A stretch of 48,238 nt of DNA, from NCBI GenBank assembly GCA_030620155.1, contig JAUXFF010000004.1, positions 1 to 48,238 on the forward strand, given 5' to 3'. The DNA is from Candidatus Cloacimonadota bacterium. Its GTDB lineage: Bacteria; Cloacimonadota; Cloacimonadia; Cloacimonadales; TCS61. Below, one piece after another: positions 1 through 48,238 of the stretch. Position numbers and translations under genes: made by a program. Below the pieces are notes generated by a model, which made no database searches, was not told the origin of the DNA, and was given only the letters and a program-made list of their open reading frames with translations. Numbering within the stretch: the first letter of the stretch is position 1; each line of letters begins with the position of its first letter.

Positions 1-2
1 GA

Positions 3-194
3 CAGGACCTTCAAGGTAAAGGTTTGAATTCCCTTTTGTTTAATGAGCTTCACAAAACCTATATTAAAAACAATATCACCAAGGCAGAATCAAACCCGGA
101 ACTGGAAAGTAACACCAGGGTTCAAGCTCAATGGAAACTTTTTGAAAAGAGACAGCACAAGAGAAGAAGGTGTTATATAAAACATTTCGAATAA
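3..194 (+). CDS. C-terminal fragment of a GNAT-like N-acetyltransferase / conserved hypothetical protein (5' end outside window)
   Basis: Frame open from base 3: QDLQGKGLNSLLFNELHKTYIKNNITKAESNPELESNTRVQAQWKLFEKRQHKRRRCYIKHFE*; pattern resembles GNAT-type tails ('AE.NPELE.N..VQ..W..FEKRQHKRRR'). Confidence 0.6.
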   Translation, partial: QDLQGKGLNSLLFNELHKTYIKNNITKAESNPELESNTRVQAQWKLFEKRQHKRRRCYIKHFE

Positions 195-299
195 AAAAAC
201 TAAGAAGGGGATAATTTGGGGAAAAGAATCATGAAACAAGCTGTCCGGAGAAAAAAAACTAAACTCAGTCATTTTAATAAAGTAATCTTAGTTCCAAAC

Positions 300-325
300 A
301 ATTTCCCCGAGAAAAAGGGGAAATT
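300..325. other. Perfect 9-bp inverted repeat (AATTTCCCC-gagaaaaa-GGGGAAATT), possible weak terminator or leader hairpin
   Basis: Read directly; lies between the GNAT tail and the fakA-like gene. Confidence 0.5.
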
Positions 326-395
326 ATTCTGATTTTAAAAACCCTTGAAAGACATTATTGATGTAGCATAACGTTTTTAATAATTTGTAGGAAAA

Positions 396-2198
396 GTGTC
401 ATTAACTGCCTTTCAGACAGATAAAATTTTACACAATGCTTATAATCTTCTTTCCAGAGAGAAGAATACTATCAACGACCTTAATGTATTCCCCGTTCCG
501 GATGGTGATACAGGACTAAATATGACACTTACAATTCAAACAGCTTTAAACAGTCTGAAAAAGAAAGATATTGAAACTCTCTGCATTCGGGAATATTTAA
601 TGAATTTTGCCAATGGTATGATCCTTAATAGTAGAGGATGTTCAGGTGTTATTCTTGCTCTTTTCTGTAAAGGTATTGCCGAATCAGTTAAGCAGTCGGA
701 CCATTTAAATAATATTTCCAACTCAGAATTATCAGCAGCCTTCAGACTTGGTTACGAATTAGCTTATAAAGAAACGCCTTCTCCTTGTGAAGGTACTATG
801 TTGACAATGATGAAAGTGTTTGCAAACTATTTTGAGAAATTTACAAGAGAAAAAAATTCCACTCCATTTAGTATTATAAAAAAAATTATCCCAATTTTAG
901 AAAAAACATTGGAAAAAACTCCAGAAATGCTTCCAATCTTAAAAAAAGCAGGTGTTGTTGATTCCGGAGCAATGGGTTTTCTAGTTTTAATAAAGGGAGT
1001 GGCTTTAGAATTAGAATATAACCGCAGCATAATAAAACCTCTAATGACTACCGCTAATATTTTATTGATCAGTAAATATGTGCGCTCTTTTGTAACTCGA
1101 AAGAAATCCGGAAAACGGAATAAGCTGTTTAAGACAATTATACTTAATTACCAACCCAAAAGCATCACCAATTTCACATTATCCAATATTATTAAAATGT
1201 TCAACAACCTTGTACAAAAAAAAGATAATATAAAAATTGCCAAAGCAATAATCCAAAAGAGTGAAGACCTTGTAGAATCCTGGAGTTCCAATATTCAGTA
1301 TAGATACTGCACAGAATTCATCATGGAAGCTAACCATATTAATAAACAAAATTTAAAATCTCAATTAAATAATTGGGGTGACAGTTTGATTATAATTGAA
1401 TCTGAAGATATCTATAAAATCCATATTCATACTAATAAACCAAAATCACTTCTTAAATTATGTGAGGCATGGGGAAAGATCACTTTCACTAAAGTAGATG
1501 ATATGAAAAAACAACATCATAATCTTACCTCTCAGGATAAAGCTTATTATGATAAGGATAATGCTGTTCTTTTCATTGTGAATGGTGATGGTTTTGCAGA
1601 AATTTTAAAAGGATTGGGAGCAACAGACATACTTATTTATAAGAAAGTTAAACCTTCTGTAAATCAGGTTCAGAACGCCATAATTAAGACCAGAGCGAAA
1701 AATGTCATAATTGCGGCAGATAATACTGATATCCTGCCCAGCCTTAAATCCGCTATTACTTTGTGTAAAAGCAATATTGAATTAATTGAAACCGGCAGCA
1801 TCATCCAACTTATAAGCATGATGTATAATTATTCGGATTCTTTTGATGTGATGCAGAACGCAAATATTATGAGAGATAACCTTGATAACGTTAAATTCTG
1901 TAAAATTGCCCGGGCAACAAGAAGTTTCAATGAAGATCTTATCTTTATGGAAAAAGGAGACTTTTTTACAATTTATAATAATAAGATTATTCTCTCTTCA
2001 AAAAATATCCAAGATATTTTGATACAATCTATTAATAAACTTAAAGGAGAAGAATCACTGATAAGTCTTTATTGTGCTGAAATGGGGAAAAATAAGAGTG
2101 AGATTCTTTACCTGATGCAATCTACTTTCCGGAATATTAGCTTTGAAACTTATTATGGAGGTCAAAATAAATTTAATTATTATATTACTTTTGAATAA
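396..2198 (+). CDS. fakA: DAK2 domain / fatty-acid kinase catalytic subunit-like protein (YloV/FakA family), GTG start
   Basis: N-terminal 'NDLNVFPVPDGDTGLNMTLT', 'SRGCSGVIL', 'KAGVVDSGAMGF' DAK2 motifs; followed by a DegV gene. Confidence 0.8.
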   Translation: MSLTAFQTDKILHNAYNLLSREKNTINDLNVFPVPDGDTGLNMTLTIQTALNSLKKKDIETLCIREYLMNFANGMILNSRGCSGVILALFCKGIAESVKQSDHLNNISNSELSAAFRLGYELAYKETPSPCEGTMLTMMKVFANYFEKFTREKNSTPFSIIKKIIPILEKTLEKTPEMLPILKKAGVVDSGAMGFLVLIKGVALELEYNRSIIKPLMTTANILLISKYVRSFVTRKKSGKRNKLFKTIILNYQPKSITNFTLSNIIKMFNNLVQKKDNIKIAKAIIQKSEDLVESWSSNIQYRYCTEFIMEANHINKQNLKSQLNNWGDSLIIIESEDIYKIHIHTNKPKSLLKLCEAWGKITFTKVDDMKKQHHNLTSQDKAYYDKDNAVLFIVNGDGFAEILKGLGATDILIYKKVKPSVNQVQNAIIKTRAKNVIIAADNTDILPSLKSAITLCKSNIELIETGSIIQLISMMYNYSDSFDVMQNANIMRDNLDNVKFCKIARATRSFNEDLIFMEKGDFFTIYNNKIILSSKNIQDILIQSINKLKGEESLISLYCAEMGKNKSEILYLMQSTFRNISFETYYGGQNKFNYYITFE

Positions 2199-2210
2199 GG
2201 GGGATAAGTA

Positions 2211-3089
2211 ATGAAAAAGAAAATCCTGGTTATTACTGCGGATAATCTTGGTATTGCAAATGAACAGATAAACTATAAAAATGTAGAAATCCTTAAATAT
2301 CCTGTAATAATTGATGACAAGGAATATCGCGAAAGTCAAGAATATACAGCCCGATATTTAATCGATCGTTTAAGGAAGGAAAAAGTAACAGTACACACAC
2401 AAGCCCTGGTTAAGGAAGATTTAGTTGAAGTTATTGAGGCTAATAAAGATAAGTTCGATATTATCATTAATTTACTAATGAGCTGCAATTTGTCTGCTGC
2501 AACTTACCAGATGGCGGAAATAGTAAGAAAAGAATATCAGGATATTATCCCAATTATTAATATTGATACCAAACAAGTTGTTTCAGGGATAGGTTTAAAT
2601 CTTCTTATGTTAATAGAGTTGATAAAAACTACAAAGGATATAAATGAAATTATAAAAGAATTGAAAAACAATATTAAGAACACTTTTACTTATTTATGTC
2701 TGCCTGATCTTAATTTTCTTTACAGAGGTGGAAGAATCGGTAGAGCAAAATCATTAATGGGTTCTATACTAAGAATAATACCTGTAGTAGGATTGTTTGG
2801 AGATGAAGCAGATTCGGGATTTCTACCTGTAGGAAAAGGAAGAACTTACCAGGCTGCAAATAGAATAATTATTGAAAATGTTAAACAAAAAATGATACAA
2901 AATGAAGTAGATAGTATAAAGTCAATTGTAATATTACATCTTGAGGACAATAATTCTCCCGAAATTGTAGATTTAGATAGACAGATAAAAATTAGTCTTA
3001 AATTTAGAAAAATGATACATGGTTATCCAAGATTATGTGAGGCTGTTCACGTAGGACCAGGTGCCTGGGTAGCAACATTTATATTATAA
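2211..3089 (+). CDS. DegV family protein (FakB-like fatty-acid-binding protein)
   Basis: DegV-type fold motifs ('TSxxx'-like region, 'LPDLNFLYRGGRIGRAKSLMGSILRIIPVV', 'VHVGPGAWVATF'). Confidence 0.85.
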   Translation: MKKKILVITADNLGIANEQINYKNVEILKYPVIIDDKEYRESQEYTARYLIDRLRKEKVTVHTQALVKEDLVEVIEANKDKFDIIINLLMSCNLSAATYQMAEIVRKEYQDIIPIINIDTKQVVSGIGLNLLMLIELIKTTKDINEIIKELKNNIKNTFTYLCLPDLNFLYRGGRIGRAKSLMGSILRIIPVVGLFGDEADSGFLPVGKGRTYQAANRIIIENVKQKMIQNEVDSIKSIVILHLEDNNSPEIVDLDRQIKISLKFRKMIHGYPRLCEAVHVGPGAWVATFIL

Positions 3090-3103
3090 AAAGGAAAAGA
3101 ATT

Positions 3104-3691
3104 ATGGAAATTTATAAGACAATTATTTTGGCAATTATTGCGTATTTTATTGGGTCGATTTCTTTCGGTTACATTATCACGAAGAAAATGACAGGAAAAG
3201 ATATTCGCAATCTGCGTGTAAAAAACGCCGGAGCTTTTAATGTTTTCCTTAATGTAAGTTCATTAATGGGAATTCTTGTTGGTTTATTGGATTGTTTCAA
3301 AACTCTCCTCATTGTTCTTGTCGCACAAGCTTGGGGTCTGGATACTTTTCACACAGTGGTTGCAGCCTCTTTCGGAATCATAGGGCACTGTTTTCCAATT
3401 TATTATAATTTTTATGGAGGAAAAGGAGCAGGTTCTGTAGTAGGGATATTTATCTATTTTATTCCTATTGAATTCCTGATAAGCATTGTGCCTGCTGCTT
3501 TAATTGCCTATATTATCCACAGACTGGGTACAACCCCTGTGTTCTTTATATTATTCTCACCTTTAATTGCTTTCCTGTTTAATAAGCCGGATCCTGTGGT
3601 TTACGCAATACTTTATGTAACTATCTTAACCTTAATTTTAAACCTGATTATTTTTATTTCAAAAAGAGATCGTAGAGTATTTACCGAGTAA
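3104..3691 (+). CDS. plsY: Glycerol-3-phosphate acyltransferase PlsY-like membrane protein
   Basis: 'YFIGSISFGYIITKKMTGKDIR', 'GHCFPIYYNFYGGKGAG' motifs; motif 1 is atypical. Confidence 0.75.
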   Translation: MEIYKTIILAIIAYFIGSISFGYIITKKMTGKDIRNLRVKNAGAFNVFLNVSSLMGILVGLLDCFKTLLIVLVAQAWGLDTFHTVVAASFGIIGHCFPIYYNFYGGKGAGSVVGIFIYFIPIEFLISIVPAALIAYIIHRLGTTPVFFILFSPLIAFLFNKPDPVVYAILYVTILTLILNLIIFISKRDRRVFTE

Positions 3692-3905
3692 AATTCCAAA
3701 AAATCTTCATTAAAAAAAATCTATAAAGTCTATTTAACAGGTTTAATTTGTGGCTTAATTATCTCATTTAAATACAATTCTAAAAATTAAATAATCCTTG
3801 ACAGTCAAGACACCAATTTCAGTTTGTTCCAGCCTTATCTCTAATAAGGTATGAAATAATGATTTATGAAGATATAAAGATGAAGTCATTGGGAAGGAGA
3901 TTTTG

Positions 3906-4046
3906 ATGAAAAGGACTTATCAACCTCACAATAGAAAACGGCGAAATAAGCACGGCTTTCGTTTACGCATGTCTACGAAGGCAGGAAGAAAAATATTAGC
4001 CAGACGAAGAGCAAAACGGAGAACTCGCTTAACCGTCTGCGATTAA
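3906..4046 (+). CDS. rpmH: 50S ribosomal protein L34
   Basis: 46 aa [46 protein letters not shown]; too short for the supplied ORF track. Confidence 0.97.
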
Positions 4047-4373
4047 ATGAAATTTATTACCTCAAATAGAGACTACCAGAGAGTTTATGAAAATTGTAAA
4101 ATACTCAAAGGTAATCTCTTTATTTTTCTTATTCAGAAAGAAATTTCAGTAGATTCATTAAGTGTCGGGATCGTTGTTAGTAAAAAAGTCGGAAATGCTG
4201 TTGTGCGAAACAAAGTGAAAAGGCGTATAAAAGCATTTATTAAAGAGAATTCGGAAATTAAGCCAGTAAGTAAAAACATTATAATCAAAGCAAAACTCGA
4301 AGCTGGCTCCGCTAATTGGCAGGAAATTAAAGAAGATTTAACAGAGATATTTTTAAAAATACAACATTCATGA
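4047..4373 (+). CDS. rnpA: Ribonuclease P protein component
   Basis: '[27 protein letters not shown]' signature; starts immediately after the rpmH stop. Confidence 0.95.
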
Positions 4374-4588
4374 GGATACTGAATAAAACTGCTTTATTAA
4401 TAATAAGGTTTTATAATAAGATTATATCACCTTTACTTCCTCCTTCCTGTCGTTTCACTCCGACTTGCAGTCAATATTCACAGCAGGCTTTTAAGAAATA
4501 TAATTTCTTTAAAGCATTAAAATTATCACTTGTCAGAATCTTAAAATGTCACCCCTTTCACAAGGGTGGATACGACCCTCTTCCATAA
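4370..4588 (+). CDS. yidD: Membrane protein insertion efficiency factor YidD
   Basis: '[61 protein letters not shown]'. Confidence 0.95.
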
Positions 4589-4601
4589 TAAGGAGTTATT
4601 G

Positions 4602-6224
4602 ATGGATAAAAAGACAATTTTAGCATTGATTTTAATCATGGTAGTTTTCTGGATCAGTAATGAACTTATCTGGAAAAAACAGAAACAACCACAACCTGTC
4701 TCTACCCAAGAACCTATTCCAACTGAAGTTGAGAAAAAAGAAGAAGTAAAAGAAGACATTCCTGAAACAGAGACTTTAACTGATAATATTCTCATTACAA
4801 GTGAATTAGAAACAGATATTGAAAATGATATAACAATAGAGAACGATTATGTTATATTCACCTTCAGTAATAAGGGAGGATTGATTAATTCAGTACTCCT
4901 TAAAAAATTCTTTCTCTCTGACCATGAAAATTTCGTAAATTTGATTCCCCAAGACCAGAACCTCTTAAATATCCAATTAGAAACTCAAGATGAAAATATT
5001 ATCAATCTATCAAACCAGGTTTTTCAATATCATATATCAGAAAATAAAGAAAAGGTGTTCTTCTTACTACAAACAGAAAAAGGTACTATCGAAAAAATAT
5101 TTACATTAACCGATGAGTATAATTTAGATTTTAATCTTAACATAGAAGGATTTGAAAATATAACAAGTTATCAATTGGCTTTAGACAGTGGTATTGCAGA
5201 CTCTGAAGAATATATTAAAAAACATCCGAAAGAAAAACTCAGAGACTACAAGGTCTTCACTCAAATTAATAATGAGATCGAAAAATTTTCCTTGTCAAAG
5301 CTAAAAAATAAAAAGGAAATATTTGGTAAAATTGACTGGGCAGCAGTTCGTTCTAAATATTTTGTTATGGGAATTTATCCTCATGAATTGATTGATGTAA
5401 ACAAAATTATAAGTTTTAATAATAACAACAGTCCCGCATTGAAATTAGGTGTTTCTGCGTCTCGAATCAATTTCAAACACGGATATAGTTTATATTTCGG
5501 TCCTTTAATTAATACAAATTTAGTAAGTTTCAAACCCGGATTTGAAAAGGTTCTTGAAGGTCCTTTTATTGAGGTTCTAAGACCGATCAGCAGTTTCTTT
5601 GCCTGGACTTTTAAAATTTTAAGAAATGTTACTTCCAGCTATGGTCTCATTATTATTATCGTAGCAGTCTTACTGAAAATAATTTTATATCCCCTGACAC
5701 ATAAGAGTTTCGAATCCACCCAAAAAATGCAGAAGATCAGTCCATTGATGAAAGAAATTCAAGCTAAATACAAAAGCGACCCCAGGACTATGAATCTGGA
5801 ATTGAAGAAATTATACAAGGAGCACGGGGTCAGTCCCTTGGGCGGATGTCTTCCGATGTTATTACAAATGCCTGTAATCTTTGCAATTTATCCTGTTGTA
5901 CGCTACTCTATCGATTTAAGGCAAAGCAATTTCTTATGGCTGCCCGACCTTTCGGAACCAGACCATCTGTTTATTTTACCGATTGCTATGGCAATATTTA
6001 TGTTTGTACAGCAGAAATTAATGTCTCCTTCCAAAGGTAAGTTAGCTGAAATGGATGAGAAACAACAGGCAGCTCAACAAAGTCAAAAAATGATGATGTA
6101 CTTAATGCCTGTCTTGATGTTCTTTATTTTCAAATCTCTTTCTTCAGGTTTAGTACTTTACTGGACTGTTTTCTCAATTATCGGTTCTATTCAACAGTAT
6201 TTTATTAAGAAAAAACTTAGTTGA
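4602..6224 (+). CDS. yidC: Membrane protein insertase YidC/Oxa1
   Basis: Start refined to MDKKTILALILIMVVFWISNE after AGGAG; Oxa1 domain 'KMQKISPLMKEIQAKYKSDP...GGCLPMLLQMPVIFAIYPV'. Confidence 0.95.
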   Translation: MDKKTILALILIMVVFWISNELIWKKQKQPQPVSTQEPIPTEVEKKEEVKEDIPETETLTDNILITSELETDIENDITIENDYVIFTFSNKGGLINSVLLKKFFLSDHENFVNLIPQDQNLLNIQLETQDENIINLSNQVFQYHISENKEKVFFLLQTEKGTIEKIFTLTDEYNLDFNLNIEGFENITSYQLALDSGIADSEEYIKKHPKEKLRDYKVFTQINNEIEKFSLSKLKNKKEIFGKIDWAAVRSKYFVMGIYPHELIDVNKIISFNNNNSPALKLGVSASRINFKHGYSLYFGPLINTNLVSFKPGFEKVLEGPFIEVLRPISSFFAWTFKILRNVTSSYGLIIIIVAVLLKIILYPLTHKSFESTQKMQKISPLMKEIQAKYKSDPRTMNLELKKLYKEHGVSPLGGCLPMLLQMPVIFAIYPVVRYSIDLRQSNFLWLPDLSEPDHLFILPIAMAIFMFVQQKLMSPSKGKLAEMDEKQQAAQQSQKMMMYLMPVLMFFIFKSLSSGLVLYWTVFSIIGSIQQYFIKKKLS

Positions 6225-6233
6225 GGTTTACAA

Positions 6234-6893
6234 ATGAAAATCATCGAAAGACAAGGTAAATCTGCTTCCAGAATCACAGAAGATTTTATGAAAGAATTTA
6301 ATCTGAAACTGGATAATTTTAAATTTGAAGTTATAGAAGAAGGTTCCAGCGGTATTTTTGGTATGTTCAACAATAAACCAGCAAAAGTAAAATTTTATCT
6401 GCCTGATATTTCCGAAAACATAAAAACCCTTGCTGAAGGTCTTCTTAACAGACTGAATGTGAGTTACCTTGAAATAAAAGTATCATTTAATGATAATGCA
6501 TACACTGTTGAAATACTGGGAACTAAAGACCCGGGATTCATTATAGGAAAAGAGGCCAAACTCTTAAACAGTATTCAGTACATTCTGAATCAAATGACAA
6601 ATAAGCAGGAAAAGAAACACTTAATCGTCAGAGTGGATGTAAATGGATACAGAAACAGAAGAAAAGAAGCTCTGATCTCAAAAGTAAAAAATATCTCTGA
6701 AAAAGTTAAGAAAAACGGTAAAAGTATTACATTAGAACCTCTTCATGCTGCTAACAGAAGGATAGTTCATCAATTTATTGAAAAAGACAGCAAAGTAAAA
6801 ACCAAAACTGTTGGTGAAGGTGAATTTAAAAGGGTTGTTATTCTGCCAGCAGGCAGGAATAAAACCAGACATGGAAGTGAGAGAACAAATTAA
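6234..6893 (+). CDS. jag: Jag/KhpB RNA-binding protein (Jag-N, KH, R3H)
   Basis: 'EEGSSGIFGMFNNKPAKV' Jag-N, 'GFIIGKEAKLLNSIQYILNQMTNK' KH, 'PLHAANRRIVHQFIEKD' R3H-like. Confidence 0.9.
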   Translation: MKIIERQGKSASRITEDFMKEFNLKLDNFKFEVIEEGSSGIFGMFNNKPAKVKFYLPDISENIKTLAEGLLNRLNVSYLEIKVSFNDNAYTVEILGTKDPGFIIGKEAKLLNSIQYILNQMTNKQEKKHLIVRVDVNGYRNRRKEALISKVKNISEKVKKNGKSITLEPLHAANRRIVHQFIEKDSKVKTKTVGEGEFKRVVILPAGRNKTRHGSERTN

Positions 6894-7683
6894 TATTGGA
6901 AATATTACCTGTTCCTTAATCTCAGCAGGTACTCTCTGGGCAGATGGTGGAGCCGCTATGGGAGTTCTGCCACAAACAATCTGGCGAAAATTTTTAGAAA
7001 CTGATAATAAGAACCGTATAAAATTAGCTCTGAATTTACTTCTCATGCAAACCAGTAAAGAAAATATACTTGTAGATACAGGTGTTGGAAATAAAATAAC
7101 TCCCAAAATTAGAAAAATATATAATCCTTCCAATTTTGAACTTCTGGAAAATCTGAGCAAAAAAGGGTTGAAAAAAGAAGATATTCATGTTGTGATTCTA
7201 ACTCATCTTCATTTCGACCATGCTGGTGGAATAACTTCCATTTTTAAAGGAGAAAAAAAACTCACATTTCCTAACGCTCTTCATATTATTCAGAAAAAGG
7301 AATGGGAAACAGCAAAAAATCCGGATGAACTGAATAAGGCTTCTTATAATTTTAAAGATGATATTTCTCTCCTTGAAGCCTCCAATAATTATAAACTTAT
7401 ATCCGGAGACTATCAATTAACTCCGGAAATAAAACTCGAACTGGTTGAAGGACACTCTGAAGGAATGCAGGTTGTAAGAATTGAAAGCGAAAATAAACTG
7501 GCTTACTATGCCGGTGATATAATCCCCCTGGAAGCGCATAAACATTTATCTGTAACATCCGCTTATGATATAAACAGGAAAGACACGTTTGAAGCTAAAA
7601 AGAAGATCCTGCAAAAATTAGATCTAAATAGCGGTATTTTATTTCTGAACCACGATATAAAAAAGAAAATTATAACTTTTTAA
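6871..7683 (+). CDS. MBL-fold metallo-hydrolase
   Basis: 'VVILTHLHFDHAGGI', 'GHSEGMQVVRIE', 'YYAGDIIP'; start refined to MEVREQINIG, overlapping jag by 23 bp. Confidence 0.85.
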   Translation: MEVREQINIGNITCSLISAGTLWADGGAAMGVLPQTIWRKFLETDNKNRIKLALNLLLMQTSKENILVDTGVGNKITPKIRKIYNPSNFELLENLSKKGLKKEDIHVVILTHLHFDHAGGITSIFKGEKKLTFPNALHIIQKKEWETAKNPDELNKASYNFKDDISLLEASNNYKLISGDYQLTPEIKLELVEGHSEGMQVVRIESENKLAYYAGDIIPLEAHKHLSVTSAYDINRKDTFEAKKKILQKLDLNSGILFLNHDIKKKIITF

Positions 7684-7768
7684 TTTATCAAATTTGTGGT
7701 TCGATCTTTCTTTTGTATTCAGTTTGTTATATAAAAATTTCAATTTGTTGATAGATAAGATTTATAAT

Positions 7769-9307
7769 TTATTCCCAGAACTTCCTGTCCAGACTGCGAT
7801 ATTGCACAGCTTCACTTATATGACTTGCTTTTATTTTTTCATTTATTTCCAGATCTGCAATTGTCCTGCTTACTTTAAGTATACGATCATACGCACGGGC
7901 TGAGAGTCCCATTTTATCCATTGCCATCCTGAGAAGGTCTTTGCTTTCGGAATCCAATTCGCAATATTTTCTTATCAGTTTAGGATTCATTTGAGAATTA
8001 CTGAATATTTTTTCTTTCTCGAATCTCTTCAATTGGATATTCCTGGATTCGTTAACTCTTTTTCTGATATCTTCCGATTTTTCTCCTGTAGGTAATGCAC
8101 TCAATTCCTCGTACTTTACCGCCGGAACTTCTACATGAATATCAATCCTGTCCAGCAATGGTCCTGAGATTTTTGAGCGGTATCTTTGAATATTAGAGAT
8201 CGTGCACAGACAGGAATGTCCTTCGATATTGCTACCATAATATCCACATGGGCAGGGATTCATTGAAGCAACCATCATGAATTTAGCAGGGAATTCAAGG
8301 CTTTGTGTTGCCCTGGAAATAGTCACGATTTCATCTTCCAATGGCTGTCGCAGAACTTCCAGAACGGATTTCTTAAACTCGGGAAGCTCATCTAGAAAAA
8401 GGACACCGTTGTGAGAAAGTGATACTTCTCCCGGCTTAGGATAGCTGCCACCACCTATTAGAGCTACATCACTTATTGTATGATGTGGAGAACGGAAAGG
8501 TCTGCTCGTAACAACTCCTTTCTTACTGATAATCAAACCTGCTACTGAATGTATCTTAGTTGTTTCCAATGATTCTTCCAGGGTCAATTCAGATAATATG
8601 GTAGGAATTCTTCTTGCCAGCATAGTTTTACCTGAACCCGGTGGACCTATCATCAGAACATTGTGCCCCCCGGCTGCAGCCACTTCCAATGCTCTTTTCA
8701 CATGAAACTGCCCCTTAACATCAAACATATCTAGTGCACTCTTATTTAATTGTGAAAAGATCTTCTTTTTATCTACCTTGAAAGGTTGAATCTCTATCTT
8801 ATTTTCCATGAAATTAACAGCTTCATTCAAACAAGTAACCGGATAAACATTTAATCCGTCAATAATTGCTGCTTCCTTGGCATTTTCATAAGGTAATATC
8901 AAACCATCCAGCTTATCTTTCCAAACTGACACAGCAATAGGTAAGACCCCCCTGATTGGACGAAGATTACCGTCCAATGACAGTTCACCTATCAAAGCAT
9001 ATCTTTCCAAAATACTCGATTTCATCTGGTTAGATGCAGAAATCAAAGCTAAGGCTGTAGGTAAGTCTAATGCTACACCTTCTTTCTTGATATCGGCAGG
9101 TGCCAGGTTTACCGTGTAATTATGGGTGGGAAAACGATAGCCGGAATTCTTTATCGCTGCAGATACTCGATCGCGACTTTCTTTTACCGAATTAGATGGC
9201 AAACCGACAATAGAGAACTTGAATAATCCCCCCTTTATATCAGCTTCAACTGTGATCTGCTGTGCATCTATTCCCTGAATAGCATATGAAATAGTTTTTC
9301 CATACAT
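7769..9307 (-). CDS. comM: YifB/ComM family Mg-chelatase-like AAA ATPase
   Basis: 'GLPSNSVKESRDRVSAAIKNSGYRFP', Walker A 'IGPPGSGKTMLARRIPTILP', 'GVLFLDELPEF', 'CPCGYYG'. Confidence 0.93.
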   Translation of the reverse strand: MYGKTISYAIQGIDAQQITVEADIKGGLFKFSIVGLPSNSVKESRDRVSAAIKNSGYRFPTHNYTVNLAPADIKKEGVALDLPTALALISASNQMKSSILERYALIGELSLDGNLRPIRGVLPIAVSVWKDKLDGLILPYENAKEAAIIDGLNVYPVTCLNEAVNFMENKIEIQPFKVDKKKIFSQLNKSALDMFDVKGQFHVKRALEVAAAGGHNVLMIGPPGSGKTMLARRIPTILSELTLEESLETTKIHSVAGLIISKKGVVTSRPFRSPHHTISDVALIGGGSYPKPGEVSLSHNGVLFLDELPEFKKSVLEVLRQPLEDEIVTISRATQSLEFPAKFMMVASMNPCPCGYYGSNIEGHSCLCTISNIQRYRSKISGPLLDRIDIHVEVPAVKYEELSALPTGEKSEDIRKRVNESRNIQLKRFEKEKIFSNSQMNPKLIRKYCELDSESKDLLRMAMDKMGLSARAYDRILKVSRTIADLEINEKIKASHISEAVQYRSLDRKFWE

Positions 9308-9318
9308 TGTATATCTCC

Positions 9319-10953
9319 TTATTTTCCAATTATTATTGTTTCTGTTTGAGAGTACACTTTCTCTGATTCCAAAGAAGTTGCTTCCATAAAAACTAAATAA
9401 ATCCCTATCGGCAAAAATTTTTTAGTATCATCTTTTCCATCCCAGATAATTTCACCTTCTGCTGCCTGGGTGGTTTGATCTACCAGTCTTTTTATCATTC
9501 TTCCTTTAAGATCGAAGACACGCATTGTAACTGTACTTAATTTTTCAGGTAGTTTAAAACTTAAAATGGTTCTCTCCCCTCTGGTTGGAGAAAAAGGATT
9601 GGGCTTTACAGAAAGTTTTACATTTTCAGGTAGATAAACAACATAAATACTATTTCTTTGCCCAGGTGTAGCTCCCCTGATGGAGTAACCCCAATTACAA
9701 AGCTCAGAAAGCAAATACGGATTAATCCTTTCAAGCGAAACATCGGTTTGGGAATCTTCGCCTGTATATTCTATAGTTTCATAATCAGTCCCATATATAT
9801 CAACCAGTTCCAGAATTTCATCCGTATTATTTAAAGCTGTCCAGGATTCTGCAGTAATGATTTTATCTACTGGAGCAGATGGGTATTTTCCCAGAAGTAA
9901 TTCTTTACTTTCAGTGACAACCAGATAGTCAAGGGATTCTATCTCTCCCGAAAACCTGATTTCTCCCCCAGATGCATCGAAAATTACAAAGTTATCCACA
10001 TAATATCCACATTCCGAATAATTATATAACTCAACCCACTCAGGAGCGTCTTCTTCAGGTTTGAACATGATTTCATTGAATACTATTGGAGAAGAGCCAA
10101 CTAAAAAGGAAGAGTTACTGGAATTATTGTCTAACTCTATGTCATAAAAATAGTTAAGGTTTACCCCAACCATATAAATTCCTTGTTCAAATGAGCCCAG
10201 TTCAATGTTAACATTTATAATTTCTCCAGGATAGATTTCAGGAAGATCGAACTCTGCCCAAAAGCCCTCATTTACTGCGATTTGGACTGATGATGCAGAG
10301 TTATGCACATACTCTGTGGATAAATTTTCAATCCAGATATTTACCCAATAAATTCCTTCAAATTGCGCAATTTCAAGGCTATCTACAGCCAGATCTATAG
10401 GATAAAAATTCTGTTCCCCAGGTGTTGGATTTGAACATTCAAACCAGTCAATCTCACAATTATCCGTATCTTCCCCATCTTTTTTCCTGGCAAGTGTGTT
10501 ACCTCCTGACACGTCAGGAGCAAAAGTATCTCCAATATTGCCTGTATCATCCTCCAGATCATTAGAATTTGGTGAATCGTATAAAACCGTATCAGTATAT
10601 AACTCATCTGCTGAAACAAGTCTTATCCCATCAGTAGCAGAACCACCATTTTGAAAACCAAGTGTCGTAATTATATCTGCGTTTTCTATATTGGTTTCTC
10701 CTATTAAAAGGAAACTTCCGGGACCAATTATAATCTCAGAAAATGTAAATACGTTACTAAAACTGGTACCAGCCTTCTGGATCTTCCAATTCATCAAATT
10801 AACCGTTGATAAAGTGGGATTATAAAGCTCAATCCATTCATAACCGGAATCACTTCCTGATGGGTCATACATCACTTCATTGATAACTACATTCTGAGCA
10901 GACAAGGAATGTAGTTTAAAAAAAACATATAATAGAATAATGAATTTTTTCAT
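9319..10953 (-). CDS. Secreted lamin-tail-domain protein with C-terminal FlgD-like/T9SS-type sorting domain
   Basis: Signal peptide; two LTD-like segments ('VVINEVMYDPSGSDSGYEWIELYNP', 'IVFNEIMFKPEEDAPEWVELYN'); 'VKPNPFSPTRGERTILSFKLPE...GRMIKRLVD...GIYLVFMEA'. Confidence 0.85.
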   Translation of the reverse strand: MKKFIILLYVFFKLHSLSAQNVVINEVMYDPSGSDSGYEWIELYNPTLSTVNLMNWKIQKAGTSFSNVFTFSEIIIGPGSFLLIGETNIENADIITTLGFQNGGSATDGIRLVSADELYTDTVLYDSPNSNDLEDDTGNIGDTFAPDVSGGNTLARKKDGEDTDNCEIDWFECSNPTPGEQNFYPIDLAVDSLEIAQFEGIYWVNIWIENLSTEYVHNSASSVQIAVNEGFWAEFDLPEIYPGEIINVNIELGSFEQGIYMVGVNLNYFYDIELDNNSSNSSFLVGSSPIVFNEIMFKPEEDAPEWVELYNYSECGYYVDNFVIFDASGGEIRFSGEIESLDYLVVTESKELLLGKYPSAPVDKIITAESWTALNNTDEILELVDIYGTDYETIEYTGEDSQTDVSLERINPYLLSELCNWGYSIRGATPGQRNSIYVVYLPENVKLSVKPNPFSPTRGERTILSFKLPEKLSTVTMRVFDLKGRMIKRLVDQTTQAAEGEIIWDGKDDTKKFLPIGIYLVFMEATSLESEKVYSQTETIIIGK

Positions 10954-11150
10954 TAATTGTATCCTCCAATTTAGTAGTAGAAAATGATTTTTTAATTCTC
11001 CTTTATAAACAGGATGTTATCGAAGTATTTTTAAAGGATGAAAATATTAATTGATACTTTCATCTTAATTCTTTGAATGCATAAACTTGTCCGCGCTGGC
11101 GGATTATACGCTTATGATATTACAAACATTTAAAGTTTACAAACTTATTC

Positions 11151-11372
11151 AACCAGATGTGGATTTTATTCCATTGGTTTTTAATTTGATGTTAAAACTT
11201 TCTTGGTCTTTTTTACTATTCTGCCTGTTTTTTTGTCAATATTTAAATAATTCTTCAATTATGTCGGAAGGAATAATGGAAGCTGGTTTCCTGATTTCTG
11301 CTAATTTTTCAGCGGTTTTACCAAGTAAATAGGAGGCAGATATTGCTGAATTTTTAAAGGACATTCCCTGAC
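11151..11372 (-). pseudogene. Displaced 3'-end fragment of nnr (last ~44 codons plus downstream flank)
   Basis: About 93% identity by eye to 20658-20878; translates on the minus strand as QGMSFKNSAISASYLLGKTAEKLAEIRKPASIIPSDIIEELFKY*. Confidence 0.9.
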
Positions 11373-11465
11373 TTTAAGGATGAGACAAATCTCTATTTAA
11401 CCATTACAAAGGTCAAGAAAAAGTGTCTCTGCCCGCATTGATTGAACACAGGTAGAGCTTGAGTA

Positions 11466-11554
11466 TCGACTCGTAAATTTACCCTGTAGGGAAGAATGAC
11501 CCCAGTTGGTAAAAACCCTACGGGGTAAACCGTATCGGGGGAATGACGAGTCGA
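11466..11554. repeat. Nested inverted repeat (outer arms tcgactcgt/acgagtcga, inner arms tttaccctgtaggg/ccctacggggtaaa)
   Basis: Outer arms 11466-11474 and 11546-11554 (9/9); inner arms 11478-11491 and 11516-11529 (13/14). Confidence 0.85.
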
Positions 11555-11580
11555 AACGACATTCACTTAGTTGTCATTGT

Positions 11581-11684
11581 AACCGTTCGGAAGGTCCCGA
11601 CTCTGCTAAAGCTACGTCGGACAAGCAAGAAACGCAAGAAGACCGACAACCCATGATATGCACCATGGCAACCGTTCCGAAGGT
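11581..11684. repeat. Direct repeat pair aaccgttcggaaggt / aaccgttccgaaggt
   Basis: Copies at 11581-11595 and 11670-11684, one mismatch. Confidence 0.75.
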
Positions 11685-14284
11685 TACTTGAGAAGCAACA
11701 TTTTTTTCATTACCGATTCATTTACGGATGATATTTTGTAGAAATAGATTCCTGAACTGACAGGTTTATTATTTGAGTCTGTACCATTCCATACTACAGA
11801 ATGAGTTCCTTTAATTAGATGTTCGTTCAATAATGTTTTTACTTTTTGTCCCTTGACGTTGAATATTGCAAGATTCACAAATGAGGATCCGTCTGAGCCG
11901 GACACAGCGTTTTGTGTTACTGAAAAAGAAATGGTGGTTTCCGGATTGAAGGGATTGGGAAAATTATAAATTATATTAATGGTATTATTAATAACATTTT
12001 CCTCATTACTTGTTTCAAACCATTCCAGGGCACCCATATCAGGTGCAATCCCATAATAATCTTGTGGAGCTAGATCAACCAGTATTGTATTATCTTCTAA
12101 TTCATAATAACTTATACCTGCATCTATACAGGGTGATTCTGCTTGTAGGAAATAATTGGCACTATCAGCACAAACAAAGAGAGGATCTTCTACAATATTA
12201 CCTTCAAGCCATTCTACTGTTCCATTGTCGTTAGTTACAATACCTTCAAAACCACCCATTATATCTGAATAAGCACTATAAAACAGGTTAGGATTGTTTG
12301 TATGATAGAAGTAAATTTCCTCAGGTTCATTATCCCATAATATTGAATTAACTATCGCACAAGTACTATTATCATAAAGATAGACAGAACCACCACCATG
12401 ATATGTGATATTACCAGATATTGTATTATTTGCCATAATAACAAAAGAATTGTTCCGACACGTTATTCCTCCTCCGTATCCCACTGCGAGATTGTTATAA
12501 ATCAAGGTATTGTTGATTATAGTATAGGATTCATTGTTACATCCTATTCCACCACCGTCATGAAATGCATAATTATTAAATATTTTTGAATCGGATATTA
12601 TGGGAGAAGAGTTTTCAAAATAAATACCAGCCCCATAATCAGCATTATTATTGGAAACAGTAACATTTATTAAAACTGGATTTCCCTGACTAATAAATAT
12701 ACCACCTCCCTGCAAGTAAATTACTCCCAGACATATATTATTATCAATAACACAATTTGAAATTTTAATATTTGAATTTATGCAGTAAATACCTCCTCCT
12801 CGTGAATGTAAACTTTCATTATAAGCAGTATTATCTGAAATGATAAGATAATCCAAACAAGGATGTGCACTATCGCAGTATATTCCTCCTCCATAAGTAT
12901 TGTAGCCGTAGGTAATCGTAAGACCGGAAATAACACAGGTAGAATCGATAGGTTCATAAAATGATAAAACACTGCCTTCTTGAGATCCATCAATAACAGT
13001 TTCCTGGATATAGTTTTCGTCTTGAGTAAATAAAAATAAACTACTTAACGTTAAATTCTTATCAGTAAAAACAAGGCATTCATAGTAAGTACCGGGATGA
13101 ATTAGTATTGTATCTCCCTCAACAGCTATTTCCATACCGTGCTGAATAGTAGCAAATGGGTATTCTGATGATCCATTACCTATTATATTAGATCCGTCAG
13201 TGGAAATATGCCAAACAGTGCCTGTATACTCCTCTGCAGTTATGATTAGATAATCAGATTTTGTTATAGTCTCAGAATTGCCTAGATTATCCTCTATGGT
13301 TAAACTTACATTATAGAGCCCGGGTTCTAAATAGGTATGTACAGGATCAGGATTGTTGGAAGTTTCATCATCACCAAAATCCCACAACCAGGAACTTATT
13401 TCAGTGTTGAATGCTTCGGAATAATCATAAAAATTTACTGTTAAAGGTGCTGAACCTGTAGTTACATCAGATAAAAAATCTGCATAAAGCTCAACAGCAT
13501 CATTGATTGAAAACAATGCTCCCATATCAGATCTGGTCCCGTCAGGATCAATGTAATAATGAGGATCTCCGGTATTAACACAGGGAGACAATTCCTGTAA
13601 TTGATAGATAGAATTAACTGGATCCAGGAATAGAGGATCCTCATCAATATTACCTAAACCATCCCAACTACCCTGTATATCACTATAATTAACAAAAACA
13701 TTCCCGCTGGACTGCATTATCTGATCAGGATTATTGCTAGTTACAATACAATTCTTTAAGAAAACCTGTGAATTTATGCACCTAATTCCATATCCGGAAT
13801 TATTAACAATAGTATTATTTATTATGTTCGGATTGGAATTACTGGCTAAAACTCCTCCCCCAAAATTAGCTGTATTATCTCTGATAATATTATATTTAAT
13901 TGTGGGATTTGATGCATTGCAATAAATACCTCCACCCATAACTGTAGAACCATTTAATATTGTAAATCCCATTATAACTGCTGACGAATCTTCACTATTT
14001 GTAAATTTTACTACGGAATCGTTCATTCCTCCATCAATAACTGTGCTTTCTATATCCAGAATATTTTGCGTTAGCAAATATAGAGATGTTACTAATATAT
14101 TTTTTCCTGAAAAATCAATATTTTCAAAATAAATGTCTGGTTCAACCAAAATTGTATCACCATTGCTTGCTGCCAGGATTCCATCCTGGATTTGTAAATA
14201 ATCATCCGGAATATTTATGACTGTACAAAAAAGCCCGGTAAATATCATAAATATTATAAAAATTACTTCTAAACAGTGTTTCAT
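11684..14284 (-). CDS. Large secreted right-handed beta-helix / PKD / beta-helix protein with C-terminal sorting domain
   Basis: Signal peptide; 'GGGIYCNASNPTIKYNIIRDNTANFGGGV' type repeats; PKD 'VNFYDYSEAFNTEISSWLWDFGDDETSNNPDPVHTYLEPGLYNVSL'; 'YNFPNPFNPETTISFSV...KGQKVKTLLNE...SSGIYFYKI'. Confidence 0.9.
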   Translation of the reverse strand: MKHCLEVIFIIFMIFTGLFCTVINIPDDYLQIQDGILAASNGDTILVEPDIYFENIDFSGKNILVTSLYLLTQNILDIESTVIDGGMNDSVVKFTNSEDSSAVIMGFTILNGSTVMGGGIYCNASNPTIKYNIIRDNTANFGGGVLASNSNPNIINNTIVNNSGYGIRCINSQVFLKNCIVTSNNPDQIMQSSGNVFVNYSDIQGSWDGLGNIDEDPLFLDPVNSIYQLQELSPCVNTGDPHYYIDPDGTRSDMGALFSINDAVELYADFLSDVTTGSAPLTVNFYDYSEAFNTEISSWLWDFGDDETSNNPDPVHTYLEPGLYNVSLTIEDNLGNSETITKSDYLIITAEEYTGTVWHISTDGSNIIGNGSSEYPFATIQHGMEIAVEGDTILIHPGTYYECLVFTDKNLTLSSLFLFTQDENYIQETVIDGSQEGSVLSFYEPIDSTCVISGLTITYGYNTYGGGIYCDSAHPCLDYLIISDNTAYNESLHSRGGGIYCINSNIKISNCVIDNNICLGVIYLQGGGIFISQGNPVLINVTVSNNNADYGAGIYFENSSPIISDSKIFNNYAFHDGGGIGCNNESYTIINNTLIYNNLAVGYGGGITCRNNSFVIMANNTISGNITYHGGGSVYLYDNSTCAIVNSILWDNEPEEIYFYHTNNPNLFYSAYSDIMGGFEGIVTNDNGTVEWLEGNIVEDPLFVCADSANYFLQAESPCIDAGISYYELEDNTILVDLAPQDYYGIAPDMGALEWFETSNEENVINNTINIIYNFPNPFNPETTISFSVTQNAVSGSDGSSFVNLAIFNVKGQKVKTLLNEHLIKGTHSVVWNGTDSNNKPVSSGIYFYKISSVNESVMKKMLLLK

Positions 14285-14573
14285 TAATTGACCCTCTCTT
14301 TTAAAATGTTTTTAGAGTAAAAGAATAAATAAAGATAATTTTGTAAACTCATATTTTCAGAAAATTCAGTTCGGAAATGTTATATATTTCGATCTAATAA
14401 AAATTTCTTGACAGGATATATCTAAAAAATTTCTAAATAAAAAACATTCTTACTATAGAAACTAAATTCAGTAGACAAATTATTGATACGGAATTTAGAT
14501 ATTTTTTTCAAATGAAGAAATTGTTGATTAAATATTATGAAAATTACTATTACATTAGATTAAACAAATTTTA

Positions 14574-15835
14574 AAAACGGAGGTATAAAGATGAAAAACA
14601 AATTAATTTTACCAATTATTTGTACGGTTATAATTTTAACCCTACTGTTTTTCGGGTGTGGCGAACATTATGATGATGATTATGAACCCATCTACCAGGA
14701 CGCCATCTACATTATGGATGCAGACGGAAGTAACAAACAGAAAGTTATTGATGTGGACGGATGTTGCAATGTGCAATTTGTCCCTGATTCTGATAAGCTG
14801 CTTTATATGCTTAGAAGAACAGATGGAACTAATACAGGAAGCTTATATACTGTAAATACTGACGGATCAGAGATTACACAAATTAGTGGTGAATTAAAAA
14901 TAAAACGAGATTTACCATCAATATCTGATGATGGAAGCAAAATTGTACTTTGGGCTTTCGATGATTCTCGTGACTATACCTATGATCTATATATGGTTGA
15001 CCCAATTGGTTCAGGAATAACAAATTTAACAATAACAGCTAATGTAAGTGAAAAAGATGCTACTTTTATCCAATATCAAGACCAGGAATATCTGCTATAT
15101 GTTACATATTTTAACGAGAATGAAATAAACTACAGTACAATTAGTATGATGAATACAACAACTTTTGAAATCGATACACTTTATGTAAGGGAAATTGAGG
15201 GTGATCATGGTTTCAAAAAACCTATCTACGATTGGGTCAATGATATCCTATTCACAATTTATGACTATTATTCTGTTTTTGAATATAATTCTCTTGAAAA
15301 TGGGAATAATACCTTTGTATCATATTGTGGTTTAAGCACAATGGATTTATCAATTATGTATAATCAATTACTTTTTCACTATAATACAATAATTAAATAT
15401 GACTATTCCTTAAATCAAACTAATGAATTAGTAGATGGTTATAGGTATCAAATATTTCAAGATACAGTAATTTTTTGTACAAGTTCTCAAAGTAACAATG
15501 GTGATATATATTCAATTAAACTGGATGGTTCTGATAATACAATGCTATCAGAAAATGGATTTTATCCAAGATTTTCGAAAGATGGTACCCGGATAGTTTA
15601 TATCGGGAAATATGAAATTAATCCAAGAAGAAGAAATTTAATAACAAATTAAGGAGATAAAAATGAAGAAAAATGTTTTAATTTTAATTGCAGTTATAAC
15701 TTACTCAGTGAACTTATTTGCTCAAATTGGAACCCATATCCCATCAACTCGTTTACCTGCTTATGAGCAATCCTGGTGGGATTCAACTGAGATGGTTTTA
15801 CCTTGGCAAAATGCCGGTTGTTTAAAGCAAATTGA
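14574..15835 (+). repeat. Tandem duplication unit 1 (lipoprotein gene plus truncated exoprotein 5' end)
   Basis: 'aaaacggaggtataaagatgaaaaacaaattaattttacc' and downstream segments repeated at 15904; homology ends at the exoprotein 'PWQNAGCL'. Confidence 0.85.
14591..15652 (+). CDS. Lipoprotein with TolB/PD40-like beta-propeller repeats (paralog 1)
   Basis: Lipobox LLFFGC; 'DAIYIMDADGSNKQKVIDVDG', 'SLYTVNTDGSEITQISGE', 'FYPRFSKDGTRIVYI'. Confidence 0.75.
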   Translation: MKNKLILPIICTVIILTLLFFGCGEHYDDDYEPIYQDAIYIMDADGSNKQKVIDVDGCCNVQFVPDSDKLLYMLRRTDGTNTGSLYTVNTDGSEITQISGELKIKRDLPSISDDGSKIVLWAFDDSRDYTYDLYMVDPIGSGITNLTITANVSEKDATFIQYQDQEYLLYVTYFNENEINYSTISMMNTTTFEIDTLYVREIEGDHGFKKPIYDWVNDILFTIYDYYSVFEYNSLENGNNTFVSYCGLSTMDLSIMYNQLLFHYNTIIKYDYSLNQTNELVDGYRYQIFQDTVIFCTSSQSNNGDIYSIKLDGSDNTMLSENGFYPRFSKDGTRIVYIGKYEINPRRRNLITN

Positions 15836-15905
15836 AGCAAACCACTCTCTTCCAAAGCATATCATAAAGTGTGCTTCGGAAGAGGGTGAAATATTAAAAA
15901 ATTAA
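15663..15905 (+). pseudogene. Truncated N-terminus of exoprotein paralog (cf. 16960..20322)
   Basis: Shares 'LFAQIGTxIPSTRLPAYEQSWxDSTEMVLPWQNAGCL' then diverges abruptly into a short tail and stop. Confidence 0.85.
15843..15888. repeat. 17-bp inverted repeat forming a strong hairpin at the truncation scar
   Basis: Arms CACTCTCTTCCAAAGCA (15843-15859) and TGCTTCGGAAGAGGGTG (15872-15888): 16 of 17 positions pair counting one G-U, 12-nt loop. Confidence 0.85.
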
Positions 15906-17121
15906 AACGGAGGTATAAAGATGAAAAACAAATTAATTTTACCAATAATTTGTATGATAATAATTTTAATCCTACTATTTTTCGGGTGTGGCGAACATTA
16001 TGAGGATGAATATGAACCCATCTACCAGGACGCCATCTACATTATGGATGCAGACGGAAGTAACAAGCAGAAAGTGATAGATGTGGATAATTGCGACAAT
16101 GTGCAGTTTATTCCAAATTCCGACAAAATTCTATATCTTGCTGATAATAGCCTTTACACAGTGAATATTGATGGGACTGAGAATGTTAAGATTAGTGGGG
16201 AATTGGATGTGATTGATAAAGTCAAACCAAGTATCTCCTATAATGGTGAATATATTGCTTTTAATGTACAGGAAAGAAATAATAGAGAAGTATATAATAT
16301 TGATGTGTCTAACTGTATTATTACAAATATCTCAAATACTGTTTTCTTTGATGAATTTTATCCTAAATTTTCAAAAACTGAAGATTGTCTTTGCTATTCA
16401 TCAAATAGTAATGAGTTAAATATGATAATAAATTTTAATGTTGAAAATTTGGAAAAAGACACACTATATACTACAAATAATTTTTTAGGTGATGTATGCT
16501 ACTCAATTGATTCTGAATGTATATATTTCACTCAACGTACAAGCAGATCGTTAGCTATTTTAAAAAAAGTAGAAATAGCAACCCAAATAACAGAGGATAT
16601 TGCTGAAAATATTAACACCTTGAATGGTGGATATTTTGATGTGAATGAAGATTACTTCGTTTTGTTGCAGTTTTCCCCTAATGTTTGGGTTGCTAATTCT
16701 CTAGAGACTGAAGAGACTGTTATTATTGGTGATGTCTTTTATCCTTTCTTGTCAATGTTTAATTCAGTTTTATTTTCAGATGAATTTGATTCTTCTGGAG
16801 ATATTTATATTTTTATTTTAATATCCGAAGACACTGAAAAACTTACTGGTGGTAAGTCACCAATTTTCTCACAAGATTGTGAATCAATTGTTTATATTAG
16901 CAGATATATTACAAATCCCAAAAGTAAAAATCTAATAACAAATTAAGGAAAAAAGTGAAATGAAAAAGAATATTTTAGTTTTATTGGTAGTTATAATTTA
17001 CACGGCAAGTTTATTTGCCCAAATTGGAACAAATATTCCATCAACTCGTTTACCTGCTTATGAGCAATCCTGGTTGGATTCTACTGAGATGGTTTTACCA
17101 TGGCAAAATGCAGGTTGTTTA
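15904..17121 (+). repeat. Tandem duplication unit 2 (homologous part)
   Basis: Homologous to 14574-15835 with strong conservation at both ends and a divergent middle. Confidence 0.8.
15921..16946 (+). CDS. Lipoprotein with TolB/PD40-like beta-propeller repeats (paralog 2)
   Basis: First ~55 aa nearly identical to the 14591 product; 'DAIYIMDADGSNKQKVIDVDNCDNVQFIP'; same C-terminal '.NLITN'. Confidence 0.75.
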   Translation: MKNKLILPIICMIIILILLFFGCGEHYEDEYEPIYQDAIYIMDADGSNKQKVIDVDNCDNVQFIPNSDKILYLADNSLYTVNIDGTENVKISGELDVIDKVKPSISYNGEYIAFNVQERNNREVYNIDVSNCIITNISNTVFFDEFYPKFSKTEDCLCYSSNSNELNMIINFNVENLEKDTLYTTNNFLGDVCYSIDSECIYFTQRTSRSLAILKKVEIATQITEDIAENINTLNGGYFDVNEDYFVLLQFSPNVWVANSLETEETVIIGDVFYPFLSMFNSVLFSDEFDSSGDIYIFILISEDTEKLTGGKSPIFSQDCESIVYISRYITNPKSKNLITN

Positions 17122-20100
17122 GATTCTCTTCGGACTTTTGGTGGTTTGGAAATGGAAGTTTTTATTAATGTAACAACTGATTTGGATGATGTAGAAGGTG
17201 ATAATCTTACACAAAAACTAAACAGAATTGTTCGAGATGAATTGGAAGAAGACTATTTAGGCAAATCTCTCCTCTTCTACTTCCCGCCTGGTGAGTATGA
17301 GTTTGATGAGACAATAGAAATTAACCGCGATAATGTGGTATTCAAAGGTGAGGGAGCGGAAGTGACGACACTTCACTTCGTAATGGATTACGATTATTAT
17401 CATTACTTATTTACGGTTCCAGAACCTTATTCAGTAAACAAATGGAGATATCTAAACTGTTTTACAGTATCTTCAAATCATAGTTACATAGGTTTTGAAG
17501 ATTTTAAATTAACGAGAACAGATAATCAAATTTATCACGAAGAAACCAACCCAGCAAGTATGGTTAATTATGCAGGGAATAATTTTTTGATATCAGGTTC
17601 TTCGTATATTTGGATCAGTGGTATTCACAGTTATCATGCACCAAGGCATCATATTTCTATCAGCTCAGGGAGTGATCATATAGAAGTCAGGGGATGTTAT
17701 ATAAATAAATCTATCCATAGAAGTGGTGGTGGGAATGGTTATGGTGTCACCATAAATAATGGTTCAAACAAATGTTTAGTTGAGAATAATATTTTTAGAT
17801 TATTAAGACATGCTATGATTGTTTCTTCAGATGCACAACACAATGTCTTTGGTTATAATTATTCACGAGAAGCAGATTCGGAAGGTACAACAAATTTACC
17901 GGCAAGTGATATGTGCTTTCATGGTCATTCTACTCCAGGTACTTCTGGTCCAAGTGAAAATCTTTTTGAAGGAAACATAGGTAAATTCGTTTATTTCGAT
18001 GATGCACACGGAGGTAATGGACCAAGAAATTTGATTTTCCGAAATAAAGCAACACACCCAGGTATAAACATTCAAAGTAGTTCAAATGGAGAAGTTATTG
18101 TAAATAATGCTTTTTATGAGACCTCATTTAAATGGTCGGTTTATGGGTTTCCATGGATGTTGCATTCTGATAACAATTATGGTGTTAATAATCATTGTAA
18201 GAATTATTGGTATGATAGTGATGGATATTGGAATGAATATCATGCTTCAGAGTTCTGGCAAGATTATTCGTATTATTTATTACAGGAACCTGATTTTATG
18301 TCTCAAATTTATTATTATTCATATGATTGGCCATTTGATCCCCGGAATGATAATAATCCTGCCAAAGACCGGTATGTTGATGGTTTTTGTAGTACTATTT
18401 TGGCGGAATGGGATCATCTCCATATAACAGACCCCGGTCATAATGATTGTGAAGCTTATTTTTATAGTTATTTTGATCCTGTATCAGATGATACGAATAA
18501 AGAGCTGGCAGTATTTTATTTCAGTTATAACAATAAAGATAATCAAATTGCAATAACTATAGAACAAAATGGTTCTATTATTGGTGATTGGAATAATAAA
18601 ACAGTAAATTTATCAGGAACTAATAAATATATCCCGGCATTGAAATATGCCGGAAGAATTGTTCTTGATGATGATGATACTTCACCGATATCCATAACAA
18701 TCGATGATGTAACAGAAGAAGATATGAATATGAATGTTTCATATAATGCCTCTAATGATCCACCTTTTCCAATTTTAATTTCTATTGGTGATGACTGTAT
18801 CTATCCTATTCGTAATGGTCATTACACAACTTTTTTATATTATGGATACCAGTATTATTTCAAATTCAATGCACCTTATAGTAATCCTTTTTTAATTAAT
18901 TACGGTGATAATTACACTATCAGGTTAACTGATTCCAGTGGTTCGACTCATGATCTTGTACAGGAAGGATATGCTACTTTTAATTTTGGTGTTGCGTATG
19001 TTACTATCCCATCATATGATACTGTTTTTGGAAATGATTATGGTGAATGGGGTTATGAGGGTGAAGTGTACATTGAAATCATTACAGATGTTTACTTTTG
19101 TTTAACAAATACAAATGATAGTTTTTTTGAAGGTATGATGACTAGTGCGTATGGTATGTTACATCTACTTTTCCCAACAACAGAATTAGGGGATGGATGT
19201 CCAACTCTTTATGTGGATGGTAAAATCAAGAATAACATTATACCTCTTTCAGAAAATCAAGAAGCAGATTCATGGGATTATATATTACTGAATCATGATT
19301 TTGAAGAAAATAGTTTAGTTGAACTGAAAATATATGAAGATCAAGATAATATGAATTATATAGACAATGTTCATTTAATATCTGTTGGTCATTTACCCGG
19401 TTCTGAAATAGGAATAACGAATAAAGGAGATATTTTTAACTTTCATTCGAAACAAAGATTATCTGTGGATACAAGTAGAGATAGTAGTTTTGTTCTATAT
19501 TCCGGTGATTCACTTTATATTTCACTCGATGAATACGAATTTACTTCAGACGAAGTATATCTTGAGTTAACAAGTTTAATATTTGATGGCAGGGATTCGT
19601 ATGATGGAAAAAGCCATACAAAAATTGGTCATGATGATATTCGTGATAGTCTAAGTATTTTTGATGTAGTAGGTAATTATGAATATCTTAACACAACATA
19701 TTCTGAAATACCATTGGAGGTATTATATTCCGAATCAGGAAATGTTGTAATTAAACCTTATACTGATATCATGATTTATGATATTGCATTTATAGAAAAC
19801 AGCCTGAGGGATGATAATGAGATTGAAATAAATGTTTGTAATGTTGTAGAAGCTACATCTATTTTAGGAAATCATGATATTTCATCGGAACTCATCCATG
19901 ATGATGATAATCATTTTGTTTTTTCTCAAGGAGAAGGAATAAATATGATTTTTGAAATTCAAAATTCTATGTTCAAAGAAAATGAATATATTTTTATAGC
20001 CAAAGGAAGATATATAGATTCAGATTTAATAGTAGAAGAGATACCAAATATAACATTAAATAACTATCCGAACCCATTCAATCCAAATACTGCTATTTCC

Positions 20101-20322
20101 TTCTCTATCACTAAAGAAAGCAAAGTTAATCTTTCAATCTATAACATCAAGGGTCAAAAAGTTAAAACTCTGGCTGACAGTAAATTTGAAAAAGGAATAC
20201 ATGAATTAATATGGGACAGTAAAGATTCTAATGGAAAATTAGTTAGTTCAGGAATTTACTTTTATAAATTAAAAGTTGATGGTAAATCCGAATCAGTGAA
20301 CAAAATGTTGCTGCTGAAATAA
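16960..20322 (+). CDS. 1120-aa secreted protein: N-terminal pectate-lyase-like/parallel beta-helix region and C-terminal T9SS-type sorting domain
   Basis: Signal peptide; '[40 protein letters not shown]'-like helix; '[70 protein letters not shown]'. Confidence 0.88.
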   Translation: [1120 protein letters not shown]

Positions 20323-20329
20323 GGATTTC

Positions 20330-20357
20330 AAGGGCAGATTAATTTCTGCCCTTTTTA
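20330..20357 (+). terminator. Rho-independent terminator
   Basis: aagggcaga-ttaatt-tctgccctt followed by ttt, 8 bp after the exoprotein stop. Confidence 0.85.
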
Positions 20358-20657
20358 ATTATAATTGAGTATCGGTTTTTTCAATTAGAAAAGAACAGCT
20401 TCAAGAAATAGGAGTAGATACACCTTCTTTCAAAACTACATATAAAAGCTACATATAATACACTTAAAGTTGCAATAAATACAATGATGTTCTTTATATA
20501 CGTTACATTATCCATATATTCGCTTCAATACCATCCAGCAACACACTTTATTTGTCAGTTCAAAGGTTAAATATCGGATGTAGAGAGACTTTAATGGAAA
20601 AAGATGTAGTTTTATATTACCTTGCCAGTTTTACCTCAAAAGAAGTACTGTAAAAGC

Positions 20658-20878
20658 AACCAGATTTGGATTTTATCCCATTGGTTTTTAATTTGATGTT
20701 AAAACTTTTTTGGCTTTTTTACTCTTCTGCCTGTTTTTTTGTCAATACTTAAATAATTCTTCGATTATATCGGAAGGAATAATGGAAGCTGGTTTTCTGA
20801 TCTCAGCTAATTTTTCAGCGGTTTTACCAAGTAAATAGGAGGCAGATGCAGCTGAATCTTTAAAGGACATTCCCTGAC
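20658..20878. repeat. Direct repeat matching 11151-11372 (3' end of intact nnr and flank)
   Basis: About 15 differences (including one 1-nt indel) over ~222 bp by eye; both copies same orientation. Confidence 0.9.
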
Positions 20879-22247
20879 CTGAAAACGAAATAATAATTCC
20901 TGCTAAAACATCCCCGCTACCTCCAGTGGAAAGTCCGTCATTACCGGAAATATCGAATATCAGTTCCTTCCCATCTGAAAAGACGGTTGTTGCACTTTTC
21001 AGAAGAACTGAAGATTTATATTTTTGATTAAATTCTTCCAGTTCTTTTACCGGATCATTAATAATGTCTTTTATACTCTTTTTAATCAACCGGGCAAACT
21101 CACCAATATGAGGAGTTAACAATCTACCGGAAATAAAATTAAGCATAGCTTGATTTTCAGCTAAAATATTTATAGCATCTGCATCCAGAATAAGTGATTT
21201 ACCCCAATTTCTTAAAATTTTTTCCAGGAGATTTTTCATTTTTTCGGAAGTTCCGATTCCAGGTCCGATTAAAATTGCATCCAGTTCAGAAAGTGTTTGA
21301 CTGAATTGTTCAAAATCAATATTACCTGAACTATCTTCAGGTACAGAGTGGGTCATTACTTCCAGAAGCTGGGTTTCAAAGATAGTTTCCATACCTTTGG
21401 GATGATAAAGTTTAATCAATCCTGCACCTGCTCTTAAGGCAGAGCGGCAAGCCATAATTGCTGCGCCCGAAAAACCGGATGAGCCGGCAATAATGCCTAT
21501 CTTCCCGTAATCTCCCTTATGGCTGAACAAAGATCTTTCAGGGTAGAGAACATTCTTTTCCGTAATTAACCTTGCTTTAGGAGGAAATTTCTTATACGTC
21601 TTTTCCGGTATTCCTATATCAATAACAATAGTTTTTCCACTATTTTCTCTTCCTTTCCCCAGAAAATGACCATATTTAAATGCTGCCATTGTAAGTGTAT
21701 AATCAGCTTTTACGGCAATTTCAGCGCGTCCGGTATTTGCGTCGGTTCCGCTAGAGATATCAACTGAAACAACTGTTTTTCGGATTTTATTGATATCTTT
21801 TACTAAGTCTATTAGCCAACCCTGCATAACACCTTTAAAGCCAACACCAAAAATTGCATCAACTATCAGATCAAATTCAACCAGATTAACATCTAGATCT
21901 TTCCATATATTAAAATCTTCTACATAATGAATTGTAATACTCAATCTCTTACACTTATTAAAATTTTCTAAGGTTTCAGGGCTCATTTTATCTGTGTTTC
22001 CAACTAAAAAAATAACAGGAACATAATTCCAATTTCTCAGATACCTCGCAATGACGAAACCATCTCCACCATTATTCCCACTGCCACAGAACAGTGCGAC
22101 TTTATTTCCGGTTAACAGTATCTTTTTTTGAATAAATTCGCTACAGCCCCTACCTGCTTTTTCCATTAATTCCTTACCGGGAATACCGATTTTCTCAATT
22201 GTATATTTATCCAGAAAGTACATTTCTTCACGTGATAATACAAACAT
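20742..22247 (-). CDS. nnr: Bifunctional NAD(P)H-hydrate epimerase/dehydratase
   Basis: 'GSGNNGGDGFVIARYL', 'VDAIFGVGFKG', 'IGIIAGSSGFSGAAIMACRSALRAGAGLIKL', 'LTPHIGEFARL', 'GNDGLSTGGSGDVLAGII'. Confidence 0.95.
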   Translation of the reverse strand: MFVLSREEMYFLDKYTIEKIGIPGKELMEKAGRGCSEFIQKKILLTGNKVALFCGSGNNGGDGFVIARYLRNWNYVPVIFLVGNTDKMSPETLENFNKCKRLSITIHYVEDFNIWKDLDVNLVEFDLIVDAIFGVGFKGVMQGWLIDLVKDINKIRKTVVSVDISSGTDANTGRAEIAVKADYTLTMAAFKYGHFLGKGRENSGKTIVIDIGIPEKTYKKFPPKARLITEKNVLYPERSLFSHKGDYGKIGIIAGSSGFSGAAIMACRSALRAGAGLIKLYHPKGMETIFETQLLEVMTHSVPEDSSGNIDFEQFSQTLSELDAILIGPGIGTSEKMKNLLEKILRNWGKSLILDADAINILAENQAMLNFISGRLLTPHIGEFARLIKKSIKDIINDPVKELEEFNQKYKSSVLLKSATTVFSDGKELIFDISGNDGLSTGGSGDVLAGIIISFSGQGMSFKDSAASASYLLGKTAEKLAEIRKPASIIPSDIIEELFKY

Positions 22248-23480
22248 TTAAACCTCCGGCAATATAATTTCGAATGTGGTACCCATATTAATTTCGCTTT
22301 CCGATACTCTTATTTTCCCATGATGATATTCTTCTATAATACGTTTTACTAAGCTTAGTCCTAAACCCCAACCTCTTTCTTTATTGGTGATTCCGGGATA
22401 AAATATTCGCTTAAACATTGATTTGGGAATACCTAAACCATCATCCTTGACCTGTATATAGGTTTGACCTTTATAGCTGAAAGCTGAAATCACAATCTCT
22501 CCGTTATTATTTTTCATTGAATCCAGACTATTTTTTATCAGGTTTTCTAAACTCCATTTAATCAAATCGGGATCAATATTTATTTTTTTCCCTTCTATTT
22601 TACTTACAAAGCTTAATTTTATTTTTTGGGAATAGCTTGGGATCCTGCGGTTGAAGTAATCTAAGGTCTCCTGTATAATATTATGTAAATCCGTAGGTTG
22701 ATGGGTAATGGAAGAACCAACTTTCCCGAATCGAGAAGCTATTTTATTCAATCTTTGTATATCTGTCTTCATATAATTTAACATCTTAGCCACTTCAGAA
22801 TTATCATCTTTAATCTTCATTTCCAACAAATCACGCCAACCCATTAAAGAGGATAATGGAGACCCGAACTGGTGAGCTGTCTCTTTTGCTAATCCCACCC
22901 AGACCATATTTTCTTCATTCCTTTTTATACTTCTCCAGACATTAAATCCCAGTAAAATAAAAACAAAAACCAAAATCATCTCAAAATAAGGCATCATTCT
23001 CAATTGTTTCATTGTCTTTGATTCACCAAAATAGACATAACTTATAATTCTATCTGACTCAACATTATATTTTAAAGGAATAACTGCTTTTTGAGACTCA
23101 TACTTTTTTATCTTTTTCAAAATGACTTTCTGCTGTTTGGAGTCCAGTTCGGAAAAGCTTTTTTTCTCAACTTTAATATTTTCCCAGGAATATGGAATTT
23201 TTAAGCTATCTGCAAGGATAATAGGATATTCAATACCGGGAAATATTTCTGTCATAAAATATTCAAATAAAAAAGATTCCAGGTTTACGTCTGCTGGTAA
23301 CCCTATAAATTTTGAATAAAGGTCCGGTACAATTTGAACATCTTTCTTAATATTTCTCATGAGTGAATTCGTATAAAGAACAATAAAAAGTATTATTAAA
23401 AAGGCTCCTGCAGTAAAATATAATTTCAGGAAAATATTTTTCTTAAAATTCATTTTTCTTCGCGATATTCCATATTTCAT
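22248..23480 (-). CDS. Membrane-bound sensor histidine kinase (probable start ~23453, MNFKKNIFLK)
   Basis: TM segments; H-box 'LAKETAHQFGSPLSSLMGWRDLLEM'; N/G boxes 'NLIKNSLDSMKNNNGEI', 'VKDDGLGIPKSMFKRIF', 'ERGWGLGLSLVKRIIEEYH'. Confidence 0.88.
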   Translation of the reverse strand: MKYGISRRKMNFKKNIFLKLYFTAGAFLIILFIVLYTNSLMRNIKKDVQIVPDLYSKFIGLPADVNLESFLFEYFMTEIFPGIEYPIILADSLKIPYSWENIKVEKKSFSELDSKQQKVILKKIKKYESQKAVIPLKYNVESDRIISYVYFGESKTMKQLRMMPYFEMILVFVFILLGFNVWRSIKRNEENMVWVGLAKETAHQFGSPLSSLMGWRDLLEMKIKDDNSEVAKMLNYMKTDIQRLNKIASRFGKVGSSITHQPTDLHNIIQETLDYFNRRIPSYSQKIKLSFVSKIEGKKINIDPDLIKWSLENLIKNSLDSMKNNNGEIVISAFSYKGQTYIQVKDDGLGIPKSMFKRIFYPGITNKERGWGLGLSLVKRIIEEYHHGKIRVSESEINMGTTFEIILPEV

Positions 23481-24219
23481 CTAATTTCTCCAAGTCACTT
23501 TCATGAATATTTTTATCATTTTTGTTATGGTGTTCTTCGATTTTCTTAAACCGGGTTTCAAATTTTTTTATTGTTCTCCTAAGAGATGTTTCAGCATCGA
23601 AACCCAGTTTCCTGGCGACATTTACAATTGAAAAGATAATATCACCTATCTCATTAATCATTTCACTTTTATCACCATTTTCAAAAGCTGATTTAAATTC
23701 CTCTACTTCTTCTTCAAATTTTTCAAATGCAGGTTCCACGCTAGGCCAGTCAAACCCGACTGATGCTGCCTTTTCCTGCATTCTCTGAGCCACGATCAGT
23801 GCTGGCATTGATGGGGGAATACCATCTATTATAGATTTTCTGGTTTGTTTCTTTTCTTGATGCTTTATCCTCTCCCAATTCATTTTAACATCCACAGCAT
23901 CTTTAGCTCTGGCATTTCCAAAAACATGAGGATGTCTTCTAATGAGCTTATTATTAATATTATCAAGAACATCCTTCAGGGTAAATTTTTTTTCTTCTTT
24001 TGCCATTTGCACCTGCATTAAAATATGAAGAAGAAGATCACCCAATTCTTCCAACAAATGTTTATAATTTCCATTTTCAATTGCTTCTATTGACTCATAA
24101 AGTTCTTCTATAAAATTGGGTATCAAAGATTGATGTGTCTGCTTAATATCCCAAGGGCAACCATCTTCCGGATCACGAAGCTTTTTAATGATCTCTACTA
24201 ATTTTTCAAACTCTTTCAC
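23443..24219 (-). CDS. mazG: Nucleoside triphosphate pyrophosphohydrolase MazG
   Basis: 'LRDPEDGCPWDIKQTHQSLIPNFIEELYESIEAIE', 'LEELGDLLLHILMQVQMA', 'RRHPHVFG'. Confidence 0.95.
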   Translation of the reverse strand: MKEFEKLVEIIKKLRDPEDGCPWDIKQTHQSLIPNFIEELYESIEAIENGNYKHLLEELGDLLLHILMQVQMAKEEKKFTLKDVLDNINNKLIRRHPHVFGNARAKDAVDVKMNWERIKHQEKKQTRKSIIDGIPPSMPALIVAQRMQEKAASVGFDWPSVEPAFEKFEEEVEEFKSAFENGDKSEMINEIGDIIFSIVNVARKLGFDAETSLRRTIKKFETRFKKIEEHHNKNDKNIHESDLEKLDEIWNIAKKNEF

Positions 24220-24235
24220 AATATCTCCATTTAAC

Positions 24236-25171
24236 TTAATTTATTTCTTCTGGGTTAGAAATTATCTCCCCTTCATCCTGTTTAAGGTCTGTCTCCATTT
24301 CCCATTTTCTTCTTATCTTCCTATTAATAAATTTTTTCCTGATCCATGCAATCATAAGAACCAGAGGTAATATTCCCCAAATTATTCCAGTTGAGGCAAG
24401 TAAAATTTCTATTTTGAAATGACTTTTACAATATTCTTCAAATAATTTTGAAAAACCTTGTGGAGTAAATAAAAAACTTTTCAGGAAAATCTTATTAAAA
24501 TCCCTTGATGGTAAGGCATTATCCCATAGTTTATAAAATTCCTTTTCCCTTTTAGTGAATAGATATTTAACTGCCATTGCTGACTTTGCATAAAAAGATT
24601 CCCATTCAATCCTATTTCCCGGATATCTATATTTCATTTGTTCAAGGCTTAAAGAATTTCCTAATATATAATTTTTTATAAAATTAAATTCTCTATCTAA
24701 ACTCAGATCATTTGAAAAATAAACTGCCATACCTTCATTGAACCAAAGAGGTGGATTTTTCCAATAAAACCAGACAAAGTGGTGTATATATTCATGTAGC
24801 AAAATTTTCCGTAACTTAACAAAGCTTCTGTGTTCTGTCGGTTCTTTAATATAAATGGTTTTATTTCTTCTACTGTAAAATGCCTGGCTAAATTCAATTA
24901 TATCTGATTTCGTATTTGCTTTTGTAAGGTAATCCTCTTCATCACAAGCAATAACAATTTTTACTGGCAGATCAGGGTAATTACCAATTTTTCGTTGAAA
25001 AAAATCAATATCAAAAATCATTTCATCTATGATTTTCTGTGCAAATTTAAGGTCTTTTTTATCCGCAGTTATACTGATGTTTCCTGAAGTAATGGTCTGG
25101 GTTTCAGTATTTGCATAAAGTAAGTTAAATAAAAGCAAAAAAATAATAAGGAAAAATTTATTAAAATTCAT
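24236..25171 (-). CDS. Peptidase MA-like (M1/M61-type gluzincin) membrane-anchored protein
   Basis: 'LLHEYIHHFVWFYWKNPPLWFNEGMAVYFS' = HExxH plus downstream E; signal peptide and C-terminal TM. Confidence 0.8.
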   Translation of the reverse strand: MNFNKFFLIIFLLLFNLLYANTETQTITSGNISITADKKDLKFAQKIIDEMIFDIDFFQRKIGNYPDLPVKIVIACDEEDYLTKANTKSDIIEFSQAFYSRRNKTIYIKEPTEHRSFVKLRKILLHEYIHHFVWFYWKNPPLWFNEGMAVYFSNDLSLDREFNFIKNYILGNSLSLEQMKYRYPGNRIEWESFYAKSAMAVKYLFTKREKEFYKLWDNALPSRDFNKIFLKSFLFTPQGFSKLFEEYCKSHFKIEILLASTGIIWGILPLVLMIAWIRKKFINRKIRRKWEMETDLKQDEGEIISNPEEIN

Positions 25172-25567
25172 CTAACAATCATTATCAGCAGATATCCTCT
25201 TTCGTATTAAATCAATAAGTTTTTGGATTTCAAAAGGTTTAAAAATAATATCATGCAGGCCAGCTTTTTTGGATTTTACGACCACATGGCTGGGGTCATA
25301 CCCGAAGCCGGTCATCATTATAATGGGAAGGTTTTCATTTAATTCCCTAGTTCGGGAATAAAGTTCGTAGCCATCCATATCCGGCATAGCGATATCGGTT
25401 AGCAGTAGATCGATATCCCCCCTCATTATCCTGTTTAAACCTTCATAACCTGAATTTTTACAGGTAACCTGGAAATCTTTGCAATTGTCTTCCAATTCCA
25501 TTTTTAAATAATCAGTAACTTCAATCTCATCATCAACTATAAGTATCTTCTTCTGCATTAATTTCAC
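25172..25567 (-). CDS. Single-domain response regulator (CheY-like receiver)
   Basis: 'KILIVDDEIEVTDYL', 'DIDLLLTDIAMPDMDGYELY', 'PIIMMTG', 'IIFKPFE'. Confidence 0.92.
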   Translation of the reverse strand: MKLMQKKILIVDDEIEVTDYLKMELEDNCKDFQVTCKNSGYEGLNRIMRGDIDLLLTDIAMPDMDGYELYSRTRELNENLPIIMMTGFGYDPSHVVVKSKKAGLHDIIFKPFEIQKLIDLIRKRISADNDC

Positions 25568-25574
25568 TCCGAAT

Positions 25575-26561
25575 TTATTTAAATTTACTCTTTATTTTTG
25601 AAAATGACTCCAAATAAATATTATTGAATTTTTGTGAATATTTTTTTTTAAGATGATTATAAATTATCCAACTCTCTCCTAATTGATTCTTATTTATTGC
25701 CAGGAGTTCATTTTCCCTGTATTCAGGAGTTTGATATCCAAAATAATAAAATTCTTTACCTTTACTCATTTTTACAATAACACCCTTTTTGATCGAATAT
25801 TTAACTCCTTTTTCTTCATACTCCAGGGTTAAATTTTTCACTATATGAAGAAATTTCAGAACCTTGTAATACTTTTCTATCAGTTTCTTTTGTAATTTCA
25901 GAATTTCAGTTTTCTCAAATTCTAAATCATCATATAATTCCTCGTAAGTTCTGCTTAGCTGACTTAGAATTTTTTCGTCTTCATGCAAAAAGGAATTCAA
26001 AATAAGCTCTGTTATTTCCCGGGAATCTTTCAAACAGTAACCTAGACATCTCTTTGTTTTATAGCGATCACATGGGAAATTCTCTTCTTCGCAAACAGGC
26101 ATTTGAAAAAGCTCACCCATTGTTGCAATATAATCATACAGAAAAAAACGGTCAATGAATGGTCCTAAATAGTAAAGATCTTCCAGGGTATCATTTGTTA
26201 TATTAAAGTAGGGAACTTTATGGAAATTTATTCCAAGATACACATAATCCTCATAATCTCTGATAAGATTATTATATTCGGGGTTTTCTTTGTTTATCAT
26301 CTTTTTTTCGTTAACTAAAGCTTCAAAAAAAGAAAAGGTTTCCAGCCAGGAAATAGTTTTGGTTAATGACATCATCTGAAATACATTTTTATCCTCAATA
26401 TTCTCAATTAGGAAATTCTTAATGGTCTTACGCAGGTTAGAGGCTTTTCTAATAAATAGGATTTCTTCAGGTTTAGAAAAACAAAAAATTCCCTTGCTAT
26501 TAGGAATTTGTTCTAAGTTTTTAATTACCGCCTGTTTAGAAACTTCGATCATAAGACTCAA
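25575..26561 (-). CDS. UvrC N-terminal-like (degenerate GIY-YIG) protein without the RNase H-like C-terminal half
   Basis: 'NSKGIFCFSKPEEILFIRKASNLRKTIKNFL' / 'FEALVNEKKMINKENPEYNNLIRDYEDYVYLGI' / 'YYLGPFIDR' / 'CDRYKTKRCLGYCL' follow UvrC order. Confidence 0.65.
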   Translation of the reverse strand: MSLMIEVSKQAVIKNLEQIPNSKGIFCFSKPEEILFIRKASNLRKTIKNFLIENIEDKNVFQMMSLTKTISWLETFSFFEALVNEKKMINKENPEYNNLIRDYEDYVYLGINFHKVPYFNITNDTLEDLYYLGPFIDRFFLYDYIATMGELFQMPVCEEENFPCDRYKTKRCLGYCLKDSREITELILNSFLHEDEKILSQLSRTYEELYDDLEFEKTEILKLQKKLIEKYYKVLKFLHIVKNLTLEYEEKGVKYSIKKGVIVKMSKGKEFYYFGYQTPEYRENELLAINKNQLGESWIIYNHLKKKYSQKFNNIYLESFSKIKSKFK

Positions 26562-26633
26562 TGTCTATAGATACTCTTTAATGTCAACCTTAAGTTTAGG
26601 AAATTTCTTACATGGACAACGAGATTTTTCAGC

Positions 26634-26657
26634 CACAAAGACGCAAAGACACAAAGG
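26634..26657. repeat. Three tandem 8-mers cacaaaga/cgcaaaga/cacaaagg
   Basis: Read directly in the intergenic region upstream of mfd. Confidence 0.8.
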
Positions 26658-26954
26658 ATACTAAAAAGTAAATATATAAATTTATCTGAATATTAGAAGC
26701 GTAGAAGTCAAATTTAAAGAATTATTTAAATCTAAAAAATGAAAAAATATATCAATTTTTTAATTATTGATAAATTTCTTTAATCTTTTCATTTTATTAC
26801 GCAGGATGAGTCAGTAGTTTAAACAGTGTCTGGACAACTCTTAAACAAACATTCTATAAGGTTGAGGGGTTTAGGATGAATACAGGAATTCATAAGGTTT
26901 ATTCTTGACGGACATAGCTCAAATTTGAAATTCGGGCTGAGGAAAAATTAAGAT

Positions 26955-29900
26955 ATGATTTATGATCAAATTAAATCTTTTTTAGATAAATCAAAATTCA
27001 TTCGTACGTTCGATTCAGTAATAAGTGAAAAAAAATCTAGAACTTTTTTTTATAACCTGAATCGGTCTGCAAAATCAATGTTACTCGCAAGAGCATTTGA
27101 AAAAACCGGCAAAAATATAATTTTTATCACAGCTGATGATAAAGTGGCTGAAGATTATATAGAAGATTTTGAACTTCTGGTTGGTAGTGATAACTCATAT
27201 TTTCTTCCTGACTATGAGGTTCTGCCTTATGAAGAGAGATCTCCGCACTATGTGATCAGAGCTCAGAGGATAGAGACATTAACCCGTGCAGTTATTAAAA
27301 AACCTGCAATTTTCAGTGTTTCATTACGTTCTTTCCTCAGAAAAATAGTACACCCGGATATTTTCGGGAAAAATATTATTACCATAAAAAAGAACTCTGA
27401 ATATAATCCTGAACTATTAGTTTCTAACCTTATAGGAATGGGATATGAAAATGAATTCCAGATATCAAAAATAGGAGATGTTGCCAGAAGGGGTGGCATT
27501 ATTGATGTATTCAGTCCTAATACCTCAAAACCTGTTAGAATAGAATTTTTCGGAGATGAAATTGAATCTTTACGATTATTCACTATCAATTCTCAATGTT
27601 CTACCGGGGAGGAATTAGAAGAAATTACTCTACTTCCATCCCGCGAATTTTCCTTACATAACATTGATACCACTGATAAATTATGGGAGAAAATCCATAA
27701 AGATGGGTTTTATGAAGGCATAGAGCTTGATGTATTTTTACTTTTGCCGAAAACAGGAACCTTCTTTGATTATTTTGATACTGATAATCATTTAATTTTC
27801 TGGGACGAATATCATTTTTTTTCTTCTTATATTAAAGAAATATTTGAAGAAACAACCGATCTATGGCAAAAAACCGGAATTAAAAATAAGAAGAGACTTA
27901 TCTCCCATCCTGATGATATTTTCGAGAATAATTTATATATAAAAAAAATTACAAAGACCACAAATAATTATTTTCTTTCATCCTCATATCAAAATTTTCC
28001 ATATATCATCCAAAAAATTGAGAGTACAATCTCTTCACAAAAGAATATGCATGGGGAACTAGAAATCCTGGAAGAAGAACTGAGAAATAAATTAAATAAG
28101 GGATACAAAATATTTATTCAGTCTGATAATCGCAGTCAAAGTAAACGTATGCGGGATCTACTTCCGCAATTTGAAGAGCAAATTGATTTTACTATAGGAG
28201 TATTTCAAAAAGGATTTAATGTAATTGATTCAAAGCTGGCGATTTATACAGATCATGAAATATTCAGCAGGTAAAAACGAAAAAGGCGTCAAGCAAGATT
28301 TTCCAAAGATGAAGCCTTAGTTGATTATGACTCTTTAAAACCCGGAGATTATATTGTACATATAGATCATGGCATAGGAATATATGGCGGTTTAAAAAAA
28401 ATTACTATAACTGGTAATGTAATTGAATGTTTAACTTTGAATTATGCTGATAATGATACAGTATATATACCAACTTATCAACTTTCTCTGGTATCAAAAT
28501 ATATTTCACAAAATGGAATAACACCTGTTATTCACAAACTTGGTGGTAACCGCTGGATTCAAACCAAGAAACGCGCCAAGAAGCAGATTGAGATGATTGC
28601 TAAAGATCTGGTTAAACTGTATGCTGAAAGAATAATAAGAAAAGGAATTGCTTTTGACACCGATTAAAATTGGCAAAGGGAAATGGAAGATTCCTTCATC
28701 TATGAAGATACTCCAGACCAGATTACAGCAATAAATGAAATCAAAGATGATATGGAGAGAGATATTCCCATGGAACGACTCCTCTGCGGAGATGTAGGAT
28801 TTGGGAAAACCGAAGTGGGAATTAGAGCTGCTTTCAAGGCTGTAGTAAGTGGTTGGCAAGTAGCATTCCTGGCACCAACAACCTTGTTGGTCGAGCAACA
28901 TTATCTTGTAATCCGGGAAAGATTAGCCCAATATCCTGTAGAAATTTCAATGTTTAGCCGTTTTCGTTCAAGAACAGAATTAAAGAAAGATGTAGAGAAA
29001 CTCAATAATGGTGAAATAGACATTGCAATTGGAACACATAGATTGCTTTCTAAAGATATAATGTTCAAGCGATTAGGTTTATTAATCATAGATGAAGAAC
29101 ATCGTTTTGGTGTTCAGCATAAAGAAAAGTTACGTAAACTTAAGTCGAATGTAGATACACTTTATATGTCAGCCACTCCTATTCCCAGAACAATGTATAT
29201 GGCATTATCCAAGCTAAAAGAACTTTCTTTAATCCGCACATCTCCGAAAGCAAGATTGCCCATACGAACAGTTACTGTTCCTTATGATAAAGAAATAATA
29301 AAAGATGCTATTAATAGAGAAATTGATCGTGGTGGTCAGGTTTTCTTTGTTCACAACAGGGTAGAGACAATCGAAAGTATTGCTTCTGAATTAAGGGCTT
29401 TGTTACCTCGAATAAGTTTTAAGGTCGGTCATGGACAACTTCCGGAAAAGCAGTTAGAGTCAATAACCTTAGATTTTGCACATCACAGATTTGACGTTCT
29501 TATTGCAACCACTATAATAGAGTCAGGTATTGATATTCCAAATGTAAACACTATTATTATAAACAGGGCAGATACTTTCGGATTAGCACAATTGTATCAA
29601 ATCCGTGGAAGAGCAGGCAGGAGCAACAGGAGAGCTTATGCTTATTTGATAATACCTTCAAAGCTAACTGAAGAAGCCCGTAAAAGATTAGAAACGCTGA
29701 CTGAGTATGAATCCCTTGGGAGCGGATATCAAATCGCCATACGTGATATGGAAATACGAGGGGTTGGTTCTCTCCTTGGTACAAGACAAAGCGGTATTAT
29801 TCATACAATTGGGTTCAATTATTACAATAGATTACTTGATCAAACCATAAAGAATATCCAGGAACAGAAAACCGGAGAGGATATTCAAGAAGACAAGGTC

Positions 29901-30359
29901 AAAATTCAGCGGTTACAAATTGAAAGCGATTTCTATTTCCCTGAATCCTACATAACCAATGAAAAAGAAAGATTAAATATTTATCGTAAAATGCTAAATT
30001 TCAAAAAAGAAGAAGAATTCATAACTCTCGAAAATGAACTTTATGATCGTTTTGGAAAAATACCGGAGCAAGCTTTAAATGCAATTATCTTCTATAAGCT
30101 TAACATGCTCGTACAAAAAGCAGAATTAGAATCTTTCAGTATTAAAAAGGGAGAAGCAATTCTCGAATTGAACAATAGCAAATTACCAGCCCGTGAAAAA
30201 ATTAATGAACTGGTTAACACCTTTAATTATCCTGTAAAATTCGACAGTACGGGAAACCTTAAAATAACATTTTCAATTTTTAGGGAAAAAATCTTCAATA
30301 AGAGGGTCCTTTACGAAAAAAGCTTAAAAATTATCCGCTTCTTTCTTAATGAAAAATAA
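26955..30359 (+). pseudogene. mfd: Transcription-repair coupling factor Mfd interrupted by in-frame TAA at 28272-28274 and 28665-28667
   Basis: Three same-frame ORFs (26955, 28437, 28683 all 0 mod 3) give contiguous Mfd sequence: '...YTDHEIFSR*KRKRRQARFSKDEALVDYDSLKPGDYIVHIDHGIGIYGGL...GIAFDTD*NWQREMEDSFIYEDTPDQ...LLCGDVGFGKTEVG...IIDEEHRFGVQHKE'. Confidence 0.92.
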
Positions 30360-30587
30360 TGAACAATTAGGTAATAAAAGAAAAAATTGACAAAATTTCT
30401 TTATTTAAGATTTTTTCTCAACCTCTTAAAAAAGGGGAAAGTTAAAGAAAAGAACAGGTATATGGAAAAAATATATGAAATATTTTATTTTAAAAGAAAT
30501 CAGGTCATTAATTTACAATTCAATTTTTTCCAAATATAATAAAACCTTATCTACGTTCTCCAAACGTAAAAAAAAATCGGAGGAATT

Positions 30588-31946
30588 GTGAAAAAAATCT
30601 TCCTTCTCGCCTTATTCATTTACACGATTTTCTTATTTTCTCAAACAAATATAGTTGAAACTTTTTATAATGTCTCTGTAGTAGGTGCAGTTGAAAACCC
30701 TGGTGTATACAGGGTGCTCCCTTCGAGTAGATTATCTGAAGTAATCTCGCTCGCAAATAATATAGCACTTAGCCAAACTTTATCACAATCTCAGACATCA
30801 CCACAAAAAGGCATCACCAGTTCAACGTTCGCTGCTTCCGAAACACAGTTAACCCTATCTTCAACAAGAAACATTATCATAAAAAGGAAAGACGAAAATA
30901 TCCATATAGATTTAGAAAAATTTTATGTTCTTGGCGATGAATCTGAAAATCCATATTTATTTGATGGTGATATTATTGTAGTACCAGCTGTAACCAGACA
31001 AATTTCTATAGTGGGAGCAGTTAATAAAGAAGGAATAATCGAATTAGCTGAACATGACAGAATCAGTGATATTATTGAGCTTGCCATGGGTTTACGAGAG
31101 GATGCATTATTAGACAAAGCTGAAATCATTAGATACAAAGAAAACAATATCGATTTTGAAACCATATATATAGATTTAAATAAAATAATTTCAAATCCAA
31201 ATATCGACGACAACATTTCCCTGGTAAATGGTGATAGAATTTATATTCGTTCCATTCCGGAATTTCAGGAAAATAACAGTGTAATAATATCAGGAGAAGT
31301 GAAATTTCCAGGTATTTATGCAATTGAAAAAGACAGGACTACACTTCTAAAAATTCTGGAAAAAGCCGGAAATCCTACACTAAAAGCGGATTTACACAAT
31401 GCCTTTCTGCAGAGAATGGATATGGAAGAAATACCCGACCCCGAATTCAAAAGATTAAAATTAATGACCGTCTCTGAAATGACTTACCTGGAATATGAAT
31501 ATTTCAAAGTAAAAATACGGGAACTGAAAGGTAAATTTTCTATAGATATTGAAAATCTAATAAATAACAAAAACATAGAAGACGACATCATCCTTAAGAA
31601 TGGCGATTTTATTTATTTTCCGGATAATGAAAAAACTGTTTTAGTTTCCGGTCATGTTAAAAATCCGGGGCTTATCTCTTACACTCCGGGGATGAATTAT
31701 CTTTTCTATATAGAGCAATCTGGAGGACTATCCTGGAATGCCCGAAAGGGAAGAATCAGACTTATTAAAGCCCAGTCAGGAGAATGGTTAAAACCTGATA
31801 AAAAAACGATAATTGAAGAAGGCGATATGATTTTTGTCCCTGAAAAAACCACACTTAATTATTGGACAATTACTAAAGAGACTATTGTCGTCCTTTCTCA
31901 ATTAGCTACAATTTTTATCGTTATCCAAAGTGCAACCGGGAATTAA
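30588..31946 (+). CDS. SLBB-domain polysaccharide-export-like protein (GTG start)
   Basis: Signal peptide; repeated SLBB units 'VSVVGAVENPGVYRVLPSSRLSEVI', 'ISIVGAVNKEGIIELAEHDRISDII', 'VIISGEVKFPGIYAIEKDRTTLLKILEKAG', 'VLVSGHVKNPGLISYTPGMNYLFYIEQSGG'. Confidence 0.88.
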   Translation: MKKIFLLALFIYTIFLFSQTNIVETFYNVSVVGAVENPGVYRVLPSSRLSEVISLANNIALSQTLSQSQTSPQKGITSSTFAASETQLTLSSTRNIIIKRKDENIHIDLEKFYVLGDESENPYLFDGDIIVVPAVTRQISIVGAVNKEGIIELAEHDRISDIIELAMGLREDALLDKAEIIRYKENNIDFETIYIDLNKIISNPNIDDNISLVNGDRIYIRSIPEFQENNSVIISGEVKFPGIYAIEKDRTTLLKILEKAGNPTLKADLHNAFLQRMDMEEIPDPEFKRLKLMTVSEMTYLEYEYFKVKIRELKGKFSIDIENLINNKNIEDDIILKNGDFIYFPDNEKTVLVSGHVKNPGLISYTPGMNYLFYIEQSGGLSWNARKGRIRLIKAQSGEWLKPDKKTIIEEGDMIFVPEKTTLNYWTITKETIVVLSQLATIFIVIQSATGN

Positions 31947-31955
31947 GGAGAAATT

Positions 31956-32915
31956 ATGAATATTTTAATCACAGGTGGAGCCGGATTTATTGGCTCTCAT
32001 TTAGCTGAAAAACTCTTGGAAATGGGTCATTCTGTATCTGTTATTGACAATCTCTCAACCGGTGAATTTTCAAATATCCGTCACTTGGTTAAAAATAATA
32101 ATTTCAGTTATACAATAAACTCTGTTTTAAATAAAGATGTATTGGAAAACTTAATAGTTAAAGTTAATCAGATATACCATTTAGCTGCTGCAGTAGGGGT
32201 AAAATATATTATTGATAACCCTCTTCTTTCTTTAAGAACTAATATCGGCGGAACGGAAAATGTTTTTGAATTAGCCAATAGGTACAAGAAAAAAGTTCTT
32301 CTAGCTTCAACTTCGGAAATTTACGGTAAGAGCAATAATGTCCCATTTAAGGAAGAAGATGATAGATTGCTTGGTTCTACTCATATTACAAGATGGAGTT
32401 ATAGCTCTGCCAAAGCAATAGACGAATTCCTGGCTTTAGCATATTACCGGGAGAAGAAACTCCCTGTAGTAATTGTAAGATGTTTTAATACGGTAGGCCC
32501 ACGTCAAACAGGACAATATGGTATGGTTATTCCTACGTTTGTTAAAAATGCTCTTCTTGACCATCCTCTTACGATTTATGGAGATGGCAAACAAACCCGT
32601 TGTTTTGCAGATGTAGATGATGTTGTTGATGGAATGATAAAATTAATGAATATTAAGAAAGCCGAAGGTAAAATTTTTAATATAGGTAATGACAAGGATA
32701 TCTCAATCGAGGAACTGGCAAAAAAGATTAAAAAAATGACTAACAGTAAATCCAAAATCGAGTATATTAAGTATGAAGATGCTTATGAAGAAGGCTTTGA
32801 AGACATGAGACAAAGGAAACCTGACCTTTCTAAAATAAAAAAATTCTTAGACTTTAAACCTAATTATAATCTCGGAAAAATATTAGAAAGAATCATTAAT
32901 CACTTTGAAGCTTAG
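31956..32915 (+). CDS. NAD-dependent epimerase/dehydratase (SDR; UDP-glucose/glucuronate type)
   Basis: 'MNILITGGAGFIGSHLAEKLLEMGHSVSVIDNLSTG', 'RWSYSSAKAIDEF', 'RCFNTVGPRQ'. Confidence 0.92.
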   Translation: MNILITGGAGFIGSHLAEKLLEMGHSVSVIDNLSTGEFSNIRHLVKNNNFSYTINSVLNKDVLENLIVKVNQIYHLAAAVGVKYIIDNPLLSLRTNIGGTENVFELANRYKKKVLLASTSEIYGKSNNVPFKEEDDRLLGSTHITRWSYSSAKAIDEFLALAYYREKKLPVVIVRCFNTVGPRQTGQYGMVIPTFVKNALLDHPLTIYGDGKQTRCFADVDDVVDGMIKLMNIKKAEGKIFNIGNDKDISIEELAKKIKKMTNSKSKIEYIKYEDAYEEGFEDMRQRKPDLSKIKKFLDFKPNYNLGKILERIINHFEA

Positions 32916-32924
32916 GATCTGAAT

Positions 32925-34028
32925 TTGAAAGTACCTCTCTTAGACCTCAATGCGCAATATAAACCCATATTAAATGAAATAAGAACTGCAATTGAAGAAT
33001 TATTTCTTACACATAAATATATTTTGGGTCCTCAGGTAAAAAAACTCGAAGATAAAATCTCTGATTATTGCAATACAACTTATGCTGTAGGTTGTGCTTC
33101 CGGTACGGATGCACTGGTTCTAGCACTAAAAGCATTAGAAATTGAAAAGGGTGATGAAATTATTACTACTCCTTTTACTTTTTTTTCCACTGTGAGTTGT
33201 ATTCATCGGGTAGGTGCTAAACCTATTTTTGTAGATATTGACCCAAGGACTTTCAATATTGATCCAAGTAAAATTGAATCTTCGATCACTTCTAAAACAA
33301 AAGCTTTAATAATTGTTCATCTTTTCGGACAACCTGCTGAGATGGACAGAATTATAGATATCGCGCGGAAATACAATTTGAGGGTTATTGAAGATGATGC
33401 CCAGGGACTGGGCAGTAAATTTGATGGCAAAACAGCAGGTTCTTTTGGAGACATTGGCACACTCTCCTTTTTCCCGAGTAAAAATTTAGGTGCAATGGGT
33501 GACGGGGGTATGTGTATTACAAATAATGAAACGTTATATAATAAATTGCATCAATTGAGAATACATGGTGAAAATCCCCAATATTTCCACAAATGGGTGG
33601 GATTGAACAGCAGATTGGATACAATACAAGCCGCTGTCCTTTTAGTAAAGCTGCCGTATCTAGAACGCTGGTCAAAAGAAAGACAAAAAAATGCTGAATA
33701 TTATTATAAGAATATGAATGATATTCCACAGATCAAACTTCCATATATTCATGAAAAAGCAACTTCAATTTATAATCAATTTACACTGATTGCAGAAAAA
33801 AGGGATGACCTTCTCAAACACTTAAAAGCAAATAATATTGGTTGTGCTATCTATTATCCTAAACCCTTACATATCCAGGAATGTTTTTCCTATCTTGGTT
33901 ATAAAATGGGTAATATGCCTATAGCAGAAGAATTAGCAGATAAAGTTATTTCCATTCCTGTTTATCCCGAACTTACACAAATCCAACAGAATTATATTAT
34001 AGATACCATAAGAAAATTTTATAATTAA
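32925..34028 (+). CDS. DegT/DnrJ/EryC1/StrS sugar aminotransferase (TTG start)
   Basis: 'VPLLDLNAQYKPI', 'ASGTDALVLALKAL', 'VIEDDAQGLGSKFDGKTAGSFGDIGTLSFFPSKNLGAMGDGG'. Confidence 0.93.
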   Translation: MKVPLLDLNAQYKPILNEIRTAIEELFLTHKYILGPQVKKLEDKISDYCNTTYAVGCASGTDALVLALKALEIEKGDEIITTPFTFFSTVSCIHRVGAKPIFVDIDPRTFNIDPSKIESSITSKTKALIIVHLFGQPAEMDRIIDIARKYNLRVIEDDAQGLGSKFDGKTAGSFGDIGTLSFFPSKNLGAMGDGGMCITNNETLYNKLHQLRIHGENPQYFHKWVGLNSRLDTIQAAVLLVKLPYLERWSKERQKNAEYYYKNMNDIPQIKLPYIHEKATSIYNQFTLIAEKRDDLLKHLKANNIGCAIYYPKPLHIQECFSYLGYKMGNMPIAEELADKVISIPVYPELTQIQQNYIIDTIRKFYN

Positions 34029-34059
34029 AAAATATATCTATAACTTATAAAAGGAAAAA

Positions 34060-34842
34060 ATGAATATTATTGTATGTATTAAACAAGTTCCTGATACAAC
34101 AGATATAAAGATCGATCCTGCAAATAATACATTAATCCGGGAAGGTGTAGAAAGCATAATCAACCCATTTGATCTTTATGCTATTGAAGAAGCTGTCAGG
34201 CTTAAAGAGAAATACGGGGGAAAGATAACAGCTATCAGCATGGGACCTCCACAGGTAGAAACTTCCCTGAGAGAGGCTGTTGCCCTTGGTGTCGACGAAA
34301 TTATCCTCTTAACAGACCGTAAATTTGCCGGAGCAGATACATGGGCAACAAGCCTAACCCTTTCGGAAGCTGTTAAAAAGATCGATAATTTTGATATCAT
34401 TCTCTTTGGTCAACAAGCTATTGATGGAGATACTGCACAGGTAGGTCCTGGAGTCGCAGCACATCTCGATATTTCTCAAACCTGTTTTGTAAAAAGAATA
34501 GAAACTATTGAAAATAATCGTATTGTTGTTGAACGCTTAATGGAAGATGGTTATGATCGTATAGATTTGCCCTTGCCTGCAGCAATAACTGTTGTAAAAG
34601 AGATCAATATCCCTCGTCTTCCGTCACTTAGAGGTAAAAGAACCGCAAAAAATATAGAATTGAAAGTCTGGACTGCAGACGACCTGGAACTTAAAGAAGA
34701 TAATATTGGTTTGAACGGATCACCAACCCAGGTTATTAAAATTTTCTCTCCTGAACATAAAAAAGGAGGGAAGAAATATGAACTCCCCAGTGAAGAGTTA
34801 GTAGAAATTTTATATAATAAACTGAAAGAGTTGGGTAAATAA
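34060..34842 (+). CDS. etfB: Electron transfer flavoprotein beta subunit
   Basis: 'MNIIVCIKQVPDTTDIKIDP...INPFDLYAIEEAVRLKEKYGGKITAISMGP...FGQQAIDGDTAQVGPGVAAHL'. Confidence 0.94.
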   Translation: MNIIVCIKQVPDTTDIKIDPANNTLIREGVESIINPFDLYAIEEAVRLKEKYGGKITAISMGPPQVETSLREAVALGVDEIILLTDRKFAGADTWATSLTLSEAVKKIDNFDIILFGQQAIDGDTAQVGPGVAAHLDISQTCFVKRIETIENNRIVVERLMEDGYDRIDLPLPAAITVVKEINIPRLPSLRGKRTAKNIELKVWTADDLELKEDNIGLNGSPTQVIKIFSPEHKKGGKKYELPSEELVEILYNKLKELGK

Positions 34843-34865
34843 ATCCAACTTATTATGGATATACT

Positions 34866-35669
34866 ATGATCCCTTATCCTCAAATAAATCCTACAATAAT
34901 AAAAATTGGTTTTCTTGAAATACGTTGGTATGGTTTACTATACATAGTAAGTTTTATTCTCGGTTACATCTTCCTGAAAAAGCTATTTGCTATGAAGAAT
35001 ATAAAAATCACAAAAGATAAATATGATAGTTTTCTGTTTTACATAATGATAGGTGTGATTGTTGGTGGGCGCCTTGGTTATATCTTATTTTATAATTTAT
35101 CTTATTATATCACTAATCCTCTACATATTTTAACAGTTTGGGAAGGTGGTATGTCTTTTCACGGTGGTGCTATCGCGGTAGTTATTATGGGTTTTGTTTT
35201 TTGCCATAAATACAACTATAAATTTTACCAATTAGCTGATCCTGTAATGCCAATGGCTGCTATAGGACTGTTTTTAGGAAGGATTGGAAATTTTATAAAT
35301 GCGGAATTATATGGCAGGGTCACCAACCTACCCTGGGGAATGATTTTCCCTGGATCTGATGATGGCTTGCCGAGACATCCTTCTCAACTCTATGAAGCTT
35401 TTTTTGAAGGTTTAGTCCTTTTTCTGATCACATATTTAATACTGAAAAAAATCAAAAAACAAGGTCTTGTTTTCTGGATATGGATCGCTCTTTATGGAGT
35501 TTTCAGATTTCTCATTGAATTCGTGCGAGAACCTGATGCTCATCTTGGATACATATTCTGGTTCTTCACAATGGGTCAAATTCTATGTGCCGTAATGATA
35601 ATAACCAGCATAATAGCTATCACTATTCTGCTGAAAAAACATTCTGAAAATGAAATCTCAGAAAATTAA
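34866..35669 (+). CDS. lgt: Prolipoprotein diacylglyceryl transferase
   Basis: 'IRWYGLLYIVSFILGY', 'GGRLGYILFYN', 'WEGGMSFHGG', 'GRIGNFINAELYGR', 'RHPSQLYEA'. Confidence 0.96.
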   Translation: MIPYPQINPTIIKIGFLEIRWYGLLYIVSFILGYIFLKKLFAMKNIKITKDKYDSFLFYIMIGVIVGGRLGYILFYNLSYYITNPLHILTVWEGGMSFHGGAIAVVIMGFVFCHKYNYKFYQLADPVMPMAAIGLFLGRIGNFINAELYGRVTNLPWGMIFPGSDDGLPRHPSQLYEAFFEGLVLFLITYLILKKIKKQGLVFWIWIALYGVFRFLIEFVREPDAHLGYIFWFFTMGQILCAVMIITSIIAITILLKKHSENEISEN

Positions 35670-36291
35670 AATCCTTATAATCTACACTATTGTTTTTTTA
35701 ATATCCGGTTGTGCTATTTTTCCTAAATTGGATCAATCCAAAAAGGAAGAACTTCTTGTTGAACAACTAATAAAATGGGAAACCTTTCGCATTGATGGAA
35801 TTATTGAAGCAAATTACAAAAACTTTTCTTTTAGAAAAAACATCACCATAAGAAAGAATAAAGAAGCTTTACGCGCTGATATTTATGATGCCGGTATAAT
35901 GGGCTTGCATCCCACACCATTCTTTTCGGCTTATTTGGATTCAATCCTTATCTCGAGAATACCTGATCAACATGAATTTATAGAAATATCAAAACATGAA
36001 CTTATCAAAAAATTTCCCTACATGAACTACTTAATAAATCTTCAAACCTTATACAATTATAAAGATGAAATTATCAGAAACAATAAAGTTACAATTGACA
36101 GCCTTGAATTTAATTTTTCAAAATATATGTTAATTGAAAATATTAAGCATCTAAATAAGCAATATAAAATGGAATTTGAATATTTTAAAGAGCCTTCAAA
36201 GATCATTTTTTTCTCATATAAAAAAGAGATAGCAAATATTCAAATTGACAAAATTTCATACAAATATATAGAAATACAAATATTAGATTAG
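35650..36291 (+). CDS. Putative lipoprotein of unknown function (LolB/DUF4292-like size and layout, unproven)
   Basis: Lipobox 'FLISGCAIF'; overlaps lgt by 20 bp. Confidence 0.6.
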   Translation: MKSQKIKILIIYTIVFLISGCAIFPKLDQSKKEELLVEQLIKWETFRIDGIIEANYKNFSFRKNITIRKNKEALRADIYDAGIMGLHPTPFFSAYLDSILISRIPDQHEFIEISKHELIKKFPYMNYLINLQTLYNYKDEIIRNNKVTIDSLEFNFSKYMLIENIKHLNKQYKMEFEYFKEPSKIIFFSYKKEIANIQIDKISYKYIEIQILD

Positions 36292-36420
36292 AAAGAAAAA
36301 ATATTAAGTTGTGTTTGTTCGCAAAGTTAATTATTTCGAGTTGTATGGAGACTTGACTTATCCTGAAACTTCCGGAATTCGCAAGGTTTCGGAAAAACAC
36401 TGATAATAGGGGGCGTAAAA

Positions 36421-37713
36421 ATGATAAAAAGATATAGTCGTCCTGAAATGTCAAAGATATGGGAATTACAAAATCGCTTTCAATGCATGCTGGATGTCGA
36501 ATTAGCAGCCTGTAAGGCAATGAACGAAATTGGTATAATCCCTGACGAGGACATGAAAAATATTGATGAGAAAGCTGATTTTGATGTTGAACGAATTGAT
36601 GAAATTGAAAAAACCACTAAACATGATGTAGTTGCATTTCTTATGAATATTGCCGAATATGTGGGTCCATCATCACGCTGGATACATTTCGGCATGACTT
36701 CTTCCGATATCCTGGATACAGCAACTTCTTTACAATTAAAACAAGCGGGTGAATTGATTTTACGCGACCTTGAGATCTTTTCCGAAGTGCTGAGAATTAA
36801 AGCCCGTGAATATAAACATACATTATGTATCGGTAGGTCGCACGGCATTCATGCAGAGCCAACAACATTCGGGCTGAAATTCGCTTTGTGGTTCGATGAA
36901 ATGCAGCGAAATATAAAAAGAACAAAAAACGCTATTAATATTGTCTCTGTAGGACAGATTTCAGGTGCTGTGGGCAACTATGCTCATCTCTCTCCTGATA
37001 TTGAAAGAATCACCTGTCAATATCTAGACCTTACTCCTGTAAACATTTCTACCCAGGTTATACAAAGGGATAGAATCTCGGAATTTATGAATACCCTGGC
37101 TGTAATTGGTTCCACATTAGAAAAAATCGCTCTTGAAATCAGGCATTTGCAACGAACTGAAGTTCTGGAAGCTGAAGAAAGCTTTTCAAAAGGACAAAAA
37201 GGCTCTTCTGCGATGCCGCACAAGCGTAATCCTGTCGTATCTGAACAAATGTGTGGTCTTGCCAGAATTCTTCGCAGTAATGCCTTAGCAGCTATGGAGA
37301 ATAATGCGCTCTGGCATGAAAGAGATATAAGCCATTCCTCCGTGGAAAGAATAATCTTACCGGACTCGACCATACTGATGAATTATATGCTTAATAAAAT
37401 GATCCCTCTTATTGAAAACCTGATTGTTTATCCTGAAAATATGCAGAAAAATATTGAGTTAACAAACGGTTTGATTTTCTCCCAGGTTATTTTACTCGAA
37501 TTAACAAAAAAGGGAGTATCTCGAGAACAATCATATTCTCTTGTACAGAGAAATGCTATGGAATGCTGGCAAACCAAACAGCCCTTTAAAAAACTCATTT
37601 TGAACGATGATGAGATTCTGAACTATCTTTCTCAAGAAGAAATTGATGATATTTTCTCATTGGAAAAATATAAAAAACACATAGATTTTATCTATGGAAA
37701 AATTGGAATATGA
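36421..37713 (+). CDS. purB: Adenylosuccinate lyase
   Basis: 'RYSRPEMSKIWE', 'HFGMTSSDILDTATSLQL', 'GRSHGIHAEPTTFGLKFA', 'SSAMPHKRNPVVSEQ'. Confidence 0.96.
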   Translation: MIKRYSRPEMSKIWELQNRFQCMLDVELAACKAMNEIGIIPDEDMKNIDEKADFDVERIDEIEKTTKHDVVAFLMNIAEYVGPSSRWIHFGMTSSDILDTATSLQLKQAGELILRDLEIFSEVLRIKAREYKHTLCIGRSHGIHAEPTTFGLKFALWFDEMQRNIKRTKNAINIVSVGQISGAVGNYAHLSPDIERITCQYLDLTPVNISTQVIQRDRISEFMNTLAVIGSTLEKIALEIRHLQRTEVLEAEESFSKGQKGSSAMPHKRNPVVSEQMCGLARILRSNALAAMENNALWHERDISHSSVERIILPDSTILMNYMLNKMIPLIENLIVYPENMQKNIELTNGLIFSQVILLELTKKGVSREQSYSLVQRNAMECWQTKQPFKKLILNDDEILNYLSQEEIDDIFSLEKYKKHIDFIYGKIGI

Positions 37714-38267
37714 AACAAATAACCGATTACAATCCGGTTGAATATCTAATAAAAATTCAACGTTTAAAACTAAAAGCTGTCTTAATCCCACTTGGTATAA
37801 TAATCGTCAGTTTTGCTATAAATATTTTATTGAAGATTGACCTGAGCAAGTACTTTTCCCTTTTTGGTTTAATGTTATATATCTTGATATCATTAAGATA
37901 TAGAATACAGAAAAATATTCCTCCTGATATTGAACAACAAATACTTTCTCCAATAAACGGAAAAATTACTCAAATAAATAAAGACAGAAACGAAATATCA
38001 ATAAAAAAATCATTTTTTCATCCGGCAGAAATAAGGTCTCCTTCTAATGATGATACTATTAAATTCAATATCAATTCACGTAATTTTTCTCTATTTGAAG
38101 AAAGATCAGAGGTTGCAGGAAAACTTATTGGTATTGTGCCTTCCAATGCAGAATGTACGATTAATATAACCGGAGAATATGAAATAAACATTAACCCGGG
38201 TCAAAAAGTAATTGCCGGTGAAACTATAATTGCTGAGAAGATAAACAATATCTCAAATTCTTCTTAA
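37710..38267 (+). CDS. Phosphatidylserine-decarboxylase-like membrane protein with altered cleavage motif
   Basis: 'QILSPINGKITQINKD' and 'AGKLIGIVPSNAECTINI...INPGQKVIAGETIIAEKI' align with PSD 'APADGKV' and 'MGFIKFGSRVDVYLP...GQ.v.aGqtviA'; adjacent to pssA. Confidence 0.5.
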   Translation: MKQITDYNPVEYLIKIQRLKLKAVLIPLGIIIVSFAINILLKIDLSKYFSLFGLMLYILISLRYRIQKNIPPDIEQQILSPINGKITQINKDRNEISIKKSFFHPAEIRSPSNDDTIKFNINSRNFSLFEERSEVAGKLIGIVPSNAECTINITGEYEININPGQKVIAGETIIAEKINNISNSS

Positions 38268-38284
38268 CGCAAGTGAAAAATTAA

Positions 38285-39001
38285 ATGGAAACAAGAAAGA
38301 GAAATTTTAAGATTCTAATACCAAACTTATTTACTGCTTTCAGTTTAATTTCCGGACTATTTGCTTTACAGTTCACTTTTGAGAGAGAGTTTGTTATCGC
38401 TTCCTGGTTGATTGCATTATCTATGTTATGTGATGGGCTCGATGGTAAACTTGCCCGTTACTTAAATGCCAGTAGTCGTTTTGGTGCTTTATTTGATACT
38501 CTTTCAGATTTTGTTGCTTTTGGAGTTGTACCGGGATTTTTAGCTTATAAAGCCGGTTTGTATAAAATTCAATATTGGGGCGCTATTATTGCAATTTTTT
38601 ATGTTTTTTCAGGTGGCTATCGCCTAATCAGATTTATTTTAAAAGATAATAAAAAAGAATTAAAAAAATCATTTATCGGGCTGCCAATACCTGCTGCTGC
38701 CGGGTTAATAGCATCTTTCATAATCTTTAATTTCTATTATTTTAAAGATATTCTTTCCCCTGAACTTTTTATAATAATCGTATTCTTTTCTTCTATTCTT
38801 ATGGTAAGTAAAATTGAATATCTAAAAATAGAGAAACGAACAAAATTATCAAAAGAGTCTAAATTTTTCATCTTACTCGCTTTATTGAGTATTATCGCAG
38901 CTTTGAAATATTCCTTCCTTGTATTTGGAGGTTGGATATTAATCTATACTCTCTATGGGATATTAAGGCAGATTATTTTCTCTATTAGTAAAAAAAAATA
39001 A
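38285..39001 (+). CDS. pssA: CDP-diacylglycerol-serine O-phosphatidyltransferase
   Basis: CDP-alcohol phosphatidyltransferase motif 'DGLDGKLARYLNASSRFGALFDTLSD'. Confidence 0.93.
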   Translation: METRKRNFKILIPNLFTAFSLISGLFALQFTFEREFVIASWLIALSMLCDGLDGKLARYLNASSRFGALFDTLSDFVAFGVVPGFLAYKAGLYKIQYWGAIIAIFYVFSGGYRLIRFILKDNKKELKKSFIGLPIPAAAGLIASFIIFNFYYFKDILSPELFIIIVFFSSILMVSKIEYLKIEKRTKLSKESKFFILLALLSIIAALKYSFLVFGGWILIYTLYGILRQIIFSISKKK

Positions 39002-39134
39002 ATATTATATAGCAATATTCCTATAATTTATCGAACATAAAAAGAAAACTATTTCTTCTATCATTATTTGATAAATATTAAGAGCAAAATAAATTGTATT
39101 AGATTAGAAAATAAATTAGAAGCAAAGAGCAAAA

Positions 39135-39833
39135 ATGATAACATTGATTTCAGAATTTATAAATTTATTTTTTCCAAAAGTGTGTTTAAGTTGTAATTCC
39201 AGGCTTCAAAAAAAGGAGCACATATTATGTTCAAGATGTAAAAAAAAAATAGATTTTTTTACAGACTGTTGCCTGATTTGTGGTAGCGAAAAAGACAATA
39301 ATACTTGTCATACGTGTGAAACAAGCAATTTTTACTTTGATCGTGCCAGATCAGTATTTAGATTTAATAAAACGATTCAAAATCTTATCCACAATCTGAA
39401 ATATAATGAGATAACTTCCCTGGCAAAATTTTTGGGAGACTATTGTGTAAAATACCTGACCGAATACCGCCCCTTTGAAAAAATTGATATCATAACGCCA
39501 GTTCCTTTGCACAAAGTTAAAAAAAGGGCCAGGGGATTTAATCAGGCAGAAATCGTAGCACGTGAAATCGCACGGAAAAAAGAATTTAAATACATTCCAA
39601 ACTTAATTAAAAGAAAAAAATTCACTAATACTCAAACAAAACTATCTAAATTTGAAAGGATAAAAAATGTCTCGAATGCATTTAAAATCAATCACAAATA
39701 TCCGCTGAAAAACAAGAATATACTTCTTATTGACGATGTTTTCACTACGGGTTCAACAGTTAACGCTGTCAGTAAACTTCTAAAAAATAATAATGTTAAC
39801 AAAATCTATGTCTTGACAATAGCAAGGGCTTAA
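39135..39833 (+). CDS. comF: ComF family phosphoribosyltransferase-like protein
   Basis: Zn-finger 'CLSCNSRL...CSRCKKKI...CCLICG...CHTC'; 'ITPVPLHKVKKRARGFNQAEIVAREIA'; PRTase 'NILLIDDVFTTGSTVNAV'. Confidence 0.92.
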   Translation: MITLISEFINLFFPKVCLSCNSRLQKKEHILCSRCKKKIDFFTDCCLICGSEKDNNTCHTCETSNFYFDRARSVFRFNKTIQNLIHNLKYNEITSLAKFLGDYCVKYLTEYRPFEKIDIITPVPLHKVKKRARGFNQAEIVAREIARKKEFKYIPNLIKRKKFTNTQTKLSKFERIKNVSNAFKINHKYPLKNKNILLIDDVFTTGSTVNAVSKLLKNNNVNKIYVLTIARA

Positions 39834-39887
39834 GGATTTTTTACTAAATTTATCAAATTTTGTAGTAATTAAAGTTACAAGGATAAA

Positions 39888-40271
39888 ATGATAGTTGAAA
39901 TTACACCTGAAAGGGCGATAGAGATAGTTGAAAAAGTCTCCAGATTCATTGTAGAAAGGAAGATGGCTGCTCCCGCAATAATGACGATCGAGTCATTAAG
40001 ACCCTTACATAATATTGGAAGTCAGCTTTTATACTTTGTGGCTCCTTTTGCAGAAGTTATTTTCAATGCTAAAGAATATGAAGAATTCGCAGCTCTTTTA
40101 GAAAAAGATGAATATGTTAAACTTTTATTGAAAAGGATTGATGAGCTTGATGAAGAAATTTATAGAGATGAAAGAGCAAAAAAAAGGATATTGCGAAAAA
40201 GAAGAATAAATAAGATAAAAAGATTTTTTGGATATAAAAAGACTCAAAAGAAAAAAGTAATAAAAAAATAA
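39888..40271 (+). CDS. Conserved hypothetical protein, basic C-terminus
   Basis: Intact 127-aa ORF, 'MAAPAIMTIESLRPLHNIGSQLLYFVAPFAEVIFNAKEYEEFAALLEKDEYVK'. Confidence 0.65.
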   Translation: MIVEITPERAIEIVEKVSRFIVERKMAAPAIMTIESLRPLHNIGSQLLYFVAPFAEVIFNAKEYEEFAALLEKDEYVKLLLKRIDELDEEIYRDERAKKRILRKRRINKIKRFFGYKKTQKKKVIKK

Positions 40272-40290
40272 ATTAAATGTTATGCTTCGT

Positions 40291-40304
40291 CCCGATAAAT
40301 CGGG
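40291..40304. repeat. Short perfect palindrome CCCGATAAATCGGG in GlmL leader
   Basis: Read directly, 26 bp upstream of the refined ATG at 40330. Confidence 0.7.
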
Positions 40305-40329
40305 GCTATGCCCAAACAAGGAGGATAGA

Positions 40330-42195
40330 ATGGGTAATACTCAATCGTTAAAGAGAATTATTGCAACAGACTGTGGAAGTACTACAACAAAGTCAATTCT
40401 CATTGAGTATATTGATGGTGAATACCGCCAGACAGTTCGTGGTGAAGCTCCTACAACTGTGGAAAAGCCATTGAATGATGTTACAAAAGGCGTTATTAAT
40501 GCGGTAGTAGAGCTGGAAGAATTGGCACGCCTGAAGTACAACGATTCAAGCATCAGTTTTATTAAAGATGGTAATATTTTTATTTCTGATAATGACGACG
40601 GTGTTAATGCGTATGTATCCACCAGTAGTGCCGGTGGAGGTCTGCAAATGATGGTTACTGGTGTGGTTGCAAAAATGACAGGTGAAAGTGCAGAAAGAGC
40701 AGCCCTGGGAGCAGGTGCAATAGTTATGGACCTTATTGCCAGTAACGATAAGCGCCCGAATCACGAAAAAATAGAGAGAATTCGTCAACTTCGCCCTGAT
40801 ATGATCCTGATGGCAGGTGGTGTTGACGGTGGTACTACCAAGCATGTGGCTGAAATGGCTGAGTTGGTTGGAGCTGCAGACCCTAAACCGCGTCTCGGTT
40901 CAAGCTATAAATTACCTATAATCTATGCCGGGAATAATAAAGCCCGGGATATTGTCAAAGAAGCACTTGAAGAAAAAACCGATCTTATTATCACTGATAA
41001 TCTCAGACCAACTCTGGAAGTAGAAAACCTGGGACCTGCCCGGGATAAAATACATGACCTCTTTATGGAACATGTTATGGCTCAAGCTCCCGGTTATAAT
41101 AAATTAATGACCTGGACAGTAGGACCAATAAATGGCAAGCTGGAAAACATACCAATTATGCCGACTCCCGCAGCAGTAGGAAATATCATGCAGGCAATTG
41201 CAAAACATAATAATATTGAAGTCCTGGGTGTTGATATTGGTGGAGCTACTACAGATATATTTTCTGTTTTTACCAAAAAATTTATCTTCAACAGAACCGT
41301 TAGTGCTAACTTGGGAATGAGCTATAGTATTTCAAATGTTCTTGCTTCCGCAGGATTGGAAAACATTCTCCGCTGGGTTCCTTTTGATATAGATGAATCG
41401 GAGCTCAGGAATATGATCAAGAACAAAATGATCAGACCAACTACTATTCCACAGGAATTAGAAGAACTTGTCCTTGAACAGGCAATAGCCAAAGAAGCAT
41501 TAAGGTATGCATTTATTCAACATAAAGAATTTGCTGTGGGGCTGAAGGGCGGACAAAAAAAACGCGAAATTGCTGATGCTTTCGCTCAATCATTATCCGG
41601 GGAAACAATTGTAAATATGATGTCCCTCGACCTCCTTGTCGGAAGTGGAGGGGTAATGTCTCATGCTCCTCGCAGGAACCAATCTGTAATGCTGCTGCTG
41701 GATGGATTTTTACCGGAAGGTATTACCAGACTTGCCGTAGATAGTATTTTTATGATGCCGCATCTTGGTGTTCTTACAGAAATCAGCGAAAAAGCTGCAA
41801 CTGAAGTTTTTGATAAAGACTGTATGGTCTACCTCGGGACCTGTGTTGCTCCTGTTGGAAGAATCAAACCTGACAAAGTTTCACTTTCAGCTAAAATCGA
41901 GCTGCCCAATGGTGAAGTATTCGAAGAAGATATTAAATTCGGTGAAATAAGATTAATTCCTCTTGGTGTCGGTGAAAAAGCAAAAGCAATTTTGAAACCG
42001 GGTAGAGGACTTGATCTCGGTAATGGTAAAAACCAAGAACTGGAAACTGAATTGCATGGTGGTGTGGTTGGAATCGTTTTAGATACCAGGGGAAGACGAC
42101 CTTTTATAATACCGGTAGAAGCATCTGAACGTGTTCCTCTTCTAAAAAAATGGATGCGTGAATTAAAAGCTTATCCGGACAAAATACTGAAATAG
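40330..42195 (+). CDS. glmL: Glutamate mutase accessory protein GlmL/MutL-family ATPase
   Basis: 'RIIATDCGSTTTKSILIEY', 'EVLGVDIGGATTDIFSVF', 'NLGMSYSISNV'; start refined from 40282 to MGNTQSLK after AGGAGG. Confidence 0.85.
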   Translation: MGNTQSLKRIIATDCGSTTTKSILIEYIDGEYRQTVRGEAPTTVEKPLNDVTKGVINAVVELEELARLKYNDSSISFIKDGNIFISDNDDGVNAYVSTSSAGGGLQMMVTGVVAKMTGESAERAALGAGAIVMDLIASNDKRPNHEKIERIRQLRPDMILMAGGVDGGTTKHVAEMAELVGAADPKPRLGSSYKLPIIYAGNNKARDIVKEALEEKTDLIITDNLRPTLEVENLGPARDKIHDLFMEHVMAQAPGYNKLMTWTVGPINGKLENIPIMPTPAAVGNIMQAIAKHNNIEVLGVDIGGATTDIFSVFTKKFIFNRTVSANLGMSYSISNVLASAGLENILRWVPFDIDESELRNMIKNKMIRPTTIPQELEELVLEQAIAKEALRYAFIQHKEFAVGLKGGQKKREIADAFAQSLSGETIVNMMSLDLLVGSGGVMSHAPRRNQSVMLLLDGFLPEGITRLAVDSIFMMPHLGVLTEISEKAATEVFDKDCMVYLGTCVAPVGRIKPDKVSLSAKIELPNGEVFEEDIKFGEIRLIPLGVGEKAKAILKPGRGLDLGNGKNQELETELHGGVVGIVLDTRGRRPFIIPVEASERVPLLKKWMRELKAYPDKILK

Positions 42196-42238
42196 CCACT
42201 TTTTGTGCATCTTGTGGCTAATATTATGGAGGATGTAA

Positions 42239-43363
42239 ATGGCACAAGCATACTCAGCCGGTTTAACGGTTACAGATAGTATCGTTCTGAAAAAAGACAG
42301 AATACTTCCTTTGAAAGGTACTGTAAAAGTAAAAAAAGGTGATAAAGTAAAAGCAGAAGACCTGGTTGCCGAAACCTTGCTCCCGGGAAAAGTTGTTCCT
42401 TTTAACCTGGCAAATAAATTAGGAGTACCACCCAATTTTGTAAAAGAATATATCAAAATAAAAGCAGGTGATGAACTAAAAAAAGGCCAGGTTATTGCTG
42501 AAAGTAAGGGTTTCTTTGGTTTATTCAAAACTTCAATCAAATCCCCCATCGATGGCGAAGTAGAAAATATTTCCAATATTACAGGACAATTATTATTACG
42601 AGAACCAAGAATCCCTGTTCAAATAAAAGCTTTCATAGACGGCCTTGTCGTTGAAGTTATCGAAAATGAGGGAGTTATTATCGAAAACAAATCTGCCTAT
42701 GTTCAGGGAATTTTTGGTATTGGTGGTGAGACTACCGGTAAGCTAAAAGTTCTTGCTGAATCTCCCGATGAAATTATTGAAGCAAAAAAAATTGATGACT
42801 CGTGTAAGGATAAAATAATTGTAAGTGGCTCGATGGTAACTTATGATGTTATTAAAAAAGCCCAAAATGTAGGGGTTGGGGGTATCATCACTGGGGGTAT
42901 TGATGATCGTGACCTGAAAAAACTCCTCGGGTATAACATCGGTGTTGCAATCACCGGTCATGAAGATATTGGAATAACAATTGTCGTTACCGAGGGTTTT
43001 GGGAAAATCAAAATGGCAAATAAGACATTCGAACTACTCAAAAAATTTGATGGTCACAAAACATCTATCCACGGAAAAACCCAGATAAGAGCCGGAGTTA
43101 TGAGACCTGAAATTATTATTCCCATTAAATTTAAAGAAGAAGAATTAAAAGTTCCGAAAGAACATATGCCTACTTTAGAAATCGGAACAACTATCAGGGT
43201 TATTCGCCAACCGAATTTTGGAGTTATAGGAAAAGTTACCGGTTTGCCGGAAAAACTTACAAAAGTGGAAAGTGAGACCCTGGTCAGAATACTGGAAGCC
43301 AAGCTGGAAAACGGACAAAAGGTCACTATCCCCAGAGCTAATGTTGAGGTTATTGAGGAATAA
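42239..43363 (+). CDS. Conserved hypothetical protein with RnfC/biotinyl-like barrel-sandwich segments, coupled to glmL
   Basis: 'LPLKGTVKVKKGDKVKAEDLVAETLLPG', 'AGDELKKGQVIAESKGFFGLFKTSIKSPIDGEVENIS'; C-terminal 'GTTIRVIRQPNFGVIGKVTGLPEKLTKVESE' KOW-like. Confidence 0.6.
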   Translation: MAQAYSAGLTVTDSIVLKKDRILPLKGTVKVKKGDKVKAEDLVAETLLPGKVVPFNLANKLGVPPNFVKEYIKIKAGDELKKGQVIAESKGFFGLFKTSIKSPIDGEVENISNITGQLLLREPRIPVQIKAFIDGLVVEVIENEGVIIENKSAYVQGIFGIGGETTGKLKVLAESPDEIIEAKKIDDSCKDKIIVSGSMVTYDVIKKAQNVGVGGIITGGIDDRDLKKLLGYNIGVAITGHEDIGITIVVTEGFGKIKMANKTFELLKKFDGHKTSIHGKTQIRAGVMRPEIIIPIKFKEEELKVPKEHMPTLEIGTTIRVIRQPNFGVIGKVTGLPEKLTKVESETLVRILEAKLENGQKVTIPRANVEVIEE

Positions 43364-43387
43364 ATACCCTTTCTCAGTGAAAAAAAT

Positions 43388-43417
43388 AAAAGGGACAGCA
43401 CAATGTGTTGTCCCTTT
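43388..43417. terminator. Bidirectional intrinsic terminator between convergent genes
   Basis: AAAAGGGACAGCAC-aat-GTGTTGTCCCTTTT with flanking A/T tracts on both strands. Confidence 0.85.
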
Positions 43418-43432
43418 TTCTAATATTTATTT

Positions 43433-44056
43433 CTAATAATATGCCAATATCACATATTGTTCATCCACAAACAACTCTACAGGTCCGTAATAGTAAAGTT
43501 CATAATTATCAAGAACAACCCTGAATTCATAAGTAATAGGATTATCGTTTGTGGAAGGGCTCAACCTGCTCCAGGCAGAATCTCCAGGTGCGATATCATA
43601 AATAATAGGTATAAAGTTACCTTGATTTTTAGAAACTGAAAGATCATTAATAAATCTATCAGAGATATTAACAATTTTAACACCGGCATGAGTCGGGAAA
43701 GCATGGACTTTAGTAGTTTCATCAGGATGGACAATAAGTGTTGTTTCCGTAAAATAATCACCAGTAGGGTTCCCGCTCAGATCGCCTTCCTGCATCATGA
43801 ATGTTTCACCTTCCAGTGATAGATCAACCTTTTTGTCATCACCACCCCAGAACAGGAATTTTTTCCCTGTATTTATAGAAACAGATTTTTTTTCTGGCAA
43901 ATTGTCCGGGTCTTCCGAACCCTTAAGTACATAATCGTTCCCTTTTATAGTGAAGTATAATGCGTGTTCCGTTTTATTAACGATTTTAATATTTCCTTCT
44001 GTTGAACATCCAATTAACAACAATATTGGAATAACTATCAATAAGATTTTTTTCAT
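43433..44056 (-). CDS. Hypothetical lipoprotein
   Basis: Lipobox 'ILLLIGCSTEG'; intact 207-aa ORF. Confidence 0.6.
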   Translation of the reverse strand: MKKILLIVIPILLLIGCSTEGNIKIVNKTEHALYFTIKGNDYVLKGSEDPDNLPEKKSVSINTGKKFLFWGGDDKKVDLSLEGETFMMQEGDLSGNPTGDYFTETTLIVHPDETTKVHAFPTHAGVKIVNISDRFINDLSVSKNQGNFIPIIYDIAPGDSAWSRLSPSTNDNPITYEFRVVLDNYELYYYGPVELFVDEQYVILAYY

Positions 44057-44072
44057 AATTTTCCCCCATAAA

Positions 44073-45374
<1,302 letters not shown>

Positions 45375-45461
45375 CTATACTAAGACCTAAGACCGTTTGT
45401 AAGTTTTAGAATTTATGAACAAACATAAACAGCATAAGTCTCATTTGCCTTGTTATTAAAT

Positions 45462-46397
45462 TTAACTCTTAAATATTTTCTCCATTGCTTTTAAAGAACC
45501 GAGCATTGCAGTAGCTTCATAAGGAACTATGACAGTTTTATCTTCTTTTTGTACAATTTCATTGAATGCTTTAATATATTTTACAGCCAGTAAATATTGG
45601 GCAGGGTCCGTTCCTGTAGCTTCTACTGCTTTAGAAACTTCCCTTATTGCTCTTGCTTCTGCTTCTGCAATAAGTACTTTTGCTTGTGCTTCCCCTTCTG
45701 CTCTTTTAATTTTGGCTTCTCTATCTCCTTCAGCGATTAGAATATTAGACCTTTTCTCACCTTCAGCTTCCAGAATTCTTGCACGACGGTCTCTCTCAGC
45801 GCGCATCTGTTTCTCCATTGCAATCCTGATTTCTTCGGGAGGACTAATATCCTGTAATTCAACACGATTTACTTTTACTCCCCATTTATCTGTTGCATCA
45901 TCAAGAATATCACGTAATTTGGAATTAATCGTATCACGGGAAGTCAATGTCTTGTCCAGGTCCAATTCACCTATCACATTACGAAGAGTTGTCTGTGTGA
46001 GCTTTTCAATAGCATGGGGAAGATTGAAAATTTCATAAATTGCTTTTACAGGGTCGGTAACTTGAAAATATAATAGTGCATCGATTTCAATGGAAACATT
46101 ATCACTGGTAATTACATTCTGGCGTGGAAAATCATAGACAGTTTCACGAAGGTCTATTCTGGTTTCCGTTTTTATTTGGACATACTTATTACCCTTGAAA
46201 TCTGTCTTGACAAAACGCCAGTTAATCGGGCGTGATTTATCAACAACCGGCCAGATAATGTGCAATCCACTTTCTAATGTCCTGTTATACTTTCCCAATC
46301 TTTCAATTATCATAACCTGGGCTTGTTTAATTATAACTAAACCTTTCGAAATAAGTATTAACACAAAAATTGCTAAAATTATAAATACTATGGTCAT
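45462..46397 (-). CDS. SPFH/Band 7 (paraslipin, QmcA-like) membrane protein
   Basis: 'KQAQVMIIERLGKYNRTLESGLHIIWPVVDK', 'LDKTLTSRDTINSKLRDILDDATDKWGVKVNRVELQDI'. Confidence 0.94.
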   Translation of the reverse strand: MTIVFIILAIFVLILISKGLVIIKQAQVMIIERLGKYNRTLESGLHIIWPVVDKSRPINWRFVKTDFKGNKYVQIKTETRIDLRETVYDFPRQNVITSDNVSIEIDALLYFQVTDPVKAIYEIFNLPHAIEKLTQTTLRNVIGELDLDKTLTSRDTINSKLRDILDDATDKWGVKVNRVELQDISPPEEIRIAMEKQMRAERDRRARILEAEGEKRSNILIAEGDREAKIKRAEGEAQAKVLIAEAEARAIREVSKAVEATGTDPAQYLLAVKYIKAFNEIVQKEDKTVIVPYEATAMLGSLKAMEKIFKS

Positions 46398-46831
46398 TAT
46401 ACCTCCTCTATAACATTTACTATTAATTTATTTCCTTCAAATGAACTTACCCTTATTTTTGTGCCTTCTGTTATTCTTTTTCCATCCTTTGAAACAGCAG
46501 ACCATTCTTCCCCACCGATTTTTACATAACCTCTTCCATCATCGGGAATCTCTTTAATCACCAAACCTTCTTTATCCTTTAAGGCAAAGATATTAGTTTC
46601 TTCAGTAGTTTGGGAAATCAACTTCTTACTAAATTTTCTCAAATTCAGGAATACTATAAAAGTAATAACTGCAAATATTAATATTTGAAATCCAATCCCA
46701 TTAATTAGTAATGAAGCCAATCCTGTTAAAATGGCTCCGATGCCAAAACTCATAAACAGAAATCCCGGGGTAAATATTTCTATTATCATACATATTATAC
46801 CAATTCCTACCCAAATCATCCAAGGATGCAT
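46397..46831 (-). CDS. NfeD family membrane protein
   Basis: TM segments then OB-like 'GYVKIGGEEWSAVSKDGKRITEGTKIRVSSFEGNKLIV'; paired with SPFH gene. Confidence 0.92.
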   Translation of the reverse strand: MHPWMIWVGIGIICMIIEIFTPGFLFMSFGIGAILTGLASLLINGIGFQILIFAVITFIVFLNLRKFSKKLISQTTEETNIFALKDKEGLVIKEIPDDGRGYVKIGGEEWSAVSKDGKRITEGTKIRVSSFEGNKLIVNVIEEV

Positions 46832-46846
46832 AATTTCCTCCTTTAT

Positions 46847-46937
46847 CCCGACGTCTTGTCGGGGCGTAACGTAGTGAAGATCGAAGCTAAATTCTTCCTT
46901 CAGTCACGGCGTCTTGTCTGGGCGTAACAAAGTGAAG
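46847..46937. repeat. Intergenic direct repeats with hairpin (cgtcttgtcggggcgtaacgtagtgaag / cgtcttgtctgggcgtaacaaagtgaag)
   Basis: Copies at 46852-46879 and 46910-46937, 25/28 identical, period 58; CCCGAC-gtctt-GTCGGG hairpin at 46847-46863. Confidence 0.8.
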
Positions 46938-47172
46938 CCTGAAGCGAAGCGAAGCCGGATAGTCACGTCGTAACAATATTCTTCTCTCTTTTCTTTGCGT
47001 AGACGGATTGCTTATCTTTAGCGAAGCCGGATTGCTCCTTTTAGATAAATTTCTGAATTATCCACAAGCGACTTTTCTCATTTTTCTCTCAATTTATCTT
47101 TCATAATATTTTTTACACTACCATGTACCACCATTGTCCCAATGGTAGATTTTTCCCACCGGGGCGGTGGGG

Positions 47173-48066
47173 TTACTTACTTTCATTATTTCTTTCTTCT
47201 CTTTTCTCTTCTTTGTTCTGATCTTCATCTTTATATACTCTTTTTATTTTCTTTCTAGATGGTTTATCCCTTGAATAATAGTAATATGAAGAAGAACCTT
47301 TGGAAGTTTTAATTCCTAAAACCTTCATCAATTGCAAAATTAAAATCATTATATAATACAGAATCAGTAAACTTATAATCAAAATAATCAAGGTTAGCCC
47401 GGTTGTTTTTAAAAATACTTTTACGCTGTTTAAAAAAAGATTACTATCATTAATATCCCCTTTTATAATAACCGAGACCAGATGAAATTCTTCATTATGT
47501 TTCCAGATAGTCTCCTGGCTTGATAAACTATCAATTTCTACCTGAATTTTTTCAAGTTGAATATTATACTGTTTTACTCTTTCCGGAATTGTGCTTATAC
47601 TTATTAAGCTCTGTAAATGATTCCTGGTCAATTCTTTATTTTTCAAATGTTCTGCAATATCCATTCTAAAAAGATGAAGTTCTTTGGATTGCGAGTTTTC
47701 ACTTTCCAGTCCTTCGATTTGACGAAGTGCTGAAATGCCTTCTTTAAATAGAGAATCTTGAATTTCAAATAAGGCTAAAAAATAATTTTTCCTATATTCA
47801 GTTAAAATGGGAGATATATCATTCTCAGAAAACATCTCCTGAAGATTTCTAATTGCTTCACCTTTAATAGAAACACTATAATTCATTTCCACTTTTTTCA
47901 TATTTGAAGAATTTTTAAATAATCTGTCAATTCTTGAAGTATCTACTGAAACTTTTCGGGGAGAAAGATTTCCATAGAAATTAGACCTCTTTAAGCCAAT
48001 TCCTATCGATATTATGAAAATTATTATAACTACAAAATATTTTGTGCTTCTGCGCATTCTTATCAT
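47173..48066 (-). CDS. Hypothetical membrane protein (two predicted TM segments)
   Basis: Intact 297-aa ORF, N-terminal TM and 'TGLTLIILIISLLILYYIMILILQL' TM. Confidence 0.6.
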   Translation of the reverse strand: MIRMRRSTKYFVVIIIFIISIGIGLKRSNFYGNLSPRKVSVDTSRIDRLFKNSSNMKKVEMNYSVSIKGEAIRNLQEMFSENDISPILTEYRKNYFLALFEIQDSLFKEGISALRQIEGLESENSQSKELHLFRMDIAEHLKNKELTRNHLQSLISISTIPERVKQYNIQLEKIQVEIDSLSSQETIWKHNEEFHLVSVIIKGDINDSNLFLNSVKVFLKTTGLTLIILIISLLILYYIMILILQLMKVLGIKTSKGSSSYYYYSRDKPSRKKIKRVYKDEDQNKEEKREERNNESK

Positions 48067-48238
48067 TTACTCAACTCCTTTTTTTAATATCTCATCAGCA
48101 TATTTTAAAGCCAGATCAGTTTTTGATCCTGAAAGCATACGAGCAATCTCTCGTCTTTTTTCCTGTTGATTTAATTCTTTCACTTCAACTTCAGAATGTT
48201 CTGAGCTGCTAATTTTATTTATTGCAAAATGCTTATCA
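48067..48238 (-). CDS. recN: DNA repair protein RecN, C-terminal fragment (continues beyond window)
   Basis: Reverse translation '...DKHFAINKISSSEHSEVEVKELNQQEKRREIARMLSGSKTDLALKYADEILKKGVE*'. Confidence 0.85.
   Translation of the reverse strand, partial: DKHFAINKISSSEHSEVEVKELNQQEKRREIARMLSGSKTDLALKYADEILKKGVE

Follow-up and report, generated by a model that had tools for sequence, protein, structure and literature searches.

Among the GIY-YIG proteins of the UvrC/Cho type, the Cho-like subfamily was described as having a C4-UvrBb C-terminus and no EndoV domain (Dunin-Horkawicz 2006, PMC1564403). In T. maritima UvrC, 3' incision was abolished when the second Tyr was changed. In H. pylori, Tyr-to-Phe changes combined with a mutation of the RNase H site resulted in UV sensitivity, and UvrC was also found to have a non-catalytic role in microimports (PMC9426483). 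The [4Fe4S] cluster of the UvrC loop contributes to DNA binding (Silva 2020, as cited in PMC9426483). Here, we analyzed a short relative of these proteins encoded in a stretch of 48,238 nucleotides (the window), contig 15 of a Candidatus Cloacimonadota genome of 2.5 Mb that was 92.7% complete, and compared it with 71 orthologs, which are referred to as the clade.

The gene was found at the coordinates given in the preliminary description (Table 1). Its TTG codon at 26561 was probably a false start, because the orthologs start at the equivalent of the ATG at 26552, which gives a protein of 325 aa. The window protein matched the NCBIfam UvrC model TIGR00194 with an E-value of 1.4e-26, and its best NCBIfam match was PRK07883 (DEDD exonuclease-UvrC, 1.4e-27); both matches covered approximately residues 14-233, corresponding to the UvrC-like part of PRK07883. 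Profile comparison with the UvrC N-domain in the PDB gave 2e-11, and the homology of the window protein to UvrC is beyond chance. The PRK07883 family presumably has an intact active site, and the window protein differs from it in that the exonuclease domain is absent. The Pfam GIY-YIG model did not match the window copy, which we ascribed to a limit of sensitivity. A viral fold library yielded only generic, weak GIY-YIG matches, and searches of plasmids and phages yielded only ordinary UvrC-type regions. We also observed a stand-alone Cho-like GIY-YIG protein on an Enterococcus raffinosus plasmid (Bacillota; L176 2049-2963), seemingly without the Cys loop, which could represent a further branch of short UvrC relatives.

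Table 1. Positions of the gene, its domains and residues, and the linked genes in the window.
Feature	Coordinates	Strand	Remarks
UvrC/Cho-like putative pseudo-nuclease gene	25575..26561	(-)	328 aa if started at TTG; 325 aa from the probable start, ATG 26552
GIY-YIG fold domain, eroded active site	26253..26510	(-)	residues 18-103; alignment and fold match 1yd2/1ycz
Active-site substitutions, UvrC numbering		(-)	Y19F 26484-26486, Y29F 26454-26456, G31R 26448-26450, R39T 26424-26426, Y43F 26412-26414
Catalytic residues retained		(-)	E76 at 26307-26309, N88 at 26271-26273
Four-cysteine loop C157, C164, C172, C176	26034..26093	(-)	motif in 65/71 orthologs
UvrB-binding-type helical hairpin	25836..25976	(-)	residues 196-242; invariant Phe215 at 25917-25919
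C-terminal domain of four strands followed by two helices	25578..25829	(-)	invariant E285, nearly invariant E296, YRxNExLA motif
Stand-alone receiver (response regulator)	25172..25567	(-)	co-oriented, 7 bp downstream of the pseudo-nuclease gene; order-wide linkage
Remaining conserved string: metallopeptidase-like, MazG, histidine kinase, NAD(P)H-hydrate epimerase/dehydratase	20742..25171	(-)	

An AlphaFold model of the window protein, built from 18 sequences, showed a pLDDT of 91.5 and a pTM of 0.88. Foldseek revealed that the N-terminal part of this model was highly similar to the GIY-YIG domain of T. maritima UvrC (1yd2/1ycz; TM 0.88, 1.6 Å, 2e-5), and the predicted structure thus has the GIY-YIG alpha/beta fold with the catalytic Tyr and Arg missing, as the preliminary description had expected. 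Beyond this domain, C157, C164, C172 and C176 aligned with C154, C166, C174 and C178 of E. coli UvrC, providing the four Cys ligands of a UvrC-type [4Fe4S] loop and hence a putative cluster site. Additionally, Phe215 aligned with F223 of E. coli UvrC, a residue that presumably matters for UvrB binding. The window protein stops approximately 85 aa past the hairpin, and its C-terminal residues, approximately 80 in number, form a small beta/alpha domain of their own that is common to the intact Cho-like proteins. We considered this domain as a truncated RNase H domain and dropped the idea, as it aligned with the Cho-like C-terminus. The RNase H-like half had been reported as absent, and indeed neither the Pfam RNase H nor the HhH models matched the window protein; both domains are present in a full-length uvrC of the same genome (L054), which lies outside the studied locus, and the genome also encodes uvrB.

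To place this architecture, we aligned the clade profile using hhalign. The alignment with three intact Cho-like proteins of the order spanned 301 columns with an E-value of 1e-27, and that with UvrC, which was supplied up to residue 255, spanned 229 columns and reached the hairpin. The earlier designation as a UvrC N-terminal half therefore holds for the homology, but the layout is really Cho-like: a GIY-YIG fold, four conserved Cys, a UvrB-binding hairpin and a C-terminal domain, with no EndoV. Domain order and length are the same in the clade and the Cho-like subfamily; the clade, however, has lost the catalytic residues, forms a separate group in the tree and has a different gene neighbourhood. 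The intact Cho-like genes, which were found in three genomes of the order (L051 1885-2817, L052 1958-2929 and L053 2171-3139), lie near a calcineurin-like phosphoesterase gene, and a GAF-type gene adjoins the one in L051, with a similar ORF in L053. E. coli Cho resembles the clade protein as a stand-alone GIY-YIG protein with a four-Cys region, but it is an active 3' nuclease with another C-terminal domain. The clade protein shares with UvrC the GIY-YIG fold, the four-Cys loop and the Phe of the UvrB-binding hairpin; in contrast to UvrC, it contains no RNase H or HhH domain, has an eroded site, has lost its basic charge and occurs in addition to a canonical uvrC.

The catalytic residues Y19, Y29, R39, E76 and N88 correspond to the GIY Tyr, the YIG Tyr, the central Arg and the Glu of GIY-YIG nucleases and to an additional Asn of the UvrC lineage. 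At these sites the residues of the window protein are F, F, T, E and N, so that two of the five are left. The motifs were as first described, with GIF at residues 24-26 and the eroded second motif, LFIRKASNLRKT, at residues 35-46, and the alignment with UvrC confirmed the Y-to-F, G-to-R and R-to-T substitutions. PDB entries 1yd2, 1yd4, 1yd3 and 1yd5 are the UvrC mutants Y19F, Y29F, Y43F and N88A, respectively; the sites of the Tyr mutants match those changed here, and the window protein is therefore a natural triple Tyr-to-Phe version. The full catalytic five was found in none of the 71 orthologs, most of which hold one or two of these residues and one of which holds four, whereas it was present in all UvrC (17/17) and all intact Cho-like proteins (3/3) of the phylum. 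The erosion is common to the whole clade and the window copy is no outlier. Because its active site is lost, unlike that of the three Cho-like proteins of the order, we filed the window protein as a catalytically degenerate Cho-like relative and not as a Cho-like nuclease.

Clade members were present in 62 of the 64 genomes of the order with at least 90% completeness, as counted by hand from the table of the phylum-wide search. No members were seen outside the order in this search or in a pattern-seeded scan, in which the named related loci almost all belonged to Candidatus Cloacimonadota; in the remaining genomes of the class, all matches were of the UvrC type, and almost every one lay in a frame of approximately 600 aa. 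In the tree, the clade was monophyletic with a support of 100/100, apart from UvrC and the Cho-like proteins, and did not group with E. coli-type Cho. The YVYL and YLGPF core, G260, E285 and E296 were invariant or nearly so, Phe215 was kept in all 71 orthologs, and the conserved positions of the GIY-YIG part were P20, L35, K86 and P94. The gene is under purifying selection, with dN/dS values of 0.06-0.23 in 14 close pairs and constraint extending to the GIY-YIG part. The mean column entropy of this part was 2.56 bits in the clade versus 1.10 bits in UvrC, an indicative comparison as the taxon samples differ. The faster evolution of the clade is consistent with a released catalytic constraint and a retained fold, and it may also reflect a new function.

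Computation thus establishes that the predicted fold is kept, that no clade member retains the full catalytic set, that selection is purifying and that a receiver gene is linked. We consider it probable, albeit with considerable reserve, that the clade is an order-wide pseudo-nuclease of Cho-like UvrC-family origin that acts as a non-cutting adaptor or modulator on partner proteins. The preliminary description had likewise proposed a non-nucleolytic UvrC-like paralog, and the fold, the separate full-length uvrC and the clade-wide erosion support this proposal. Such a protein would be unable to make the 3' incision and would dock on its partners through the four-Cys loop, the Phe-centred hairpin of the UvrB-binding type and the C-terminal domain; UvrB or a UvrB/UvrC complex would be the most likely ligand, and the protein would tune nucleotide excision repair or another, related response to damage. 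H. pylori UvrC provides a precedent for a UvrC function that needs no catalytic sites, although the protein there is a full, active UvrC and in the clade the loss of catalysis is fixed in a separate paralog. We found neither a catalytically dead UvrC/Cho family nor a paper on UvrC in Cloacimonadota treating this gene in the literature searched. Dead paralogs of enzymes often reveal regulation, and a dead UvrC-like protein found order-wide beside a functional UvrC would demonstrate that the UvrC scaffold can serve in a role other than cutting. The clade could also supply a natural separation-of-function UvrC, complementing the non-catalytic role in H. pylori.

The gene had been described as lying upstream of a response regulator, and the directly downstream gene indeed encodes a receiver only. 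In 70 of the 71 loci, which represent approximately 11 families, a receiver gene on the same strand lay immediately downstream or was separated by a single gene, usually purC, and gene ends often overlapped. This linkage, the histidine kinase within the same gene string in family f1 and the weakened UVR and DNA-binding features would fit a protein that has left DNA repair and acts mainly in signalling together with the adjacent receiver. We regard this as unlikely, though worth serious consideration: outside f1, where purC stands between the two genes, purC and other housekeeping genes are as tightly linked, so that plain operon conservation may be involved, and the Cys loop and Phe hairpin persist as UvrC-type features. 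The string containing the metallopeptidase-like gene, MazG, the histidine kinase and the NAD(P)H-hydrate repair gene was found in f1, and such linkage can arise from common expression as housekeeping genes without any joint function. For the adaptor or modulator proposed above, the adjacent receiver protein would be co-expressed and might exert control. More specifically, the clade protein could bind UvrB or UvrC and so regulate excision repair, with the phosphorylated stand-alone receiver in turn controlling the clade protein; this extension is doubtful, but if true it would connect two-component signalling directly with nucleotide excision repair. In E. coli K-12 (L174 875-3360), uvrC directly follows the response regulator gene uvrY; the parallel is probably a coincidence, since the window receiver contains no output domain.

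The net charge also differed markedly from that of UvrC. The mean net charges of the GIY-YIG, 104-155 and C4 regions were +0.1, -2.3 and -1.9 in the clade versus +4.5, +6.8 and +4.4 in UvrC. DNA had been named together with a repair partner as a possible ligand; as the strong positive charge of UvrC is gone from all of these regions, DNA is not favoured and protein-protein contacts are, and a repair partner is more likely. The alignment of the four Cys with those of E. coli UvrC, and the part of the UvrC cluster in DNA binding, would agree with a non-cutting, DNA-binding Fe-S protein that serves to mark or sense damage. We judge this improbable, because the charge near the loop is negative to neutral and the Cys set is missing from six orthologs. 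UvrB binding may have been lost too, judging from the weakened UVR motif: the Arg-Asp of the UvrC consensus is gone from the hairpin of the clade, and the Pfam UVR model matched one of 24 members with an E-value of 0.08. This weakening, the six orthologs without the four-Cys motif, the possible housekeeping basis of the linkage and the faster evolution speak against the adaptor or modulator reading.

It is quite improbable that the clade proteins are still nucleases, for 3' incision or otherwise, acting through a rearranged GIY-YIG site. The fold is intact, the window copy still has E76 and N88, and some orthologs keep Y29 or R39; however, R39 is Arg in only 25 of the 71 orthologs (otherwise S, K, T, Y, F, A, L and others), E76 is Glu in 19 and N88 is often Gln, the GIY-YIG part contains no substitute invariant catalytic set, and the basic charge is gone. 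A decaying pseudogene or uvrC relic, which the missing active-site residues and the broken adjoining mfd in this MAG might suggest, is extremely improbable and already contradicted by the selection signal, as the ORF is intact in essentially all orthologs, non-catalytic residues are invariant and the gene is retained in 62 of the 64 near-complete genomes of the order.

As first described, mfd is a divergent neighbour and is disrupted, but the adjacency is confined to part of family f1, and we rejected it as a functional clue on this ground; the disruption is confined to this MAG among the relatives compared, in which mfd is intact. The gene (26955-30359, plus strand) spans 1134 codons in one frame, which is interrupted by premature TAA codons at 28272-28274 and 28665-28667; the former position is invariant in 13 relatives. 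No second mfd copy was found in this MAG, and the broken copy may be a recent pseudogene, a strain mixture or an assembly error. Reassignment of TAA was rejected, as 22 of the 29 confident genes in the window end in TAA. We also found a short CACAAAGACRCAAAG tandem repeat at 26634-26656, between the putative pseudo-nuclease gene and mfd. Elsewhere in the window, two adjacent paralogous lipoprotein-like genes (14591-15652 and 15921-16946) have nearly identical N-termini and are likely a tandem duplication.
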